The translations under genes were made by a program, and so were the position numbers. Below the pieces are notes generated by a model. The model worked only from the letters and a program-made list of their open reading frames with translations, was not told the origin of the DNA and made no database searches. Shown here piece by piece: positions 1 through 64,000 of a stretch of 64,000 nt of DNA. The DNA comes from a virus, in IMG/VR virus record IMGVR_UViG_3300017991_000096, positions 1 through 64,000 of that record, one strand, 5' to 3'. How positions within the stretch are numbered: position 1 is the stretch's first letter; every line of letters begins with the position of its first letter.

Positions 1-876
1 CTCTGCTCGACGTGCGGCGGACGTATCGTTGAGGTGTTGGATACCAAGGGGCCCTTCCCTCGCACTGTCAAGAAGTGCTTTCACATCGACCCCAACGACT
101 TTTCGTTCCTGACGCCTGATCAGGTGCGGATCAAATACATCCGCCAACACTCCTTCGGTCAGGAGCTACGCGAGGCCGAGTTCGGGCAGATCAAGCAAGA
201 GCACAAGCAGAAGTCTGCGAGCTACTGGGATCCGCAGCCCGAGGAGGCGCAGCAGGAGTACGAGGACAAGCGCCGCGCCGAGAAGGACGCCGTCCTAGAG
301 TCTCGTCAGCAACTCAAGGCAGAGGAAAAGAGGGGCGAGGAGACAGGCGAGTCCGCCGCTACCCGGCCCAAGGTCAAGACGCCCAGCATCGAGGCCCAGC
401 CCCCGAAGATGATGGGTGACATCGTCCTCCCGCCTGAGCCCGAGGAGGTCATGCTCTCGACCGTCTGGATCCACCCCACGACGGGCGAGCGCGTCAACGT
501 GGACAGGCAGCGCATGATGCTGGTCCCGATGGACTGCCCCAACCCGCAGTACCTCGACCCGTTCAGCACGAGGGTCGTCATGCGTGACGCCCTGCCACGC
601 GATCACTCCCTCGACTTCAACCTGTTCCGCGAGATGCTCAAGGAGGGCTTGGTGTCGAAGGCGTGGGTCCGTCGCAGGCTGCCCATCATCGACGAGAAGG
701 AGTACGAGCAGATCGAGCGGGAGATCCAAGAGGAGAAGGTGGACACTGCTCGACCCGGAGGCTCCGAGACTGAGGACAAGGCAGAGGCGGCTCCGCGTGA
801 GTCCGAACTTGACCGTGCGATGAACGGCGCGAGCGGCCACAACTCCAAGGAACCCAAGAAGGACAAAGAGGTCTGA
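1..876 (+). CDS. Partial gene (5' end outside window), zinc-knuckle protein of unknown function
   Basis: The reading frame is open from base 1, and its first codons encode a C-S-T-C-G-G zinc knuckle. The true start therefore lies upstream, and the GTG at 34 is probably internal. The 291 visible residues contain the N-terminal CxxC, another Cys about 20 residues later, a charged Glu/Arg/Lys-rich stretch around residues 50-110 that looks helical, and a Lys/Glu-rich C-terminus. I do not recognise the family. Its position upstream of the small head-proximal genes suggests a packaging or head-assembly role, but this is inferred from location only. The stop is followed after two bases by the next ATG. 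Confidence 0.75.
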   Translation, partial: LCSTCGGRIVEVLDTKGPFPRTVKKCFHIDPNDFSFLTPDQVRIKYIRQHSFGQELREAEFGQIKQEHKQKSASYWDPQPEEAQQEYEDKRRAEKDAVLESRQQLKAEEKRGEETGESAATRPKVKTPSIEAQPPKMMGDIVLPPEPEEVMLSTVWIHPTTGERVNVDRQRMMLVPMDCPNPQYLDPFSTRVVMRDALPRDHSLDFNLFREMLKEGLVSKAWVRRRLPIIDEKEYEQIEREIQEEKVDTARPGGSETEDKAEAAPRESELDRAMNGASGHNSKEPKKDKEV

Positions 877-878
877 CG

Positions 879-1361
879 ATGGCGGGTCCGAACCACTGGC
901 AACCCTCGCTGCTCGCGGTCCCCTCGATGGGGACGCTCGACCCCGTGGACTCCCGCGTCACCGCGCTCAAGGAGTTCAACATCAGCCGGAAGTCAACGGG
1001 CAGCATCGACGGCGCCCAGCGCCTCTACGCCTCCGAGTCCGAGGACCCCAACGTGGTCGCTCCTTTTCTGGAGCGAAACATGCAGAATGACTACCAGAAT
1101 CGGTGGGTTCAGGACCGTCACTACCTTGTCATGCAAGGTGGTGATACCCTCTACCATACTCCGACCGACACGGCGCACCGGCAGAACCCCAGTCCTGCCC
1201 CTCGATTCCTCCCCGTATTCGACCGCCCTACTGAGGACCGCTCCGACGCGAGACGGGTCCGCAACCACGAGAGGGTTCCCTTCCCCGACCGAGCCACACA
1301 GCTTGGTCACTTCCCGAAGGGCGAGATCGACAACGTCAGGAACCGAGGAGGCTGGCCGTGA
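879..1361 (+). CDS. Hypothetical protein, head-proximal
   Basis: 160 residues from an ATG two bases after the previous stop. The next gene starts inside its last codons (GTGA-type overlap), so it belongs to the same operon. The protein is hydrophilic, rich in Arg, Asp and Pro, with no membrane segment, signal peptide or Cys cluster, and I recognise no domain. High third-position GC and tight coupling support it as real. A structural or accessory head role is inferred from position only. Confidence 0.75.
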   Translation: MAGPNHWQPSLLAVPSMGTLDPVDSRVTALKEFNISRKSTGSIDGAQRLYASESEDPNVVAPFLERNMQNDYQNRWVQDRHYLVMQGGDTLYHTPTDTAHRQNPSPAPRFLPVFDRPTEDRSDARRVRNHERVPFPDRATQLGHFPKGEIDNVRNRGGWP

Positions 1362-1843
1362 GCACAAGCGAAAAGGTGAAGCGACTCGTGGCGGCTGCCG
1401 GCGTCTCGGGAGTCAACAAGCCGAAGCTCACTCCGAAGCACCCGACCAAGAAAGGGATCGTGGTCGCCAAGGAGGGGGACAAGGTCAAGACCATCCGCTT
1501 CGGCGCGCAAGGCTACGGGCACAACTACTCCAAGGGCGCCCGCTCCAACTTCAAGTCCCGGCACGGCAAGAACATCAAGAAGGGGAAGATGAGTGCTGCC
1601 TACTGGGCCGACAAGAAGTTGTGGGCCGGCAAGGGCAAGAGCACAAAGGCGCCCCCGAAGGGTCAGAAGCATGTCAAGGGCAAGGGCGACAACGACGTGA
1701 CCCATGCCGGCGGTCTGTGTCACCACCCCTCGCACCGTTGCGCCCCAGGGGCCAATGGTGTGGCTGGGCTCAAGCATACCGGCGTCGCTGTGGACCTCGT
1801 GCAGAACATCTCCGGTGTTCCCATGGCTAGGGGGCGACGATGA
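1358..1843 (+). CDS. Small basic protein with shared HHGG/PSHR C-terminal module (copy A)
   Basis: 161 residues from GTG 1358, overlapping the previous gene by 4 bases. The first 115 residues are Lys/Gly-rich and basic. The last 46 residues (about 116-161) form a module with the pattern H-x-G-G-L-x-H-x-P-S-H-R ... G-x-K-H-[ST]-G ... L-V-Q-N-x-S-G-V-P. It recurs at the C-termini of the next two genes. Copy A has extra Cys residues at the first His cluster. Function unknown. Three tandem basic proteins with a common tail, placed before the scaffold and capsid genes, suggest internal head or DNA-binding proteins (inference). Confidence 0.75.
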   Translation: MSTSEKVKRLVAAAGVSGVNKPKLTPKHPTKKGIVVAKEGDKVKTIRFGAQGYGHNYSKGARSNFKSRHGKNIKKGKMSAAYWADKKLWAGKGKSTKAPPKGQKHVKGKGDNDVTHAGGLCHHPSHRCAPGANGVAGLKHTGVAVDLVQNISGVPMARGRR

Positions 1844-2229
1844 GTTGGCAGAGCACACCCGCACAGGTGATCTCAGGCGCAGACACACGCAAGAAGAAGC
1901 GCGCCAGCGACAAGGTCGCCACCGTGATGCAGGAGTTCAAGGCGGGCACCCTCCGCTCGGGCAAGCCCGGTCGCGGCAAGGGGCCCGAGGTGACCGATCG
2001 CAAGCAAGCCATCGCCATCGCCTTGAGCGAGGCTGGTGTCGCCGCGGACAAGCGGCAGAAGCGACGCCGCAAGAACGAGTCGAGCCATCACGGCGGCCTC
2101 GTTCACGGGCCATCACACCGACTCGACTGCGTCAACCCGGTGTGCGGCATCAAACACAGTGGCGAGCCCCGAACCATGCTCGCCCAGAACTACGCGGGTG
2201 TACCAGTGACGGAGAAGCGACATGGCTAA
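1840..2229 (+). CDS. Small basic protein with shared HHGG/PSHR C-terminal module (copy B)
   Basis: 129 residues; the ATG overlaps the upstream stop (ATGA). Residues 1-80 are Lys/Arg/Ala-rich and probably helical. Residues 83-129 carry the shared module (H-H-G-G-L-V-H-G-P-S-H-R, then N-P-V-C-G-I-K-H-S-G-E-P-R-T, then A-G-V-P). The gene overlaps the following one by 8 bases. The family is not recognised. The conserved tail between neighbours points to duplication and a common partner or destination. Confidence 0.75.
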   Translation: MSWQSTPAQVISGADTRKKKRASDKVATVMQEFKAGTLRSGKPGRGKGPEVTDRKQAIAIALSEAGVAADKRQKRRRKNESSHHGGLVHGPSHRLDCVNPVCGIKHSGEPRTMLAQNYAGVPVTEKRHG

Positions 2230-3193
2230 AAGCAAGATGGGTAAGAAGGGTAAGGGCGGAGGCGTCGATGGCTGGGTGACGATCAACGGCGCTCGTGTCC
2301 CCATCACCGGGGGCCAGCTTGGAGGCAAGGTTGGCAAGAAGGTCGCTCGGACCTCCAAGGGCAAGAAAACCGCCAAGTCCAAGAGCGGCGCCACCGCTTC
2401 GAGCGGCGCTAGCAAGGCCAAGAAGTCCTCGAAAAACAGCGCGGCTGCGGCTGCCAAGAAGGTCGGCAAGAAGGCTCCGGCGAAGGAGCAGTCGAAGGCA
2501 GCCGCAAAGAAGTTCCGCAAGAACGTCACGGCGCAGCGCAAGGCCGAGCAGGCGGCCGAGGTCAAGAAGCATGGCGCCAAGACTGTCGCCCGTGAGCGAA
2601 AGTCTCTCGAAAAGGGCCGGAACCCCGAGAAGGGCAGCAACAAGAAGTCCTCAGCGTCGAAGGCTACCAAGGCCCACTACGAATCTTTGGTAGCCAAGGG
2701 CATGTCGAAGGACAAGGCCCGCGCACAGGCTGCTGCGAAGTACGCCGAGCTACAAGGCGGAGGCAGGAAGTCAGGGCAAAAGGCGTTCAAGGAGTACACC
2801 ACCCGCCAGCAGTGGCACGGGAAGGCGAAGGAGAAGCGCGCCGCAGGCGATGACAGAGGAGCCGCAGCCACTTCTCGCGTTTCGGTGCGGCCCTTCATGC
2901 GGAAGGAGCGGGACAGGTGGCGCAGCAAGAAGGGCAACGAGTCCTCCCACCACGGGGCACTCGTCCACGGTCCTGCCCACCGCGTCGGCGGGTCGAACCC
3001 CATCGCTGGCATCGTTCACTCGAACGAGCCACGCACGAACCTCGTGCAAGATCTCAGCGGTAACCCCACCACCGCTGGTAGAAGAACGGGCCCAGGACCG
3101 GAGGCCCACGTCCGACCGCTGATGCCGGGTGGCGTCAGAGTGGGCGGCGGACGAACCATGGGCACCCTGGCCCGTTACGGAGGAAAGAAGTGA
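2222..3193 (+). CDS. Lys/Ala-rich histone-H1-like protein with shared C-terminal module (copy C)
   Basis: 323 residues. The N-terminus carries W-V-T-I-N-G-A-R-V-P-I (residues about 18-28), reminiscent of a short motif seen near the ends of some phage head proteins. Residues 30-140 are a long, low-complexity Lys/Ala/Ser tract resembling bacterial H1-like proteins. Residues 243-290 hold copy C of the H-H-G-A-L-V-H-G-P-A-H-R ... N-E-P-R-T ... S-G-N-P module. A Gly/Arg-rich tail follows. Strong positive charge suggests nucleic-acid binding, perhaps an internal head or condensing protein; this is inference. Confidence 0.75.
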   Translation: MAKSKMGKKGKGGGVDGWVTINGARVPITGGQLGGKVGKKVARTSKGKKTAKSKSGATASSGASKAKKSSKNSAAAAAKKVGKKAPAKEQSKAAAKKFRKNVTAQRKAEQAAEVKKHGAKTVARERKSLEKGRNPEKGSNKKSSASKATKAHYESLVAKGMSKDKARAQAAAKYAELQGGGRKSGQKAFKEYTTRQQWHGKAKEKRAAGDDRGAAATSRVSVRPFMRKERDRWRSKKGNESSHHGALVHGPAHRVGGSNPIAGIVHSNEPRTNLVQDLSGNPTTAGRRTGPGPEAHVRPLMPGGVRVGGGRTMGTLARYGGKK

Positions 3194-3567
3194 TGAAGCA
3201 CGGCAACATGAGTCACAAGGGCACGAAGTCTGGCGACAGCAACTACATGGGATCGAAGCAAGGACACATGGGTCCTGGCTCCTACCCGCGGCGCCCTGGG
3301 TCGGGCATGAACACGGGCGCCCGCGCGACGGGTGGGACCATGCAGCATGACGGCATCGCCAACTGCCGCGACTGCATGAAAACCAAGGCTCGTGGTCGCA
3401 TGATGGGCAACAAGGCCGCGGCCTCCATCCAGTCCCTCACCAGCCGCGAGATGGGGATGGCGGAGCGTCCGTCATCTGTGGGCGGTGTCCACGGGCACAA
3501 GACCCGCCTCGGTCAACCTCACAACCCCGCCATGGCGGGCTACGGCAAGAAGAAGTCGTCCTGCTAG
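3193..3567 (+). CDS. Gly/Met/His-rich small protein
   Basis: 124 residues from ATG 3193, which overlaps the upstream TGA by one base (TGATG). A purine-rich AGGAAAG lies about 6 bases upstream; a GTG three bases earlier is an alternative. Composition is unusual: many Gly, Met, His, Ser and Lys, a single C-R-D-C knuckle around residues 55-58, and a Lys-Lys-Lys-Ser-Ser-Cys terminus. Probably disordered. No family recognised; it belongs to the run of small head-proximal proteins. Confidence 0.65.
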   Translation: MKHGNMSHKGTKSGDSNYMGSKQGHMGPGSYPRRPGSGMNTGARATGGTMQHDGIANCRDCMKTKARGRMMGNKAAASIQSLTSREMGMAERPSSVGGVHGHKTRLGQPHNPAMAGYGKKKSSC

Positions 3568-3810
3568 ATGGCACGGGGACGCACCAGTACGACTGAGCCG
3601 TGGCTTGCGGGCACCGGCTACCAAGGTCGAACCATCCTTGCCGTCACCGGAGCGGGGCGCGGTCGCGCTACTCGTGACGTGGCGCTCAAGGGCGGTGTCA
3701 AGCGCGTCCCCGTCCCCATCCTTCAAGACCTCATCCTGGTGGAGAAGGGCTATGAGCCCAAATACAGCGGGCTGACACTCGCAGAAGTAGAGAAGCTGAG
3801 AACGGGTTGA
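3568..3810 (+). CDS. Small hypothetical protein
   Basis: 80 residues, starting at an ATG immediately after the previous stop. Contains a Gly/Arg-rich N-terminal half and a short hydrophobic stretch (V-P-I-L-Q-D-L-I-L-V-E-K-G-Y) near residues 49-62. That could be a small folded segment, as in phage proteins of the 'K-G-Y' connector type, but I cannot assign a family. Spacing and codon bias match the neighbours. Confidence 0.6.
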   Translation: MARGRTSTTEPWLAGTGYQGRTILAVTGAGRGRATRDVALKGGVKRVPVPILQDLILVEKGYEPKYSGLTLAEVEKLRTG

Positions 3811-3847
3811 AACTCCGTCAAGGCTCAAGCTATACAGGGAGATACGC

Positions 3848-4186
3848 ATGGTCGATACGATGCAACCTCGCGGAGCCGGCAAGAAGGTCGGACACCAGTA
3901 TCCTCCCCTCTACGTCGAGGAGGAGGAGAAGGATGGGGTAGAGATGCTCTACCCTGCCGCCAAGCGCGGCATGGGCGGTGTGACAGGAGCGAACACCGCC
4001 AAATGCCCCTACGGCAACACAGTCCTCGCCGCTGCCGTCAAGACGGACAGCGGTATGGGAGAACCCCGTGGCGAAGCTCCGGGGCTCAACCTTGCCTACG
4101 GTAACGTAGGCATGGGAGACGCCAACGACATGGTACGGGATCGAACCCCGCGCCCCACCCTCAACCGCAGAAAGCAGAAAGGCTAG
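3848..4186 (+). CDS. Small hypothetical protein
   Basis: 112 residues, preceded by GGGAGAT about 7 bases before ATG. The acidic V-E-E-E-E-K-D stretch near residue 25 contrasts with a basic C-terminal tail ending R-R-K-Q-K-G. One Cys, no membrane segment, no recognisable domain. It is part of the operon leading to the scaffold-like and capsid genes. Confidence 0.6.
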   Translation: MVDTMQPRGAGKKVGHQYPPLYVEEEEKDGVEMLYPAAKRGMGGVTGANTAKCPYGNTVLAAAVKTDSGMGEPRGEAPGLNLAYGNVGMGDANDMVRDRTPRPTLNRRKQKG

Positions 4187-4192
4187 AAAGCC

Positions 4193-4471
4193 ATGATGAA
4201 GTCCAGCACCGGACAGGGCGCAGCGGCCCGTCCCACCGTCGATGTCACCCGTGAGGGCAAGTACCCCAACGACAACACCTCTGGCGAGCGCAGCCAGGGT
4301 GAGGTCGCGGGGGCCGGCAGCATCTACGCCGCCGTGCTCAACGAGCGCCCGAACATCAGCAACCCGCGCAACCAGGGCCCGGTTCGAGCGCACAGCCGCG
4401 TCGGCAAGTCCACCATCCCTATCGCCATGGTGCGAACTCGTCAGGATGGCAAGGTCGCCGGCTCGATGTAG
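4193..4471 (+). CDS. Small hypothetical protein
   Basis: 92 residues; two ATG codons in a row give equally possible starts at 4193 and 4196. Gly, Ser, Asn and Arg dominate, suggesting a flexible protein. No Cys and no membrane segment. Last of the small head-proximal genes before the scaffold-like gene, which follows after 30 bases. Function unknown. Confidence 0.6.
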   Translation: MMKSSTGQGAAARPTVDVTREGKYPNDNTSGERSQGEVAGAGSIYAAVLNERPNISNPRNQGPVRAHSRVGKSTIPIAMVRTRQDGKVAGSM

Positions 4472-4501
4472 CCTACCGGGCCCCAACTAGGAGACGAACC
4501 A

Positions 4502-5788
4502 GTGAACCTCAACCGACTCAACTCGATGGGTGACCTCCTCGGCCTGTTCAACCAGGCCCCCGGTCAGCCCGTACCCGCCCCACAACAGGCCCCGCAACAG
4601 ACCACGTTCGACCCGAACGACCCCGCGGTCCAGGCCGCGATGCAGCTAGCCCGACAGCAAGAGCGGGACGCTCGCATCGCGGAGATCGAACGCCTCAAGT
4701 CAGAGAACTCGGGCCTCAAGACCCAGGTCACCGACGTGAACTCGCGTCTCGGTGCTCTGGAGAAGCAAGCTCAGCAAGCCGCCGAGCAAGCCAAGGCCGC
4801 CGAGATGGCGAAGATGAAACCCGACGAGAAGGTCCAGGCCCAACTACAGGCCCTACAGGACGAACTCAAGCGGTCCCGTGAGGAGCAACAGCGCACCGTC
4901 TCGGAGGCCAACAAGCGGGTGGAGGCGTGGCAGATCGAGAGCGAGAAGAACGCCATCATCGCCAAGCACAACGGTCAGGTCGATCCTCTCGCACTCGACA
5001 CCTCCAGCATTGAGGCGCTCCGCGCTTCGGAGGGTCGGGCTGTCCAGACCTACCAGGCAACCCGACAGCACTTCTTCTCGCAGTTCCAGCAGGAGATGCA
5101 GTTCCTCCAGCAGCAGGAGGCATCTCACAACCAGCAGCAGGTTGAGCAGCTTCCGAGCTACCCACCCGGCTACGGTATGCCTACTCCCAACAATGCCGGC
5201 TCACCCGCGCCGGCACAGGCCAACGGGGCACCTCCCCAGTTCACTCACCCCCAGATCGACGGCGGCCAGTCCTACGCTGCCGTGCGGCAGATGGCTCACG
5301 GTCGCGTCGTGCAACAGGCACCCGCGCCCAACGGCCAGCCGTTCTTCCAACCGCAGTACCCCCAACAGCAGCAGCCAGGGGCAGTCCAGCAACCGCAGGG
5401 CTCCCCCACCGGGCCGGTTCAGCCGGCTCACATGCAGCCACAGCAGCAACAGCCGCAGTGGCAGGGACAGCCGCAGCAGCCCCCACAAGGGCAGCAGCAG
5501 CCGTTGGTCGCGCCGCTACCGGATCCGAACCGGCAAGCCAGCGACCCCGCCCGCAACCTCACTCAGACTGAGGTCGCAGGTGCCATCGAGCACGCCAGAG
5601 CCATCGTGGAACAGCGACGAGGTTCTGGGGGGCTCTCGACTACCTCACGGGCTGCCACGGCAGCCCTACAGGCAGATCGTAAGGCTGGGGGTCATCAACC
5701 CAACGTCAACCTCCCCACGCCCACCACCGGGTTTGGGGGTAACCTGATGAATCACCCGATGGCGGCTCCCCGACCGGGGACCGTCTAA
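4502..5788 (+). CDS. Putative scaffold-like protein (coiled coil plus Gln/Pro-rich region)
   Basis: 428 residues from GTG 4502, with an AGGAG ribosome-binding site 7 bases upstream. Residues about 42-157 form a Glu/Lys/Gln/Ala heptad-like coiled coil. Residues about 205-350 are a Gln/Pro/Gly-rich disordered region with many Q-Q-P and P-Q-Q repeats. It lies immediately upstream of the major capsid gene. A long helical acidic/basic protein just before the capsid gene is the usual place and shape for a head scaffold, so that role is inferred. The long Gln/Pro tract is atypical, and no protease domain was seen. Confidence 0.55.
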   Translation: MNLNRLNSMGDLLGLFNQAPGQPVPAPQQAPQQTTFDPNDPAVQAAMQLARQQERDARIAEIERLKSENSGLKTQVTDVNSRLGALEKQAQQAAEQAKAAEMAKMKPDEKVQAQLQALQDELKRSREEQQRTVSEANKRVEAWQIESEKNAIIAKHNGQVDPLALDTSSIEALRASEGRAVQTYQATRQHFFSQFQQEMQFLQQQEASHNQQQVEQLPSYPPGYGMPTPNNAGSPAPAQANGAPPQFTHPQIDGGQSYAAVRQMAHGRVVQQAPAPNGQPFFQPQYPQQQQPGAVQQPQGSPTGPVQPAHMQPQQQQPQWQGQPQQPPQGQQQPLVAPLPDPNRQASDPARNLTQTEVAGAIEHARAIVEQRRGSGGLSTTSRAATAALQADRKAGGHQPNVNLPTPTTGFGGNLMNHPMAAPRPGTV

Positions 5789-5798
5789 CCTCACCACC

Positions 5799-5821
5799 GG
5801 CCAAGGGGTAGCCCCCTGGCC
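5799..5821 (+). other. Intergenic hairpin upstream of the capsid gene
   Basis: An inverted repeat GGCCA...TGGCC is extended by GGGG...CCCC with one internal mismatch, between the scaffold-like stop and the capsid ATG. There is no following T-run, so it is not a classical terminator. It may stabilise or process the abundant capsid mRNA. Confidence 0.5.
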
Positions 5822-5835
5822 CAAGGAGTTCAAAG

Positions 5836-6819
5836 ATGCCAAGCGTTCTGAACACCGCAGCGGCCCAGGGGGCCGGTTTCAACCAGCTTCTCGCGGCAAC
5901 CCGAGACGTGTTCTCGGCCGAGATCTGGTTCGCTGCACTTCCCATCCTCAAGTTCGACCAGTTCACGACCAAGCGCACCGAGCTTGGTGTGCAGCCCGGC
6001 CGCACCATCCAGATCCCGCGCTACGGCAACATCAAGCGCGGCGGTCGTCTCACCGAGGGCAAGCGCCTCAAGACGCAGGCGATGAGTCTCTCGCAGCAGA
6101 GCATCACCGTCTACGAGTACGGCAACGCCATCGCGTTCTCGGAGTACCTGCTCCAGACCAGCTTCTACGACCAGCTTGCCGCTGCGTCCATGCTGCTGGG
6201 TCGTGACATGGCCGTCGTCCTCGACACGGTGCTGCGCGACGCGATCCTCAACGCCCAGAGCGTCGTGTTCGGCGGTCAGAAAACCGCGCGCAACCTCGTC
6301 GTCGCGGCCGACACCTTCGACACCATCGTCATCAAGGATGCGGTCGAGACGCTGGAGACGAACAACACCCCGAAGTGGGCCGGCGATCACTACATCTGCT
6401 TCATGCACCCGCACCAGGCGCGGTCCCTGCGTGACGACAACGACTGGATCAACGCCTCGCTCTACAGCGGTGCGACCCAGATCTACACGGGCGAGATCGG
6501 CCGCTACGAGGACGTGCGGTTCATCTCCACCACGGTGATGCCCAACGGGGCCAACCCCGCGATCGACCCCGACACGGGTGACTACGTGGACATCGGCTTC
6601 GACCCCGACCTCGAACTCGGGGCCGGTGGCAACCAGGTCACCATCTACCAGGCGGTGTTCTTCGGGGAGTACAGCCTCGGACACGCCACCGCGCTCCCCG
6701 TCGAGCTACGCGACAACGGGGTCGAGGACTTCGGGCGCGAGCACGGGCTCGCCTGGTACTCCATCTGGGGCCAGAACATCCTCGAAGATGTCAACATCGT
6801 GGTCGCGGAGACTGCGTAA
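5836..6819 (+). CDS. Major capsid protein, N4-gp56-like (HK97 fold)
   Basis: 327 residues, ATG preceded by AAGGAG. The pattern of an N-terminal 'F-A-A-L-P-I-L-K-F-D-Q-F' segment, then 'G-R-T-I-Q-I-P-R-Y-G-N', then 'L-T-E-G-K-R-L', then a Y-G-N-A-I-A-F-S-E stretch matches my recollection of the N4-gp56 family of major capsid proteins. Length fits that family. It would form the icosahedral shell. It sits between the scaffold-like gene and small accessory head genes, as expected, and has very strong codon bias consistent with high expression. Confidence 0.8.
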   Translation: MPSVLNTAAAQGAGFNQLLAATRDVFSAEIWFAALPILKFDQFTTKRTELGVQPGRTIQIPRYGNIKRGGRLTEGKRLKTQAMSLSQQSITVYEYGNAIAFSEYLLQTSFYDQLAAASMLLGRDMAVVLDTVLRDAILNAQSVVFGGQKTARNLVVAADTFDTIVIKDAVETLETNNTPKWAGDHYICFMHPHQARSLRDDNDWINASLYSGATQIYTGEIGRYEDVRFISTTVMPNGANPAIDPDTGDYVDIGFDPDLELGAGGNQVTIYQAVFFGEYSLGHATALPVELRDNGVEDFGREHGLAWYSIWGQNILEDVNIVVAETA

Positions 6820-6866
6820 CCCTCAACCAACCGGCATACCAAGCAAGGTAGAAAGGAAAAGCAGTC

Positions 6867-7583
6867 ATGGCAAACGCAACCAGCAACGCCCGAGTCGATG
6901 CTGCGGCCCGTACCCTCACTGACGAGAAGGAGCAGCGCTCCCGTGCAGTGATGGAGGCCGCGGTGATGGCCGACGCCGATACCCTGGAGTGGGTTCGGGA
7001 CGCTCTCGTCAGCGAGGCGGCCTATCCCCACATGGGCCTCGATGTCTACACCCACGACGGAGGTCTGGAGAACACCACTCCCGCCGCCACCTACGCGAAC
7101 ACCGATGGTGACACGATCACCTTCCAGTTCTTCGACCCCGACGCCGCCGACGACGACCGCGTCATCGGCAGTGCCGCGGATCTCGGCCAGCCCGACCGGC
7201 TGTTCACCGAAGTCGTTCACACCCTCGCGGGCGTGACCGCTGGAGCCGCTACGCCGGCCCAGATCGCGGCGTCTCTGAACGGGGACGCGGAGTTCTCCAA
7301 GTGGGCCTACGCGGCGGCCGGCGCCATCTCGGCAAACGGCGTCGCCGTGTTCCCTCGTGGGCTTCGCGGCCAGGCGAGGGTCACGGGCGTGTCGGCTGCG
7401 GCCGGCATCGTCTACCCCGGCACCACGGTCAAGAACGCGGAGCGCACCTTCACCCGCGTGGGGCCCCTCATGGGCGGATCGGGGTGGGACGTGTCCTACG
7501 CCGCTGCGACCAAGACGGTCGTCGTCACCAACAACACGGGCGGCCCGGTCAGCCGTGTCGCCGCGGTCATCCACAACCTCTGA
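6867..7583 (+). CDS. Putative capsid accessory (decoration/fibre-like) protein
   Basis: 238 residues, directly downstream of the capsid gene, with a GAAAGGAAAAG ribosome-binding region. The N-terminal 60 residues look helical; the rest is Ala/Thr/Gly/Val-rich and probably beta-structured. No Cys, signal peptide or membrane segment. A head decoration or accessory structural role is inferred from position and composition; no family recognised. Confidence 0.6.
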   Translation: MANATSNARVDAAARTLTDEKEQRSRAVMEAAVMADADTLEWVRDALVSEAAYPHMGLDVYTHDGGLENTTPAATYANTDGDTITFQFFDPDAADDDRVIGSAADLGQPDRLFTEVVHTLAGVTAGAATPAQIAASLNGDAEFSKWAYAAAGAISANGVAVFPRGLRGQARVTGVSAAAGIVYPGTTVKNAERTFTRVGPLMGGSGWDVSYAAATKTVVVTNNTGGPVSRVAAVIHNL

Positions 7584-7603
7584 TCGTGAACCTCTCGACC
7601 GCT

Positions 7604-7623
7604 GAGGGCCCTTCGGGGCCCTC
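7604..7623 (+). other. Perfect 8-bp UUCG hairpin between head genes
   Basis: GAGGGCCC-TTCG-GGGCCCTC is a perfect inverted repeat with a stabilising UUCG tetraloop, 20 bases after the accessory-protein stop. No T-tract follows, so efficient intrinsic termination is unlikely. An mRNA 3'-end stabiliser or weak attenuator is more plausible. Confidence 0.65.
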
Positions 7624-7641
7624 GGTACATGGAGTCCCTAC

Positions 7642-7992
7642 GTGTCCAAGAACCGCAACAAGAAGTCCGGCGAGTTCACCCCGAAAACCTCCACGGAAGC
7701 CGAAGCCGCCGAAGCCGAAGCCCCGCCCGCGGAGTTCTCCACCGAGCGACCGCCGGAACCCGAACCCGTCACGGCCGAGATGGTCGTACCGGAGAGGGCT
7801 CAACCGCCCACTCCACCTGCTGTCCGAGTTCGTGCTGTCGCGGACCCCGACCAGATGGTGACCATTCGCCCACTCACCACCGTCAAGCGCATCCGCATCG
7901 GGACCAAGTGGTACTCCTTCCTCAAGGGGAAGGCGTGCATGGTTCCGGCCAACGCGGTCCCGCACTTGCGGCGTAAGAGCATCATCGGATGA
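7642..7992 (+). CDS. Small head-neck hypothetical protein
   Basis: 116 residues from GTG 7642. Residues 1-70 are Glu/Ala/Pro-rich and disordered. Residues about 72-116 form a compact basic segment (V-K-R-I-R-I-G-T-K-W-Y-S-F-L-K-G-K ... V-P-x-x-A-V-P-H-L-R-R-K) of the type seen in small phage proteins encoded after the capsid gene. The last codons overlap the next gene by 4 bases. Function unknown. Confidence 0.6.
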   Translation: MSKNRNKKSGEFTPKTSTEAEAAEAEAPPAEFSTERPPEPEPVTAEMVVPERAQPPTPPAVRVRAVADPDQMVTIRPLTTVKRIRIGTKWYSFLKGKACMVPANAVPHLRRKSIIG

Positions 7993-9470
7993 CCCAGAAC
8001 ACCTCCAGTGCCCGTGAACTGGTCCTCCTGCTGCGGAAGCGGCTGGGGGACGATCGGTTCATCCTGCCTGGCTTCTCGCTCCAACTGGACGACAAGTCAT
8101 GCACGGACGCGAGCGTGGAGGTGCGCCAAGGATACCTCCGCACGTTCACCGTCAATGGGGTTCGTGCGGAGGATCTCACCATCGACCTGTCAGACTACGA
8201 TACCAACACCCTTGGTAAGCTGGTCACGTTCATCAACGCGCAGCCTGGATACTGCGCCGTGCCGGATCGGTTGCTCGACACCGACCACCCGGCTATCGAC
8301 ATCGCATCCAAGCCGTTCGGTGACCTCAAGGCACCTGGCGGCGTCGAGTTCAAGCACCGTCGCTGGAGCGACGAGGAGCTTGAGGAGTTGCTGCGGCAGG
8401 GCATCGAGCGACACAACGTCAGCTACGAGCTATCCACAGTCCCTCGCAACGAGTTCCAGTTCGTCCTGAACCTCTCCCACGCGAACGCCCTGCGTGTGCT
8501 CGCCACGAACGCGGTGAAGCGGGCGGGGCTCAACGCCACCGTGTCCGACTTGATCGCGCTCGCGGAGTCCTACGAGACGGCGTACCGCGACGACCGCAAG
8601 AGGCAGGACCGCGCCATCCCAGTCCCCACCATCCGCGACGACGATGTGGGTGAGGGCGATGTCGTCCAGGGCGAGATGTACCGCCGTTCGGGCCGCACAG
8701 GTTTCGTCAGCCCCATGGCTGCCAACCTCCCGCCCGAGCCTCCAGTGCTCCTTGAGCCCTTCGATCAGGACGTGGGCGACACCGTGATCCGTGTCCGGTG
8801 GAAGCGCCCCCGTGACTACGACTTCTACGCGCTCGAAGTGTGGCGCGATACCAAGGAGGACGTGAGGCGTACCCGCACGGGTATCTTCGCTCGCAACCCC
8901 ACGGCGATCAGCCGAGGCGAGCAGTTCGCCCCGACCACGTCCAAGCTCGTGTTTCAGACCTTCGGTGCCAACTCCAACTTCGACACCGTGGGGTTCGCCA
9001 CGTTCTTGGAGGAGTTCGGCCAACTCATCACGTCGTTCATCGACGGAGGCGACAACGTGGACGTGGCAGCGACCGTTGGTGGCGGCCCGCTGGAGCCCGA
9101 GACGACCTACTACTACCGGGTCTACGTCGTGGATCTCAACTACGAGATCATCGACTCCAACACGGTGCGCGCCACTACCAAGCGGCTGCGAGCCCGCGCC
9201 GACCTACAGACCCCGGTGACCCCTGCGCTGGGGCCCCTCGCTGGTGGCACCCTGGTGACGCTCAAGGGCGAGCGCTTCCATGAGGGGATGCGCGTGAGGC
9301 TGGGCGACAAGTTCGTGACTGGACTTACCATCGTTAGTCCCACGGAAGCCACGTTCCTCACGCCACAGTTCCAGAACGACCGCCTCGTCAACCGCAGCCT
9401 CGATCTGGTCATCTTCTCGGACACCGGGCTCGAAGATGTCAACTCGCTCGTCTGGAAGGTGACGGCGTGA
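7989..9470 (+). CDS. fn3 + IPT/TIG domain structural protein
   Basis: 493 residues; ATGA overlap with the upstream gene. Residues 1-230 are of unknown fold. Residues about 235-400 look like a fibronectin type III region (P-P-E-P-P-V-L start, W-K-R-P ... Y-Y-Y-R-V-Y-V-V-D motif) with an insertion. Residues about 405-493 match an IPT/TIG Ig-like domain (P-A-L-G-P-L-A-G-G-T-L-V-T-L-K-G). Such domains are common on surface-exposed phage structural proteins. Placement between capsid and neck genes suggests a head or neck surface protein rather than a tail fibre. Confidence 0.6.
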   Translation: MTQNTSSARELVLLLRKRLGDDRFILPGFSLQLDDKSCTDASVEVRQGYLRTFTVNGVRAEDLTIDLSDYDTNTLGKLVTFINAQPGYCAVPDRLLDTDHPAIDIASKPFGDLKAPGGVEFKHRRWSDEELEELLRQGIERHNVSYELSTVPRNEFQFVLNLSHANALRVLATNAVKRAGLNATVSDLIALAESYETAYRDDRKRQDRAIPVPTIRDDDVGEGDVVQGEMYRRSGRTGFVSPMAANLPPEPPVLLEPFDQDVGDTVIRVRWKRPRDYDFYALEVWRDTKEDVRRTRTGIFARNPTAISRGEQFAPTTSKLVFQTFGANSNFDTVGFATFLEEFGQLITSFIDGGDNVDVAATVGGGPLEPETTYYYRVYVVDLNYEIIDSNTVRATTKRLRARADLQTPVTPALGPLAGGTLVTLKGERFHEGMRVRLGDKFVTGLTIVSPTEATFLTPQFQNDRLVNRSLDLVIFSDTGLEDVNSLVWKVTA

Positions 9471-9955
9471 TCGAGATTCGCATGGAGAACCCGGAGAAGT
9501 TCGACCGGGCCATCAGCACGCTCGACAGGGCGTCCAAGCAGTTCCTCGCCCAGATGAACACGGTCGTCGCCAAAAGCGTGGACGAGGCCCGCGACGCGCT
9601 CAAGGATGCCATCTACGGTCGAGGCGGGCAGATCCAGCTTCGGCTGCGCTCGCTCTCTCGCCAGTGGCTCGATACCAAGGCTGCGAAGGGCTGGCGCATG
9701 GAGACGTTGCGCCGGCTCGACCAGTACGTCGAGGCTATCGGCACCCGCCACCACGGCAGGAAGCACTACCTGGGTCTGCCGAAGCGGCGCTACCCTGGTA
9801 CGAAGATCACCTACGCCCAGCTTGCGCTGTTCCTCGAAAACGGTACGCGCTCGATGGACCCCATCCCCCACTGGCAACCTACGAAGAAGTGGCTCGTCCA
9901 ACGTGTCCGCACTGCCGCGGGGAAGGAGGTCGCTCGTGCCCTATCTTTCCGTTGA
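9467..9955 (+). CDS. Neck / tail-completion protein, HK97 gp10-like
   Basis: 162 residues from a GTGA overlap. The C-terminal half contains Y-A-Q-L-A-L-F-L-E-N-G-T-R-S-M-D-P-I-P-H-W, typical of HK97-gp10-like neck proteins ('Y-A-x-x-x-E-x-G-T ... m-x-P-x-P-f'). The family usually links head and tail or completes the tail. Position between head genes and the sheath supports this. It overlaps the next gene by 20 bases. Confidence 0.6.
   Translation: MIEIRMENPEKFDRAISTLDRASKQFLAQMNTVVAKSVDEARDALKDAIYGRGGQIQLRLRSLSRQWLDTKAAKGWRMETLRRLDQYVEAIGTRHHGRKHYLGLPKRRYPGTKITYAQLALFLENGTRSMDPIPHWQPTKKWLVQRVRTAAGKEVARALSFR
9921..9930 (+). promoter_or_regulatory. Strong Shine-Dalgarno deciding the start of the tail-terminator gene
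   Basis: GGAAGGAGGT ends 5 bases before GTG 9936. It fixes that start over a longer open frame that reaches back to 9606 inside the previous gene. Confidence 0.7.
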
Positions 9956-10775
9956 TCGAGGCATCGCCACGCGCTTTGCCCGTGCTGCTGAGTTCATGCA
10001 CCGCAGGAAGTACCCCATTCTGCGGTTCCCTCAGATCGATCCCACCGATCCGCTTCCAAGCGAGACGCCCACGGATGCTTTCCTTGGTGGCTTCTACGCC
10101 AAGGATGCGACGAAGTCAGACCCGATCCGGCTGGAGACGCCGCTCGGTGGACGCTCGCGCCTCGTGAACGTCTACGAGTACGAAAAGAGCGGGCAGGATG
10201 CGGCGGACTGGCCCGCGATCACCTACAGGTTCGTGGATGAGCGGTTCCGTGCCGAGAACTACCACCCCATCGACCCGCTCGCGGACAACTGCCGCGACTG
10301 CGGGTTCACGACGGATGCCGTGACGGGCGAGGTCAAGAGCGGCCCCGACACCGTCACCATCCTCGACCACCCCGACCCCATCACCTTGGAGTACGAGATC
10401 AAGGTGTGGGCTCAGACCAAAGAGGAGGGCTACGCCCTGCTCTCGCTGGTCAAGCGACTGTTCCCCGCGCGCACCTTCCTTGAGGTGTGCCGGCGGGACC
10501 GTAGCGTTGTCACCTACGATGTCATCCGTACCCGCGGTCCCGTATGGGCTGGCGGACTCGACCCCACCCTGCCGGAAGGTGACCCCGGAGAACGCTTCTA
10601 CTCGTGGGCTATCACCTACGAGGTCGAGGCTTACGAAGATAACACCTTGGAGGCCGGTGAGGCCGGGGACATCCACCCGACCATCCTCCAGCGGTGCGTA
10701 ACCATCGAACCACGGGACACCGAAGGCGATCCGGCGCCGGATGGTGTACCCTTTGAAACACCAGGGAGGTGCTGA
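9936..10775 (+). CDS. Putative tail terminator / neck protein
   Basis: 279 residues from GTG 9936, chosen because of the near-perfect ribosome-binding site. A central segment (P-I-T-L-E-Y-E-I-K-V-W-A-Q-T-K-E-E-G-Y ... L-V-K-R-L-F-P) resembles phage proteins that cap the tail tube next to the sheath gene. C-R-D-C around residues 114-117 may bind metal or form a disulfide. The assignment rests on this pattern and on gene order (gp10-like, this gene, sheath), so it is moderate. Confidence 0.5.
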   Translation: MPYLSVDRGIATRFARAAEFMHRRKYPILRFPQIDPTDPLPSETPTDAFLGGFYAKDATKSDPIRLETPLGGRSRLVNVYEYEKSGQDAADWPAITYRFVDERFRAENYHPIDPLADNCRDCGFTTDAVTGEVKSGPDTVTILDHPDPITLEYEIKVWAQTKEEGYALLSLVKRLFPARTFLEVCRRDRSVVTYDVIRTRGPVWAGGLDPTLPEGDPGERFYSWAITYEVEAYEDNTLEAGEAGDIHPTILQRCVTIEPRDTEGDPAPDGVPFETPGRC

Positions 10776-10778
10776 CCC

Positions 10779-11117
10779 ATGTACGAAGTCAAGAACCTGC
10801 GCACCCGCCAAACGACCCTTGCCCTTCCTGGTAAGGGCATCGTCCTGACCCGCCGTGGTCGCAAGGGAGACAGCGCACTCATTCTCGACCGGGAGAAAGA
10901 CGACCCGGCAGTCCAGGCACTCGTGAAAGCGAAAGCCATCCGCATCTCGCGGACCAGTCACGGCGAGACGCCCGACACCCCCGTGGTGAAGGCCGAGCTT
11001 CAACGCATCGCCGCCACGAACAGCGCCCACGAGCGCGCCGCCATCCGAGCTCGCGGCGAGGTGCCGTCGAGCAACCCCGTCGCCAAGAAGCGCTCCAGCA
11101 AGCGCAAGGAGGACTAA
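10779..11117 (+). CDS. Small hypothetical protein upstream of sheath
   Basis: 112 residues; ATG with GGGAGGTGC just upstream. The first 60 residues appear folded (V-K-N-L-R-T-R-Q-T-T-L ... D-P-A-V-Q-A-L-V-K-A-K-A-I). The C-terminal third is basic and ends K-K-R-S-S-K-R-K-E-D. No family recognised. The sheath gene follows after 3 bases, so the two are co-translated. Confidence 0.6.
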   Translation: MYEVKNLRTRQTTLALPGKGIVLTRRGRKGDSALILDREKDDPAVQALVKAKAIRISRTSHGETPDTPVVKAELQRIAATNSAHERAAIRARGEVPSSNPVAKKRSSKRKED

Positions 11118-11120
11118 CCC

Positions 11121-13592
11121 ATGGTCGATTTCCTCAGCCCCGAAGTGATCGTTCGGGAGCAGCCGTCCAGCGCGGTTGCTCCTCCGAGCGTTCCATCGTC
11201 CATCCCCTACATGCTCGCCACTGCCGAGCGTGGCCCCATCAACCGCCCGCAACTGGTCATCGGGATCGAGGACTACGCTTCGATCTACGGGACCGACGAC
11301 GGCGGCGACGGCTTCCAGTCCGTCGTGGGGTTCTTCCTCAACGGCGGGCGTCGCATGTACGCCAACCGGGTGGCCCACTACCTCAACATCCTCGACCCCC
11401 TCACCCTGACTGCGGTTGCTGCCGCACTCACGGCGAACACGTCGGGGACGGCAGCCACGGCAGCGAGCACCACGGTCACCCCTGACGGGCCCTGGGACTT
11501 CTCGCTGGCGAACGGGGTCGTGCAGCCGCCGACCTTGATTGCCTCCATCGACGGCAACCCGGCCGACACCGCCACCATCCTCGGTACGCCGGCTGTGCTC
11601 ACGGCTCCTGGCGCCCCTGGTGGCGTCGGCACACCGGGCGACACGCTGACGTTCACCGTCAACGGCCAGACTCAGGTCTACACCGTGCCTGTCGCTCCGC
11701 CGACCACGGCGGCTGAGTGGGCCCTGGACATCGCTGCCCAGCTTCCCGGTGTCTTTGGCGCCGTGCTTGGCGGCGCTGTCGTGCTCACGACTGACCGCGA
11801 GGGCTCCAGCGCCCAGGTGGACTACGTCAGCGGCACGGGAACCGCGGGCGTGGACTCTGGCTTTGGTGCAGGGCCCGTGTTGGGCGTCAACGCTGGCCCC
11901 AACAACGTCGCGGACAAGAGCGTGGTCACCCCGACCGAACTCGCCGCGATCCTGCTCTCGGACTGGGCCTCTGGTGGTGGCGTCGCTACTGCCGTCGTGG
12001 GCGACACCGTGCAGGTGGACACGAACACCACCGGGTCTGCCGGCAGCATCGGCGCCGTCTCGGGCACCATCATCACGGCAGGCGTGGTGAGCTTCAACCC
12101 GTTGCCGCCCATCACGGGCGCCAACGCAGGGTCGCCCACCGTCCCGACGCTGGACTTCGCGGCGACCTCTGAGGGTGAGCACGGCAACTTCCTCGCCGTG
12201 ACCACTCGCCGCCGCGACCGGGTCATCTCTCTCATCACTGACGACATCACGGGCGGCGTGACCGAGATCCAGGTGGACGTGACCACGCAGTACCGCGTGG
12301 GGATGCAGATCTTGATCGAGGACCCCGTCACCCTGGGTGTCATGCGAGCCATCGTGCTCAAGGTCATCGGCAACCGTGTGCTGCTCGACACGACCTACAC
12401 CCCGAGCGCGAACATCCTCGTGGTGAACTCTCCCACGGTGACCAAGGAAACCTTCGACGTTACCTTCATCATCGACGGTGAGGCAGACGAGCCCTACGGG
12501 GACTTGTCCATGAGCCCCAGCGACGTGGGGTTCTACGTCGGAAACGTCATCGGCATCGACCCGACCCAGTTGGACCCGCGCCAACGGATCTACGTCGAGC
12601 AGGACTACGCGGTGGCGCTCGCCAACGACGTGGACCCGCGCCCGGTGGACATCACGGCGCAGCCCCTCACGGGCGGCATCAACTCCGACCCGCTCACGGA
12701 CAACGACTACGTGGGGTCCGACGTGACCAACACGGGCCTGTTCGCCCTCGACATCGTCAACGACTTCGACATGGGCACCGTGCCCGGCATCGAGACGGTG
12801 GCGGTCCACAACGCCATGCTGGACTACGCCTCGCGCCGCGAGGACCACGTCGCCATCATGGAGTCGCCGGAAAACCTCACCCCGACCCAGGTCAACACCT
12901 ACAAGAACGTCACTGCCAACCTGTTTGGCACCTACGGCATCATGTACGCGGGTCGCATCCAGGTTCTCCGCTCCTCGACGGGGCAGGCTGAGCCCTTCCC
13001 GGCTGCGATGTACGCCGCGGGTGCCTACGCCCGCACGGACCAGACGCGGAACATCAGCGAGGCACCGGCAGGGGTCGAGAAGGGGCAGCTTCGCGGCACC
13101 CTTGGTATGTCTGACGGCAACCTCTACGCGGACAAGGGGAACCGAGACACCATCTACCCCGAGGGCATCAACCCGATCTGGTCGAAGCCAGGCCAGGGCG
13201 TCGTGATGTGGGGTCAGAACACCCTCGACCCCGGATCCGACCGCGGCGCCATCGGTGTGCGCCGTGCGTTCATCTTCTTGCGCAAGGGTCTACAGGCGCT
13301 CTCCGAGTTCGTCCTGTTCGAGATCAACACCCCCTCCCTGCGAGGACGGTGGCGCAAGCTGGCGACCGGCTACCTCCGCGAGCAGCGGCGGGCCGGCATC
13401 ATCAAGGGTGCGTCGGACGATGAGGGGTTCTTCATCGTGTGCGACGAGAGCAACAACCCTCCGAGCGTTGTCAACGCGCGGAAGTTCTTTGCGCGCGTCG
13501 GCGTCAACGTGCTTCCTGGCATCGACTTCGCGGTCATCGACATCGAGCGCGACACTCGTGCTCTCGACGCAGAGTTGGCCTCCGCGGCCTAA
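11121..13592 (+). CDS. Tail sheath protein
   Basis: 823 residues. The N-terminus (L-S-P-E-V-I-V-R-E-Q ... P-Y-M-L-A-T-A-E-R-G-P) and the C-terminal 180 residues match contractile tail sheath proteins. Key C-terminal segments are R-R-A-F-I-F-L-R-K-G-L, E-I-N-T-P-S-L-R-G-R-W and the final F-A-V-I-D-I-E-R-D. Residues about 80-420 are a Gly/Ala/Thr/Val-rich insertion that probably forms exposed domains, and it makes this longer than typical 400-500-residue sheaths. It surrounds the tail tube and contracts on infection. Followed directly by the tube gene. Confidence 0.9.
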   Translation: MVDFLSPEVIVREQPSSAVAPPSVPSSIPYMLATAERGPINRPQLVIGIEDYASIYGTDDGGDGFQSVVGFFLNGGRRMYANRVAHYLNILDPLTLTAVAAALTANTSGTAATAASTTVTPDGPWDFSLANGVVQPPTLIASIDGNPADTATILGTPAVLTAPGAPGGVGTPGDTLTFTVNGQTQVYTVPVAPPTTAAEWALDIAAQLPGVFGAVLGGAVVLTTDREGSSAQVDYVSGTGTAGVDSGFGAGPVLGVNAGPNNVADKSVVTPTELAAILLSDWASGGGVATAVVGDTVQVDTNTTGSAGSIGAVSGTIITAGVVSFNPLPPITGANAGSPTVPTLDFAATSEGEHGNFLAVTTRRRDRVISLITDDITGGVTEIQVDVTTQYRVGMQILIEDPVTLGVMRAIVLKVIGNRVLLDTTYTPSANILVVNSPTVTKETFDVTFIIDGEADEPYGDLSMSPSDVGFYVGNVIGIDPTQLDPRQRIYVEQDYAVALANDVDPRPVDITAQPLTGGINSDPLTDNDYVGSDVTNTGLFALDIVNDFDMGTVPGIETVAVHNAMLDYASRREDHVAIMESPENLTPTQVNTYKNVTANLFGTYGIMYAGRIQVLRSSTGQAEPFPAAMYAAGAYARTDQTRNISEAPAGVEKGQLRGTLGMSDGNLYADKGNRDTIYPEGINPIWSKPGQGVVMWGQNTLDPGSDRGAIGVRRAFIFLRKGLQALSEFVLFEINTPSLRGRWRKLATGYLREQRRAGIIKGASDDEGFFIVCDESNNPPSVVNARKFFARVGVNVLPGIDFAVIDIERDTRALDAELASAA

Positions 13593-13610
13593 CCATCGAA
13601 GGAGTAAGCC

Positions 13611-14150
13611 ATGCCTGGACGTGCAAGCACTCAAGACCCGCTCAAGGTCTTCAACTACGCTGTCGAGATCGACGGCTTCAAACGACTCGGCTTTGCCGAG
13701 GTCACCGGCCTCAAGGCCAACACCGAGGTGGTGGAGTACCGCGAAGGCGGCATGAACGAGTCCGTCCGCAAGAGCGCGGGCCTCTCGTCCTACGACAACA
13801 TCACCTTCAAGCGGGGTCAGATCATCGACCCCAACGAGGAGGGGGAGGACGACTTCTACGACTGGTATCTCCAAGTCCAGTCCGTCCGTACCCAGGGCTA
13901 CAACGACCCCGACTACCGCCGAAACATCACCGTCGTCCAGTTCAACCGGGACGGCACTGTGGCTCGACGGTGGAACATCGTGAACGCCTGGCCTTGCGGA
14001 TACGTGCCGTTCTCCGACCTGAACGGCACCGAGTCGTCCGACTCGATGGAGGAGATCGAGGTCTGCCATGAGGGCTTCGAGTTGGAAGGCGGACGCCCGC
14101 CACCTGGGATCGGCCAGTCCATCTCTCCGTCGCTCGGCATCGGCTCGTAG
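13611..14150 (+). CDS. Tail tube protein (T4 gp19-like)
   Basis: 179 residues, ATG preceded by AAGGAG. The sequence pattern F-N-Y-A-V-E-I-D-G-F ... F-A-E-V-T-G-L ... E-Y-R-E-G-G ... I-T-F-K-R-G is diagnostic for the gp19-like tube family of contractile tails. It would polymerise as hexameric rings inside the sheath. The gene follows the sheath after 18 bases, and a 188-base non-coding region with RNA secondary structure follows it. Confidence 0.9.
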   Translation: MPGRASTQDPLKVFNYAVEIDGFKRLGFAEVTGLKANTEVVEYREGGMNESVRKSAGLSSYDNITFKRGQIIDPNEEGEDDFYDWYLQVQSVRTQGYNDPDYRRNITVVQFNRDGTVARRWNIVNAWPCGYVPFSDLNGTESSDSMEEIEVCHEGFELEGGRPPPGIGQSISPSLGIGS

Positions 14151-14152
14151 TC

Positions 14153-14225
14153 TGGCGGCTTAGGGGGCGGCCTGTACCGCCAGCAGGACGGGTTGGCCAT
14201 GCCCGTGGTAAAATCCCCGCCCCCT
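14153..14225 (+). ncRNA. Candidate structured RNA element in the tube-chaperone intergenic region
   Basis: Within the 188-base gap, a perfect 9-bp pair AGGGGGCGG (14162-14170) / CCGCCCCCT (14217-14225) encloses two small hairpins: CCTG...CAGG and ACGGG...CCCGT. A 6-bp stem TGGCGG (14153-14158) / CCGCCA (14177-14182) would either compete with or form a pseudoknot with the 9-bp stem. No T-run and no coding ORF are present. The rest of the gap (14226-14338) shows only a weak ribosome-binding site. A 3'-end stabiliser or regulatory element is possible. Confidence 0.35.
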
Positions 14226-14338
14226 GGACCCTACAACTGAATATCTCGAACTCGCCCCTCCGGTCCTCATAGGGCCGACCTGCACTCACCCGACCGCCCG
14301 CGCCACGGGCACCACTCATCACCACACTGGAGTCAAGA

Positions 14339-15142
14339 ATGTCTCATCAAGCCACCACCACCACCGAGCTTCCCTGCGGGTACATGACCCCTGACGGGAG
14401 GCTCTTGAAGTTTGCCACCCTGCGCGAGATGGAGACGCGCGAGGAGAAGATCCTCGGGTCCTCCAACCCAGACATCATGCAGGTCGTCGCCAACTGCCTC
14501 GTCGGCGTTGGGACGGAGGACGAACCCTCGCTCATCAGTGACCGGGCGACCCTCAAGGACGAGGTCTGCCCCGAACTGCTCAAGGGCGACTACGACTGGT
14601 TGCTCGTCCAGCTTCGGATCCTCTCGCTGGGGCCCGAGTACGACTACACCGTTCTCTGCCCGAACACCCAGTGTAAGAAGGAGAGCAAGCATACCTACGA
14701 TCTCGACAACATCGAGGTCAAGGAGATGCCAGACCCGGAGGAGCGGATGATGACTTGGGAGGCGCGTTCGGGCTCGACGCTGGAGTTCCGCCACCTTCGG
14801 GGCGTGGACACCGAGATGCTGACGGAGATCAGCCAGTCGAACCAGGACGTGCTCGGTAAGCTGCTCGCGCTCCATCTCGTCAGCATCGACGGCAAGGGCG
14901 TCTCCGAGTTGGCGAAGCACCGCAAGGTCAAGACGGGAGCCCAGCATCTCAAGGCCGCGGTCAAGCTGCTCGACAAGGAGGTGCCATCCTACGGCGAGCG
15001 GACCAAGATTCGGGCCATGCTTCTCAAGGCCCGCGGTATGCCCGACGTGGATGTGATCTCAACCTGCCCCCACTGCGGGAGCGAGTGGACGCATAGGATG
15101 CCCATTGATCCGGGTTTTCTCATGCCCTCGGCGGCGGTCTAA
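14339..15142 (+). CDS. Tail-assembly chaperone / gp26-family baseplate protein (short form)
   Basis: 267 residues, ATG preceded by TGGAG. The N-terminal L-P-C-G-Y-M-T-P-D-G-R-L-L-K and M-E-T-R-E-E-K-I-L motifs, the C-P-N-T-Q-C zinc-like pair in mid-protein and C-P-H-C near the end resemble T4 gp26-type proteins (Pfam T4_baseplate). In contractile phages these are encoded between tube and tape measure. Eight codons before its stop lies a canonical slippery heptamer in phase. A fraction of ribosomes would then produce a longer 340-residue fusion with the next ORF, as in other tail-assembly chaperones. Confidence 0.7.
   Translation: MSHQATTTTELPCGYMTPDGRLLKFATLREMETREEKILGSSNPDIMQVVANCLVGVGTEDEPSLISDRATLKDEVCPELLKGDYDWLLVQLRILSLGPEYDYTVLCPNTQCKKESKHTYDLDNIEVKEMPDPEERMMTWEARSGSTLEFRHLRGVDTEMLTEISQSNQDVLGKLLALHLVSIDGKGVSELAKHRKVKTGAQHLKAAVKLLDKEVPSYGERTKIRAMLLKARGMPDVDVISTCPHCGSEWTHRMPIDPGFLMPSAAV
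15112..15118 (+). promoter_or_regulatory. -1 programmed ribosomal frameshift site (slippery GGGTTTT)
   Basis: GGGTTTT is read in the zero frame as G-GGT-TTT, exactly the X-XXY-YYZ phase. The -1 frame is open from 15109 to 15360, while the zero frame stops at 15140-15142. The -1 frame ORF has no ribosome-binding site before its only plausible start (GTG 15175). The location directly before the tape measure gene is the classic place for this event. No obvious strong downstream stem was found by eye. Confidence 0.7.
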
Positions 15143-15360
15143 GGAACTCGTTTTGGTACCCCATCGCGCACTCCGTGACCGTGCCAGCCTGGCGGAACTT
15201 GGAACTGATGTGGCACGAGTTTCATCAAGCCCTACTCGCGGAGCGCTGGCACTGGGGACCAGACGCCATCGAGGGTATGCCCATCTCTGTTCGCAACCGG
15301 CTGGTGGACTCGGTCGTGGAGATCGTCTCTGCTGAGAAGCGCAAACTAACGCAGGACTAA
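15118..15360 (+). CDS. -1 frame extension of the tail-assembly chaperone
   Basis: 81 codons including stop, read after a -1 slip at 15112-15118 and re-reading base 15118. The fusion would be 260 + 80 = 340 residues. The extension has a Trp/Tyr/His-rich start (N-S-F-W-Y-P-I-A-H-S-V-T-V-P-A-W) and a helical charged tail, which look like one continuous domain beginning upstream of GTG 15175. Independent initiation at 15175 would give 61 residues and lacks a Shine-Dalgarno. The tape measure ATG follows after 3 bases. Confidence 0.65.
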   Translation, partial: SHALGGGLRNSFWYPIAHSVTVPAWRNLELMWHEFHQALLAERWHWGPDAIEGMPISVRNRLVDSVVEIVSAEKRKLTQD

Positions 15361-15363
15361 ACC

Positions 15364-17613
15364 ATGGACGAGACGGCCGAGTTCGGATTCATCTTCAACG
15401 TCAAGGGCAACGCCGAAAAGGCGTTCAAGCGGATGTCGGGCTACCTCAAGTCCATCACCGCAGAGTCCAGGGCGTCGGCGCGCTCCTATCGTGCGCCCCG
15501 AGACGAGTTCGGCCGTTTCGTCAGCCAGGGAACCAAGGGCGCTGTCGGTTTCGCGGGCAGCATCGGGCAGGTGTCCTCCGCCCTCTCCGACGCCACAGGT
15601 CAGATCACGGCGCTCACGAGTGCCGCCTCCAACTTCTTCGGCGGGTTCGTGCGGCAGGGCGTCCAGACAGCCGCAGCCATCGAGGAGAGCAACGCCCGAC
15701 TCGCGTTCGGTCTATCCAAGATGGGTATGCCGTTTGACGAGATCAACGACCGGATCGATGAGGTGTCCCTCAAGACCGTGCTTACTCGCGCGGACTTGCA
15801 GGACATGGTGTCCGAGCTAGCCATTCAGAGGATCAACGCTTTTGATACTGCCCTCGACAGCCTCCAGTACACGGCTACCGATGGTAGTAAGAAAACCATC
15901 TCTGCCGTGGAGTCCATCGCTGACGCCGTGGCGTTCTCAGGTAAGAACGTCAACCGCGTCATGTTCTCCATCAAGGAGACGGTGTCTGAGGGCAAGATCC
16001 GCCCTGGCCGCTTCCTGTCCGACGACTTGAACCTCGCCCGTGACGAGGTGAAGAAGTGGAACAAGGAACTCGACAAGGCCAAGAGCAACCAGGAGCGGTT
16101 CAACACCCTCATGGGCCTGATCACCGATCGCGTCGGCGGCACCACGGGCGCCCTCGGTGACACCCTCAACTTTACCCTCCAGCAGATTGACGACTGGGTG
16201 GACAAGATCAGCAGCGAGGCGTTCAAGGGCGTGCTGCCGGTCATCCGCGACCTTGTCCGCGAGATCGGGGAATGGTTCCTGACCGTTACCAAGGAAGGCT
16301 ACATGGACAAGGTGCGCGAGGCGTTTACCGACCTTGCGAAGCAAGCCGCAGCGGTCGCGCGCTTCATGTTCAACGTCGCCACTGCCGTTTTCGAGTTCGT
16401 GCGGATGAACCCGTGGGTCATCAAGCTCGTCTCCTACCTCATCGCGGCAGGCGTCGCGCTGGGGACCATCGTCGGCGCCATCGCCAGTGTTGCCGCTGTG
16501 GTCCTCGCGTTCCAGGCCCTCTGGGCTGCGCTGCCCGCCGTCATCGCTGCCGTCCAGGCTGCCGTGGTCGCGCTGTTCACCACCGTCCTCCCGTACACGC
16601 TGCTGCTCGGTCTGGTCGTCGGCGGGCTCGTCGTCGGCTTCATGGCGCTTGCCAAGGTCATGCTCGGCGGCAAGGACTGGGCCGACACATGGGAGCGCGT
16701 CAAGCTGGTCCTCTCCGCGATCTGGGAGGGCATCAAGGGTATGACGGGTGACTCCGCCACGCTCTCGAAAGAGACAGCCATGGCGCTACAGAAAGCCGGG
16801 TTGCTCGATTTCGTGTGGAACTTCCTGCGCGTCCTCAACCGGGTCAAGAAGATGGCGATCACCGTCTACCAGACCTTCATGGGGTATTGGCCGGCGATTC
16901 AGGAGGCGGGCGTGCGCATCTGGGGGTCCATCTCTCGCGCCGTCGAGTCCTTCGCCCGCATCTTCGGCATCAACACGAAGGGGATGCAGAAGGGTGCTGA
17001 CACGACCATGGACTCGTGGGTCGAGACGGGCATCGCCATTGGCGAGGTCTTCGCCCACATCATCCTGTTCATCGTCATGCTCGTGGAGTGGATCGCCAAG
17101 GCTATCGAAGGCATGGCGAACCTGTACGAAAAGGCGACGCAGGTGGGCGAGGGCATCGCAGACTGGGCGGCCGACTGGACAGGTGTAGGCGTACAGGAGG
17201 AGGAGAGAACGTCAGTTCGCGGCGCACCGGGCTTTATGGGCCAAGGTGCTATGGCTGCGGGAGCCCCTGCCCGTGGGGCTCCAGGCTTCCTCGGACAAGG
17301 TGCCGCTGCCAGCATCGTCACGCCGCGCGAAGCTCTCCAGCAGAAAAACCAGAAAGAGGCCGCCGACGCCCTGGCGAGTATGAGCGAACTCCAGCGCAGG
17401 CGCCTGGTCGAGCTACAGGACGAGAAGCGTGCAGCACTCGCAGGTGGCGACCGCAAGAGCGCGGCCGTCATCGACGACAAGGTAATGAAGGAGTTTGGAA
17501 AGACCATCGCCAACGCCGTCGCCAAGGCCCCGCTCAAGGTCAACATCGACGGGAAGAACGTGACTGACCTGATCGCAGAGCAGTCCCAGCAGAACAGAGA
17601 GGCAGGTGCCTGA
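15364..17613 (+). CDS. Tail tape measure protein
   Basis: 749 residues, located right after the frameshifted chaperone. The N-terminal 340 residues are helical and charged. Residues about 345-435 form a long hydrophobic block of several potential membrane helices, and another lies near 560-585; both are typical of tape measure proteins. A Gly/Ala/Pro linker near 617-650 contains a duplicated R-G-A-P-G-F-[ML]-G-Q-G-A. By the usual length rule (about 0.15 nm per residue), the tail would be near 110 nm. The protein sets tail length and is ejected with DNA. Confidence 0.8.
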   Translation: MDETAEFGFIFNVKGNAEKAFKRMSGYLKSITAESRASARSYRAPRDEFGRFVSQGTKGAVGFAGSIGQVSSALSDATGQITALTSAASNFFGGFVRQGVQTAAAIEESNARLAFGLSKMGMPFDEINDRIDEVSLKTVLTRADLQDMVSELAIQRINAFDTALDSLQYTATDGSKKTISAVESIADAVAFSGKNVNRVMFSIKETVSEGKIRPGRFLSDDLNLARDEVKKWNKELDKAKSNQERFNTLMGLITDRVGGTTGALGDTLNFTLQQIDDWVDKISSEAFKGVLPVIRDLVREIGEWFLTVTKEGYMDKVREAFTDLAKQAAAVARFMFNVATAVFEFVRMNPWVIKLVSYLIAAGVALGTIVGAIASVAAVVLAFQALWAALPAVIAAVQAAVVALFTTVLPYTLLLGLVVGGLVVGFMALAKVMLGGKDWADTWERVKLVLSAIWEGIKGMTGDSATLSKETAMALQKAGLLDFVWNFLRVLNRVKKMAITVYQTFMGYWPAIQEAGVRIWGSISRAVESFARIFGINTKGMQKGADTTMDSWVETGIAIGEVFAHIILFIVMLVEWIAKAIEGMANLYEKATQVGEGIADWAADWTGVGVQEEERTSVRGAPGFMGQGAMAAGAPARGAPGFLGQGAAASIVTPREALQQKNQKEAADALASMSELQRRRLVELQDEKRAALAGGDRKSAAVIDDKVMKEFGKTIANAVAKAPLKVNIDGKNVTDLIAEQSQQNREAGA

Positions 17614-18203
17614 TGGGATACAACCCCTCACGATTCACGAAGGGCCGGTTCGTCCAGGTCAGCACGGGCATCATCGTCCCCTTCATGTTCAACCCCACCA
17701 CCGTCGCGCGCGACCACGGATGGAGTTGGTCTGAGCAGGCTATCCCTGGCCGATCTCACCCGTTCTACCAGGGTGGCACTGGCATGGCCGAGAGCATCAG
17801 TTTCACCCTGTTCCTCGACGGCGACCGCGGGCGCTCCGACCGGCGGCGCTCGCTGGCTGAGGTCGGCTTTCAGGACGTGCCCATCGACCTGTCCCCGGAG
17901 ATCAACCAGCTACGCCAGTTGAAGCTGCCCCACGATGTCGAGTTCGATGGGGCCTATGGCGTGCCCGACCGCTTGCTCCTCAACCTCGGGACTTGGTTCT
18001 CTGGGCAGGTGCAACTGGACAGCGTCAACGACCGCGTCACCGAGTGGACCCCCAAGCTGGAGCCGCTGCGCGCTGAGGTGGACATCGAGGCGCATGTGAT
18101 CGTTGAATCCAACGAAACCGACTGGTTGTTCTTCTCCTCGGAGCCGAGCAACGCCCTGACGGAGCGGCCAGAGGTGCTGCCCAGACCGGAGAGTGACTCG
18201 TGA
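17613..18203 (+). CDS. Baseplate hub / CIS-tube-like protein
   Basis: 196 residues; TGATG overlap with the tape measure stop. The N-terminal V-P-F-M-F-N-P-T-T-V ... W-S-W-S-E-Q-A-I-P-G-R ... Y-Q-G-G-T-G ... S-F-T-L-F-L-D-G pattern matches the contractile injection system tube/hub N-terminal family. It would form part of the tube initiator below the tail tube. No LysM tail was seen in this short version; the following small gene may supply a similar role. Confidence 0.6.
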   Translation: MGYNPSRFTKGRFVQVSTGIIVPFMFNPTTVARDHGWSWSEQAIPGRSHPFYQGGTGMAESISFTLFLDGDRGRSDRRRSLAEVGFQDVPIDLSPEINQLRQLKLPHDVEFDGAYGVPDRLLLNLGTWFSGQVQLDSVNDRVTEWTPKLEPLRAEVDIEAHVIVESNETDWLFFSSEPSNALTERPEVLPRPESDS

Positions 18204-18559
18204 GCGTCGGACCAGACAGCCGCTACAACCGATCCGCGATCCTCGTCGTGCAGGACCAGTTCGGCCGCCCTCAGCGCAAGCCGTACCTCGACATCTTCGA
18301 GCCGTACAGTGAGATCAACGACCCGACCAACCGGCGCTACGTGGTCAATGATATCGACCGCCCGCACACCCTCGGCTATCGCTTCCTCGGCAACAGCCGC
18401 CACTGGTGGGCTGTCGCGGACTTCAACGAGGTCATCGACCCTTTCGAGGAGTTCCAGCCCACCGCGCAGATCCAGCTACCCAGCCGCGGGACGTTCCAGT
18501 TTGACGTGCTGGACTTCGACCTCGTGGCCGAGAGAGACATCGAGGACGGTGAGGCGTGA
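18200..18559 (+). CDS. Baseplate wedge protein, gp53/LysM-like
   Basis: 119 residues from a GTGA overlap. The core Y-V-V-N-D-I-D-R-P-H-T-L-G-Y-R-F-L-G and W-W-A-V-A-D-F-N-E-V-I-D-P resembles T4 gp53-like or LysM-type baseplate proteins ('D-R-P-d-x-i-a-y-x-x-Y-G ... y-W-W-x-I-x-x-x-N'). It lies between the hub-like and gpD-like genes, as expected for a baseplate component. Confidence 0.6.
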   Translation: MSVGPDSRYNRSAILVVQDQFGRPQRKPYLDIFEPYSEINDPTNRRYVVNDIDRPHTLGYRFLGNSRHWWAVADFNEVIDPFEEFQPTAQIQLPSRGTFQFDVLDFDLVAERDIEDGEA

Positions 18560-20160
18560 CTCAGGCGATCTACACGGCGCGCGTCAAGCCTGTGGTGATG
18601 ATTCGCGTCAACGGGGAGCCACGCCCCGACCTGGAGGAGCGCCGCATCGTCTTTCAGTACAACGACCGTGTGGGCAAGCGGGACACCGCGGAGCTAGTGC
18701 TGGCCGATCCTGGGCGCGAGATCTCCAACGGCGACCTTTTACAGCCTGACGACATCTTCGAGGTGACGTGGGGCTACCCCGACAACATGAGCAAGGTTCG
18801 GACCCTTCGCTTGAAGGGCTGGACGCCGAACTATGACGAAGCCTTCCCCACGGTCAAAGCTAACCTCATGGTTACCAGCGCACGTCAGAAGCTCCAGGGC
18901 AAGCGTAGGGTCACGGAGCCCCACACGACGCAGAAACCGAAGAACTGGGGTAAGCGCGAGAGCAGCGACATCGCCAAGCGCATCGCTCGACGGCATGGGC
19001 TCAAGTTCAAGGGCGATGCCAGTGACGACATCGACGTTCCGTTCTACCAACCGGGCAACGTCAGCGACTACGAGTTCCTTCAACAGCTAGCCGACGACAT
19101 CGACTTCGAGTGCTTCATCGAGGGTGACACGCTCTACTACCGAGCGAAGCCCTACGATGAGCGGCCGAGGCGGGTGTTCTACTACTACCCACAAGGCGGC
19201 GGGCTCACCGATACCCTGCTGCTCAGCTTCACCCCCGAGGTGAAGGTCATCAAGGTAAGCGTCAAGCCTCGCGGCTCCAACACATCGACGGGCGACGCCA
19301 ACGTCAAGTTGGAGGCCACGCTTTCCGGCATCAACGCCGAGTTCTCCGAGCTAGCCGGCACGAACGCCGCCAACGCCCAGACCGCCAGTAACAACGCGCA
19401 GCAGAGCGCCGCCGCTGACCTCACCGCGTCGCTGGAGGCGAGTGCCAACTTCAAGCTGAACCCCAACGCATCGACCGCCCAGCAGGCAGCGCAGAGTCGG
19501 GCTGCGGTGGAGGATGGGCTCGCCGCGCTCAAGAACGCCCGCGCCGATCTGCGCTCCTCGAAAACGCAGACGGGTAAGGCCGCCTACGCCGAGCAGACGA
19601 CGCAGATCAACAGTCAAGCTCAGGGCGACAAGGGGTCCTGTGCGGGCTCGTCACCATCGAAGGCAGGCGACACGCCCACGGGCGAGCCCTCGACCCAGGA
19701 GGCGGTTGTGCTGGGTCTGGGAGACTCTCGGGACCTGACCTACCTGCCAGCCTCCAACGCCCAGTCCCTCGCCACCCCGTCCGTCTCCGAGCGCAAGCGG
19801 CAGCGCGAGGCGTGCGCCAGTTTCGCAAAGATGAAGGACCGGGCTGTGACCGCGTCCGCGGAGTTCGTTGGCGATCCGGCGCTCAGGAGCAAGGTGAACT
19901 ACGAAGTTCGTGGCGTTGGCCGCCGCTTCGAGGGCTCGTGGTATAGTAAAGACACGACACATACGGTAGGAGACAACTACCGAGTGCAGATGAAGCTCAA
20001 GAAAGGCACCATCCGCAAGATCAAGAAAGGCAAGGGGACCAGTGCGAACGCCATGGACCCCAACGCAGCCAACCAGCAGACGAGCGAGGTGCTCGTGCTC
20101 GGACTCGCCAACGAACGTGTCTCCCGCATCGAAACCCGGTCGGGAGTCCCCAACACATAG
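18556..20160 (+). CDS. Baseplate hub protein, phage late control D (gp27/gpD)-like
   Basis: 534 residues; GTGA overlap. Residues 1-250 show the features of the gpD/gp27/VgrG hub family: an early R-I-V-F-Q-Y-N-D segment, G-D-L-L-Q-P-D-D-I-F-E-V-T-W-G, D-I-A-K-R-I-A-R-R-H-G-L, and F-L-Q-Q-L-A-D-D-I-D-F-E. An Ala/Asn/Gln-rich helical region (about 265-350) and a charged tail follow. The protein forms the trimeric hub that links tube and spike. Confidence 0.75.
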   Translation: MTQAIYTARVKPVVMIRVNGEPRPDLEERRIVFQYNDRVGKRDTAELVLADPGREISNGDLLQPDDIFEVTWGYPDNMSKVRTLRLKGWTPNYDEAFPTVKANLMVTSARQKLQGKRRVTEPHTTQKPKNWGKRESSDIAKRIARRHGLKFKGDASDDIDVPFYQPGNVSDYEFLQQLADDIDFECFIEGDTLYYRAKPYDERPRRVFYYYPQGGGLTDTLLLSFTPEVKVIKVSVKPRGSNTSTGDANVKLEATLSGINAEFSELAGTNAANAQTASNNAQQSAAADLTASLEASANFKLNPNASTAQQAAQSRAAVEDGLAALKNARADLRSSKTQTGKAAYAEQTTQINSQAQGDKGSCAGSSPSKAGDTPTGEPSTQEAVVLGLGDSRDLTYLPASNAQSLATPSVSERKRQREACASFAKMKDRAVTASAEFVGDPALRSKVNYEVRGVGRRFEGSWYSKDTTHTVGDNYRVQMKLKKGTIRKIKKGKGTSANAMDPNAANQQTSEVLVLGLANERVSRIETRSGVPNT

Positions 20161-20169
20161 GACCCCACT

Positions 20170-20898
20170 ATGCCAGCCAAGCCCCTACCCAAAAACGCGA
20201 AGATCCTCCAGGTCAGCAACTTCACCTTCGACGGCACCGATCAGGAGGCGACGGTCACCTACGACGTGGAGCTATCCAACGGAGCCAACGTCGAGTACAC
20301 GTCCACGCTCTGCCCCGAGCAGGACCGCGAGTTCGCGCTCGCGCTCACGCACGTCTGGGACGTGGTCCGCAAGCGGGCATACGAGCCCGTCAAGATCGAG
20401 CGGGAGTTGCTCTGCGACACCTGCACGTCGGCGTGCTGCTACAACTACCACCACGTTCAGGTCACTGAGCGTGACATCGACCGGCTCTGCGAGGCCACCA
20501 AGTCGAAGGACCTTGATGACCTTCGGCGCAAAGGCATCATCGGTGGCGACGGCTCGATGGGCGGCGTCGGCTGGCTCGGCAAGGTGGCGATCGACGAGGA
20601 GACGTGGGAGGAGGTTGGCGATGTCCTCAAGCATCGCCACGTCTGCATGTTCCTTGCTTGGTCTAAGGAGGGCTTGGGTCGCTGCACCATCTACAAGCAC
20701 CGACCGGACACCTGCCGCGGGTTTGAGGAGCAGAACTGCGAGGACTACACCCCGGCCGACGAGAGCCTGGTGCAGATCCGCCGCCTCAACCGCGACGCAA
20801 GGCGCAACCCCATCAATCCCAACTTCCCCAAGGTCGATATGGACCGACTGGCAGAGACGACTGGGGTCGAGATTCGGCCCATGAAAGGACGACGATGA
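20170..20898 (+). CDS. YkgJ-type putative zinc/iron-chelating Cys-cluster protein
   Basis: 242 residues. A Cys cluster C82-x2-C85-x3-C89-C90 is followed by H-V-C-M-F and R-C-T-I-Y-x-H-R-P-D-T-C-R-x-F. This is the signature of the YkgJ/UPF0153 family, predicted to bind Zn or Fe-S. The first 75 residues are an added domain of unknown fold. Its place inside the baseplate operon (4-base overlap with the next gene) is unexpected. It could be a metal-binding baseplate part or an assembly factor. The family name is confident; its role is not. Confidence 0.65.
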   Translation: MPAKPLPKNAKILQVSNFTFDGTDQEATVTYDVELSNGANVEYTSTLCPEQDREFALALTHVWDVVRKRAYEPVKIERELLCDTCTSACCYNYHHVQVTERDIDRLCEATKSKDLDDLRRKGIIGGDGSMGGVGWLGKVAIDEETWEEVGDVLKHRHVCMFLAWSKEGLGRCTIYKHRPDTCRGFEEQNCEDYTPADESLVQIRRLNRDARRNPINPNFPKVDMDRLAETTGVEIRPMKGRR

Positions 20899-21344
20899 GA
20901 CGAGCACTACTCGCCATGGTCGCGTGCCTCGCCCTCTCGGGCTGCGGTAGCGCGTACATCAACACCTACCGCGGAGCGGTCATCACGAAGGAACTCGTGA
21001 CGGAGGCTCACGAGAGCCAGTGGAGCGAGCCCCTGCGCGAGCGGGCCGCCGAGTGCGACACGGAGGCCAACGACACCGTCGCCAAGCTGGACGAGTGCAT
21101 GGCACCGTTCACGAAGGACAACAACGACAAGGTGGTCAAGGCCCTCGCCGCCTACAAGACCGCCGCGTCGGCGCTGAGTGCCATCCTCATCGCCGCCGAG
21201 AAGAACCCCGACGGGCTCGACAAAGACGCCCTCAAGCAAGCCATGAGTGACACCCTCGCCGCTGCCCGAGAGTTGATCTCCCTGTTCCCCGAGGCGGCCG
21301 AGTGGATGGAGCGCGTCGAGATGCTCTTGAAAGGACTGGTGTAG
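20895..21344 (+). CDS. Putative phage lipoprotein
   Basis: 149 residues; ATGA overlap. The N-terminus is a lipoprotein signal: M-R-R, a hydrophobic stretch, and L-S-G-C with the lipidated Cys at position 17. The mature part is helical, Ala/Glu/Lys-rich, with two further Cys residues. A membrane-anchored lipoprotein in a baseplate operon could be a lysis accessory (outer spanin type), a superinfection-exclusion factor or a host-envelope protein. No partner inner-membrane spanin was found, so I leave the role open. Confidence 0.6.
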   Translation: MRRALLAMVACLALSGCGSAYINTYRGAVITKELVTEAHESQWSEPLRERAAECDTEANDTVAKLDECMAPFTKDNNDKVVKALAAYKTAASALSAILIAAEKNPDGLDKDALKQAMSDTLAAARELISLFPEAAEWMERVEMLLKGLV

Positions 21345-21346
21345 CC

Positions 21347-21535
21347 ATGAACATCCTTGGATCCCTACTGGAGAGCGCCGCCAAGGTTCTCAAGCTCAGC
21401 CGCGAGGCGTTCGCCGCCAAGCTGGAGGAGGCCGCTGCTGAGGTCAGGGCGGGCAAGCTGATCCCCGACGCCGCTTTCGAGCGGTCCATCGAGGACAAGG
21501 AACTGCTGGACGAGATCTACGGTCGCCGTAGCTAG
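21347..21535 (+). CDS. Small helical hypothetical protein
   Basis: 62 residues from ATG 21347, two bases after the lipoprotein stop, with AAAGGA upstream. An upstream GTG/ATG extension would overlap the lipoprotein gene and is less likely. The protein is a single amphipathic helical segment rich in Glu, Ala and Lys, without Cys. Co-transcription with the lipoprotein gene suggests a linked role. Function unknown. Confidence 0.55.
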   Translation: MNILGSLLESAAKVLKLSREAFAAKLEEAAAEVRAGKLIPDAAFERSIEDKELLDEIYGRRS

Positions 21536-21540
21536 ACACC

Positions 21541-22842
21541 ATGCGACGCCCAGAAGAACAGGTCGGCCCCAAAGACGACCGCAAATACTGGGGCTCCTAC
21601 GTCGGGTTCGTCCGAGACACGAACGACCCCGAGCGGAGAGGACGTGTCCGCTTCCATGTACCCGAGGTCGCGGGTGACGAGGACAACACGGATACGTGGC
21701 TCGACTGGGCGTTGCCGAAGATGCCCCTCGCGGGTTTCGACACTGGGGCTCTCCTTGTCCCGCCGTCACCGGAAGAACAGTCCCGAGAGGACCAGGACGG
21801 TGACCGGGAGAGCCCCATCCGTCGCGTGGCGTACTGGATCGAGTTCCGGCACGGCGATCCACGCTTCCCCATCTACACCGGAGGCTTCTGGTACGGCGAG
21901 GGTGACATCCCCAACTACACGCCGCCCATTTCCGAGATCTCCAACAACGGCGATGAGTCGTTCCTGCCGCCCAACGGCAGCGCGGCGACCCGGCTCCTCG
22001 ACTTCAACTCTGACGGTGACCTGGCCGAGAGCGAGCCCGCAAGCGAGCCGCGCCCGAGTAACGAGGCGCTGTACCCTCGCAACAGGTTCTACAAGAGCCC
22101 TAGCGGGCACATCATCGAAGCCGACGACACCCCGAACCGCGAGCGCGTCAAGGTGTACCACCGGGGCGGCACCTACTGGGAGATGACCCCAGATGGTAGC
22201 CTCATCACCAAGGTTGTCGGCAAGCGCTACACCTACGTGAGCGATGACGATCTGCGGCACGTCGTGGGCACCTGCAAGGAGGTTCTCGACCGCGACTACC
22301 ACATCCAGGTTCGCGGCAACACGACCGAGGTCTACCTCCAGGCGCGGCGCATCCTAGAGGAGAGCGAGGTCACCCAGATCTCCAAGGCCAACGTCAGTCG
22401 GCAGATCAACGGCACCTACACCCTGAACGTCGCCTCGCTGCTGCTGGAGTCTCTGGCCGATGCGAACATCGCCGCCGCTGGCACGATGTCGATCGCTGGC
22501 CTGTCTACGACCGTGCTTGGTGCCACGAAGGCGGAGATCATCTCTCCGACAGGGGTGACCCTCGTGGGCTCGTCGTCTCCCGTCGCTGCCATCGAGCCCA
22601 TCATGGGTGGGCTCACCTTCAACGCTGGCCTGGCTACCTTCAACGGTACGTGGGGCGGGCTCGCTGCCACGCTCGCTACTGCGACGGCGGCCTACGCCGC
22701 CACGCGACCGCCCCCACCGGCCCCCGAAGGTGTGTGGCTCGCCGCCATCGCCACCTATCTCAGTGGCCTCGCCGTAGCTATCCCGATCTGGACGGCAGCC
22801 GCGGCAGCTTCCAACACCATCCACCGAGTGACCCCCCTCTAA
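21541..22842 (+). CDS. Baseplate spike protein, gp5/VgrG OB-fold type
   Basis: 433 residues. Residues about 18-120 match the gp5/VgrG-type OB-fold module (Y-W-G-S-Y-V-G-F-V-R-D-T-N-D-P-E-R-R-G-R ... L-D-W-A-L-P). Residues about 290-345 are Ala/Ser/Val/Thr-rich short beta strands consistent with a beta-helix needle. No lysozyme domain is inserted, unlike T4 gp5. It should form the membrane-puncturing spike under the hub. The TAATG stop/start overlap couples it to the next gene. Confidence 0.7.
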   Translation: MRRPEEQVGPKDDRKYWGSYVGFVRDTNDPERRGRVRFHVPEVAGDEDNTDTWLDWALPKMPLAGFDTGALLVPPSPEEQSREDQDGDRESPIRRVAYWIEFRHGDPRFPIYTGGFWYGEGDIPNYTPPISEISNNGDESFLPPNGSAATRLLDFNSDGDLAESEPASEPRPSNEALYPRNRFYKSPSGHIIEADDTPNRERVKVYHRGGTYWEMTPDGSLITKVVGKRYTYVSDDDLRHVVGTCKEVLDRDYHIQVRGNTTEVYLQARRILEESEVTQISKANVSRQINGTYTLNVASLLLESLADANIAAAGTMSIAGLSTTVLGATKAEIISPTGVTLVGSSSPVAAIEPIMGGLTFNAGLATFNGTWGGLAATLATATAAYAATRPPPPAPEGVWLAAIATYLSGLAVAIPIWTAAAAASNTIHRVTPL

Positions 22843-24038
22843 TGGCTACCTGGCTTACCATCGACGGTGACGACCTTCCGCTGATCCCTCTGCTGGAGCA
22901 GATCTTCGGTACGCTCGACCCGTTGCTGAACGCTGCGGCTGCGGCTGCTCAGACTGCCGCCACGGCACTGGAGGTCATCGAGACGCTCATCGGTGTCGTG
23001 GGCGACCCGAACGAACTGGTGCGCCAAGCTATCAATGCCCTCATCCAAGACCTGATCACGAATCAGGTCAACGTGCTGCTCATCAAGCCCACGTTCCTGA
23101 CGGACCAGGGTAACCGGGGGCTCGCAGGGTTCGGGCGTATCATCCAAGACGCGCTCACTGACCAGGGTGACATCAACCGCCCCAACTTCGGAGCCAACGA
23201 CACCAGCGGGGGCGTGGTCATCGCTGTTTTTGCCCCCAGCTTTCAGGACTTGGTGCCACTGGCACAGGCGTTCCAGTCCCTCTTTGGCGACGGCTGGCGC
23301 GAGTTCATCGACTACGTCAACAGCCTCCCCGGAGAGCGCCCGCCCTTCAACCTGGTCGGGGCTACTGGCACCGTCACGTCGCTGGTGGAGGGGGCCGATC
23401 CCTCCTCGACCTTCATCGACGCCGACCTGGCCGACTTGCAGAACAACACCGGCAGCCAGTGGAACGGATACCGCATCGACGGCTTCAACGGCCGCAACGC
23501 AGGGCAGTCCGCTATCGTCAACTTTTTCAACCCCTTCGACGGTCGCTTCTTCCTCGATCCCGGCTTCTCCAACGACCTGGAGGTGGGCGATGCCTACGTC
23601 CTCAACTACATCCCGCAGAGCAAGCCTCCCGACTGGTACACGAAGCGGGTCATCGACGTGTTCCCTCCGCTCGCGCTCGCCGTCGATGCGCTCGCACGAG
23701 TCCGCGACCAGATCCCCAACGCTGGCGGTCCTCTCCAAGACGCGCTCAACGTCTTGTCTCGGCTGATCAACCTGCTCCAAGCCAAGGTCGCCCTCATCCA
23801 GAACATCATTGGTCAGATCCAAACCATCGTGGCTCTGCTCCAGCAGCTTGGTAACGTCACGAACTTGAACGTGCTTCCCATCCCACCGCAGAACTTCGGT
23901 GACGTGGGCTTCATCACCGAGTTCTTCCGCGCCCAGAACCCGCCGCCCGTGGCAGCGGACTCGGTCGCACTGGGCCTCGTGCTCTACGGCGGCAGTGGCA
24001 TCTACGGCACCCTTCAACAGATCCTACCCATCCCATGA
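22842..24038 (+). CDS. Baseplate-associated hypothetical protein
   Basis: 398 residues from ATG 22842, overlapping the spike stop (TAATG); a longer frame extending into the spike gene is a shadow. The N-terminal 90 residues are hydrophobic-helical (L-N-A-A-A-A-A-A-Q-T-A ... I-N-A-L-I-Q-D-L-I). The middle is Asn/Gly/Asp-rich and beta-like, and residues about 300-345 are another helical Leu/Ile/Gln-rich zone. No family recognised. Position between spike and gp25-like genes suggests a baseplate or hub-associated protein. Confidence 0.6.
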   Translation: MATWLTIDGDDLPLIPLLEQIFGTLDPLLNAAAAAAQTAATALEVIETLIGVVGDPNELVRQAINALIQDLITNQVNVLLIKPTFLTDQGNRGLAGFGRIIQDALTDQGDINRPNFGANDTSGGVVIAVFAPSFQDLVPLAQAFQSLFGDGWREFIDYVNSLPGERPPFNLVGATGTVTSLVEGADPSSTFIDADLADLQNNTGSQWNGYRIDGFNGRNAGQSAIVNFFNPFDGRFFLDPGFSNDLEVGDAYVLNYIPQSKPPDWYTKRVIDVFPPLALAVDALARVRDQIPNAGGPLQDALNVLSRLINLLQAKVALIQNIIGQIQTIVALLQQLGNVTNLNVLPIPPQNFGDVGFITEFFRAQNPPPVAADSVALGLVLYGGSGIYGTLQQILPIP

Positions 24039-24493
24039 CTGACGAGTTCCAGCCCCTCATCCCCGACTTCGACCCTGGCGAGCCTGGTGCTGCGCTCGGC
24101 AAGGGCATGGCGTGGCCGCCCCGCGAGGACCCGACGACGGGTGACTTCAAGCGCGCTGAGGGCGAGGAGTCCATCTCGTCCTGTATCCTCAACCTCATCA
24201 CGACGGTCTACGAGGAGATCCCGCTGCTGGAACTCATGGGCACCCGCATCGAGAGGTTGCTGTTCTCGAACGACCTCGACGGCTTGCTTGAGCTTTTCCG
24301 TCTGGAGGTGGGCGAGGCGCTCAAGCGGCACGAGAAGCGGGTGTTCTACCTGGGCACGACCTTCGAGGTGAGCGGCACAGACCGCAACACGCTGTCGGTC
24401 AAGGCCCGTATCCGCTACCGCGTTCGGGCGACTGGACAGCCCGACACGTTGGTGTTCCCCTTTTCTCTGAACGGAACCCCGGAGGGCGTCTGA
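24035..24493 (+). CDS. Baseplate wedge protein, gp25/GpW-like
   Basis: 152 residues; ATGA overlap. The segment S-I-S-S-C-I-L-N-L-I-T-T ... M-G-T-R-I-E-R-L-L-F-S-N ... L-E-V-G-E-A-L-K-R-H-E-K-R-V follows the gp25 pattern ('G-s-x-l-x-x-l-l-F ... i-x-x-A-i-x-r-y-e-p-R-v'). gp25 is a wedge component that nucleates sheath assembly. It is followed after one base by the gp6/J-like gene, the standard neighbour. Confidence 0.7.
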   Translation: MTDEFQPLIPDFDPGEPGAALGKGMAWPPREDPTTGDFKRAEGEESISSCILNLITTVYEEIPLLELMGTRIERLLFSNDLDGLLELFRLEVGEALKRHEKRVFYLGTTFEVSGTDRNTLSVKARIRYRVRATGQPDTLVFPFSLNGTPEGV

Positions 24494-24494
24494 C

Positions 24495-26543
24495 ATGGCT
24501 ATCGGAGCAGGTATTGATCTCATCAAGGACAACTCGGTTGTCATCGACTACACGAGCCTTGACGCCCCTGCGGTGGAAGCTGATCTGCGGACCTACGCGC
24601 AGACGCAGTTCCATGACCGCTGGACGAACTTCAACGACAGCGAGTTCGCCGTCGTGTTCCTCAAGATCCTGGCCTACCTCACCGATCTGATCACGTACCA
24701 GTTCAACGTGACCATCGGTGAGACGCAGCCTGCGACGGCGCGGCGTCGAAAGAACTTCATCAACATCGCCAAGGGGTACGACTACGAGTTGCCGGGGCCT
24801 GTGGCGTCGAGCGTCGATATGGAGGTCATCTCCAACGTCGCCCAGATCCCCTACCCCCTCGACGCGGAGAGCTTCAAGGTGGGCGCCGCGAACGGGTCCG
24901 TGTTCATGCCCTCCGCTGACGTGCTCATCACCGCGAGCCCCCAGACGGTGCCCTTCACGAACGGCGACCTACAGGACCAGGAGTTGCTCGGCACGTCGGA
25001 CGGCAGCCCCGCCCAGGAGTACGAGCTTGCCCAGGCCCCTGTGATCTGGAGTGCTGGGGCTCCTGTGCTCACCGTGACCGTAGCTGGGGTGCCTTGGAGC
25101 CGAGAGCGGGCCCGCGTCAACGCGCAGAGCACCAGCGAGGTCTACTTTGTCGAGACGGACGAGGCCGACACCACGCGCATCGTCTTTGGTGACGGCATCA
25201 ACGGCAAGATCCCATCGTTCGGCGCGGAGATCCGAGCCACCTACAAGGTCGGCGGCGGTACAGCGTCGAACATCAACCCTCGCACCATCTCCACCATCCT
25301 GACGCCTGTGCCTGGTGTGCTCTCGGTCCAGAACCCGGCGCGGGCTACGGGCGGCAAGCCGCGGCAGAGCCTCCGCGAAGCCAAGAGTGCCCTGCCCGCC
25401 TCGATCAAGACCAACGACCGGGCGGTGACTGCGGATGACTACGCCGACATCCTGTTCGCTCCCGATGCGCCTTCGGGTACGGCGAAGGCGGGGGCGGCTG
25501 CCGGATTCACGAACGTGGTGTTCGTGTGGGCTGTGCCTGCCGGGGGTCCGCCCTTGTCGAACACGCTGCGAAACGAGATCGCGGCCTACCTCGACATCAA
25601 GAAGGTTGTAGGTAAGCAACCTATCGTCCTCGACGGCGTACCGATCAACATCCGCATGACCCTTGGTGTGTACGTCAAGCCCAACTTCCGCGAGGACGAC
25701 GTTGTGGCGAAGGTCCGCTCCCTGTTCGTGACGGAGGACCCGGCGCAGACCGTGCAGCAGGGTGTGTACGACTTCAACAACGTGGGCATGGGTGCGCGCG
25801 ACGACGAGAACGAACCTCAGATCACGCAGAACCGCATCCACACGCTCGCGCGGTCGCTGCTGGAGTTCGGCCTCCAGCGCATCGTCATCGAGGAGCTACG
25901 CACGACCCCGGTGACCAAACAGCCTCGCCAGCGCGTCAACGCTGGCAACGGCGGCATCTCCAACGTGGTGTACCTGACGCCCCTGCTCGTCCCCAGACGC
26001 GAGTTCAGGATCCTCTGGACCTCCGCCACTGACTTCGAGGTCTACCGCCGCATCGTGGGCGCCTCGACGCTCATCACTGACGACTCGCTGGTGGACAACC
26101 GGCTCAACCTGGACAACGCGCCAGACTTCACCCTACCGCTCCCCGCTGGCTCTCAGTTGAACCCCAACCGGGACCAGACGCTCGCGTTCGACATCGACAC
26201 GGCAGCGACAGTGGGTAACACCATCGTCAAGGATGTCTTGGTGGCCGGCTCCCTGTTCGGCAACGCAGCACCCGGAGACAACTACTACTTGGAGGTTTTC
26301 GACGGCGTGGGATCTGTCGGCGCCCCGACCAACGCGACGGTCACCTACCAGGCTGCGGCAGGCGACCTGGAGTTCAACGTGTCCTCTGGCACCACGGCGT
26401 TCACCTCTGGTGACGAGATCCTGTTCGACGTGTTCCCTCTCGTCGGTGACATCATCTTGCGCGAGGACGAGTATCCGAACTTCCAACGCGACGCCAACGG
26501 CATCGCCATCGACCTCCTGACGCCGGTTCGGGACGCGGAGTAG
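24495..26543 (+). CDS. Baseplate wedge protein, gp6/baseplate J-like
   Basis: 682 residues. The N-terminal region (F-A-V-V-F-L-K-I-L-A-Y-L-T-D-L-I-T-Y-Q ... A-R-R-R-K-N-F-I-N-I-A-K) and the middle (I-V-F-G-D-G-I-N-G-K-I-P) are characteristic of baseplate J/gp6 proteins. The C-terminal 200 residues are beta-rich and may be an added domain. It forms the inner baseplate ring and follows the gp25-like gene, as in other contractile phages. Confidence 0.8.
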   Translation: MAIGAGIDLIKDNSVVIDYTSLDAPAVEADLRTYAQTQFHDRWTNFNDSEFAVVFLKILAYLTDLITYQFNVTIGETQPATARRRKNFINIAKGYDYELPGPVASSVDMEVISNVAQIPYPLDAESFKVGAANGSVFMPSADVLITASPQTVPFTNGDLQDQELLGTSDGSPAQEYELAQAPVIWSAGAPVLTVTVAGVPWSRERARVNAQSTSEVYFVETDEADTTRIVFGDGINGKIPSFGAEIRATYKVGGGTASNINPRTISTILTPVPGVLSVQNPARATGGKPRQSLREAKSALPASIKTNDRAVTADDYADILFAPDAPSGTAKAGAAAGFTNVVFVWAVPAGGPPLSNTLRNEIAAYLDIKKVVGKQPIVLDGVPINIRMTLGVYVKPNFREDDVVAKVRSLFVTEDPAQTVQQGVYDFNNVGMGARDDENEPQITQNRIHTLARSLLEFGLQRIVIEELRTTPVTKQPRQRVNAGNGGISNVVYLTPLLVPRREFRILWTSATDFEVYRRIVGASTLITDDSLVDNRLNLDNAPDFTLPLPAGSQLNPNRDQTLAFDIDTAATVGNTIVKDVLVAGSLFGNAAPGDNYYLEVFDGVGSVGAPTNATVTYQAAAGDLEFNVSSGTTAFTSGDEILFDVFPLVGDIILREDEYPNFQRDANGIAIDLLTPVRDAE

Positions 26544-26546
26544 TCC

Positions 26547-29500
26547 ATGCCCTTCGACAACACCCTGATCCCCACCGTAAACACCGGGCGCGTGCGTGCC
26601 TGGGGTTCCTTGTGGCGCGGCAGCGACGACCAGCAGGACCCAGGCGTCGGGGTGAACTCGCTCATCTCTGCCGTACAGCTAGGGTTCATGCCTCGCGCCT
26701 CCCCTGACTACCAGCGCTCAGGTGACGCGACCTACCTGCACGCCTCGACCCCGCTGGGGCCCGTGCTTGTGCTCGCCCGAGAGAGTCTGCTCGACAGCGC
26801 CGTGCTCGACCCGGCCATGCCTACCGCGCTCCCTCACGCTGAGTCTGCGCTCTACAGCTTCGGGTTCAGCACTCTGCCCTTCGATGAGTTGGCTCGCGCA
26901 TCCGCCATCTTCGGCGGCATTGATGGAGGCACGTTTAGTATCTACGTCCGACCCGTCAACCTCCTCGCGGCGTCGGACTACGGGGTCTACTGGAACAACG
27001 AACTCGGAGTTACCAACGATGATCTTCGCATGGTGTTCACGCCGGTCGGGCCGTTCCTCGTCATCCGGGGGCCCTCGACCTTCCGGCCAGGCACGGAGGC
27101 TATCTATCTCAAGTATCTTTGGGACGGTAGTCCTGCTGCACCAGCTTCGGAGATTCGTATTGACTGGCAACCCTCCGAGCCGTTGCTGGTGGACTTCACA
27201 CGACTCCACGTCGTAGCCCTGAACGACGGGCGTCTCAACTTCTACTACCGGGTGTTCAACTCCAACCTCGACTTCGAGGGTACAGCCGTCGTCGGCTACA
27301 ACGCGGTAGCTGGCTACGGGCTCACTGGATCGCCTCCCTCACCGTTCGCGTTCGCAGGTGCGAACCTCATCACGTCCCCGCGTCTGGTGCTCCAAGGCGT
27401 TGTGCCCACCGTGAGCTACAACGGAGGCCGGCGGCACCCGGTGACCAACCAGATCCTCCTCGCCATGGAGCCCGCAGGCTCTACGCCAGGCAAGCAGGTT
27501 CACTGGTATTTCGGGGCCGGCGCTGGGCTCCGTCTCGATTCGTCCCCTCTCGTCTGGGACGCCGACACGCACCCCAACCTGTTCGGTGGTCGGCTCGCTC
27601 AGGCTCAACCGGACAGCACCGTCAACGTGGTGAACGTGGGCTGGGCCGGCAACAGGGCAGGCACCCCGTTCAAGGTCATGGCGGGCAACGTGCTCGGTGA
27701 GACTGTCACGAGCTTCAAGGAGTTCGTGAACACCTACGACACCGCCATCGACAACGGGGCCACGGCGGTTCGACCCTGCATCGGGGAGATCGGAGTCGAG
27801 GACATTCGTGGCGAGCCCAACCTCGGCGGGCGGCACAAGCTGGTGGACATCCTGTCGGCGCCCATCTCCAACGACCCTACCGACATCGGAGGGTACAACC
27901 CTACCTTCGACTTCTTGAACGCTCGCCTAGTGTCCAGGCTCGATGAGGTGGAGGGCTCCGACGTGTTCTCGGAGCTAGGCCCCAACGGCACGCTGAACGA
28001 CGTGGTGCCTGGCCTCGGCGTCGTGCAGAGCGGTCAGACATTCGCCCAAGACACCAGCGTCATCACCTACGGTCCCGACCCTGTGCTGGACGTGACCGAG
28101 TTCGTGTTCTCGGCTTGGATGTCGTTCAACGCGAACCAGCCGGCTGTGACCCGGTCCATCGCTACCAAGGATGGCGGGGCGGGCCCCAGCTTCCAGCTAC
28201 AGTGGGACAACGCTGCCGCCGTGCTGCGTCTGACCTTCACCACCGTTCTGGATGGTGTGCTTTCGTTCGCCTCCAGCGTCACCCTGGAGCGTGGTGTCCC
28301 CTACTACGTCACCGCGACCTACGACGGCACGCAAGCCGCCATCTACGTCAACGGGTGGCTGGTGGGGGCTCTCGTCGCCCCTGTCGGGGGTGCCCTCGAC
28401 GTGCAGCCGACGCCCCTCCTCCTCGGAGACTCGACCGGCACCACGAACCCGCTGCTGTCCTGGTACGGCTTCATTGACGATGTCGTGTGGGGCTCTGGGG
28501 TCGGCGTCGATCACTACACCGTCTTGAAGAACTACCAGTTGGGCCTCTACATCCGAACGGACTCGGGCAAGCCTGGCGGTCCTGTGCGGACCAGCCGCGG
28601 CGCTGGAGCGAGCGACTCGGATGGCGTGGTGGCGACGGCTACGGCTACCCGACTTGGCGATCCAGCGGTGCGTGTCTACACGGCAGCCCTGCGCTACCAG
28701 AACGTCTCGGTGGACCCAAACTATGAGCAGGGCGGCGTGCTCGACATCTGGCAAGCACGCGAGGATGGTGTGGCTGACCCTCGCGGGCCGATTCCTCTCC
28801 CCGCCCCCGTGTTCGACTACACCCCAGGTCCGCCAGCACCCGGAGCGACAGGGGTCGAACTCAAGGATCGTCGGGTTAGCTTCGATATGACCATGCTCGA
28901 CGCGGGCAACTCGACGGACCTAGTCCTCGTGATCGGCTTCCGCGTACCGGGCGATGTCTTTCAAGTCTGGGCCTTGCGCTTCGACCCCGACAGTGTGGAC
29001 GCCGTCACTCAGGCGGACTGGCGCATCGTGACGGTCATGGACTTGGCAGCGTCCGACGAGTACCCCACCGCTCTGGGGGCCACGCTCTACGCGAACGATG
29101 CCTACCCGATGGTCATGCTGTACGTGGACGAGCCAGTCGCGGCGGCGGATCGTCGGCTGTACTTCATACGAGAGGCAGACTACAGCAGCGGCGATCCTGG
29201 GTCCTCCACGGCGCCCTACGTGCCCATCGCGGATCTCATCATCAACGCTGCGGTGACCGGCTCCTTCGGCTTTGAGAACTTCGCACCACCAGGGCGCGAC
29301 CCGGTCATCACCGGCATCGTGGCGCGCGAGATCATCGTCGGGCAAGGCTGGCACCCTCAGTGGGCCAACAGTTACCTCATCATCTTCTCGTTCGGGAGCC
29401 TGCCGCTGGCGCCTGCATCGTTCGACGCCGTCGAGAACACGGTCGCCACCGTAGCCTACGAGGTGAGCCGTTCGAGCCTCGACGCTGGTGACCAGCCCAT

Positions 29501-30200
29501 CGTCCCGCTCACCGGAGCGATTCGATCCGTCAACTCGAAGCAGATCGACCAGTTCATCCTCGGAGCGCTGGAGCCGTTTCTTCCGGTGAGTATCTACTCC
29601 CTGGGTGGCGCCACGGCGGACTTCTTGGTGCTGGGGCGGCGGGGGCCTCGGCCTTGGTACGGGGAGCAGGACACCGGCAAAGAGGCCGCGCTACAGGGAT
29701 CGAACGGCTACGAGGTCTACCGCTTCAAACGCGAGGGCTCGTGGTCATGCAAGCCTGTGCTCTCCGTCCCCATGACCTACCAGGGGCGGGAGGCGACGCG
29801 CACAGGGGTCAGCTTCACGTCGCCTCGGACTGCCCCCAACCTCGACCGCGCCGAGGTCGTCATCGCCCGACCGTTCCCCTCTGGACAGGATCAGGTGTCG
29901 CCCATCTACCTGTCGTCTGAGGAGGTATCGTTGGGGTCTTGGAACCTACCAACCCCGACGACGATCAACCCCTTGCTACGCCGCAACGATGACATGACCT
30001 CTGTGGTCTGGACTCGCCACGAGCTATCCACGAAAGCCCTGCCTGGTGAATCCACCAGCGTTCCCCCAAACAAGGGCGCACGAGAGCAGGCCACGGTCAT
30101 CCTTCGCTACGACATCGACAACTTCGACGGACCCGGTGGACCCGGCGGACCCGAGGAGCCTGGTGGTCCTGGCGAGGGGCCTGGAGACGAACTGCCATGA
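26547..30200 (+). CDS. Very large tail adhesin/fibre-like protein with LamG domain
   Basis: 1217 residues, starting 3 bases after the gp6-like gene. Residues about 515-660 form a laminin-G/concanavalin-like jelly roll (F-V-F-S-A-W-M-S-F ... Y-V-T-A-T-Y-D-G-T-Q-A-A-I-Y-V-N-G ... G-F-I-D-D-V). The rest is beta-rich with no recognised fold. The C-terminus is a Gly/Pro/Glu low-complexity tail. LamG domains bind glycans, so host-surface binding or fibre attachment is plausible. Stop and next start overlap (ATGA). Confidence 0.65.
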   Translation: MPFDNTLIPTVNTGRVRAWGSLWRGSDDQQDPGVGVNSLISAVQLGFMPRASPDYQRSGDATYLHASTPLGPVLVLARESLLDSAVLDPAMPTALPHAESALYSFGFSTLPFDELARASAIFGGIDGGTFSIYVRPVNLLAASDYGVYWNNELGVTNDDLRMVFTPVGPFLVIRGPSTFRPGTEAIYLKYLWDGSPAAPASEIRIDWQPSEPLLVDFTRLHVVALNDGRLNFYYRVFNSNLDFEGTAVVGYNAVAGYGLTGSPPSPFAFAGANLITSPRLVLQGVVPTVSYNGGRRHPVTNQILLAMEPAGSTPGKQVHWYFGAGAGLRLDSSPLVWDADTHPNLFGGRLAQAQPDSTVNVVNVGWAGNRAGTPFKVMAGNVLGETVTSFKEFVNTYDTAIDNGATAVRPCIGEIGVEDIRGEPNLGGRHKLVDILSAPISNDPTDIGGYNPTFDFLNARLVSRLDEVEGSDVFSELGPNGTLNDVVPGLGVVQSGQTFAQDTSVITYGPDPVLDVTEFVFSAWMSFNANQPAVTRSIATKDGGAGPSFQLQWDNAAAVLRLTFTTVLDGVLSFASSVTLERGVPYYVTATYDGTQAAIYVNGWLVGALVAPVGGALDVQPTPLLLGDSTGTTNPLLSWYGFIDDVVWGSGVGVDHYTVLKNYQLGLYIRTDSGKPGGPVRTSRGAGASDSDGVVATATATRLGDPAVRVYTAALRYQNVSVDPNYEQGGVLDIWQAREDGVADPRGPIPLPAPVFDYTPGPPAPGATGVELKDRRVSFDMTMLDAGNSTDLVLVIGFRVPGDVFQVWALRFDPDSVDAVTQADWRIVTVMDLAASDEYPTALGATLYANDAYPMVMLYVDEPVAAADRRLYFIREADYSSGDPGSSTAPYVPIADLIINAAVTGSFGFENFAPPGRDPVITGIVAREIIVGQGWHPQWANSYLIIFSFGSLPLAPASFDAVENTVATVAYEVSRSSLDAGDQPIVPLTGAIRSVNSKQIDQFILGALEPFLPVSIYSLGGATADFLVLGRRGPRPWYGEQDTGKEAALQGSNGYEVYRFKREGSWSCKPVLSVPMTYQGREATRTGVSFTSPRTAPNLDRAEVVIARPFPSGQDQVSPIYLSSEEVSLGSWNLPTPTTINPLLRRNDDMTSVVWTRHELSTKALPGESTSVPPNKGAREQATVILRYDIDNFDGPGGPGGPEEPGGPGEGPGDELP

Positions 30201-30256
30201 AAATCACACCCGAAGATGCAACCCCCGAGGAGTCGGGCAACACCACGGAGCACTAG
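30197..30256 (+). CDS. Possible 19-residue micro-ORF
   Basis: An ATGA overlap with the preceding stop opens a 19-codon ORF (M-K-I-T-P-E-D-A-T-P-E-E-S-G-N-T-T-E-H) ending at a TAG just before ATG 30260. It fills an otherwise unexplained 59-base gap. No Shine-Dalgarno apart from translational coupling. It may be a coupling leader rather than a functional peptide. Confidence 0.3.
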   Translation: MKITPEDATPEESGNTTEH

Positions 30257-30259
30257 CAG

Positions 30260-31999
30260 ATGTCCACCTTCCCCCTACTTCAAGGCGGTGTTTTCGACCG
30301 CACGCTCCAGCTAGGCGCCATCTGGTCGTCTGCCGAGTTTTTCGGATCGCAGTTCTTGACGATGCGTTTCGTGAGCAAGAACGGGCGTGAGGTGGGGCAG
30401 GCTACCGGGCCCGATGCGCTGTTCGGCCCCATCCAGATCGGGTTCCTCTACGACATCAGCGAGTCGGTCCTATTCCCCCCAGCACCCGATGCTTACGTCC
30501 CCATCGGCATCATCTCGGATGAGTCCATTGGCGTCCTTAGAGGCATCTATGGTATCTACCGAGACACACAGAGCAACGGGGAGCGGGAGCTTGTCGAGAT
30601 CCGCGAGGTGGCCCTGTTCCAGCAGACGCCCTTCGCCATCCCCGACCTGCTGGTGTGGGACATCCCCATCCCGTTGCCTCGGGGCGTAGAGCACTCGATG
30701 CGGGTGGTCACGCTCGCTCAGCTTAGTCAAGACCTCCTCGACAATCTATTCACGGGCATCAACGACCCGCTGCCCGTGCTGGGGTTCATCTACTACGTGC
30801 TGTCGAGCGGTGACTCGTCGCGGCTCTACGTCGTGCCGATCAGCCCGCCGTCAGGGTTCATCTTTCCTGACAACTACCAGCGGGATCAGCCGCCACAGCT
30901 TGTGGCCGAGTTCGACTTCAAGATCGAAGATCGCATCTACGTGGTGCGCTCTACCGAGAACTGGGACCGGGTCATCATCTACCTCGGGGATGGCGACTCC
31001 TCGCCGCTGCGGCGCACCACGGTCCTCGTCCACGAGCCCCTGACCAACACCGTGGTCAGGCCGCCGAAGGTGCTCATCGACGGCGCTTCACCGTTCCCTC
31101 GCAGCTACGCCGCAGCGGCCGGCAGATCCGAGTGGAACCTGCCCATGACCTCTGTGCTGCTGGAGACGGAGAACAGCCGCGACGGCGGAGGTGCTGTGGA
31201 CCTGGCAAGCCGCCTCGACTCTCCGCACCGCATCAGCTACAAGTGGTTCCCTTCGGGCTCGGAGTGGCTGCTCTGCTCGTTCGTGACGGACGGGTACAAC
31301 CTGCTCGACCAGCAGACCGTCGATCACACCAAGGTCGGCCCCTACCTTGGGGGAGGACACGCCGTCAACTCTGGATCGTGGAACCGGGTGCGGGCATGGC
31401 CCACGTTCCTCGGCCGCCTCGACCTCCCGCTCGACCGCAGGTTCTTCACGAGCTTCGAGCCTGGCGACACGATCCCTGACCAGTTCTTTCGTCCAGACGT
31501 GAGCAGTGACTACATGCTCCACTGCTCCTACGGGCTCGACACGCCTGGTGATGAAGCGTCCAGCCAGTTCGTGTTCCGCAAAGCCCCTTTTCTCAGCGCT
31601 CCCAGACCTATCTTTGGTGCCAACTATAGTGAGACGCAGCTAACGGCTAACTCGACCGGGCTTCCCATGTACGTTGCGGGGTCGATCCAGCTTGCCCACG
31701 TTGGCGGGGTGAACACGGACGAGACGTACTACAACCCCATCGGGTTGGCATCGAACCGCCGCGACTCGTGGCGCCTGGACGACGACACGAACCCCTACGG
31801 GTGGCCTGGGCCTGTGCTCTCCCCCTTCGGGTCACCGCTCGATCAAAGCCTCTTCATCTACGAGGGCAACCGTAGGGACGCGGAGCACGACTGGGTGAAC
31901 GGCTGCAAGGCGGCTGTTTTCGAGCCCGACCGCGTTTTCATGGTGGCTTGGTATACTCACCCGATCTCCTTTGGCGGCGGACCCGGAGGTGGCGCATGA
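30260..31999 (+). CDS. Tail structural protein, unknown (fibre region)
   Basis: 579 residues. Beta-rich composition with many Pro/Tyr/Trp/Phe, no membrane segment and no recognised domain. The N-terminus (F-P-L-L-Q-G-G-V-F-D-R-T-L-Q-L-G) may form an attachment region. It ends in a Gly-rich tail and overlaps the next gene by ATGA. Size and position in a row of large beta proteins suggest a fibre or baseplate-periphery component. Confidence 0.6.
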   Translation: MSTFPLLQGGVFDRTLQLGAIWSSAEFFGSQFLTMRFVSKNGREVGQATGPDALFGPIQIGFLYDISESVLFPPAPDAYVPIGIISDESIGVLRGIYGIYRDTQSNGERELVEIREVALFQQTPFAIPDLLVWDIPIPLPRGVEHSMRVVTLAQLSQDLLDNLFTGINDPLPVLGFIYYVLSSGDSSRLYVVPISPPSGFIFPDNYQRDQPPQLVAEFDFKIEDRIYVVRSTENWDRVIIYLGDGDSSPLRRTTVLVHEPLTNTVVRPPKVLIDGASPFPRSYAAAAGRSEWNLPMTSVLLETENSRDGGGAVDLASRLDSPHRISYKWFPSGSEWLLCSFVTDGYNLLDQQTVDHTKVGPYLGGGHAVNSGSWNRVRAWPTFLGRLDLPLDRRFFTSFEPGDTIPDQFFRPDVSSDYMLHCSYGLDTPGDEASSQFVFRKAPFLSAPRPIFGANYSETQLTANSTGLPMYVAGSIQLAHVGGVNTDETYYNPIGLASNRRDSWRLDDDTNPYGWPGPVLSPFGSPLDQSLFIYEGNRRDAEHDWVNGCKAAVFEPDRVFMVAWYTHPISFGGGPGGGA

Positions 32000-33195
32000 C
32001 CCAGGAACAAAAACCAGTCAACACATCGCGCTACTGGCCGGGGACGGGGATCTGGGTGTCTCAGCTTGACGGCTACGGGCAGACGCCGACCATGCTTGGT
32101 CGATACACCATCCGAGATCCCGATACCCTCGACGGGGCCGATCTCGGATTGCCCTTGTACCAGTTCAACCTCGTCCAAGCCCCGGTCGCCAACCTGGAGG
32201 ACTACTGGGCCATCATCCACGGCGTTGACGTGCTCAAGTTCGTGGCGAAGCCGCTCCAGTATGGCGTATCCCCGAACCTCACCCCGCCCCCTTTCACCAT
32301 GGTCGATCAGATCGGCGCTGTCGGGCTCGGGACGGCGGCGGCGGCTGTGCTCCACACGCCCACCGATCAGGTGTGCCTCATCTGGAATGAGCCCGACCTG
32401 TTCGGGTCTGGAGATGCGCTCACGCTCCAGTTCTTCCTCTACACCGGAGTCCCCTACGTCTCGGGCGCTCCCATCGTCACCGGGCTCGACCTCGGGTTCA
32501 CGCCGCAGCAGATCCAGACGAACCAATGGCTGACGTGGGTGGCCACGCTCCTTGAGGACGGCAACATCGCAGTCCTCGGCGCGACCTGGGACTACCAGCC
32601 GCAGCAGATCGGAGAGGAGCTACAAGGTCCGCTCACCTTCCAGCCCCGCTTCCGCATGTGGCGGTTCGTGATCGACCCAACCGTGGGCGCTGGCGGAGCG
32701 GCGTCCGTCGTGGAGCAGGCTGTCGAGGTGGAGGCACCCGTGCCGTTCATGCCTCACCAGATCGCCTTTGGTAAGGATCAGCCCTTGAATGGTCAGCCTC
32801 GTCGGAACCTTGCGTTCTGCTCGGGCGTGGTGGACACCGCTTACTTCTACTACCAGACCATCTTGGTGGGCGGCTCCATCGGGGAGTACAGCGTCACCGC
32901 TCGGCAGACGCTCGCGCCGGCTATCTGGGTCAGCGACGACCCCGTCAACCTGACCAACTGGAAGCTGGTGTGGCAGAGCAGCGCCGGCCGCCCCGACAAC
33001 CCAGCCTACTCCTCACCCGGAGTCTTCGGCGGGTTCCTTGGCGATCTCCCCATCTCTCCGACTGGTGACTTCGGCCTTACCTTCGATGAGGCATGGCAAA
33101 GGCTCACCATGCACGGTGTGGACGATGACCCCTCGCAGGACCCCATGCAGGACCGCTACGGCGGCGCTGGTGGTGGGGGGCCGGAACTGGGCTAA
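31996..33195 (+). CDS. Tail structural protein, unknown (fibre region)
   Basis: 399 residues from ATG 31996, chosen for the ATGA overlap; an upstream GTG would intrude further into the previous gene. The protein is Gln/Trp/Pro-rich and beta-like, with a disordered Gly-rich end. No family recognised. Likely co-assembles with the neighbouring fibre-region proteins. Confidence 0.6.
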   Translation: MTQEQKPVNTSRYWPGTGIWVSQLDGYGQTPTMLGRYTIRDPDTLDGADLGLPLYQFNLVQAPVANLEDYWAIIHGVDVLKFVAKPLQYGVSPNLTPPPFTMVDQIGAVGLGTAAAAVLHTPTDQVCLIWNEPDLFGSGDALTLQFFLYTGVPYVSGAPIVTGLDLGFTPQQIQTNQWLTWVATLLEDGNIAVLGATWDYQPQQIGEELQGPLTFQPRFRMWRFVIDPTVGAGGAASVVEQAVEVEAPVPFMPHQIAFGKDQPLNGQPRRNLAFCSGVVDTAYFYYQTILVGGSIGEYSVTARQTLAPAIWVSDDPVNLTNWKLVWQSSAGRPDNPAYSSPGVFGGFLGDLPISPTGDFGLTFDEAWQRLTMHGVDDDPSQDPMQDRYGGAGGGGPELG

Positions 33196-33198
33196 GGC

Positions 33199-35169
33199 AT
33201 GGGAAGCAGTCACAACCCCACTGGAGCTAACGTCCACTCGCAGCAGTTGGCGGCCAACGTCGTCGCTGCGCAGGTTCAGACGAACTACCCCAACCAGGGC
33301 GACCCCGGCAACGGCCGGTGCCCCATCGACCTGCGCGCCGTGACCTGGCCCGAAGGCAAGAGGGTGGACCTGTTCTGGACGAACCCTCCCGGCGTGACCC
33401 GCATCGTGATCAAGCGGTCGCGGACCTTTCACTCCGCGTTCCTGATCGACGAGGCTGAGGTCATCTACAACGGCCCTGCGGTGGAGCACTTCATCGACGG
33501 CGTGCCTGTGCCCGAGACTGTCGGGCGCCCCGGCGACCTGTTCCAGAGCCCGCCCGACCTTGAGGTTGGCGTGCCCAACACGGGTGTCGATCTGCTGGAG
33601 GACACGTTCTACTACTACACGGTCTACGTGACCGTGGCGCCGGATCCCATCGGTATCCTCGACTTCGGCCTTGAGGCCAAGGGGCGGTGCCAGGTGACCG
33701 GGCTGTCGATCACGGACTACCTACGGACGGACCCAGACCGGCGGGGTCGAGGCGAGTACCTGTACCACCTGTTCTCGCAGGCCACGCGGGACCGTGACGC
33801 CGCGAACGCAGCCGCGGAGGGTCGGACCACCGGATACCTTCAAGACTACGCTCGGTTCGTCCAGGGCGGCATCTCGCTCATGCGGGGCTACACGAAGGCA
33901 CTGGAGCAGGTTGGCGACGCGAGCAGGGCCCCTGCTGGGCTCGTGGGGTCGGCGTTCGACCAGGCCACGATCCTCGCCAACTGGGCTCGACGGTTCGGCA
34001 TCATCCCCGAGCGCCGCATCCTCGACGTGTCGATCCTCCGACGCATCGCGGAGTCCATGATCTTCATCTACAAGGAGAAGGGTACGTGCCCTTCCATCGT
34101 GGACTTCACCAAGTTGCTGACGCTCTGGGACTCGACGTGCGCTGAGTTTGAGGGCCTGCTCTGCAACCCGTTCTACCTCGCCACCTGGGACGGGATGAGC
34201 GAGAAGGACACCTACAGTTGGCCCTCATCCCTGGTGACCATCCAGCCTGGGAGCATCGCGCTCCCCGGCGCCGTGCTCGTGCAGGATAAGTACGCGAACA
34301 GCCTGTTCAAGAGCGCGATGGGTGACGTGTTCCAGATCGCCGGCAACACGACCAGCGTGGTCACCTTTGCGGACCCTGCTGCTGTCCCCAACGTCGAGGA
34401 CTTGCTTACCATTGGCGCAGTCGTGCCTGTCGCTGGCACGATCTACGACCTCACGGTGACCCGAACCCAGGGCGGACCCGTTGACCTGAACGACCAGGAG
34501 TACGATGGCTACCAACTCGTTGACTCGGCAAACTCCATCGGTGATGTCGTGGCTACTACGGGCGGGCCGCCGTCTGTCGTTCGCGTTGACTCGCCAGTTC
34601 TTCCTGTCGTTGGAGCCGCGGCCGTTGCCCCGAGCTACCTTCTCGGTGCCGCCTTTGTTGACCGGAATCCGCAGTTCACGTTCGACCTCCGCACCAAGTG
34701 CCCGACGTTCCTGTACGAACCCCTCAAAGACCTCGACCTCAAGGGTGCAGACTTCGATCCGTTCGATGTGCTGTTTGGTGGCGGCTCACTCCTTGGTACT
34801 CCATTCCTTCCCGGCGATATCATCCTCACCATCGCGGCTGGTGTGGCTGACGCTGTCGGCACTTCTACCTCTATCGTTGGTAATACCCTTACTGACACGA
34901 CCGCGAACTTCGGGCCGATCAACAGCCTCTCGCAGTTCGGCCTGAACCCGAACCGGAACCAGACCGCTCTGTTCAGGGTCGTCGCCAACACGGCAACCAC
35001 CCTCACGGTCAGCAGCCCTGCCCCTGGCGTCACACTGGAGAGCGTCGCCAAGGCCGGTTCCCGCTACTTTCTCCTCAACCTTCCCAACAGCCGGAAGTAC
35101 GAGATCTTGGTGCGCCTCATCAAGCTCATGCTCCCGAGCAACACCCGGATCTTCATCTTCTTCCTGTAG
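33199..35169 (+). CDS. Tail protein, gpI/TIGR02242-like
   Basis: 656 residues, ATG 3 bases after the previous stop. Residues about 275-310 (I-L-D-V-S-I-L-R-R-I-A-E-S-M-I-F-I-Y, then K-E-K-G-T-C-P-S-I) match the P2 gpI/TIGR02242 baseplate-to-fibre connector pattern ('l-r-x-i-x-x-l-Y-x-x-K-G-T'). The N-terminal 230 residues may contain an fn3-like domain (V-D-L-F-W-T-N-P-P ... Y-Y-Y-T-V-Y-V-T). The extended C-terminal half is unassigned. It probably anchors fibres to the baseplate. Confidence 0.6.
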   Translation: MGSSHNPTGANVHSQQLAANVVAAQVQTNYPNQGDPGNGRCPIDLRAVTWPEGKRVDLFWTNPPGVTRIVIKRSRTFHSAFLIDEAEVIYNGPAVEHFIDGVPVPETVGRPGDLFQSPPDLEVGVPNTGVDLLEDTFYYYTVYVTVAPDPIGILDFGLEAKGRCQVTGLSITDYLRTDPDRRGRGEYLYHLFSQATRDRDAANAAAEGRTTGYLQDYARFVQGGISLMRGYTKALEQVGDASRAPAGLVGSAFDQATILANWARRFGIIPERRILDVSILRRIAESMIFIYKEKGTCPSIVDFTKLLTLWDSTCAEFEGLLCNPFYLATWDGMSEKDTYSWPSSLVTIQPGSIALPGAVLVQDKYANSLFKSAMGDVFQIAGNTTSVVTFADPAAVPNVEDLLTIGAVVPVAGTIYDLTVTRTQGGPVDLNDQEYDGYQLVDSANSIGDVVATTGGPPSVVRVDSPVLPVVGAAAVAPSYLLGAAFVDRNPQFTFDLRTKCPTFLYEPLKDLDLKGADFDPFDVLFGGGSLLGTPFLPGDIILTIAAGVADAVGTSTSIVGNTLTDTTANFGPINSLSQFGLNPNRNQTALFRVVANTATTLTVSSPAPGVTLESVAKAGSRYFLLNLPNSRKYEILVRLIKLMLPSNTRIFIFFL

Positions 35170-35177
35170 GAGTCGTC

Positions 35178-37394
35178 ATGGCCGAACTCAGTGTGGACTT
35201 CACCAACGACCTGTCTCGCTACGAGCAGGTTCTCTTTCAACGCGACAAGGACGTGCTCGACGGCGAGTTGAACGAGATCGGTCGGCTCATCCGCGTCCGT
35301 CGCAAGCGCAGCAACGTCATTCAGGACAGCGACAGTGCTGCTCTCGCGGGGCGCGAGGGCTACCCTCGGTGCTCTGGCCTCCAGCTTGTCCCGAACGGCG
35401 CAGCCAACGACGAGGTGCTCCTCCAGCCCGTACCAGGACGGCGGGCGTTCGTCGAGTTCCGTGGCTACACCTTCGAGATCGCCGGTCCCATCACCTTTAC
35501 GTGCGACACGACGGGTGTTGACCGCTTCCAGCAGATCTACATGACGGTGACCGAGACGGAGATCTCGGCGGCGGGCGACCCCTCGATCGCGGTGTCCCAG
35601 CTTGGCGAGACGGCGCGGAGGATCCGGCTCACCGTCAACTTCGGCATCGGTGCCATCAACACCAACACCGCTGGCGCCCTCAACACGGTGCAGGAGCCGT
35701 GGGAGGCCGGTGGCGTCAAGGCTGGGGTGTTCGGGCTCGTGAAGCGTGTGGCTGCGGTCACGACTGCGGTCGTCAACGACTTCGAGATCTTCACGACCTT
35801 CCGAGCCCAGCGCGAGTACGCCGACTTCATGGCGCTCTCGCAGAAGAAAACGATCCTGCGCACCGGCAACTTCGGCGCCGAGGTGGGCAGCGTTTTGGTG
35901 AAGCAGGCGGCGCCCAACGACCTCGTTTTCGATAACGTCGGTGTCATCCTCCCGCCTGGGTTCTACGACAACGCCTCGGGCGCCATCATGCACTACGTGC
36001 TCAACGGGGTGTTCACGCTCGCCAACCCAGGCGACGTGCTCATCATCCGCGGTATGGCGTCCTCGCGTCCTGGCCCCGGCTCATCGTTTGGTACGGACAT
36101 CCAGGCTGTCGTAGGACCGGGCCCCAACGAGGTTGAGGCCGATGTCGTCTCCTGGGAGCAGTACGTCCACGGCGTCGCACAGGGCAGCGTTGACGGCTTC
36201 GAGCAGGTGTTGCCCATCGCCGTGCGCTTGAACGCCGGCCCCAACTGGTTGCTCGCTGACGGCCGCACCATCGGTCATCTCCAGGGCTCGGTGGGCACGA
36301 ACGTGGACACTGACGGCGTCCTATACTTCGATGCTGGTAACCAACTCATCGACCACCACGACGGTCTGTTCACGCTGGGATTCGACCGCTACAAAACGCC
36401 GCGCGTCCGAGATCGCCGTCTGCCGGCCACCGGGTTCATGCAGTTGCTCACGGAGGAGATCGTGCTGCCTGCGAACTACCTCGGCGCAGGCAACCAGCCG
36501 GTCTTTCGGCGTGTCTACTCGGCCAACGCCCTAGACCGTATCGCCGATAGTGACGGGAGCCTCCGCCGCTTCACTGGGCGCGTCGAGACGGTCAACGCTC
36601 GCTACGTCGGCAACATCGGCAACGAGTGGGAGGCCGACGCGAACGGCAACGGGTTCACTGCACACGCCATCTACCACGGCATCGAGCAGAACTTCGGCAT
36701 CGGTCCCATCTTCCTCCCCGTCCGCGTCGAGCGGATGCACTTCCCGTTCTCCTATGGTGACCCGTGGGGCGAGAGCGACTGGCAGATCGACGGCTCGGGT
36801 CACGGCGAGATCGAGCACTTCAACACCAACGGCACTCGCATCAACACGCTCCGCGGTTCCGTCAACGGCTTCGAGCAGTACAGCTACTTCGGCTTCTCTG
36901 GCTTCGGCGACCCTGGCATCGGTCCTTCCCAGACCCCCAACCAGATGACAGCGAAGCACATGGCGAAGGCATGGTGCTTCGCCACCATCGACGCCGCCGT
37001 CTCACCTGTCGTGGTGACCCCTCACTTTGGCGTCGGCTTCTCAGGCGTGGCGTCCTATACGAGCGCTGCTGGTAACTCTCTGCTCAGTTTCTCGCTGGCG
37101 CCTGGCCTCGCATGGGCGACATCGGGCGAGTACACCGTCCACACCAGCTTCGGATCGGTGATCCCCTTCGGCGGCAACGGCAACCCGACCCGCGTGGGCA
37201 CCTTCCCAGGTTCCATCGGCAACGGCTGTTTCATCAGCCGCGATGGGCTCCAGGTGACAGGGAACATCCGTCTGCGTGTGATCGACACGGTCAACTCGGA
37301 CAACAACCCGATCTTCCCTGCGAGCCTCGGTGGCGGCGGCCTGTCCTTCGGCCTCTTTATCCACTGCTACGGTGCGATGACCTCGCCGCCGTGA
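35178..37394 (+). CDS. Putative tail fibre / receptor-binding protein
   Basis: 738 residues, ATG preceded by TAGGAG. The N-terminal 110 residues (D-L-S-R-Y-E-Q-V-L-F-Q-R-D-K-D-V-L-D) look like an attachment domain. Mid-protein, around residue 355, W-L-L-A-D-G-R-T-I-G resembles a tail-collar-type motif. The C-terminal 250 residues are Gly/Asn/Phe/His-rich and variable-looking, as in receptor-binding tips. No strong family match by eye. Last large tail gene before the module boundary. Confidence 0.55.
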   Translation: MAELSVDFTNDLSRYEQVLFQRDKDVLDGELNEIGRLIRVRRKRSNVIQDSDSAALAGREGYPRCSGLQLVPNGAANDEVLLQPVPGRRAFVEFRGYTFEIAGPITFTCDTTGVDRFQQIYMTVTETEISAAGDPSIAVSQLGETARRIRLTVNFGIGAINTNTAGALNTVQEPWEAGGVKAGVFGLVKRVAAVTTAVVNDFEIFTTFRAQREYADFMALSQKKTILRTGNFGAEVGSVLVKQAAPNDLVFDNVGVILPPGFYDNASGAIMHYVLNGVFTLANPGDVLIIRGMASSRPGPGSSFGTDIQAVVGPGPNEVEADVVSWEQYVHGVAQGSVDGFEQVLPIAVRLNAGPNWLLADGRTIGHLQGSVGTNVDTDGVLYFDAGNQLIDHHDGLFTLGFDRYKTPRVRDRRLPATGFMQLLTEEIVLPANYLGAGNQPVFRRVYSANALDRIADSDGSLRRFTGRVETVNARYVGNIGNEWEADANGNGFTAHAIYHGIEQNFGIGPIFLPVRVERMHFPFSYGDPWGESDWQIDGSGHGEIEHFNTNGTRINTLRGSVNGFEQYSYFGFSGFGDPGIGPSQTPNQMTAKHMAKAWCFATIDAAVSPVVVTPHFGVGFSGVASYTSAAGNSLLSFSLAPGLAWATSGEYTVHTSFGSVIPFGGNGNPTRVGTFPGSIGNGCFISRDGLQVTGNIRLRVIDTVNSDNNPIFPASLGGGGLSFGLFIHCYGAMTSPP

Positions 37395-37408
37395 GCTAAG
37401 CTAGTCCC

Positions 37409-37501
37409 ATGCCTGCACCGCGACCTGTCCAGAACTTCGACCGTGAGGGGCCTAGCAAGGTCCCCGCGCCTGTCCAGAACCCCGAAAGAACGGAGACGTA
37501 G
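37409..37501 (+). CDS. Possible 30-residue repetitive ORF
   Basis: ATG 37409 opens 30 codons ending with TAG 37499-37501, two bases before the next ATG. The peptide contains a repeated P-A-P-x-P-V-Q-N / P-A-P-V-Q-N-P motif. No clear Shine-Dalgarno is present. It could be a real micro-protein or a chance ORF in a 109-base gap. Confidence 0.35.
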   Translation: MPAPRPVQNFDREGPSKVPAPVQNPERTET

Positions 37502-37503
37502 TC

Positions 37504-38193
37504 ATGCCTGCACGCTACACATGGGACTGCACACCGGCCAGCGACGCGGTGATCGACTTCGACATCCAGAAGTCCACCGACAACGGCAACACCTTTGCCA
37601 CGGTTGCCACCATCCTTGCCGACACGACGGACCCGCTCGTCTACGATGCGGACGCCGACAAGTTCTTCTGGGTGGACGCCACGCCTGTCGCCAAGGAGAT
37701 CGTGCGCATCGCTGCCCGCAACGCGGTGGGGCTCTCGACCTACCGCTACCTCTACCCGCCGCCCGTGCAGCCCTCGCTGGTCAACGTCTTTGGCGCCGTG
37801 CTCAACCCGCACAACGGGCGCCCCATGAAGGAGGTCGAGGTCATCATCTACGCCATGCAGGGCCAGGCCAGCGCGTACCAAGAGAACGACGGGGTGGCCT
37901 CCCTGAACGCCGAGAGCGTCACCGTGGCGGCTCGACGCTACAGGGTGTTCACGGACGCAGAGGGGCGCTGGTCTGTGGACCTCATGCGTGACGTGCCCAT
38001 GGACATCGAGATCCCTTTCGTCGGGGTCACCCGCACCTTCCGGCTGCCGAAGGACGAGACGATCCAGGCGGTGAACTTCCGCGACCTTGTCAAGTACCGC
38101 ATCGCTGGGCCCATCTTTCAGGGCCCCGGCACGAAGGGTCAGCGCGCTGGCGTGGCCGATGGTCCGCTCGGCGTGGGCGCTCATTTGCCGTAG
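37504..38193 (+). CDS. fn3-like + carboxypeptidase-regulatory-like tail protein
   Basis: 229 residues. Residues 1-88 look like an fn3/Ig-like domain (Y-T-W-D-C ... I-V-R-I-A-A-R-N-A-V-G-L-S-T-Y). Residues about 95-205 resemble a carboxypeptidase regulatory-like fold (V-F-G-A-V-L-N-P-H-N-G-R-P-M-K-E-V-E-V ... F-T-D-A-E-G-R-W-S). These are typical surface-exposed virion add-ons. It is the last gene of the structural block. Confidence 0.55.
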   Translation: MPARYTWDCTPASDAVIDFDIQKSTDNGNTFATVATILADTTDPLVYDADADKFFWVDATPVAKEIVRIAARNAVGLSTYRYLYPPPVQPSLVNVFGAVLNPHNGRPMKEVEVIIYAMQGQASAYQENDGVASLNAESVTVAARRYRVFTDAEGRWSVDLMRDVPMDIEIPFVGVTRTFRLPKDETIQAVNFRDLVKYRIAGPIFQGPGTKGQRAGVADGPLGVGAHLP

Positions 38194-38218
38194 CCTGGCA
38201 TACCTGATTGACGGAGTG

Positions 38219-38232
38219 AGCCCTTCGGGGCT
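38219..38232 (+). other. Short UUCG hairpin at structural/replication boundary
   Basis: AGCCC-TTCG-GGGCT forms a 5-bp hairpin with a UUCG loop, 15 bases before the helicase ATG. No T-run follows. It resembles the hairpin at 7604-7623 and may be a stability or pause element rather than a terminator. Confidence 0.4.
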
Positions 38233-38246
38233 AGGCTGGATTCACC

Positions 38247-39695
38247 ATGACTCCAGCCATCCACATCGACAACGTGGTGCGCGTGCCTCTGGAGCTACTG
38301 CCGGATCCGGTGGGGCTCGTCCACGCGCTCACGCTCGAAAGCCCTACAGGCTCGGGGTCCGATCGCTTCCACCCGCTCGCGCGCATTGACGAGAGATGGG
38401 GGGAGGTGATCGTCCCTCGCGCGTTCAACCTCCTGCCCTGGCTCAAGCCGAAGAAGCAGTATGTCATACACGACAACGTGGCGTTCTGGCCTTGGCGCCG
38501 GGTGACCCTCGGGGACCGGACCCCAGAGCTCGGCCCCAACAAGTTCATCGCCTACGACCAAGGTCCAGCCTGGGAGGCGATCAGCCGCACGCCTCACCGC
38601 CCCTACGGTCAGATCCTCGCGCTCGGCTGCGGCAAGGGCAAGACGGTCCTCGCCCTCTCGCTCGCCCGCAAGCGTGGCGTGCCGACCCTCGTGGTCTGCC
38701 ACACGATCAACATGATGAATACGTGGGCGCAGACGGCAGTGGACCTGTTCGGCGTGGACCCCTCCCGCATCGGGTTCATCGGAGGCGGCAAGAAAACCTG
38801 GCCTGGCAAAGACTTGGTGTTCACCACCATGCCTGGCGTCCTTTCCGGCTCGCTGCCCCCACAGTTCTTCTCGACGTGGGGGCTCGTGATCTTCGATGAG
38901 GGTGACCTTCTCGGAGCAAAGCACCTGTCGAAGATCCTCCCCCTGTTCATGGGTGAGCGCCTGCTCGTGACCGCTACCGTTACCCGTAGCGATGGTATGG
39001 AGGCCCTGTACTTCCACCACGTCGGCAAGGTGGTGTATGAGGACACGCGCCCTGATCTGGAGCCTCGATGCTACGTCCTCGACTCTCCGGTGCCGCCGTT
39101 CGTCTGGGTGGAGGAAGGCACGCGCAAGAAGAAGCGCAAGAAGCAAACCACGGAGCGCTACGCATGGAACAGGTTTGTGAACCGTCCAGCGCCCCACGTC
39201 CCCCGCACCGTTTCGTTCCTGGTGGATCACGTCCCCGAGCGCTTCGCCTGGGAGATGGAGGTGGTGGGCGAGCTACTGGGCGAGGGCCGCAAGGTGCTGT
39301 TCCTGGGCGAGCGTGTCGAGGATCTCAAGCGCCACCACGACGCTGCGGTCAAGCTGGACTGGGAGAGCGGGCTCGCGCTGGGCTCCTCGCACATGACCGA
39401 CGATGAGGTGAAGGCTGTACTCCGCGACTGTCGAGTGATCTGGGGCATCCAGCAGATCGCCAAGCGGGGTCTGAACCAGCCCGACATCGACACCATCGTC
39501 ATCCAGTTCGCCAGCTTCAAGGACGAGAACAGGCTACAGCAGACGGTTGGCCGCGCCCTCCGCTTCACGGACGGAGGCAAGGACCCGTTGGTGGTCGTGC
39601 TCAACGACTCCAATGTCGGGTGTCTCAACAACAACGCCGTCGAGATCGTGGCGTGGCTCCAACGCCAGGGCTACGCCGTGGAGTGGTACGAATGA
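38247..39695 (+). CDS. SF2 DNA/RNA helicase
   Basis: 482 residues. Walker A G-C-G-K-G-K-T (residues about 125-131), Walker B/DExx-type V-I-F-D-E-G-D (about 214-220), and a C-terminal helicase domain with Q-Q-T-V-G-R-A-L-R (motif VI, about 430-438). This is a superfamily 2 ATPase resembling T4 UvsW-type or restriction-subunit helicases. A role in recombination or replication-fork processing is inferred. It is the first gene of the replication module; the next gene overlaps its stop (ATGA). Confidence 0.8.
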   Translation: MTPAIHIDNVVRVPLELLPDPVGLVHALTLESPTGSGSDRFHPLARIDERWGEVIVPRAFNLLPWLKPKKQYVIHDNVAFWPWRRVTLGDRTPELGPNKFIAYDQGPAWEAISRTPHRPYGQILALGCGKGKTVLALSLARKRGVPTLVVCHTINMMNTWAQTAVDLFGVDPSRIGFIGGGKKTWPGKDLVFTTMPGVLSGSLPPQFFSTWGLVIFDEGDLLGAKHLSKILPLFMGERLLVTATVTRSDGMEALYFHHVGKVVYEDTRPDLEPRCYVLDSPVPPFVWVEEGTRKKKRKKQTTERYAWNRFVNRPAPHVPRTVSFLVDHVPERFAWEMEVVGELLGEGRKVLFLGERVEDLKRHHDAAVKLDWESGLALGSSHMTDDEVKAVLRDCRVIWGIQQIAKRGLNQPDIDTIVIQFASFKDENRLQQTVGRALRFTDGGKDPLVVVLNDSNVGCLNNNAVEIVAWLQRQGYAVEWYE

Positions 39696-40102
39696 AGGAG
39701 AAGCAACTAACTAAGAAAGTGACCTTCGATGTCTACATCAAGGAGTTGGACGTGTGGGCCCCCCAGACCTTCACGGCTCGCATCTTTGAACTCGAACCCG
39801 GCCGGTTCATCCGGCTATTCCCCATCGGCACCCTCGCAAGGGTGCTGTGCCGCACCCCTCAGATGGTGACGTTCTGGGAGCGAGACGGGAAGTTCCCCGC
39901 CCCGCTGTTCGCCATCGACGGGGACAAGCGAAAGACAAGGCGCTGGTACAGCGAGGCCCAGATTCTCATGGTGTCCAAGCACCAGCGCAACATCCTCGGC
40001 GACAAGCCAACCTCAACCAACAACCAACACTCAGACCATGACCAGTTCTTTGCCGCTGTGCGGCGCGACTGGACAATCGAACTACGCGAGGAGACAGTAT
40101 GA
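39692..40102 (+). CDS. MerR/excisionase-like HTH protein
   Basis: 136 residues from ATG 39692 (ATGA overlap); an upstream extension would lie inside the helicase gene. Residues about 46-92 (P-I-G-T-L-A-R-V-L-C-R-T-P-Q-M-V-T-F-W-E) followed by a K-R-K-T-R-R-W-Y-S wing look like a winged-helix DNA-binding domain of the MerR/Xis type. It could be a transcription regulator or a replication initiator. No known target site is visible. Confidence 0.55.
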   Translation: MKEKQLTKKVTFDVYIKELDVWAPQTFTARIFELEPGRFIRLFPIGTLARVLCRTPQMVTFWERDGKFPAPLFAIDGDKRKTRRWYSEAQILMVSKHQRNILGDKPTSTNNQHSDHDQFFAAVRRDWTIELREETV

Positions 40103-40752
40103 ATCACGACGACCTTACCAAGAAGTTGAAGGCCCAAGAGGCCGCCCGCATCGAGCACGAGCAACGCCGCAAGGCCGAAGCCGAGTCCATCTGGAGAAAC
40201 ATCGGGGGCCCATCTTCGCTGTCCTCAGCCCCGAAGGCTGTGAAGCTGATGCGGTCGCTCCTCGACTACATCGTCTCTGGCTGGTACGGCATCGACGCTC
40301 GCGTCAGCGGCCTCAAGCAGATCGGTGAGCGCGCTGCGGCGCTCGCCAACATGACCTGGAACACCATGAACAGCCAGTTGCGGCTCGACCAGGAGCGGTC
40401 GGCCGCCATCTACCTCAAGCTGGACGCTCTGCGGGGGCGCGTCGAGGTGCTGCTGAACGGGGAGGACGGTCGGGGCGGCGTGCTCGACCCCGAGAGCGAC
40501 GCCTACAAGCTGGCCGAAGTCCTGGCCGATCTGTGCGACCCCGACCTGTTCGGGTTCATCGACAAGGACGACTACGAGAGGATGCTCCTCCACTGGGGTG
40601 AGGTCATGTTCCACGAGGCCAAGAGCGAGGGGACTATCAGGTCCAACCCGGCCGAAGCCCTCTCCAAGCACGTCAACAAGTTGATCCACGAGCACAAGGA
40701 CGAGATCCAAGCCAACCTCGCGGACGCCTTGGTGAAGAAGGGGGACAACTGA
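40099..40752 (+). CDS. Hypothetical helical protein
   Basis: 217 residues; ATGA overlap. Strongly helical, with charged N-terminal (K-A-Q-E-A-A-R-I-E-H-E-Q-R-R-K-A) and C-terminal (H-V-N-K-L-I-H-E-H-K-D) segments and a hydrophobic core region around residues 45-110. No Cys cluster or membrane segment. The family is not recognised. Its operon position between HTH and small proteins suggests an early or accessory replication role. Confidence 0.6.
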   Translation: MNHDDLTKKLKAQEAARIEHEQRRKAEAESIWRNIGGPSSLSSAPKAVKLMRSLLDYIVSGWYGIDARVSGLKQIGERAAALANMTWNTMNSQLRLDQERSAAIYLKLDALRGRVEVLLNGEDGRGGVLDPESDAYKLAEVLADLCDPDLFGFIDKDDYERMLLHWGEVMFHEAKSEGTIRSNPAEALSKHVNKLIHEHKDEIQANLADALVKKGDN

Positions 40753-40753
40753 C

Positions 40754-41095
40754 ATGCCTACGATCAAGGTCAAGGGAAAGACCAAGCAAGCTAAGGCTCG
40801 CATCAAGGTCAAGGCTGCGCACACCGGCAACCGCAAAGACGAGCCGGCCGTCGAGAAGGAGCGGGAGGTGGTGCTCGCTCACGAGGGAATGGAGCCGTGC
40901 TCGATGGTGGGCGTGTCTCTGGGCTACCGCATCAGTGAGAACTACCAGAGCGTCCACATGGACGTTCACGTTTCAGTGCCCGTTGCACCTGGGCAGGAAA
41001 GGCAAGGGCTGGAGTATGCACGACGAGAAGCCGACCGATTCCTCGCAGAGTCAGGAGACGACATCCGCGAAGCTCTCGAAGGACTCGCAGAGTAG
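40754..41095 (+). CDS. Hypothetical protein with IKVK N-terminus
   Basis: 113 residues, ATG one base after the previous stop, with GGGGGA upstream. Starts with a basic M-P-T-I-K-V-K-G-K-T-K tail that recurs in proteins at 54350 and 55216. The rest (S-M-V-G-V-S-L-G-Y-R-I-S-E-N-Y-Q-S-V-H-M) looks like a small beta-rich fold. Its C-terminal third overlaps the next gene in another frame by 80 bases. Confidence 0.6.
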   Translation: MPTIKVKGKTKQAKARIKVKAAHTGNRKDEPAVEKEREVVLAHEGMEPCSMVGVSLGYRISENYQSVHMDVHVSVPVAPGQERQGLEYARREADRFLAESGDDIREALEGLAE

Positions 41096-41246
41096 CGGCG
41101 CCGTTACCATAGTTGAGATCAAGCAAGCTATAGCGCTATTGCAAGATCCGCACTTCCATGAGACAATGCGGGCTCTCGCCGTGTTGGCCGGATGGAAGGT
41201 TGACTCCATCCGCTGTCCGCACTGCGGAAAACCGATAGGAGGGTAA
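41016..41246 (+). CDS. Small protein ending in a zinc knuckle
   Basis: 76 residues from ATG 41016 (GGAG upstream), overlapping the previous gene by 80 bases. The N-terminal 25 residues are Ser/Gln/Thr-rich. A helix follows (I-V-E-I-K-Q-A-I-A-L-L-Q ... T-M-R-A-L-A-V-L-A-G-W-K-V), then C-P-H-C-G-K-P-I-G-G at the C-terminus. A single CxxC could pair in a dimer. The family is not recognised, and the start is less certain than the stop. Confidence 0.5.
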   Translation: MHDEKPTDSSQSQETTSAKLSKDSQSSGAVTIVEIKQAIALLQDPHFHETMRALAVLAGWKVDSIRCPHCGKPIGG

Positions 41247-41248
41247 CG

Positions 41249-41701
41249 ATGCAGACGTTCCTACCGCTGCCGGATTTCCGGCAGTCGTTGGAGTGCCTCG
41301 ACATGGCAAGGCTTGGGAAGCAGCGTGTCGAGGCTTGGCAGTGTCTCAACGGGCTCGCGCTCGGGGAGGCATACGGATGGTGGCACCATCCATGCACGCA
41401 GATGTGGGTCGGATACGACGACGCCCTGGCCCACTACTACAACCTCTCGCTCCAGGTGTTTGAGGAGCACGGAGGGCGCAACGACAAGCTCTGGTACATG
41501 CCTACCGGAGACATCATCCTCCCCGACTGGTTCGGGGACGAGCGGCTGCACTCGCGGCACCGCTCGCAACTACTGGGCAAGGCGCGCGACCACTACAGTC
41601 AGTTCGGCTGGGACGAAGATCCGGGGCTCGACTACTGGTGGCCGGGACGCGGCTACTACGACAGGGAGACACAGAGTTACTATGGCAACGATCAAACTTA
41701 G
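41249..41701 (+). CDS. MSMEG_6728-like protein (pyrimidine-dimer-glycosylase-related family)
   Basis: 150 residues, ATG preceded by GGAGGG. The start M-Q-T-F-L-P-x-P-D-F, then L-D-M-A-R-L-G-K-Q-R-V-E-A, then Y-G-W-W-H-H-P-C-T-Q-M-W-x-G-Y, closely fits a conserved bacterial and phage family (MSMEG_6728 type) that I recall as related to pyrimidine-dimer glycosylases. The Thr2 nucleophile of T4 endonuclease V is not at position 2 here. A DNA-repair role is therefore possible but unproven. Confidence 0.6.
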   Translation: MQTFLPLPDFRQSLECLDMARLGKQRVEAWQCLNGLALGEAYGWWHHPCTQMWVGYDDALAHYYNLSLQVFEEHGGRNDKLWYMPTGDIILPDWFGDERLHSRHRSQLLGKARDHYSQFGWDEDPGLDYWWPGRGYYDRETQSYYGNDQT

Positions 41702-42185
41702 GCGCGGTGGCACGGACGCCGCTACGCCCTCACGGCATACCTACTCGACGGATGCAGAGTCTCCCACTACACTGCCCCCTAAAGGGGGCTTGTGTAGGGG
41801 AGGGATGGAGAGAAACACTCCCCAACCACAACCACAACCGCCAACCAGCCACGCCACGAGCCCCTGCCCCGAGGACGAGGTGATCGAATCCTGGCGGCAC
41901 CACTACGAGAAGCAGATGGGTCACCCTTGCCCGGCAGTAGGGCGATCTGTTGCTGAGCGGGTGGTGGAGATCTACGGCGCTGACGCTGCCCGAGCAGTCA
42001 AGGCGTTCTGGACTTCCGAGAAGCTGGCGTGGGTGAACTACCTGCGCCTGGAGTGGCTGGCGAACGACGAGAACCAGCCCTACGTGTTGGCGGTCATCAA
42101 GCCCCGCCAGCAGGGCGGACGTGCCGAGTACACGAAACCCCGATCGTCAACCCCAACCGTCACACGAAAGCGAAAAGGTCTATGA
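41682..42185 (+). CDS. Small hypothetical replication-module protein
   Basis: 167 residues if started at ATG 41682 (20-base overlap with the previous gene; M-A-T-I-K-L-R-R resembles the IKVK starts nearby). The alternative start ATG 41805 gives 126 residues. It is favoured by the poor third-position GC of 41700-41804 and a hairpin there, but its Shine-Dalgarno is too close. The folded part is residues about 65-140 (E-S-W-R-H-H-Y ... A-W-V-N-Y-L-R-L-E-W-L), followed by a basic tail. It overlaps the loader gene (ATGA), so a linked replication role is plausible. Confidence 0.5.
   Translation: MATIKLRRGGTDAATPSRHTYSTDAESPTTLPPKGGLCRGGMERNTPQPQPQPPTSHATSPCPEDEVIESWRHHYEKQMGHPCPAVGRSVAERVVEIYGADAARAVKAFWTSEKLAWVNYLRLEWLANDENQPYVLAVIKPRQQGGRAEYTKPRSSTPTVTRKRKGL
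41774..41789 (+). other. Perfect 7-bp hairpin near gene start
   Basis: GCCCCCT-AA-AGGGGGC is a perfect inverted repeat with a 2-base centre, lacking a T-run. It lies in the low-GC3 stretch between the MSMEG_6728-like stop and ATG 41805, suggesting that stretch may be untranslated leader. Confidence 0.45.
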
Positions 42186-42706
42186 GGCTAACTCCTCCCG
42201 AACGATACCAGGGATACATGCTCGACACTTTGGATGGTACGTTGCATGATGTCGTCAGCGAGATCGTCAGCGACCCCCGCAAGGCGATGGCAGGCTCCAA
42301 GGTCGTGCTGTACGGGCCGGAAGGTGCCGGCAAGACGACCGCGATGGCGACCCTGCACAACGAACTCGTGGCCCGCAGGTGGATGGCATGGTGGGTGGAC
42401 TGCTTCACCTTCCCCAACGACTTCACTGTTGCGGACGAGTGGCACCGCATTCTGGTCCCCTCGCCCGTCCTGCTGCTGGACGATCTCGGCAAGGAGCCCG
42501 ACCGCATGGCCGAGAAGATGGGTCGCTTGCTCGCAGCGCGGATGCAGGTCCGCGGGCTCACCTTCATCACAACCAACCTCGCGGTGGACGAGGAGGACCC
42601 CGACGCTTGCGCCCTGTCGCAACGGTACGGGCGAAGCCTCCGAAGCCGCATCCTGGGCAACGGCGAGGTCGTCCTCGTAGACGGGCCCGACTTCCGAACC
42701 TCTTAG
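42182..42706 (+). CDS. DnaC/IstB-type helicase loader ATPase
   Basis: 174 residues from ATG 42182 (ATGA overlap). AAA+ motifs: Walker A G-P-E-G-A-G-K-T (45-52), Walker B V-L-L-L-D-D (96-101), sensor I F-I-T-T-N (128-132), and an Arg-finger-like Y-G-R-S-L-R-S-R (149-156). This is the DnaC/DnaI/IstB pattern, in a short form lacking an N-terminal domain. It probably loads the DnaB-like helicase encoded at 44053. No zinc motif was seen. Confidence 0.75.
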   Translation: MRLTPPERYQGYMLDTLDGTLHDVVSEIVSDPRKAMAGSKVVLYGPEGAGKTTAMATLHNELVARRWMAWWVDCFTFPNDFTVADEWHRILVPSPVLLLDDLGKEPDRMAEKMGRLLAARMQVRGLTFITTNLAVDEEDPDACALSQRYGRSLRSRILGNGEVVLVDGPDFRTS

Positions 42707-42814
42707 CTTAGTCACTACGCCCTTCACTCGACACGCAGATAGCCCACGGTCGCCCGATGCCGGAATAGTCCTTCATCGGGGGCAGGGCGCTAGCAACACA
42801 AGGAAACAGCAACC
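42707..42814 (+). other. 108-base intergenic region with inverted repeat
   Basis: No ORF of note. A perfect inverted repeat CCCGATG (42753-42759) / CATCGGG (42774-42780) has a 14-base loop. There is no T-run, and no convincing promoter was recognised. It may be an operator-like site or an mRNA hairpin before the DUF932 gene. Confidence 0.4.
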
Positions 42815-43993
42815 ATGGTAATGATTCACCACAGCAACCAGGACTACAACGTCGCTGCCAGTGAGGCGGCCAAGCACGCCCGTACCAAGTTCGAGGCGAT
42901 GATCGCCAAGGGCACCGCGTCCGCGAGCAGCACGGTCAACCACATCCTCGACACGGTGCCGGCAGACACCGTCGTCAAGGCGGCTGGCCTGGAGTTCCGG
43001 CCCTACCACCGCATCGGGGAATGGGAGCCCGAGGAGGGCCCGGGGCGCGTGTACGTTGCACGGGCACCAGACGAGGGTGGCATCCGCGCCTTCCGCCCGC
43101 TGCACCCCAACGGGCTCGCTCAAGCCGCGACGCGGTTGGGCATGAGCACGAACTACGTCAACTCGCTACTCAAGGTGGATGACCCCATGGACATCCCGTG
43201 GAAGCACGAACTGCTCACCCACAACCTCAACGAGTTGGCGCAGCACGACGACCGGCGGTTCCTCATCCGCTCCGTGAAGCCCCGGAACCACACGCTCCAC
43301 GAGGTGCGTGCCGTCCTCTCGGACAAGTACCGTCGCCTCGACTCGCGCCCGATCCTCGATGCGTTCCTGGGATCGGTCAACAACTACGGCGGCCTTCCCT
43401 GTGAGGGCACCGTGACGGACACCAAGGTGTTCCTCAAGATCGTGCTGCCGCACATCTTCGAGCCGGTGCCGAACGAACCTACGTGCTTCGGCATCCAGTT
43501 CTCCAACTCGGACTACGGCAACGGCAAGCTGTCCATCCGAGGGTTCATGCTGCGGCTCGCCTGTACCAACAAGGCGATCACCGAGGAGTCGCTGTCCCAG
43601 GTTCACCTTGGGCGGCGGCTGGATGAGAACATCCAGTTCTCCCAGCAGACCTACGAACTGGACACGGCTGCGATGGCGTCCGCGGTGGGCGACATCGTGA
43701 CGCAGGTGCTTGCGCCTGGCGCCGTCAACAACCGCATGGAGCAGTTGCGTCTGGCAAACGAGAAGGGCATCGCCAGCTTCAACACGCTGGGCTCGCTCAA
43801 GAAGTCGCTGACCAAGGGCGAATGGGAAGCGGTGAAGGGCGCCTTCGAGGGCCCCGACGAGCACAACTTGCCCCCCGGCAAGACGCAGTACCGGCTCTCC
43901 AACGCGATCTCGTGGATCGCTCACACCGTCGAGGACGGTGACCGGCGACACGAGTTGGAACAGCTTGCTGGCAGCTACCTCGTGGCTGCCTGA
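42815..43993 (+). CDS. DUF932-family protein
   Basis: 392 residues; GGAAAC lies upstream of ATG 42815. The central motif V-L-S-D-K-Y-R-R-L-D-S-R-P-I-L, and a C-terminal half with S-N-S-D-Y-G-N-G-K-L-S-I and G-F-M-L-R-L-A-C-T-N-K, match phage and plasmid DUF932 proteins, common near replication genes and of unknown biochemistry. It stands alone between the 108-base gap and an intrinsic terminator, so it may be its own transcription unit. Confidence 0.75.
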   Translation: MVMIHHSNQDYNVAASEAAKHARTKFEAMIAKGTASASSTVNHILDTVPADTVVKAAGLEFRPYHRIGEWEPEEGPGRVYVARAPDEGGIRAFRPLHPNGLAQAATRLGMSTNYVNSLLKVDDPMDIPWKHELLTHNLNELAQHDDRRFLIRSVKPRNHTLHEVRAVLSDKYRRLDSRPILDAFLGSVNNYGGLPCEGTVTDTKVFLKIVLPHIFEPVPNEPTCFGIQFSNSDYGNGKLSIRGFMLRLACTNKAITEESLSQVHLGRRLDENIQFSQQTYELDTAAMASAVGDIVTQVLAPGAVNNRMEQLRLANEKGIASFNTLGSLKKSLTKGEWEAVKGAFEGPDEHNLPPGKTQYRLSNAISWIAHTVEDGDRRHELEQLAGSYLVAA

Positions 43994-44004
43994 CCACACC
44001 CCGC

Positions 44005-44038
44005 GGGTGGGGGCGCTTCGGCGCCCCTGCCCTTTTTT
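44005..44038 (+). terminator. Intrinsic terminator after the DUF932 gene
   Basis: A 12-bp stem with two G-U pairs (GGGTGGGGGCGC / GCGCCCCTGCCC) and a UUCG tetraloop is followed directly by six T residues (44033-44038). The helicase Shine-Dalgarno GGAGG begins only a few bases later. Confidence 0.9.
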
Positions 44039-44052
44039 CGTTTGGAGGCCAC

Positions 44053-45345
44053 ATGCCCGAGAATCCCGAGCGTGGTTTGATTACCACCATCATCGACAAC
44101 GAAGCGGCCGACGAGGTCACTGCCTACGTCAAGACTCAATGGTTTTTCGATCCCGAGTGCCGGCAGGCGTGGAACATCATCGCCGCCCACTACCAGGATC
44201 ACCGCGAGACGATCAGCCGCGCGCTCCTACGCGAGCAGTTGCCTGGCTTCACCTTCGAGCACTGGAGTGACAGCCACGAGGCGATGCTCAAGACCGTGCA
44301 GGAGAGGTACATCCGCAACCGAGCCATCGACATCGCGGAGGAGGCTGCGATCGAGCTAGAGGGTGACCCTCGCGCTGCGCTGAGCGAACTCGTGGCCGAC
44401 CTGACTCGGTTGCAGGCAAGCATCGTCCGAGACGCAGGGGCGGACATCGCCGCGACGGTCCACGACGCCAAGGACCGCTACCACTACCGCAAGGACAACA
44501 AGGGTTCTCTCGGCCTCCCCTGGCCCTGGCCCCCGCTCCAGCGGACCACGAACGGCGCCCACAACGGTAGCTACAACCTCATCTACGCCCGCGCTAAGCA
44601 GATGAAATCGTGGGTCGCCATGGTCATCCTCAAGCACTGGATCTACCACCACCATCGACGGGTCATCGCCGTCAGCCGGGAGATGGGCAAGGATCAGATC
44701 CAAGATCGGTGGCTCTGCCTTTGGGCGGGCGTGGACTACAACCGCTTTCGCAGCGGTGACCTGGAGCCCACGGAGGAGGAGATGATGTCCGACGCCGCGG
44801 ACGCCATCGAGGAGGTGGGATCGTTCTACGTCGAGAGCATCGAGGGCTACGGTGCTGCGGCGGCGGCCGAACTCGACGCGCTCTGCGAGCAGTATGAGCT
44901 AGAGGAGGGCGACGTTGTCTGGGTGGACGGCGCCTACTTCTTCGCTGAGGACTCCAACTGGCAGTCCTTCCGTTCGTTCTCGCAGGGCTTCAAGCAGGTG
45001 CTCCTGCGCCGCAACCTTGTCGGGCTCATCACGAGCCAAGGCAACCGACAGGTGAGTAGCAAGCTAGACAGCGACGCAGGCGCCGAGATGGGGCTAGGTG
45101 ACGCCCCGATCCAAGACTGCGACCTTGCCATGAAGCTCAAGTTGTTCCCCGAGGAGAAGCACCTACTGGTGCTCGTCAATACGCTCCGAGAGGGCGTCCC
45201 CTGCCAGTTCACCATCCACGCCCGACCGTGCGTAGACTTTGGCTTGAAGTTCAGCGAGGCCCCTGACCTTGACGATCAACCAAAACGGAAAGGACGGGTT
45301 GTCGGGGCACCCGTCGTCGGAAAGAAGCGCAACGAAGATGAGTGA
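44053..45345 (+). CDS. DnaB-like replicative helicase with degenerate P-loop
   Basis: 430 residues; TTGGAGG lies just before ATG 44053. The RecA-type core shows a P-loop A-R-A-K-Q-M-K-S (179-186), S-R-E-M (DnaB H2-like), Walker B D-V-V-W-V-D-G (about 286-292) and a downstream Q-G-N-R-Q motif. The N-terminal domain (1-125) resembles DnaB N-terminal helices. The P-loop lacks the second Gly but keeps Lys-Ser, as in several phage helicases. It should unwind DNA at the fork with the loader and primase. The C-terminal A-P-V-V-G-K-K tail is shared with the zinc-ribbon protein at 47600. Confidence 0.75.
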   Translation: MPENPERGLITTIIDNEAADEVTAYVKTQWFFDPECRQAWNIIAAHYQDHRETISRALLREQLPGFTFEHWSDSHEAMLKTVQERYIRNRAIDIAEEAAIELEGDPRAALSELVADLTRLQASIVRDAGADIAATVHDAKDRYHYRKDNKGSLGLPWPWPPLQRTTNGAHNGSYNLIYARAKQMKSWVAMVILKHWIYHHHRRVIAVSREMGKDQIQDRWLCLWAGVDYNRFRSGDLEPTEEEMMSDAADAIEEVGSFYVESIEGYGAAAAAELDALCEQYELEEGDVVWVDGAYFFAEDSNWQSFRSFSQGFKQVLLRRNLVGLITSQGNRQVSSKLDSDAGAEMGLGDAPIQDCDLAMKLKLFPEEKHLLVLVNTLREGVPCQFTIHARPCVDFGLKFSEAPDLDDQPKRKGRVVGAPVVGKKRNEDE

Positions 45346-46378
45346 CATCGTACTCGCAACCTCCAAGGACATCGCTCTGCTCAACCAGTCGCAGGCGGTG
45401 ACATCGTCCACGTCGAACCATCTCGCCATGCTGGCGATGGATTTCCACGACGCTGGTGTCCAGCAGCACATCAACTACCTCGCCTCACTTCTCTTTGAGG
45501 AGTCGTGCCATCTGCGATCCATCGCGGAGGGCAAGTTGCTGACCCTCAAGGAGCAGCAGGACAAGGAGAGCGGCGAGTCGGAGGACGCCTCGCATGACTT
45601 CCTGTTCGCCCACTACGACCAGCGCGAGGTGCAGGACCGCGGCGCCGACAACATCAAGTGGTACAACCCCCACACTGAGATCGGAGACACGACCGGATCG
45701 ACCAGGCTTACCAAGAAGCGTGGTATCTGCTTCCACCACACCGCCGTCAAGGGTGGCTTCGGCACGCACTCCAGCCGCCGAGACTACTGGGCGAATCAAG
45801 GGCTGTCCTGGTCACCGGCTGTGCCCCAGCCCAACGGCAAGACGGCTCCAGGCATCTGGCGGTCGCAGCCCTCTGGGAACATGAACGGGGTCCGCTGGCA
45901 GGACTTGAACGAACAGCAGCAGACCGACGCATGGGTGCGGGCGATGGCGCTGGCCGACCGCTACCGCGGGTACGTTCCGCAGGACTACAACAACGGCGTC
46001 CCGTATCAAGTCATCAGCGGCCCGAACTCGGTGCTGTACTACAACCTGCCCTTCGACTGGGTCACCTACCATGGCAACGGGGCGAACACGCACTACCTCG
46101 GGTACGCCTGGGACGCCAAGAGCACGGTGGACACGTTCAACCCCGACGATCTCCTCCGCGACATCAAGCAAACCATCCATGATGGTAAGGAGGAGGGGCA
46201 CTTTCAAGACGGGCTGGAGTTCACCATGCACTGCGTCTACACGAACAAACCGGACGACGTGGGCAAGGTCTTTGCCGAGTTCCTCGTGGACATCGCTGAG
46301 GAGTGCGACGCCACGATCCGCATGGACTACAAGGCCCACCCCTCCTACAAGTCCTTCAACGAGGTGCTGGCGGCGTGA
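45338..46378 (+). CDS. N-acetylmuramoyl-L-alanine amidase-like endolysin
   Basis: 346 residues from ATG 45338, overlapping the helicase stop by 8 bases; a TTG further up is less likely. Residues about 125-265 match the amidase_2/PGRP fold: C-F-H-H-T-A (131-136), G-V-P-Y-Q-V-I-S-G, L-Y-Y-N-L-P-F-D, and W-V-T-Y-H-G-N-G-A-N-T-H. These include the Zn-binding His residues. The N-terminal 100 residues are an unassigned helical domain. No signal peptide was seen, so a holin would be needed for release. It would cleave peptidoglycan at lysis. Its location inside the replication operon is unusual. Confidence 0.7.
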   Translation: MSDIVLATSKDIALLNQSQAVTSSTSNHLAMLAMDFHDAGVQQHINYLASLLFEESCHLRSIAEGKLLTLKEQQDKESGESEDASHDFLFAHYDQREVQDRGADNIKWYNPHTEIGDTTGSTRLTKKRGICFHHTAVKGGFGTHSSRRDYWANQGLSWSPAVPQPNGKTAPGIWRSQPSGNMNGVRWQDLNEQQQTDAWVRAMALADRYRGYVPQDYNNGVPYQVISGPNSVLYYNLPFDWVTYHGNGANTHYLGYAWDAKSTVDTFNPDDLLRDIKQTIHDGKEEGHFQDGLEFTMHCVYTNKPDDVGKVFAEFLVDIAEECDATIRMDYKAHPSYKSFNEVLAA

Positions 46379-46713
46379 GGACTTCACCTGGAGAGCTACT
46401 CCGCCAAGACAAGGCCGAGTACATGGAGCTACTGGATCGCCTCGCCAGCCTGGACGAGCGCGAGGTGGCTCGCTACACCATCTTGGAGTATCTGCGCCTC
46501 GTGGCGCAGAGCATCGAGCAGGGTGCCAAGGCCACGGGCGGCCACACTGACCGCTCCAGGGCGACCATCTCAGTCATCCTCGCGCTCTGTTCCCAACTGA
46601 ACCAGCCCAGCGACGCCGAGAGGAGCATGGTCATCACCGCCATCCTCCGTGGTAAGCAAGGGGCTTACCATGACGCCCTCAACGCACTAGGAGTGCCAAC
46701 GGACGACACATGA
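46375..46713 (+). CDS. Hypothetical helical protein before primase
   Basis: 112 residues from GTG 46375 (GTGA overlap with the amidase). Helical and charged, with no Cys and no membrane segment; I recognise no domain. It overlaps the primase start by 4 bases, so it is translated with helicase, endolysin and primase. A role in replication or lysis cannot be separated from position alone. Confidence 0.55.
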   Translation: MRTSPGELLRQDKAEYMELLDRLASLDEREVARYTILEYLRLVAQSIEQGAKATGGHTDRSRATISVILALCSQLNQPSDAERSMVITAILRGKQGAYHDALNALGVPTDDT

Positions 46714-47603
46714 ACCCCATCGAATCGACCCTCACTCGCCTGGGTGCGAAGGACCTTCGCCCCACACCCGAGGGATTCGAGTCGCGCTGCCCCGTTTGCA
46801 AGAGCAAGCGGCGCAGCTTCCGAGTAGCCCACGTCGGCAAGAACGGTCGCGTGGGCGCTTTCTTCTGTCACCGCTGTGGAGTGACAGGCGATCTCGTGTC
46901 CCTGCTCATGCAAGCCTACAGGATGAGTCGGAGCGAAGCGGAGAGCACCGCTACCGACACCGCCGGATGGGTCAAGCACCATCGACCTGACATCCCTGAC
47001 GACCCCATGGGCCCGTGGGAGATCGAGCCGTACCGTGAGGTGCTGTCCGACTACCTCGTGGGCCGCGGCTTCGACCCCGAGTGGATCTGGCACTACCGGA
47101 TCGGGATGGACCTGTTCACGAACGAGGTGGTCATCCCCAACTACGATGCGGAGGGCAAGCTGGTGGGCATCACCCGCCGCGTTGCCGAGGACGGGGCGCT
47201 CTACGTCCACTCGAAGTTCTCCAAGAGTGACCACGTCTGGGGCCTCGACCTTGTGCCCAAGGATGCGAAGATGGTTGCTATCGTAGAGGGCCAGCTTGAC
47301 TGCCTCGGTCTGGCCCCTCACATGGACATCCCCGTGTGCTCAACCAACGGTTCGTGGATGAGCAAGGCGCAGGCCAAGCTACTCTCCAACTACCTCGTGG
47401 TGCTCGCCTACGACAACGACCGCGAGGGCATCAAAGGTACGCAGCGAGCGATCCGCTTACTTCGGGATGCTGGCTCGACCGAAACCAGGGTCCTATCTTA
47501 TCCTACAGACGATCCGGGCGATCTCGCCCAGAACCCCAACCCCAACCTAAGCCTAGTCACTTCGATACGGTGGCTAGCTACCCGGAACAGGAACACGGAA
47601 TGA
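46710..47603 (+). CDS. DnaG-type DNA primase
   Basis: 297 residues; ATGA overlap. N-terminal zinc-binding domain with C27-P-V-C30 and C53-H-R-C56; TOPRIM core with V-A-I-V-E-G-Q-L-D (about 189-197) and L-A-Y-D-N-D-R-E-G (about 231-239). Shorter than bacterial DnaG because the C-terminal helicase-binding domain is lacking. It makes RNA primers for the lagging strand alongside the DnaB-like helicase encoded nearby. Confidence 0.85.
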   Translation: MNPIESTLTRLGAKDLRPTPEGFESRCPVCKSKRRSFRVAHVGKNGRVGAFFCHRCGVTGDLVSLLMQAYRMSRSEAESTATDTAGWVKHHRPDIPDDPMGPWEIEPYREVLSDYLVGRGFDPEWIWHYRIGMDLFTNEVVIPNYDAEGKLVGITRRVAEDGALYVHSKFSKSDHVWGLDLVPKDAKMVAIVEGQLDCLGLAPHMDIPVCSTNGSWMSKAQAKLLSNYLVVLAYDNDREGIKGTQRAIRLLRDAGSTETRVLSYPTDDPGDLAQNPNPNLSLVTSIRWLATRNRNTE

Positions 47604-48886
47604 CACTCAGAGGAGTAAAGACTGCCAAGGCCGCCAAGGCTGCGGCGAAGGACCGCGGCTCTCGCGGTGGACGCTTCAACCGCCGAATCCAGGCCAAGAC
47701 CGACGAGCCGTTCATCGGTCGCTTTCGCGGGCTGACCGAGCCCCCGACGCGCGTCTGGGAGGAGGGCGAGTTGAACAAGCTCGACACTGACGACTTGGTG
47801 GAGATCTGTAGCGAGATCCAGGCGGTGTTCAAGGAGGACATGGAGAAGTCCGAACTCGTTGACGCCATCCTCGACCGCTACAAGAGTCTGGAGCCGGCGT
47901 TGAACGCACGCCACTACGTCGATCGCAACAAGGGTCGCAAGGGCGCCTTCACCTACATGAACTGCGGAGACTCCGAGGCGGCTGTGCTTGGTGACATCCG
48001 TACCAAGACGGACTGCGAGATCTGCAAGGCCAGGCTCAGCGGTGACAAGGGCGTCGGCTGGCCGCAGACGACCAACTGGTTCTCGTTCTATGACTACCGC
48101 AAGGTCCACCGCATCCCGAGCGGCGACGAGGAGAAGGACGAGTACGTGCCCTGCACGATGGAGGAGAAGGGCCACTGCAAGCAGTGCTCTCGCAACAAGA
48201 AGATCCTCGACCGCGAAGGCATGGACGAGGGCGACTTGAAGTTCGAGGACAACGACGCCTTCAACGAGTGGTGTGCCAAGACCGGCTATGCGCGGACCTA
48301 CGCCAACGGTATGCGCATGTTCAACCTTGCCAACAAGTTCGCTGATCTCGTGCTGGACCTCTCGGCTCGCATCAGCCGACACTGCCGATCCTGCGGCACC
48401 GGCAAGGTGAAGCCCACGGGCGCGTGCTGCCCCCACTGCGGGGAGGAGTACGACTGGGACGAACTCATCGAGGCAGGGTGGAATCCCGAGGAGATGCAGA
48501 ACGTCGAATGTCCAGAGTGCGGCGAGGAGGGCGTGCCCGAGCCCATGTACGAGTGCTCCAACTGCGACGACGCCAAGCCGGCGCGGCTGTGCGACGTGGA
48601 CGTGCGGTGCGTGATGACGGGCGAGGGCACGAGCAAGAACTGGACGTTCACGGAGCAGTTGCCTGTGCGACCCCTCGACTACACGGACGAGGAGGACGCG
48701 GTGATCCTGAGCACGCCCCTCCCCGACTACGACCGCGAACTGGCGCCCCCGAGTGTGGAGGAGCAACTCAAGTTCATTGGCAAGGCACCCGCTCGCGGCC
48801 CGACCCCTTCCGCCCCCGTCGTCGGCGGCAAGAAAAAGAAGAAGGGTGGCAAGGGCGGGAAGGGCATGTTCTCGAAACGAGGCTGA
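47600..48886 (+). CDS. Zinc-ribbon replication protein, possible single-strand-binding protein
   Basis: 428 residues from ATG 47600 (ATGA overlap); upstream extensions are shadows of the primase gene. Many Cys pairs are present: C-E-I-C, C-K-Q-C, C-R-S-C, C-P-H-C, C-P-E-C and C-S-N-C. The C-terminus is Lys-rich and disordered (A-P-V-V-G-G-K-K-K-K-K-G). The N-terminal 90 residues are basic. Position between primase and polymerase suggests a replisome component such as a single-strand DNA-binding protein. That is inference; no OB-fold signature could be confirmed. Confidence 0.5.
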   Translation: MTLRGVKTAKAAKAAAKDRGSRGGRFNRRIQAKTDEPFIGRFRGLTEPPTRVWEEGELNKLDTDDLVEICSEIQAVFKEDMEKSELVDAILDRYKSLEPALNARHYVDRNKGRKGAFTYMNCGDSEAAVLGDIRTKTDCEICKARLSGDKGVGWPQTTNWFSFYDYRKVHRIPSGDEEKDEYVPCTMEEKGHCKQCSRNKKILDREGMDEGDLKFEDNDAFNEWCAKTGYARTYANGMRMFNLANKFADLVLDLSARISRHCRSCGTGKVKPTGACCPHCGEEYDWDELIEAGWNPEEMQNVECPECGEEGVPEPMYECSNCDDAKPARLCDVDVRCVMTGEGTSKNWTFTEQLPVRPLDYTDEEDAVILSTPLPDYDRELAPPSVEEQLKFIGKAPARGPTPSAPVVGGKKKKKGGKGGKGMFSKRG

Positions 48887-48889
48887 GTC

Positions 48890-51100
48890 ATGCTCCCTGC
48901 GCTCTACAGAGAGGGGCAGTACCCCTACGACGTAGACGCCGAGGTCGCAGCCATCTGGACCGTGGAGACGCCCTCCGAGCTAGCCGAAGTGCTGGACTAC
49001 TTGGAGGGCGTCTCGTCCGTGGTGGCCGTTGATACCGAGGCGGACGACATCGACCCGAGCAGCGAGAGCGCGGCCGGGAAGGGTCGGCTCGTGACCACGC
49101 AGCTAGCGTGGATCGAGGACATCGAGCAGTACGCCGACGTGGACGCCATCGTCGCCGCCATCCGCCGCGACGAGGTCACCATCGAGCGTGTGTGGATCGA
49201 CTGCCGCGACCCCGAGATGGTGCGCCTCCTCAAGCCCTGGCTTGAAGATGACCACCCCAAGGTTCTGCACAACGTCGATTTCGATAAGCACATCTTCCGC
49301 AACCACGGTATCTGCCTCGATGGTATCGTTGGGGATACGCTATACATGAGCCGTCTGGAGTACCCAGAGCGGATCAGCCACGCGCTCGACGGTGGCATGG
49401 GGCTCGTGTCCAAGCTGCTGGGTGAGAAGCGGCTCACAACCAAGCAAGCGCTCGCCGTCAACAAGTTCAAGAAGGACGGCTCGCTGGGCAAGGCTGTCGA
49501 GTGGTACGGGATGCTCAACTGCGTCGAGGACGAGGAGATGCGCCCGTTCCAGCAGGTGTACTCGACCTTCGACGTGCTCGACACCGTGCGGCTCTACTAC
49601 GTGCTGGTGAGCAAGCTGGGCGACTGGGAGTGGGCTGGGGACTCTCGTGGCCTCCTCGGATACTGGGAGGACACGGGGTGCTCCTACGCCGTCAACACTC
49701 TGCACGACATGGAGCGCCAAGGGGTCTGCGTTGACCCTGGCATCGTGGAGATGCTCATCGAGGAGTACGAGGCGTACCGCGACTCTCTCGACGCAAGGCT
49801 GTGGCGCTGGGCTGGGTGCCAGATCAACTGGAACAGCCCGAAGCAGAAGTCCTACCTGCTGTTCGGGCCAGAGGGCGAGGCACGAGAGTTCAAGGACACA
49901 AAGCGACGCACTGACATCGTCATCGTCGGCAAGGAGTTGCCGTTCAACGAGGACCCGCCCGAGGACGGCGATGTCGAGTTCTTCCCGAGCACGGACCAGA
50001 GCGCCCTACAGTACATCCTTCGATGCTATGTCGAGGAGGACGGCTGGGTGTCGGAGGAGGACGCGACGGCGATCAAGCTGCTACAGGAACGGCAGAAGGT
50101 CGAGAAGCTGATCAGCGGCACCCTCTACCCGCTCCAGCGGAACATGCGGTCACGCCACGCTTCGGGCCTCCGCGACCAGGGTCCGTACACCTACGTCCAC
50201 TCCAACTTCTCGGTGGGCACGAGGACAGGTCGCCTCGCATCGAACAGCCCCAACCTCCAGAACATCCCCGCACGGTCCCGCATGGGCCGGCGTATCCGCC
50301 ACGCATTCATCTGCGAGAAGGGTGAGGTCATGCTCGTCTGCGACTACTCGCAGCTAGAGCTACGCATCCTCGCCTACTACGCGATGGTGCTGTTCAACGA
50401 CCCGTCGTTCTGGAACGTGCTCAAGTCTGGCGACGTTCACCAGGCGACGGCGGACAGCCTTGGTATCAAGCGCTCCGCAGCCAAGGCGATCAACTTCGGT
50501 CTGGCTTACGGCATGTCGGCCTTCAAGCTAGCCAACGACCTGGGTATCACCGAAGCCGAAGCCAACGACATCCTCGACAGGTTCTTCCGCCTCTACCCTG
50601 GCGTGAAGCGGTACATGGACTGGGCCAAGGCATACGCCCACGAGAACGGGGCAGCGCGCACCATCCTGGGTCGCTACCGCCAACTGCCCGACATCAACAG
50701 CCGCAACCGCAAGTACCGGAGCGCCGCAGAGCGCCGCGCCATGAACACCCCGATCCAGGGTAGCGCCCAGGACATCGTCGGCACGGCGATGGTGGCGTTG
50801 GAGAACGACCTAGAGCTTGCCAGGTACGGCTTCATCATGCGGCTCCAGGTTCACGACGAGATCGTGGCGACCTGCAAGCTGGAGCACCGCGAGGCCGCGC
50901 TGGCCCGCATGATTGAGGTGATGGAGAACGCCATGCCCGCAGAAACCATGGCAGGGGTTCACTTCCGCGTTGACGGCCACTGGGGCCACTCATGGGCGGA
51001 AGCCAAAGAAGGTGGCATGTTTACGTGCCCCAAGTGTCGCGGCAAGGGCTGCGACTTCTGCGAAGATGGAGAACTGCACGACTGGAAGGTAGCAGCATGA
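48890..51100 (+). CDS. Family A DNA polymerase with 3'-5' exonuclease and C-terminal zinc finger
   Basis: 736 residues. Exonuclease motifs: V-A-V-D-T-E-A-D (ExoI), N-V-D-F-D (ExoII), Y-S-T-F-D (ExoIII). Polymerase motifs: C-D-Y-S-Q-L-E-L-R (A), K-A-I-N-F-G-L-A-Y-G (B, Phe at the ddNTP-discriminating position), L-Q-V-H-D-E-I (C). No 5'-3' exonuclease domain. A C-terminal C-P-K-C-R-G-K-G-C-D-F-C tail (about 712-723) is an unusual DnaJ-like zinc-finger addition. It is the likely replicative polymerase. Confidence 0.9.
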   Translation: MLPALYREGQYPYDVDAEVAAIWTVETPSELAEVLDYLEGVSSVVAVDTEADDIDPSSESAAGKGRLVTTQLAWIEDIEQYADVDAIVAAIRRDEVTIERVWIDCRDPEMVRLLKPWLEDDHPKVLHNVDFDKHIFRNHGICLDGIVGDTLYMSRLEYPERISHALDGGMGLVSKLLGEKRLTTKQALAVNKFKKDGSLGKAVEWYGMLNCVEDEEMRPFQQVYSTFDVLDTVRLYYVLVSKLGDWEWAGDSRGLLGYWEDTGCSYAVNTLHDMERQGVCVDPGIVEMLIEEYEAYRDSLDARLWRWAGCQINWNSPKQKSYLLFGPEGEAREFKDTKRRTDIVIVGKELPFNEDPPEDGDVEFFPSTDQSALQYILRCYVEEDGWVSEEDATAIKLLQERQKVEKLISGTLYPLQRNMRSRHASGLRDQGPYTYVHSNFSVGTRTGRLASNSPNLQNIPARSRMGRRIRHAFICEKGEVMLVCDYSQLELRILAYYAMVLFNDPSFWNVLKSGDVHQATADSLGIKRSAAKAINFGLAYGMSAFKLANDLGITEAEANDILDRFFRLYPGVKRYMDWAKAYAHENGAARTILGRYRQLPDINSRNRKYRSAAERRAMNTPIQGSAQDIVGTAMVALENDLELARYGFIMRLQVHDEIVATCKLEHREAALARMIEVMENAMPAETMAGVHFRVDGHWGHSWAEAKEGGMFTCPKCRGKGCDFCEDGELHDWKVAA

Positions 51101-51312
51101 CTGACGACAAGGAACAGAGACTCAAGAGTCTGCGCCGACGGGCGCACAACATCGAGACGAGCCGGCTCGACGGGGTGATCGACAGCGTCGTGAAGTCCAA
51201 AGGCCACGAACTGTGGAGCAGCGAGCAGGAGTGGCAGGAGTGGCTCGACGTGCTCAAGGCCGAGAAGCAGCGCCGAGAGGAGGGGACCAATGGGGTGGAA
51301 GCGGACAGCTAA
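51097..51312 (+). CDS. Small charged hypothetical protein
   Basis: 71 residues from ATG 51097 (ATGA overlap with the polymerase). Very Lys/Arg/Glu-rich, helical, no Cys. The next gene starts 22 bases before its end. Function unknown; likely co-translated with polymerase. Confidence 0.55.
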   Translation: MTDDKEQRLKSLRRRAHNIETSRLDGVIDSVVKSKGHELWSSEQEWQEWLDVLKAEKQRREEGTNGVEADS

Positions 51313-51523
51313 GCGCATCATCATCGCCCTGTACTGGGAGTTCTGCCAGGACGAGGATGACTTCATGCAGTCTGTCGCCGTGGCGCACTTCGACGGCAAC
51401 ACCGCTGACGACGTTGTGGTCGCCCTCCTCGACCAGACCTTCGAGGGCACCGGCAAGAAGGCAGTCCGCATCCAGCGGACCCGGATCGGAAGGGGGCGGC
51501 CCCATGCCACGCAAGTCCGATAA
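51290..51523 (+). CDS. Small basic hypothetical protein
   Basis: 77 residues, GGAGG-type site upstream, overlapping both neighbours. An N-terminal basic/hydrophobic helix (K-R-T-A-K-R-I-I-I-A-L-Y-W) and a Gly/Arg-rich C-terminus. No domain recognised. Tight overlaps support a real gene. Confidence 0.5.
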   Translation: MGWKRTAKRIIIALYWEFCQDEDDFMQSVAVAHFDGNTADDVVVALLDQTFEGTGKKAVRIQRTRIGRGRPHATQVR

Positions 51524-52793
51524 GCCGAAGCTGAAAGGCGGCAAGCAGAAAGGTAAGGCTAAGGCCAAGCCTGACGCGAAGCTGGCGAAGGTCCGCGACA
51601 TCGCCAACACCATCAACAAGAAGCTGGGTGGGAAGGGCACCGTGCTCGTGGGCGCGGACATCGAGGAGCTAGAGTTCCAGAAGGTCCGTACCAACAACCC
51701 AGCCATCGACTACGTGACGAACGGCGGCATCATCCGTGGTCGCATCACGCAGTTCTGGGGCCCAGAGGGCTGCGCCAAGACGACGAGCCTAGCCGCGGTG
51801 ATTCGACACTTCCAGAGCCTTGGACTCGTCTGCGGCTTCGCTCCCGTCGAGGGCTTCGACAAGGGGTGGTGGCGCAACGTCGGCGTGTTCATCCCCTACG
51901 GCTCCAAGGAGTTGGAGCGCATGGACAAGGCCAAGCGGAGGCAGGCAGAGCGGTACAACCTGTTCTACCAGGACGCAGGGTACTCGCCCCTCGTGCTCGT
52001 CCAGCACCGGGCAGGCGACGAGGTGCTCCAGATGATCTACGACCTGACGAAGTCCAACGCCTTCGACTTCCTGGGGCTCGACTCGCTCGGTGCCATCACG
52101 TCGTCCCGCATCCTAGACGACAAGGACGTGAGCGACCCGTCCGAGTATGGCGGTGAGGCCAAGCTGTTCAACACCTTCCAGCGCTTCATGCAGTCGGCGT
52201 TCAACACCTACTACGACGACGATGGCAACGCCGACGCCAGTGGCCGCAACCTGAATCAAACCATGGTTGTCGCCATCAATCAGGCTCGTGTGGCGATCGG
52301 TGTACGAGCCATGCGCCGCGAAAAGCAGTTCTACCCGACCGGCGGGCAGGGGCTCAAACACTTCTGGTCCCAGAGCGTGTTCTTCGACCACATCGCGTCC
52401 GACGAGCAGAGCGACACGGTGTCCTACGACGGGCACCAGCGGCGGGACGTGTACGCCAAGACTTTCAGGGTCTTCGGCCACAAGATGCGCGGCGGGCCTC
52501 CCGACCGCGACGCCAGGTTCACCCTTCATGTCAAGAACCACACGCACGACGGACAGTCGTGGCGTGCAGGGCAGATCGACACCGTCAGCACGGTGCGAGC
52601 GCTGGGCGTCATGCTCGGCGTCATCGACAGATCGGGCGCTCACTACAGCTACGGTGGCACCCGCATTCACGGCAAGGCGAACTTTGACGCAGCCCTTTGG
52701 AACGACCCCAGCCTCTACCAAGAGGTCTACGACGCAGTCATCGACAAGGCGATCGAACAGAGCGGTGCGCACAGCGTACCGGGCACGGAGTAA
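51504..52793 (+). CDS. RecA/UvsX-like recombinase
   Basis: 429 residues from ATG 51504, overlapping the previous gene by 20 bases. The Lys-rich N-terminal tail (K-P-K-L-K-G-G-K-Q-K-G-K) precedes the RecA core. Walker A G-P-E-G-C-A-K-T lies at 86-93, followed by F-A-P-V-E-G-F-D-K-G-W, a D-F-L-G-L-D-S Walker B, and V-V-A-I-N-Q-A-R (L2/Q region). Catalyses strand exchange for recombination-dependent replication and repair. The Lys tail could aid DNA binding. Confidence 0.75.
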   Translation: MPRKSDKPKLKGGKQKGKAKAKPDAKLAKVRDIANTINKKLGGKGTVLVGADIEELEFQKVRTNNPAIDYVTNGGIIRGRITQFWGPEGCAKTTSLAAVIRHFQSLGLVCGFAPVEGFDKGWWRNVGVFIPYGSKELERMDKAKRRQAERYNLFYQDAGYSPLVLVQHRAGDEVLQMIYDLTKSNAFDFLGLDSLGAITSSRILDDKDVSDPSEYGGEAKLFNTFQRFMQSAFNTYYDDDGNADASGRNLNQTMVVAINQARVAIGVRAMRREKQFYPTGGQGLKHFWSQSVFFDHIASDEQSDTVSYDGHQRRDVYAKTFRVFGHKMRGGPPDRDARFTLHVKNHTHDGQSWRAGQIDTVSTVRALGVMLGVIDRSGAHYSYGGTRIHGKANFDAALWNDPSLYQEVYDAVIDKAIEQSGAHSVPGTE

Positions 52794-52797
52794 GGAA

Positions 52798-53304
52798 ATG
52801 ACCAAGCAAGAGATCAAAGAAGCCATCGAGGATATCAAAGAGTCAATCTCGGCCGCAGCCTCAGACGCAGCATCCGCCGTGTCTGAGGCACAGGACGCCG
52901 AGAACAACGCTGACAGGGCGTACAGGTATCTGGAGTCGCTGGAGAAGGAGTTGCAGGAGATGACGGAGGACATGCCGCTGCACGACAGCGTGGTGCTCCT
53001 TCTCCACGCGCTGCTGCCCTTGAACGACGACCTGGCCGAGATGACGCAGGAAGATCTGGAGTGCGAGGGCTCCGAGTTCGTCCCCAGGATCGGCGTAGCG
53101 CAGCGCAGGGCCCGTGAGGTGCTCAAGGAGATTCACGAGCAACCAGGCTCGCCCTCTATCGTGTCTGCCGGCTCTGAGCAGGCGCGGATCATGGTGAAGG
53201 TCGTGAAGGAGGAGTGCGAGGATGCGCTTCCTGATCACGTCGTGGCGCTACTCAAGAGTCTGTTTCACGCCACCTACATCGCGGGGACGAGTCACCGTGG
53301 ATAG
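52798..53304 (+). CDS. Coiled-coil hypothetical protein
   Basis: 168 residues from ATG 52798 (GGAAATG; stop of the recombinase 5 bases upstream). Residues about 10-60 form a strongly acidic Ala/Glu/Asp coiled coil. The rest is helical with few hydrophobic patches. No Cys-rich motif. Overlaps the next gene by 8 bases. Function unknown; operon position suggests a recombination or repair accessory. Confidence 0.6.
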   Translation: MTKQEIKEAIEDIKESISAAASDAASAVSEAQDAENNADRAYRYLESLEKELQEMTEDMPLHDSVVLLLHALLPLNDDLAEMTQEDLECEGSEFVPRIGVAQRRAREVLKEIHEQPGSPSIVSAGSEQARIMVKVVKEECEDALPDHVVALLKSLFHATYIAGTSHRG

Positions 53305-53494
53305 CACCGAACCCATCGAGGTTTTCTTCGAGAAGGAGATCAGCACCTCGGACAAGTCCGTGCTGTTCCGCTTCACATGCGGCACGGAGGCATGGATCCC
53401 GCGCTCGCAGATCAAGCGGCAGGTGATGTACGACGACGGCAGCGGGGCGATCTCCATCCCTGAGTGGCTCGCCCTGGACAGGGGCGTTAGTTGA
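53297..53494 (+). CDS. Small hypothetical protein
   Basis: 65 residues from GTG 53297, preferred to an internal ATG at 53222 that lies inside the previous gene. Beta-like: I-E-V-F-F-E-K-E-I ... V-L-F-R-F-T-C-G-T-E-A-W-I-P. Ends in a TTGA overlap with the next gene. No family recognised. Confidence 0.5.
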   Translation: MDSTEPIEVFFEKEISTSDKSVLFRFTCGTEAWIPRSQIKRQVMYDDGSGAISIPEWLALDRGVS

Positions 53495-53808
53495 AGCGTC
53501 GCAAGCGCTGGAAAGTGCAGGAGGCTCGCTTGGGCCGGGAGGGCGCACGTCGTGTTCCCGGTTCAGGCGCAGGCTTTCTCAAGGGCGACAACAAGGGTGA
53601 GACTTTCCTCATCCAAGCCAAGACCACGGGCAAGAAGCAGTACACGCTGACCATCAAGGATCTTCGCAAGATGGTGGACGATGCCAACGTGGAGGATCGC
53701 ATCCCTGTTATGCAAATAGAGTTCCATACCAACGATGGGGAGCAGTATGCTGTGCTTCGCTGGGCGGACTTCACTGCTATACTGGAGGACTCGGATCTGG
53801 ACCTATGA
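53491..53808 (+). CDS. PD-(D/E)XK-like putative endonuclease (Q-x-K variant)
   Basis: 105 residues from TTG 53491, coupled by TTGA to the upstream stop. Basic N-terminus, then G-S-G-A-G-F-L-K-G-D-N and F-L-I-Q-A-K-T-T, matching the small phage PD-(D/E)XK Holliday-junction-resolvase-like family, where the usual motif is (D/E)-x-K. Here Gln replaces the acidic residue, as in some nucleases, or the protein may be inactive. Likely acts in recombination or repair. Confidence 0.55.
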   Translation: MKRRKRWKVQEARLGREGARRVPGSGAGFLKGDNKGETFLIQAKTTGKKQYTLTIKDLRKMVDDANVEDRIPVMQIEFHTNDGEQYAVLRWADFTAILEDSDLDL

Positions 53809-54293
53809 AAGCAGTAACTACACTCCTGGTCATCCTTTCCCTAGCTCTACCCATCCAGGTGCCCCCTCGGATGGCGGCTCACATCGTGACCGCGGCTGTT
53901 GGTCGTCCTGACCTTGCCGACGATCTCATCGCCATCTGCCGCCGCGAGTCTCGATGCCAAGCCATCGGAGCGCACAGCGGTGACGCCCACATCTCTCCCC
54001 GTGAATACTGGGGGCAGGTGAGGCTCGGGCACTTGAACCGAACCTGTCAGCCCTACGTGCCGAACGGGTGGGCTACTCGCGGCGCGTTCGGGCTCTCCGC
54101 TGGCGCGCACTGGAAGTACATGCCCCTCTGCTACCGCCCCGAGTGGTTCGACTATCCACTCGTCTCCGCAGCCATCTCGCTCAAGAAGTACCTCGGCTGC
54201 GAGGCCCGCCGCCACCACCGTGGATGGTGCAGAACCCCCACTGCGGTGCGTAAAAACAACATCAGACGCCGAACTAGACGCCAGGCAAGCTAG
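53805..54293 (+). CDS. Secreted lytic-transglycosylase-like protein
   Basis: 162 residues; ATGA overlap. N-terminal signal-like hydrophobic segment (T-T-L-L-V-I-L-S-L-A-L-P). Then I-A-I-C-R-R-E-S-R-C with candidate catalytic Glu48, G-A-F-G-L-S-A-G and S-A-A-I-S-L-K-K-Y-L-G-C, consistent with a compact SLT/lysozyme-like fold. Several Cys residues could form disulfides outside the cytoplasm. It may be a second lysis enzyme or an entry-related enzyme. Confidence 0.55.
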   Translation: MKAVTTLLVILSLALPIQVPPRMAAHIVTAAVGRPDLADDLIAICRRESRCQAIGAHSGDAHISPREYWGQVRLGHLNRTCQPYVPNGWATRGAFGLSAGAHWKYMPLCYRPEWFDYPLVSAAISLKKYLGCEARRHHRGWCRTPTAVRKNNIRRRTRRQAS

Positions 54294-54349
54294 CCGGTAA
54301 CCTTGACCCACTCACCATTCGCCCGGTGCTCCGCACCACACCCGACCCC
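54294..54349 (+). other. 56-base gap with small hairpin
   Basis: GGTGC-TCC-GCACC forms a 5-bp stem at about 54325-54337, just before ATG 54350. No T-run and no convincing promoter. Confidence 0.25.
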
Positions 54350-55189
54350 ATGAAGCTGACCAAGATCAAAGTCAAGAAGCCGTCGCACCGTCGCGTCCCG
54401 TTCGACTACGCCAAGGCTCGCAACTACGAGGTCATCGACCCGCCCGACGAGCCTCCGCCTTTCATCGCGCTGGAGTCCGAGATCGGCCCCGCCCTTGCCA
54501 AGTGCATGTACGAAGGGTGGAAGCCGTTTCGGACCCAGCCGCGACCGCAAGAGCCCCGAGCAAAGTTCGTCATCCACCCCTCGTCAGCCGGGGGCTGCCC
54601 ACGTCGTGCGGTGTTCTCGACCGTCGAGGCTCCCGACGATGGTGGGGCTCCAGACTCGAAGCTACAGCGCATCTTCGACGTGGGCCATTTCGGCCACGAG
54701 CGCATCCAGGGTTACCTGTTTGAGTGCTGGAGGCAGGGCCGCTTCCATCAGGTCTGGGAGGACGTGCGGCTCACCATCCCAGGGCTCCACGTCAGCGGTG
54801 AGCTAGACGCCATCGTCGCCACGAACCCGCACCACCGCTATCTGGTGGAGATCAAGACCGCCAGCCGCAAGAGCTTCGATGGTTTGGCAGGCCCCAAGGA
54901 TGAGTGGCTCGTTCAGAGCTACCTCTACATGGCCGCGACCAACCTACGCGCTGCGATCATCCTCGTGGAGTGCAAGGACTCTCAGCGCTTCAAGGAGTTC
55001 TACCTGCCCTGGGATCCGCTCATCTGGGCGGACATCGAGCAGCGGTTGCAGAACATCATCTACGCGATCGAGTGGGAGGAGCTACCCCAGGGTGACACCG
55101 ACCACTGCTACTTCTGTCCCTACCACAACGTCTGCGAAGATGAGTCGTTGCTGGACTGGGATACTATCCATGATGCCATGGGTTTCTAA
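54350..55189 (+). CDS. Cas4/RecB-like PD-(D/E)XK nuclease with Fe-S cysteines
   Basis: 279 residues from ATG 54350; a GTG 24 bases earlier is an alternative. Catalytic residues: D153 (G-E-L-D-A-I), E167-I-K169 and Q189. Four cysteines C83, C253, C256 and C262 fit the Cas4/AddB [4Fe-4S] layout. The N-terminus is basic (K-I-K-V-K-K). No CRISPR or Cas1 gene accompanies it, so it is more likely a phage recombination exonuclease acting with the RecA-like protein. Confidence 0.7.
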   Translation: MKLTKIKVKKPSHRRVPFDYAKARNYEVIDPPDEPPPFIALESEIGPALAKCMYEGWKPFRTQPRPQEPRAKFVIHPSSAGGCPRRAVFSTVEAPDDGGAPDSKLQRIFDVGHFGHERIQGYLFECWRQGRFHQVWEDVRLTIPGLHVSGELDAIVATNPHHRYLVEIKTASRKSFDGLAGPKDEWLVQSYLYMAATNLRAAIILVECKDSQRFKEFYLPWDPLIWADIEQRLQNIIYAIEWEELPQGDTDHCYFCPYHNVCEDESLLDWDTIHDAMGF

Positions 55190-55215
55190 CGACCCCACTA
55201 CGCCCCCACACGACC

Positions 55216-55743
55216 ATGCCGAGAATCAAAGTCAAGACCAAGGCCAAGAGTGAGAAACCCTCCCCTCACTCCCTCGCCCAACGGGTGCTGGAACACCAGC
55301 GCAAGAAGTTACGGCTATCCGACCCCAAACGTCCTCTCGACTCAGACGGCCAAGAGTTCATCCCTGCCCTGCCTCCCGACATCACCGAGCTAGACGACTC
55401 CTACCTGGGTCGCCTGCACGGACAGTTCGTCGCGTTCGCCAACTACGTGGAGCACTGCCTCGCGGTGGCCGACGTGGACGAACTGGAAGCCGAGGAGGAC
55501 GAGAAGGTCACCGCAGCAGAGGAGATTCTGCGGGTGTCCGACGAGGGACCGAACGCAGCATGGAGGAACGCGAGTGCGTTCCTTGAACCACGGGCCAAAG
55601 CCACGCGCAAAACCAAGCGGGAGCGCAAGGCGATGGTGAAGCTGTTGCAGGCACGACTGCACGGGTGTGAGCGCGCCATCAAGGTGCTCTCGCGCGAGCA
55701 GACGCGGAGGGAGACTGAGCGAGAGTGGAGAGATGCCGACTGA
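55216..55743 (+). CDS. Hypothetical helical protein with IKVK N-terminus
   Basis: 175 residues. Starts M-P-R-I-K-V-K-T-K-A-K, like the protein at 40754. The middle (P-A-L-P-P-D-I-T-E-L-D-D-S-Y-L-G-R-L-H) and a long charged helical C-terminus are typical of small phage recombination-associated proteins, but I cannot name the family. It overlaps the SpoVS-like gene by 11 bases. Confidence 0.6.
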   Translation: MPRIKVKTKAKSEKPSPHSLAQRVLEHQRKKLRLSDPKRPLDSDGQEFIPALPPDITELDDSYLGRLHGQFVAFANYVEHCLAVADVDELEAEEDEKVTAAEEILRVSDEGPNAAWRNASAFLEPRAKATRKTKRERKAMVKLLQARLHGCERAIKVLSREQTRRETEREWRDAD

Positions 55744-56047
55744 CACAATGGAAATACCCGTTTCGGGGAGCACAAACGCGAAACAACTAGCGGGTGCCAT
55801 CAGGGCTCGCTACAAGGAGAACCGCGACCTGTCCATCCATCTGGTAGCGATGGGGATCTCGGCCGTGAGCGCCTGCGTCAAGGGCGTGGTCGAGCTCAAC
55901 AAGCTGATGTCCAGCATGGGGTACTACGTCACGACGTTGCCAGCCATGGAGGACCGCATGGTGTCCGACCGCCGCAACCCTGACGGGGCCAGGGTGGAGC
56001 GCACCGTCACGATCCTCTACCTCACCTTGAACCGGCTCGGAGGTTGA
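55733..56047 (+). CDS. SpoVS-like (Alba-fold) protein
   Basis: 104 residues from ATG 55733. The pattern I-P-V-S-G-S-T-N-A-K-Q-L-A-G-A-I ... I-H-L-V-A-M-G-I-S-A-V-S-A-C-V-K-G-V and the C-terminal V-E-R-T-V-T-I-L-Y-L match stage V sporulation protein S, a small Alba-like nucleic-acid-binding family. It carries an insertion before the last strand. In bacteria SpoVS affects sporulation and division. In a phage it could bind DNA or RNA or alter host development. No sporulation host is otherwise indicated. Confidence 0.65.
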   Translation: MPTDTMEIPVSGSTNAKQLAGAIRARYKENRDLSIHLVAMGISAVSACVKGVVELNKLMSSMGYYVTTLPAMEDRMVSDRRNPDGARVERTVTILYLTLNRLGG

Positions 56048-56048
56048 C

Positions 56049-56462
56049 GTGAGCGCGAGCGCACGAGGCCGCAACTCTCAACGCAAGGGCAAGCAGTTGC
56101 AGCACATCGTTGCGCGGATGCTTGGCTACGTCACAGGTCTGCCTGACGACTTCCTATCCAACCACGGCGGCAAGCAAGGTGAGGAGGACATCCGCCAGAG
56201 CACTGAGGCTCGGAAGCGGTGGCCGTTCCGCACCGAAACCAAGAACGCCAAGACACTAGGGTTACCAGCATGGATACGCAAACTCGACCAAGACGCAAAG
56301 GAAGCTGGGTCCTCCGAACCTGGCGTCATCATCTACAAGCTGTTTGGAACGAGTCGGCTCCGCGTGGACTTGGACTTCGAGGTCTTTCTCGACCTCATGT
56401 ACGGTCCACTCTCATCAAAACAGAAAGACAGGTTGAAGGACCTTGCGAGAGGAAAGAAGTGA
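56049..56462 (+). CDS. PD-(D/E)XK Holliday-junction-resolvase-like nuclease
   Basis: 137 residues from GTG 56049. N-terminal G-R-N-S-Q-R-K-G-K, catalytic G-E-E-D-I (D47) and F-R-T-E-T-K-N (E63-x-K65) fit small phage resolvase-type PD-(D/E)XK enzymes. The substrate is probably branched DNA. The stop overlaps the next ATG (TGATG). Confidence 0.65.
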   Translation: MSASARGRNSQRKGKQLQHIVARMLGYVTGLPDDFLSNHGGKQGEEDIRQSTEARKRWPFRTETKNAKTLGLPAWIRKLDQDAKEAGSSEPGVIIYKLFGTSRLRVDLDFEVFLDLMYGPLSSKQKDRLKDLARGKK

Positions 56463-57130
56463 TGACCAAAGACACACGTAGCGAAATCATGGAGAAGGTG
56501 GGATCCCAGGGTGACCTGACCAACCTGTCCGACCCCGAGGTGCGCAAGCTGTTCGACCCGGACGAGAAGCTGTCCGATGAGGAGGTGCGCGAGCGGGCCG
56601 ACAGGTTCCAGCAGGAGCGCAACAAGCAATCCATGGACACCCCGTTGACGGTGAGCGCACGCATGGGCATGGACGGTGGGGACATGCGCACCATCGGCCC
56701 CGGCGAGGGCCTGGACGACAAGGGTCAGATCATCCTGCTCGACCCCGCCAAGGCCGAGGCAGCAGCCGAGCGGTTCACCAACGCCGACCCACGCACTGCC
56801 AAGCAGTCCATGCGTCGCAGCGCCGCGCTACAGGACTTGGTGAACCATCTGTTCATCCGCGAGGAGCCTGGCCCCTCCGTCGTCCATCTGCCGCTGGAGA
56901 AGTGCCGCCAGCTTCACGAGGAGTACCAGCAAGCCAAGGCGGAAGGTTACCAAGACAACCAACTCGACTTCATCCCGCTGTCGGTCTACGCCGCCAAGCT
57001 CCAGCCCGAAGGCAAGAAGCCGATCCGCCACCTGATGCGCCACGAGTTCGGGGTCTTTCAGATGGCGTCGAACCCTGGCAGCCCCCTCGCCGGTCGCATC
57101 GTCTGCGTCTCGGATAAGGATCTCGGCTGA
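56462..57130 (+). CDS. Hypothetical protein
   Basis: 222 residues from ATG 56462 (TGATG overlap); a longer upstream reading is a shadow. Helical, acidic in the first half, with Gly/Met-rich D-G-G-D-M-R-T-I near residue 75. The C-terminal half (I-P-L-S-V-Y-A-A-K-L ... R-H-L-M-R-H-E-F-G-V) may be globular. No family recognised. Between nuclease and deazaguanine genes. Confidence 0.55.
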   Translation: MTKDTRSEIMEKVGSQGDLTNLSDPEVRKLFDPDEKLSDEEVRERADRFQQERNKQSMDTPLTVSARMGMDGGDMRTIGPGEGLDDKGQIILLDPAKAEAAAERFTNADPRTAKQSMRRSAALQDLVNHLFIREEPGPSVVHLPLEKCRQLHEEYQQAKAEGYQDNQLDFIPLSVYAAKLQPEGKKPIRHLMRHEFGVFQMASNPGSPLAGRIVCVSDKDLG

Positions 57131-57525
57131 TGGCTCGACCGAAGCGCAGGAGTCGCCACGACTACGAACGCCAGCACTTCACGCACCGTCGAGGTCCGTT
57201 GGTGCTGGATGACAACTTCATCCGCCTCGAAACCATGATGGACGCCTTGCAGCAGTTCCTCGTGGAAGCTGGCGATGAGAAGTCTGTTTTCAACCTCGCC
57301 ACCCCCATCGACAACATCGAGGTACACTTCGCGCCCGACCCTCGGCAGGTGACCCTTGTGGTCAAATGTGAGCGTGGGCGCGGACAGCGGTTCGTTCACA
57401 ATGCCCCAGAGATCGAAGATGACGCCGACGAAGTGGATCTTGGAGAAGATGAACGGGAGTTCCCTGACGCTGGAGCCGAGTCAGGACAAGCTGTTCAGCC
57501 TGACCCTGACGGCGACGACCGCTGA
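57130..57525 (+). CDS. Hypothetical acidic-tailed protein
   Basis: 131 residues; TGATG overlap. Basic N-terminus (K-R-R-S-R-H), a middle beta segment (D-N-I-E-V-H-F-A-P-D-P-R-Q-V-T-L-V-V-K-C) and a strongly acidic C-terminal tail (D-D-A-D-E-V-D-L-G-E-D). The 3' end overlaps the small ORF at 57449. Function unknown. Confidence 0.55.
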   Translation: MARPKRRSRHDYERQHFTHRRGPLVLDDNFIRLETMMDALQQFLVEAGDEKSVFNLATPIDNIEVHFAPDPRQVTLVVKCERGRGQRFVHNAPEIEDDADEVDLGEDEREFPDAGAESGQAVQPDPDGDDR

Positions 57526-57604
57526 TGGGGTAAGCGTTACCATCGAGTTGAGCGAGGCGCAGAGGGAGCTACTGCGCCTCGCCTTGAAGGAGGTTCAGCC
57601 ATGA
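57449..57604 (+). CDS. Small hypothetical protein overlapping its neighbours
   Basis: 51 residues from ATG 57449 (GGAGAAG upstream), overlapping the preceding gene by 77 bases in another frame and the queD start by 4 bases (ATGA). Composition F-S-L-T-L-T-A-T-T-A-D-G-V-S-V-T-I-E-L-S resembles a short beta-sandwich fragment followed by a helix. Coupling to queD supports translation. No family. Confidence 0.45.
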   Translation: MNGSSLTLEPSQDKLFSLTLTATTADGVSVTIELSEAQRELLRLALKEVQP

Positions 57605-58149
57605 CGGATGCGAACTACACCCTGATCTTCACCCGCCGGTTTGAGGCGGCGCATCGGTTTCTCATGGCCGACGCCCCGCGCTGCCGCAGCATCCACGGGC
57701 ACACATGGTCGATCACTGCCAGGATCCACCACCGTCTCGAAGTGCAGCCGCCCCTGTACCCGTCCTCCATGGTGGCCGAGTTCTCCAAGACGAAGAAGGC
57801 ATGGCACCGTTGGGTGGATCAACACCTCGACCACACGCTCATGCTCAACGAATCGGACCCGCTCATCTGGTGGTTCCAATCCAACGCGCCCTACCAGCGC
57901 CTCGTGACCTGCCCAGGTGACCCGACGACTGAGCTACTGGCTGCGCTGCTGCTCTGCAAGGTCAACGCCTTCCTGAGAGCCAGCGACGAGGACGGTCTGA
58001 TGTGCCACGAGCTCCAGATCCAAGAGACGCCCACGAACGCGGTGAGCATCATCTGCCCCTGGGTTCCTGCGGGCCTCGACAAGACCGACGCCGTCTGGTG
58101 GAACCGCGCCGACGACAGCACGCACGATCTCGCCAAGTCTGATGACTGA
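57601..58149 (+). CDS. queD: QueD-like 6-carboxytetrahydropterin synthase
   Basis: 182 residues; ATGA overlap. Zn ligands H18 (F-E-A-A-H-R-F), H32 and H34 (C-R-S-I-H-G-H-T-W) and catalytic C28 (C-x3-H-G-H) are present, as are L-D-H and P-T-T-E-L-L-A, all typical of the PTPS/QueD family. Longer than the usual 120 residues because of an insertion. Converts 7,8-dihydroneopterin triphosphate to 6-carboxytetrahydropterin. The stop overlaps the queE start, forming a cassette. Confidence 0.85.
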
Positions 58150-58891
58150 CCTACGCATCGTCAAAGACGGTCTGTTTGAGACTGTCCAGGGAGAGGGGTT
58201 CCTCGCTGGCACCCCCTCCCTGTTCCTTCGCACTGCCGGCTGCAACCTTCGATGCGCGTGGTGTGACACGCCCGAGAGCCTGCCCGACTACGATCTGCGG
58301 CTCCGGGTCTTTCAGCCCAAGCCCACGTTCAACGCCATCGAGGTGGATACTGAGATGCTGAGCCTCGCCATCGAGGCATCCATCGGCAGGGGTTTCCACC
58401 ACGTCGTCGTGACCGGCGGAGAGCCGACACTACAGCAGGGTGCTCTGCTGCGTCTGTTCGGGCCCCTGCGGAAGCACGGGCACATGCACGTCACCATGGA
58501 GACGAACTGCGAGGTGCCTCCGAGCCCCGAGCTACGTCAGGTCGTGGACCTTGCCAGCCTCAGCCCGAAGCTGCATCGGTGGAAAACCACACAAGGAGCC
58601 GAGCGCATCGTCAGCGCCTACGAGGAGTGGGCTGCCATCCAGCACGTACAACTCAAGGTCGTCGCCGGCAGCATCGAGGAGGTTCGCAACGCCGTCGAAC
58701 TGATCCGCGCACTCCGTAAGGTTGGGCGTATCAAGCCCATCTGGGCCGCTGTCCAGCTAGAGGACTCATGGGTCGAGAAGGGCGCGTTCTTCGACGCGGA
58801 CGAAGAGGTCGTGCGCAGCATATCCAGCTACCTCGGACGGCACAACATCCGTCTGGTCGTCCAACAGCACAAGGTGATGAGGATTCTCTGA
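58142..58891 (+). CDS. queE: QueE-like 7-carboxy-7-deazaguanine synthase (radical SAM)
   Basis: 249 residues; start overlaps the queD stop by 8 bases. E18 in Q-G-E-G, and the radical SAM cluster C34-N-L-R-C38-A-W-C41 (CxxxCxxC), then V-T-G-G-E-P-T, as in QueE. Converts 6-carboxytetrahydropterin to 7-carboxy-7-deazaguanine (CDG). Length is near the family norm. The next gene starts in its stop codon (TGATG). Confidence 0.85.
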
Positions 58892-59535
58892 TGGCACGTA
58901 CAGGTAGACCACCCATCCCGCCCGAGGAGAAGGCGCAGCGCAAGATCGAGGAGTACATGGGCAAGGTCATCGACCTGCTCATGGAACTGGGCAACGTGAG
59001 CGAGGAGGAGCGCGAGTTCCTCGACCTGACCGAGACGCCTCGCCGCGTGGCGAAGATGTGGGTCCGAGAGACGCTCAGCTACCCGGATCAGCCAGAGGTC
59101 CACCTGACCGAGATGGACAAGGAAGGCGACGTGGTGTGCCTTGGCCCCATCGGCTTCGCCTCGACGTGCGCGCACCATCTCATGCCCTTCACGGGTCACG
59201 TCTGGATCGCCTACCTGGCCGACACGAAGTTGCTCGGGCTATCGAAGTTCACTCGCATCGTCAAGGCCCATAGCAAGCGGCTGCACCTGCAAGAGAAGTT
59301 GACCAGAGACGTTCTGGACACGCTGGTGGAGCATCTGGAGCCTCGCGCCATGCTCGTGGTCATGCGGGCTGGGCACGGCTGCGTGGCTTGTCGGGGCGTA
59401 GAGGATGCGACCCAGCGCACGGTGACGGCTGCCGTCCACCTGCCCGACAGTGATATAGTGAACAACGGCCGCCTGACCGAAGAACTGTACCGAGTCGTGG
59501 GCATGGCGGGCGGCCCGTCTGTCGCTTCTTACTAA
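58891..59535 (+). CDS. folE: GTP cyclohydrolase I
   Basis: 214 residues from ATG 58891. Zn ligands C93, H96 and C164 in S-T-C-A-H-H-L-M-P-F and H-G-C-V-A-C-R-G-V; also L-L-G-L-S-K-F. Opens GTP to 7,8-dihydroneopterin triphosphate, the first step feeding QueD and QueE encoded upstream. A 38-residue N-terminal helical extension is normal for the family. Ends the cassette before an intrinsic terminator. Confidence 0.9.
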   Translation: MARTGRPPIPPEEKAQRKIEEYMGKVIDLLMELGNVSEEEREFLDLTETPRRVAKMWVRETLSYPDQPEVHLTEMDKEGDVVCLGPIGFASTCAHHLMPFTGHVWIAYLADTKLLGLSKFTRIVKAHSKRLHLQEKLTRDVLDTLVEHLEPRAMLVVMRAGHGCVACRGVEDATQRTVTAAVHLPDSDIVNNGRLTEELYRVVGMAGGPSVASY

Positions 59536-59551
59536 CCCATACTGGCTTGAT

Positions 59552-59565
59552 GGTCCTACGGGACC
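59552..59565 (+). other. Small 5-bp hairpin after folE
   Basis: GGTCC-TACG-GGACC lies 17 bases after the folE stop. No T-run. It may be part of the 3' end region preceding the stronger terminator at 59622. Confidence 0.35.
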
Positions 59566-59621
59566 GTGAGAGAATGGCTATCCACGAGGAGCGCCGCGCT
59601 CTCGCCCCACCTTCAACCAGG

Positions 59622-59654
59622 GGTCCTCAGCGAAAGTGCTGAGGGCCTCTTTTT
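59622..59654 (+). terminator. Intrinsic terminator after the deazaguanine cassette
   Basis: A 10-bp stem (GGTCCTCAGC / GCTGAGGGCC, one G-T pair) with loop GAAAGT is followed by CTCTTTTTC. It lies only about 7 bases before the AGGAG ribosome-binding site of the next gene. Confidence 0.85.
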
Positions 59655-59672
59655 CGTCCCCAGGAGAACACA

Positions 59673-60206
59673 GTGGCAAAGAACGACCAAATCAACATCA
59701 CCCTGTCCAAGTCCGCCCTTCTCGCCCGAGCCAAGGAGTTGCGCCAGCAAGCCAACGACGCCATCGGGCTCGCCGTCAGGCTGGAGGAGTGGGCCCAGAA
59801 GGGCAAGGCAGCCGAGCCCGAGGCTAAGGCCAAGGGTAAGAAAACCAAGGGCTCGAAGGGCAAGCCGGCCAAGGCACCCGAGCCGGAAGTGACCACCCCC
59901 GAAGGTGGCTACAGCCCCGACGATCTCAAGGGCATGGCCCGCAAGGAGTTGGCCGCCGTCTACAAGGCTCTCGGTGGCGACCCGAAGGGCCTGCTCATGC
60001 CCGACCTTCGCACCCGCATCATGGAGGCCCAGGAGAGCGGTGGCTACGAGCGCTCCGACGCCGAGGAGTGCGACATCACTGGCGAGGAAGGCCCTACGTG
60101 GTCTGTCGAGCACGACGGTGAGACGTGGAGCGTGGGCGCCGACATCATCGAAGCACTCAAGGATGGTCACGCCATGGCGGACCTGATCGAGAACGGCGGC
60201 GTCTAG
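59673..60206 (+). CDS. SAP-like and C-[DE]-[IL]-T-G module protein
   Basis: 177 residues from GTG 59673 with a good AGGAG site. Residues 45-75 are Lys/Ala/Pro-rich. Residues about 85-125 (D-D-L-K-G-M-A-R-K-E-L-A-A-V-Y-K-A-L-G, then L-R-T-R-I-M-E-A-Q) look like a SAP or HeH DNA-binding fold, similar to the N-terminus of the protein at 62830. Residues about 130-170 hold C-D-I-T-G ... W-S-V-G-A-D ... L-K-D-G-H-A, also found in the protein at 60354. A DNA-binding role is inferred. Confidence 0.6.
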   Translation: MAKNDQINITLSKSALLARAKELRQQANDAIGLAVRLEEWAQKGKAAEPEAKAKGKKTKGSKGKPAKAPEPEVTTPEGGYSPDDLKGMARKELAAVYKALGGDPKGLLMPDLRTRIMEAQESGGYERSDAEECDITGEEGPTWSVEHDGETWSVGADIIEALKDGHAMADLIENGGV

Positions 60207-60268
60207 CTGCGCAGAGCCCAGAACGCCAGATCGGCCCTACGCCGTCAATATCGGCCATTTACGGGCAC

Positions 60269-60297
60269 TTGACAGGGCCGGCATACTATGATAGTAT
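60269..60297 (+). promoter_or_regulatory. Sigma70-like promoter
   Basis: Perfect -35 TTGACA (60269-60274), 17-base spacer, and -10 TAGTAT (60292-60297), placed about 57 bases before ATG 60354. It lies in the only long (147-base) non-coding gap of the region. It drives the SAP-like gene group. Confidence 0.7.
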
Positions 60298-60298
60298 G
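60282..60298 (+). promoter_or_regulatory. 17-bp palindromic operator overlapping the -10 box
   Basis: CATACTAT-G-ATAGTATG is a perfect 8-bp inverted repeat around one central base. It covers the whole -10 element of the promoter at 60269-60297, the typical arrangement for a repressor operator. I noticed no second copy by eye. Confidence 0.65.
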
Positions 60299-60316
60299 TT
60301 GCCCCTCTCGAAAAAC

Positions 60317-60330
60317 GCCCCAAACGGGGC
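60317..60330 (+). other. Leader hairpin downstream of the promoter
   Basis: GCCCC-AAAC-GGGGC forms a 5-bp stem in the 5' leader, about 23 bases before ATG 60354, just upstream of the AGGAAGG ribosome-binding region. It may influence translation. Confidence 0.4.
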
Positions 60331-60353
60331 TAGGAAGGCAAAAGAGTAGAACA

Positions 60354-61202
60354 ATGAGTCAAGCAGCACAGCTACGCGACGCCATCAGGGAAGGCAATCA
60401 GCCCTTGGTGTCCGCCATTCACGATCTGATCGCCCACATGAAGAACGGGGTCAACGGCAAGGCGCACAGCACTGTCGAGCGCCCCGCCTGGAAGCCCAAC
60501 GAGTGCGACGCCGAGTGCGAACTCACCGGCTGGCCTGTCCCCTCCGCGTCCCTGGAGGACGTGGACGGGTGGCAGCTTCACCCCGGAGCGGCGCGCTACC
60601 TCCGAGAGCACGGGCACAAGCCCGAGGAGGAGCCCGAGGTCCCCGAGAAGTACAACAGCATCCCGCGGATCCTCGTCCCCGCGGCCAAGGCCAAGAAGGG
60701 TGCCAAGCTGCGCTGGGAGTTGGAGGATCTCCCGCACATGACCCGGCCCGAGCTATACATGGCGGCGGCCGACGTGTCCCTCAACAAGCAGGCCAAGGCG
60801 GTCGGCATCGACTACCGCATGGAGAAGTCGGAATGGCTCGTCGCTGCCATCGCCAGCGTCCACCAGGGCAACGGGGTGCCTGCGCCCGCGGATGAGCGGA
60901 ACATCGGCCGGTACAAGCCCGACGACGCGCTGCCTGCCGAGCCGAAGGCCGAGGAGGTCGCCAAGCCGAAGAAGGGCAAGCCGAAGAAGGCGGCCAAGAA
61001 GTCGAAGCCGGCTCTGTCGCCCAAGGCAGAGAAGGCCAAGGCCAACATCGAGGGTCTGCCTGACGGGCAGTTCAGGGCCCTGCAAGCCATCAACGCTGGC
61101 GAGAGTGCCCGCAAGCGCGATGTCGAGCGGCTCATGGAGAAGGGTCTGCTCACCAGCACTGGCAAGGTGCCGAAGCACGTTGCGGAGGCGTTGGGGGCGT
61201 AG
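60354..61202 (+). CDS. Lys-rich SAP-like/wHTH-type protein
   Basis: 282 residues from ATG 60354 in the promoter-led unit; an upstream ATG within the palindrome is unlikely. Residues about 50-92 contain C-D-A-E-C-E-L-T-G ... D-G-W-Q-L-H-P-G-A ... L-R-E-H-G-H, similar to the protein at 59673. Residues about 120-165 resemble a SAP fold (M-T-R-P-E-L-Y-M-A-A-A-D). Residues 200-220 are Lys/Pro-rich. The C-terminal 55 residues (A-L-Q-A-I-N-A-G-E-S-A-R-K-R-D-V-E-R-L-M) look like a winged helix. Probably a DNA-binding regulator or condensing protein. Confidence 0.6.
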   Translation: MSQAAQLRDAIREGNQPLVSAIHDLIAHMKNGVNGKAHSTVERPAWKPNECDAECELTGWPVPSASLEDVDGWQLHPGAARYLREHGHKPEEEPEVPEKYNSIPRILVPAAKAKKGAKLRWELEDLPHMTRPELYMAAADVSLNKQAKAVGIDYRMEKSEWLVAAIASVHQGNGVPAPADERNIGRYKPDDALPAEPKAEEVAKPKKGKPKKAAKKSKPALSPKAEKAKANIEGLPDGQFRALQAINAGESARKRDVERLMEKGLLTSTGKVPKHVAEALGA

Positions 61203-61205
61203 ATA

Positions 61206-61535
61206 GTGGCGCTCAAAGGGAAGCCGAAGCCAGGCAAGCGTCCTGGTATGAAGGGTAAGCCCAAGCCGAAGCGCAAGGGCAACCCCAAAGGCAAGTCCAA
61301 GCCACCTACACCGAAGCGGGCCGAGCCCGTGGATAAGCCTTGGCACGACAACGCGGACGAGTACATCAAGTCCCTTCTCGCCAAGGCGACACTAGAGGAG
61401 CTATCCGCCCTGGAGTACGTGATTCAGGACCGGAGCGCTCTGGACCCTCGCAGGGGTCGCAACCGCATCACATGGCACATCGTCACAACGCAGATCGCAA
61501 GGGAGCAAGTCAAGCGTGACCCCTTCCAAACGTGA
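61206..61535 (+). CDS. Lys/Pro/Gly-rich basic protein
   Basis: 109 residues from GTG 61206, three bases after the previous stop. The first 45 residues are a repetitive K-G-K-P-K-P-G-K tail like histone H1. The remainder is a small folded helical domain. Basic tail plus operon context suggests nucleic-acid binding. Overlaps the next gene by 20 bases. Family unknown. Confidence 0.55.
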   Translation: MALKGKPKPGKRPGMKGKPKPKRKGNPKGKSKPPTPKRAEPVDKPWHDNADEYIKSLLAKATLEELSALEYVIQDRSALDPRRGRNRITWHIVTTQIAREQVKRDPFQT

Positions 61536-61836
61536 GCGTCTGCACCTGGCCGAAGTCAACGACAACGGGGGCCCATGGTTCCTCTGCGTCAGCGCCCGCT
61601 ACCAAGTGCATCATCTGAACGCCATGTTTTCCCGTGGAGAAATGCCGCGGGCGCTCGTGGACACCGTAGGAGGCATCCTTGGTGACACCACGATCTACCG
61701 AGGAGCGAGGCGCCTGTATATGCAGGTCCACCTCGCCCTGTCACACCACAAACTCTGGCAGGTCGAAGCGGCTCTGTCAGATCTTCACATCACAACGATC
61801 GAGTGTCTCTACACTCGCCCAACCCGGAACATCTGA
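61516..61836 (+). CDS. Hypothetical protein
   Basis: 106 residues from GTG 61516, overlapping the previous gene. A compact alpha/beta composition (W-F-L-C-V-S-A-R-Y-Q-V-H-H-L-N) with several His residues. No domain recognised. The long overlap and codon bias support it as real. Confidence 0.5.
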   Translation: MTPSKRERLHLAEVNDNGGPWFLCVSARYQVHHLNAMFSRGEMPRALVDTVGGILGDTTIYRGARRLYMQVHLALSHHKLWQVEAALSDLHITTIECLYTRPTRNI

Positions 61837-61848
61837 ACGGAAAAGTAC

Positions 61849-62307
61849 ATGGCAAAGACCAAGGGAAGCCCCAAGCAGGGCAAGTTGAAGAAGGCGCTCG
61901 CGCGCTACGAGGCAGCCTCCGCTGCGCTCACGGAGTTCAAGGCCAAGCACAAGAAGGTGCTCGCTGCGCTCCGCGAACTGGAGGCCGAACAGGGCGACGC
62001 TCTCGATGAGGTCAAGACGGAGGCCCAGGCAGCTAGCTCTCTCAAGAAGTTGGGCGAGCAGTCGCTCATCACGGGGGAGCGCTTCCTCGTGACCAACATC
62101 ATCACCCGCCCGCGGGAGGTGGATTTCAAGGCCCTCACCGAAGCCTGCCCCGAGGTCATCACCTGGCCCGACATCGCCAGGGTGAACCTCAAGCACTTCG
62201 ATGCTGCTGTCTCTGCCGGCATCGTCGATCCCGACACGGCAGGCCAGGTCGTCACGCCTGGCAAGCCCCGTCACAAGGTCGTCCTCAAGCCCCTCGCAGA
62301 CGCATGA
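61849..62307 (+). CDS. Helical hypothetical protein
   Basis: 152 residues, ATG 61849. Lys-rich N-terminus, coiled-coil-like residues 15-75 (A-S-A-A-L-T-E-F-K-A-K-H-K-K-V-L-A-A-L-R), then a folded C-terminal part (R-P-R-E-V-D-F-K-A-L-T-E-A-C-P-E-V-I). The last codons overlap the next gene (ATGA). Function unknown. Confidence 0.55.
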   Translation: MAKTKGSPKQGKLKKALARYEAASAALTEFKAKHKKVLAALRELEAEQGDALDEVKTEAQAASSLKKLGEQSLITGERFLVTNIITRPREVDFKALTEACPEVITWPDIARVNLKHFDAAVSAGIVDPDTAGQVVTPGKPRHKVVLKPLADA

Positions 62308-62819
62308 AAACGGCACTCACGGTTTTCGGCGTCGCCCGTGACATCTACGGGCGCGAGTGGGAGGAGCATCGCCTGTTCTTCTATGACGACCAGGCGCTTG
62401 GTCCCAACCCCATCACCCGCTATTCCCCCATCCGGGGGATGATGCGGATCGCCAAGCGAGGTACTGACCTTGCTATGCCCTACGTCCGCCTCGTGGCAGC
62501 ACTGGGTCCGAAGGGCAAGGACATTCCCGTTCGCAAGTTGTATAGCTTTGTGAACGCCTACGGCGACAGCGTCGATGTCTACAAGGTGGACGGCTACGAG
62601 GTCCACGACGTTGGCAACGGCCACAACCGCCAAATGTTCATTCACGACCGCGATGGTGGCGTCGCGGGCTACTACTACTCCGCCGATCACCAGGCGGTCT
62701 ACGAAGCACTCGACCGGGCTTGCAGCGCCCTGGTTCGCGTAGAAGATGATCTGATCGCTGCGTTCCTGGCCCATGCGGCCGAAGTCATCAACCTCAACAC
62801 CAACAGCAACAACGAGTAG
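62304..62819 (+). CDS. Hypothetical protein
   Basis: 171 residues; ATGA overlap. Mixed alpha/beta, with Tyr/Phe/His-rich Y-S-F-V-N-A-Y-G-D-S-V-D-V-Y-K-V-D-G-Y-E and A-G-Y-Y-Y-S-A-D segments. No membrane segment, no Cys cluster, no family recognised. Confidence 0.55.
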   Translation: MKTALTVFGVARDIYGREWEEHRLFFYDDQALGPNPITRYSPIRGMMRIAKRGTDLAMPYVRLVAALGPKGKDIPVRKLYSFVNAYGDSVDVYKVDGYEVHDVGNGHNRQMFIHDRDGGVAGYYYSADHQAVYEALDRACSALVRVEDDLIAAFLAHAAEVINLNTNSNNE

Positions 62820-62829
62820 GAAACACATC

Positions 62830-63807
62830 ATGGCAAATCTGAGTGAGAAGAAGATCAAGGGGATGTCCGCTGCCGAAGTGCGCCAGGCGTGCAAGAAGGC
62901 CGGTATCGAAACCAAGGGCAAGAAGCTGCCGCAGTTGCGCGAGGCGCTGATCGCTGCACAGGGCGAGGGCGAGAAGTCGAGCAAGAAGCCCGGCAAGAAG
63001 AAGGCCCCGCCGAAGGCCGAGGCAGCCGCCAAGGGTGGGGGCAAGGGCAAGAAGTCGAAGGGCAAGAGCAAGGCCGAGCCCGAGCCCGAGCCCGAGCCCG
63101 AGGAGCAGACCGAGTCCGTCGATCTGGAGGCTCTGGAGAAGTCCGTGTTCGACAAGATCATCGCCGTGCTGACCCCGAAGATGCGCGACATCGAGAAGCG
63201 GGTGAAGGCGCTGGAGGAGTCCTCGACCGATGCGCCCGACGACGACGCCGACGACGGGGGCGATGATGCACCCGCCGAGATCCCCGAGAGCCTGAGCGAG
63301 TTCGTGGACGAGGACGGCGATCTCAACCTCGACCCCGACGACGTGGACGGCATGAAGGGTAAGACCCTCAACGACCTGGCCGCCGTGCTGGGCGTCGAGT
63401 TCCCCGACGACGCCAAGAACGTCCGCGCCAAGCGGTCGTTCCTCAAGGAGACGCTGGAGGAGCGCAACGGGGGCGATGACGAGGACGAAGGTGGGGAGGA
63501 TGAGGATGAGGATGAGGATGAGGATGAGGAGGACATCGAACTGATCGAAGGTCCTGACGGGGAGACGGCGCAGAAGTGCAACGACTACTCCGACGTGTCC
63601 GTCGAGGACGAGGTCTACATCGCCACTGACGGCGAGTGGTTCCGCGGCACCGTCGTGAGCAGGGACAAGGACGACGACGGCGACGAGTACATCCACGTCA
63701 AGTGCGACGACGGCGACGACGCCCACGTCTACGCTCCCGAGGTCAACGACGACCCCGTGATCGTGGGCTGGACCTACGACGAGGAGGACGAGGACGAGGA
63801 CGAGTAG
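62830..63807 (+). CDS. SAP-like protein with acidic tract and SH3/Tudor-like C-terminus
   Basis: 325 residues from ATG 62830; an earlier start would lie inside the previous gene. Residues 5-45 (K-I-K-G-M-S-A-A-E-V-R-Q-A-C-K-K-A-G-I) are a SAP-type fold like that at 59673. Lys/Pro tail, then an E-P repeat (codons GAGCCC, about 63075-63102) and residues about 175-210 resembling a second SAP-like module. A hexamer-encoded E-D tract follows (63496-63525), then a Tudor/SH3-like segment (V-Y-I-A-T-D-G-E-W-F-R-G-T-V-V). Likely nucleic-acid-associated. Confidence 0.6.
   Translation: MANLSEKKIKGMSAAEVRQACKKAGIETKGKKLPQLREALIAAQGEGEKSSKKPGKKKAPPKAEAAAKGGGKGKKSKGKSKAEPEPEPEPEEQTESVDLEALEKSVFDKIIAVLTPKMRDIEKRVKALEESSTDAPDDDADDGGDDAPAEIPESLSEFVDEDGDLNLDPDDVDGMKGKTLNDLAAVLGVEFPDDAKNVRAKRSFLKETLEERNGGDDEDEGGEDEDEDEDEDEEDIELIEGPDGETAQKCNDYSDVSVEDEVYIATDGEWFRGTVVSRDKDDDGDEYIHVKCDDGDDAHVYAPEVNDDPVIVGWTYDEEDEDEDE
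63496..63525 (+). repeat. GAGGAT hexanucleotide tandem repeat
   Basis: Five perfect GAGGAT units, in frame, encode an alternating Glu-Asp acidic tract in the SAP-like protein. The repeat may vary in length between isolates. Confidence 0.8.
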
Positions 63808-63834
63808 TAGCTCCCTCGACCATCTAGCCACTGG

Positions 63835-63868
63835 AAAGGGCGGCTCCGTTGACGCGGGGTCGCCCTTT
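63835..63868 (+). terminator. Probable intrinsic terminator after the SAP-like unit
   Basis: AAAGGGCG (63835-63842) pairs perfectly with CGCCCTTT (63861-63868); further GC pairs extend it inward. The tail is CTTC rather than a long T-run, so efficiency is uncertain. It lies 27 bases before the next GTG. Confidence 0.6.
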
Positions 63869-63895
63869 CTTCATGCTGTACCTACAGGAGATCCA

Positions 63896-64000
63896 GTGAA
63901 CGACAACAAGCCCAACCTATTCGACACGGACAAGCAAGCCGCGAAGTCCCCACTCGTCCCCACGCGCCACCTGTCCCGCTACGCCGGCAAGAGGTTCCGC
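63896..64000 (+). CDS. Partial gene (3' end outside window), N-terminus only
   Basis: GTG 63896 has an AGGAG site 7 bases upstream and opens a frame that stays open to the window end (35 codons). The visible N-terminus is hydrophilic (M-N-D-N-K-P-N-L-F-D-T-D-K-Q-A-A-K) with a basic R-H-L-S-R-Y-A-G-K-R end. Too short to assign. Confidence 0.55.
   Translation, partial: MNDNKPNLFDTDKQAAKSPLVPTRHLSRYAGKRFR

What the first reader, a model, noticed from the sequence alone, without database searches (positions are those of the whole stretch)
15112..15360. Perfect -1 frameshift site fusing a gp26-family chaperone to the ORF before the tape measure
GGGTTTT is in exact X-XXY-YYZ phase eight codons before the zero-frame stop. 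The -1 frame is open from 15109 through 15360. The only standalone start there (GTG 15175) lacks a Shine-Dalgarno, while codons upstream of it look coding (Trp/Tyr/His-rich). Tail-assembly chaperone frameshifts occur just before the tape measure gene in other phages. The new point here is a gp26-type protein as the partner.
Basis: partly seen in the sequence, partly recalled or inferred. Interest (0 to 1): 0.7.

Follow-up and report, generated by a model that had tools for sequence, protein, structure and literature searches.

The report
Frameshifted gp26-type tail assembly chaperone
An uncultured tailed virus very probably makes a long form of its tail-building helper protein by letting a few ribosomes slip back one base just before the stop codon; relatives carry a matching slip site at the same place in more than 100 other phage sequences, so the trick is old and conserved although this virus is new.

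Summary
G_GGT_TTT (15112-15118) lies in exact X_XXY_YYZ phase, seven sense codons before the stop of a PF12322 (T4 gp26-type) gene, and the -1 frame is open to 15357, just before the presumed tape-measure gene. The best explanation is a tail assembly chaperone (TAC) pair: a 267-residue TAC-N and a 340-residue -1 frameshift product, TAC-NC. Support is comparative. The closest locatable relatives (L008, L137), four cultured giant phages and others carry T_TTT_TTC or T_TTT_TTT at the same Phe-Phe spot, with an open -1 frame. About 110 further loci carry the same extension in the +1 frame, with YUU_NNN at that spot. T4 gp26 and gp51 both belong to this family, and gp51 aligns end to end with the fused form. 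The predicted gp26 fold's two best structural hits are chaperones. Newer points are the change of shift direction at one conserved codon pair, and a likely equivalent (G_GGG_GAN, DUF6760) in cellular contractile injection systems. No fusion protein was observed. In the window itself, a stand-alone start (ATG 15208) is not excluded.

The parts
14339..15142 (+). gp26-type (PF12322) ORF, 267 aa, with two CxxC-like zinc motifs: TAC-N (short form)
   Evidence: Pfam T4_baseplate 35.2 bits vs cut-off 24.5; phrog_150 E 5.5e-12; AlphaFold model pLDDT 93.4 whose two best VIA-align hits are tail assembly chaperones
15112..15118 (+). G_GGT_TTT slippery heptamer, in phase, seven sense codons before the zero-frame stop
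15118..15360 (+). -1 frame T-like extension (80 residues plus stop): flexible linker, then a helical hairpin with ...W..D.I..MPI..R...
   Evidence: open frame; best of 1153 six-frame window ORFs with T profiles built without it, E 0.0057 with the combined profile; helices at residues 24-44 and 56-79
14339..15360 (+). predicted -1 frameshift product TAC-NC, 340 residues
   Evidence: inferred; same layout as T4 gp51, which aligns with the fused profile over residues 11-245
15095..15098 (+). AGGA, possible Shine-Dalgarno-like stimulator 13 nt upstream of the heptamer (inference only)
   Evidence: sequence; not tested
15130..15185 (+). G+C-rich stem possible downstream of the slip site; not significant
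   Evidence: fold of 15119-15200: z -1.25; 15085-15230: z -0.78
15175..15177 (+). GTG, possible stand-alone start of the extension; weak Shine-Dalgarno
15208..15210 (+). ATG, second possible stand-alone start, GGA about 6 nt upstream; would give a 50-aa T-only protein
15364..17613 (+). presumed tape measure protein (749 aa)
   Evidence: position; the gene in the same place is annotated tape measure in relatives LIS04 and immuto; no Pfam hit above cut-off
13611..14150 (+). tail tube protein (T4 gp19 family)
   Evidence: PF06841 E 1.9e-33
11121..13592 (+). tail sheath protein
   Evidence: PF04984 E 1.8e-11

Best explanation
The two overlapping frames encode the tail assembly chaperone pair of a contractile-tailed virus. 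Most ribosomes stop at 15142 and make TAC-N (267 aa, gp26-type). A minority slip back one base on G_GGT_TTT, where the tRNAs on GGT and TTT re-pair with GGG and TTT, and make a 340-residue TAC-NC with an 80-residue helical T-like extension. By analogy with lambda gpG/gpGT, many TAC-N and few TAC-NC copies would coat the tape measure, TAC-NC would recruit the tube protein, and both would leave before maturation. Shown here: anatomy, phase, homology, conservation of the shifted frame and of a slip site at this position in relatives, and protein-level selection in the relatives' shifted frame. Inferred: that slippage happens in this virus, its frequency, and the chaperone role.
For: Exact phase and open frame. 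Gene order tube - gp26 - short out-of-frame ORF - tape measure recurs in SP-15, LIS04, immuto, Mel-JY01, GiJojo and BRock. Slip sites at the same Phe-Phe position with an open -1 frame: L008 and L137 (tube 54% and 38% identical to the window or pair query; T_TTT_TTC, five codons before stop), SCTP-2, Atu_ph07, PA5oct, RAS14, LR756511, L130, L131. About 110 loci have the extension in +1 with TTT/CTT/TTC followed by TGG, CGN, AAT, TAC and similar at that spot. In that +1 family, 62 of 76 loci have no ATG/GTG/TTG in the first 31 codons after the shift, and the part after the zero-frame stop and before the conserved YxMP motif changes mostly at third codon positions (0.24/0.20/0.53 and 0.25/0.18/0.50 per codon). 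PA5oct and L115/L117 have no such start from 15 codons upstream of the shift to the end of the ORF. T4 gp51 aligns with the fused profile over residues 11-245 (E 5e-7) and gp26 with the N part, ending at the slip site (E 8e-9). The window extension is the top T-profile hit among 1153 ORFs (E 0.0057; next 0.7). The gp26 model's two best hits are YqbN 3klu (Z 6.0) and the HK97 tail assembly chaperone 2ob9 (Z 5.3).
Against: No expression data. No close relative with the same G_GGT_TTT exists in the collections searched, so conservation is at family level with a different heptamer, except LR756511, where GGGTTTT overlaps TTTTTTC. The downstream structure is not significant. Codons between the slip site and GTG 15175 look only partly gene-like (1.5% of wrong-frame windows do as well; 4.3% of real windows do worse). 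ATG 15208 could start a T-only protein. Structural Z-scores of 5-6 are modest, and plain Foldseek gave nothing.
Confidence: 0.87

Rival explanations
1. The downstream ORF is a separate gene, translated from GTG 15175 or ATG 15208 by re-initiation after the gp26 stop; the heptamer is coincidental.
For: ATG 15208 has a GGA about 6 nt upstream (-4.8 kcal/mol; about a quarter of window genes are weaker) and the conserved T motif lies downstream of it. T4 makes gp26 and gp51 from separate genes. In cellular contractile systems some DUF6760 ORFs have an ATG or GTG at the overlap.
Against: In many relatives no start codon exists before the conserved part, yet the frame is open and under selection. 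A T-only protein is not the T4 or lambda product: gp51 has both halves. The slip site recurs at this position across the family.
Confidence: 0.1
2. Sequencing or assembly error (a lost base) splits a single 340-residue gene.
For: A one-base difference would join the frames.
Against: Independent relatives from many samples and four cultured giant phages show the same split at the same place in either -1 or +1 phase, with a slip motif each time. No such error is needed.
Confidence: 0.02
3. The site slips, but the product has no tail-assembly role (for example it is a baseplate hub component, as the family name says).
For: PF12322 and phrog_150 are named baseplate or baseplate hub.
Against: Position before the tape measure, T4 gp51 being a catalytic assembly factor rather than a virion part (background knowledge), and the chaperone-like fold favour an assembly role. 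In PA5oct neighbouring structural proteins carry an MS note and this one does not (weak).
Confidence: 0.08

Closest known systems
T4 gp26 and gp51 (tail assembly chaperones of T4-like phages; Vladimirov, Gautam and Davidson 2022, Virology 566:9-15)
   Same: Same protein family (both phrog_150); the fused form aligns with gp51 end to end and the short form with gp26
   Different: T4 encodes the short and long forms in two separate genes on opposite strands; the window encodes them in one gene plus a shift. The 2022 paper was readable only as a title and through a citing sentence that mentions poly-T signals in TAC-N genes of T4-like phages
Lambda gpG / gpGT (G_GGA_AAG, -1)
   Same: Overlapping ORFs between the major tail gene and the tape measure, -1 heptamer a few codons before the stop, short and long forms
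   Different: No sequence similarity tested to lambda; gp26-type with zinc motifs; heptamer G_GGT_TTT
-1 frameshift in TAC of Vandenendeviridae/Andersonviridae (phage Adele, PMC12846349; GTTTTT motif)
   Same: Contractile phages, poly-T slip motif at the 3' end of TAC-N, open -1 frame over 200 bp
   Different: Homology of the Adele TAC with gp26 was not tested here
gp26-like genes of SP-15, LIS04, BRock, GiJojo, immuto, Mel-JY01
   Same: Same gene order and family, extension out of frame at the same codon pair
   Different: Extension lies in +1 (formally +1 or -2), with YUU_NNN instead of X_XXY_YYZ
'Phage tail assembly protein' plus DUF6760 (PF20546) of cellular contractile injection systems
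   Same: Short zinc-motif protein followed in -1 by a small W/R helix protein; G_GGG_GAN or G_GGG_GGA in phase just before the stop in 11 of 12
   Different: Much shorter N part (about 121 aa), G-rich site; the window extension does not hit PF20546 in Pfam

Membership tests
Frameshifted tail assembly chaperone pair (G/GT type) | Located between the major tail (tube) gene and the tape measure gene | tested here: met
   PF06841 tube at 13611-14150; presumed tape measure at 15364, by position and by relatives
[quoted passage not shown]
Frameshifted tail assembly chaperone pair (G/GT type) | Shifted frame and slip site conserved in relatives | tested here: met
   position and open frame conserved in over 100 loci; site type differs between lineages
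Frameshifted tail assembly chaperone pair (G/GT type) | Tail assembly chaperone fold | tested here: inconclusive
   top two VIA-align hits are YqbN 3klu Z 6.0 (rmsd 4.2, 89 aligned) and HK97 TAC 2ob9 Z 5.3 (rmsd 3.2, 78 aligned), residues 1-99; Foldseek itself not significant
Frameshifted tail assembly chaperone pair (G/GT type) | Fusion protein made at a low fixed ratio, absent from virions | not testable with these tools
   needs reporter assay and mass spectrometry
PF12322 / T4 gp26 family | Score above the curated cut-off | tested here: met
   35.2 vs 24.5 bits; phrog_150 E 5.5e-12
DUF6760 (PF20546) | Pfam match of the extension | tested here: not met
   no hit up to E 5; only a weak profile resemblance (hhalign 8.9e-5)

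The most novel reading that the evidence does not exclude
gp26-type tail chaperones carry one ancient recoding spot, the Phe-Phe codon pair after the last zinc motif, that different lineages read in opposite directions: -1 on U_UUU_UUY or G_GGU_UUU, +1 on UUU/CUU followed by a slow codon. T4 replaced it by gene duplication, and cellular contractile injection systems keep a counterpart (-1 on G_GGG_GAN joining the gp26-like 'phage tail assembly protein' to DUF6760).
Probability: 0.6. Interest if true: 0.72.

Novelty: new member of a known kind. Interest (0 to 1): 0.55.

Why it matters
It turns 'baseplate hub' annotations in hundreds of phage genomes into a testable claim: these genes are tail assembly chaperones with a hidden C-terminal half that gene callers miss or cut at a false start. 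The same conserved codon pair read in -1 in some lineages and +1 in others is a natural comparison for how recoding sites evolve while the product stays the same. If the G_GGG_GAN/DUF6760 pairs behave likewise, assembly of cellular contractile injection systems would also depend on recoding, and expression constructs with altered codons could lose the long form.

Tried and rejected
Single-sequence scans of viral contigs with the window's gp26 and its extension found no relative. Six-member and four-member alignments were too divergent to scan with. Downstream RNA structure: no significant signal. Assembly error: rejected because independent genomes show the same split. Expecting the identical heptamer in relatives: rejected, the site type changes while the position stays. 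Plain Foldseek of the gp26 model gave nothing at E <= 0.001, and the T-domain model gave no hits. No PDB relative by sequence (the zinc-finger and NTF2 rows are taken as chance). The 2022 Virology paper could not be read. No held paper mentions DUF6760. The four held papers that combine contractile injection systems with frameshifting, tail assembly and chaperone were not all read; of the two looked into, one cites the 2022 paper in its reference list and one does not link frameshifting to such systems.

Full report
What is in the window. The window is part of a 79,245-base virus record. The order on the + strand is tail sheath (11121-13592), tail tube (13611-14150), a PF12322 gp26-type gene (14339-15142), a short -1 frame ORF, then a 749-aa presumed tape measure (15364-17613). 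The gp26-type gene ends CCG GGT TTT CTC ATG CCC TCG GCG GCG GTC TAA, so G_GGT_TTT at 15112-15118 is in exact X_XXY_YYZ phase. The -1 frame is open from 15109 to 15357. The fusion would be 340 residues. All stated coordinates are right.

Chance. In 46 genes (15,402 codons) nine in-phase heptamers with Y = A/T occur, and only this one is within 20 codons of a stop. That is about 1% for a named gene but about 0.5 expected over all genes, so the heptamer alone would not convince. The -1 codons before GTG 15175 fit the virus's codon use better than 98.5% of stop-free wrong-frame stretches, but worse than about 96% of true ones, in part because the first of them also encode the end of gp26.

Relatives. 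tblastn found six distant gp26-type records and further ones from other seeds. Scans of IMG/VR added 115 loci and the nearer L008 and L137. In every locus with enough sequence and a recognisable end, the gp26 gene is overlapped near its stop by an out-of-frame ORF that runs on, usually 50-100 codons. Four loci ran off their contig, three more are cut within the extension, and L111/L112 lack the usual motif. Some loci are near duplicates (SP-15 twice, L100/L101, and others).

-1 lineage. Window G_GGT_TTT; L008 and L137 T_TTT_TTC five codons before the stop; SCTP-2, PA5oct and Atu_ph07 T_TTT_TTC (4, 3 and 1 codons); RAS14 T_TTT_TTT (11); LR756511 T_TTT_TTC (21) overlapping GGGTTTT; L130 and L131 T_TTT_TTC (6); L129 T_TTT_TTT (3). 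L008 and L137 share FFLPIGxxIxLESDL across the slip site, in front of any start codon after the shift.

+1 lineage. About 110 loci: TTT_TGG 59, CTT_TGG 17, TTT_CGN about 19, TTT or TTC_AAT 6, and a few others, all at the Phe-Phe or Leu-Phe pair after the last zinc motif. Streptomyces phages GiJojo and BRock have TTT_CGC. Sites such as CTT_TGG resemble the RF2 +1 site (background knowledge), and UUU_CGU is the core of the +1 site in influenza A PA-X (title of PMC3498833). The frame difference alone cannot tell +1 from -2.

Selection. In the largest +1 family, 62 of 76 loci have no ATG/GTG/TTG in the first 31 codons after the shift, yet the stretch between the zero-frame stop and the conserved YxMP motif changes at codon positions 1, 2, 3 at 0.24/0.20/0.53 and 0.25/0.18/0.50 per codon in two length classes. 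PA5oct and L115/L117 have no start codon from 15 codons upstream of the shift to the end of the ORF. This is what translation by frameshift predicts and what a separate gene does not. A fraction of loci do have start codons inside the overlap, so separate starts are not excluded locus by locus.

Is the window's extension the same thing? Profiles built without the window put 15109-15357 first among 1153 six-frame window ORFs: E 0.39 with phage extensions, 0.31 with eCIS extensions, and 0.0057 with both (next hit 0.7). Two smaller profiles did less well: it ranked second with the largest +1 group alone and was not listed with the seven -1 sequences alone. The shared motif is a helix, W, D, I, MPI, R. 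The model is a linker plus a helical hairpin.

Function. T4 gp26 and gp51 are both phrog_150. gp51 aligns with the fused profile over residues 11-245 including the T-like part, while gp26 stops at the slip site. So T4 keeps as two genes what these viruses make by shifting. The window's gp26 model (pLDDT 93.4) has YqbN (3klu, Z 6.0) and the HK97 tail assembly chaperone (2ob9, Z 5.3) as its two best structural matches over residues 1-99. This is modest but pointed. The TAC role of lambda gpG/gpGT is described in PMC5009743.

Prior work. TAC genes of T4-like phages were identified by Vladimirov, Gautam and Davidson (2022). The paper is not held, and is cited in PMC10885494 and PMC12846349. The latter says poly-T -1 signals are known in TAC-N genes of T4-like phages and reports a conserved -1 site in Vandenendeviridae. 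So the window is a new member of a known kind.

Side finding. The only bacterial relative of the tube found (L138) lies in a cellular contractile injection cluster. Its small zinc-motif protein is followed in -1 by DUF6760 with G_GGG_GGA in phase one codon before the stop. Of 12 such pairs from Acidobacteriota, Actinomycetota, Cyanobacteriota, Pseudomonadota, Bacillota and Haloferax, all have DUF6760 in -1, and 11 have G_GGG_GAN or G_GGG_GGA there. Brasilonema has no start codon in the DUF6760 frame up to and including the conserved part. The small protein aligns with gp26 (hhalign E 4.3e-6).

Limits. No experiment was run. The exact heptamer of the window is not seen in a close relative. The window itself has a usable ATG at 15208. 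Tape measure identity is positional.

Noticed in passing
L138 4421-4989 (JAUTWX010000068.1) and L140-L150: In cellular contractile injection clusters, DUF6760 lies in -1 relative to the 'phage tail assembly protein', with G_GGG_GAN or G_GGG_GGA in phase 1-5 codons before its stop in 11 of 12 cases (Haloferax differs); often without a start codon ahead of the conserved part.
   Followed up: partly
L017-L096, last about 30 nt of the gp26-type ORF: A near-invariant DNA stretch TTT(T/C)TTTGGCCTGAC at the end of gp26-type genes of a large phage group, apparently kept at nucleotide level because both frames and the slip site use it.
   Followed up: partly
L016 (T4) 3803-5229: T4 gp26 and gp51 are paralogues (both phrog_150), gp51 having the extra C-terminal part.
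   Followed up: yes
window 17613-18203: Gene after the tape measure matches the contractile injection system tube protein family CIS_tube (PF19266, E 5e-7).
   Followed up: no
window 15364-17613: Presumed tape measure gives a sub-threshold DUF5682 match (25.8 vs 26 bits), probably a composition effect.
   Followed up: no
L004, L013, L014, L015: In giant phages SCTP-2, Atu_ph07, PA5oct and RAS14 the gp26-type gene lies away from an annotated tape measure; in the first three it is flanked by genes on the opposite strand, yet it keeps the -1 site and extension.
   Followed up: partly
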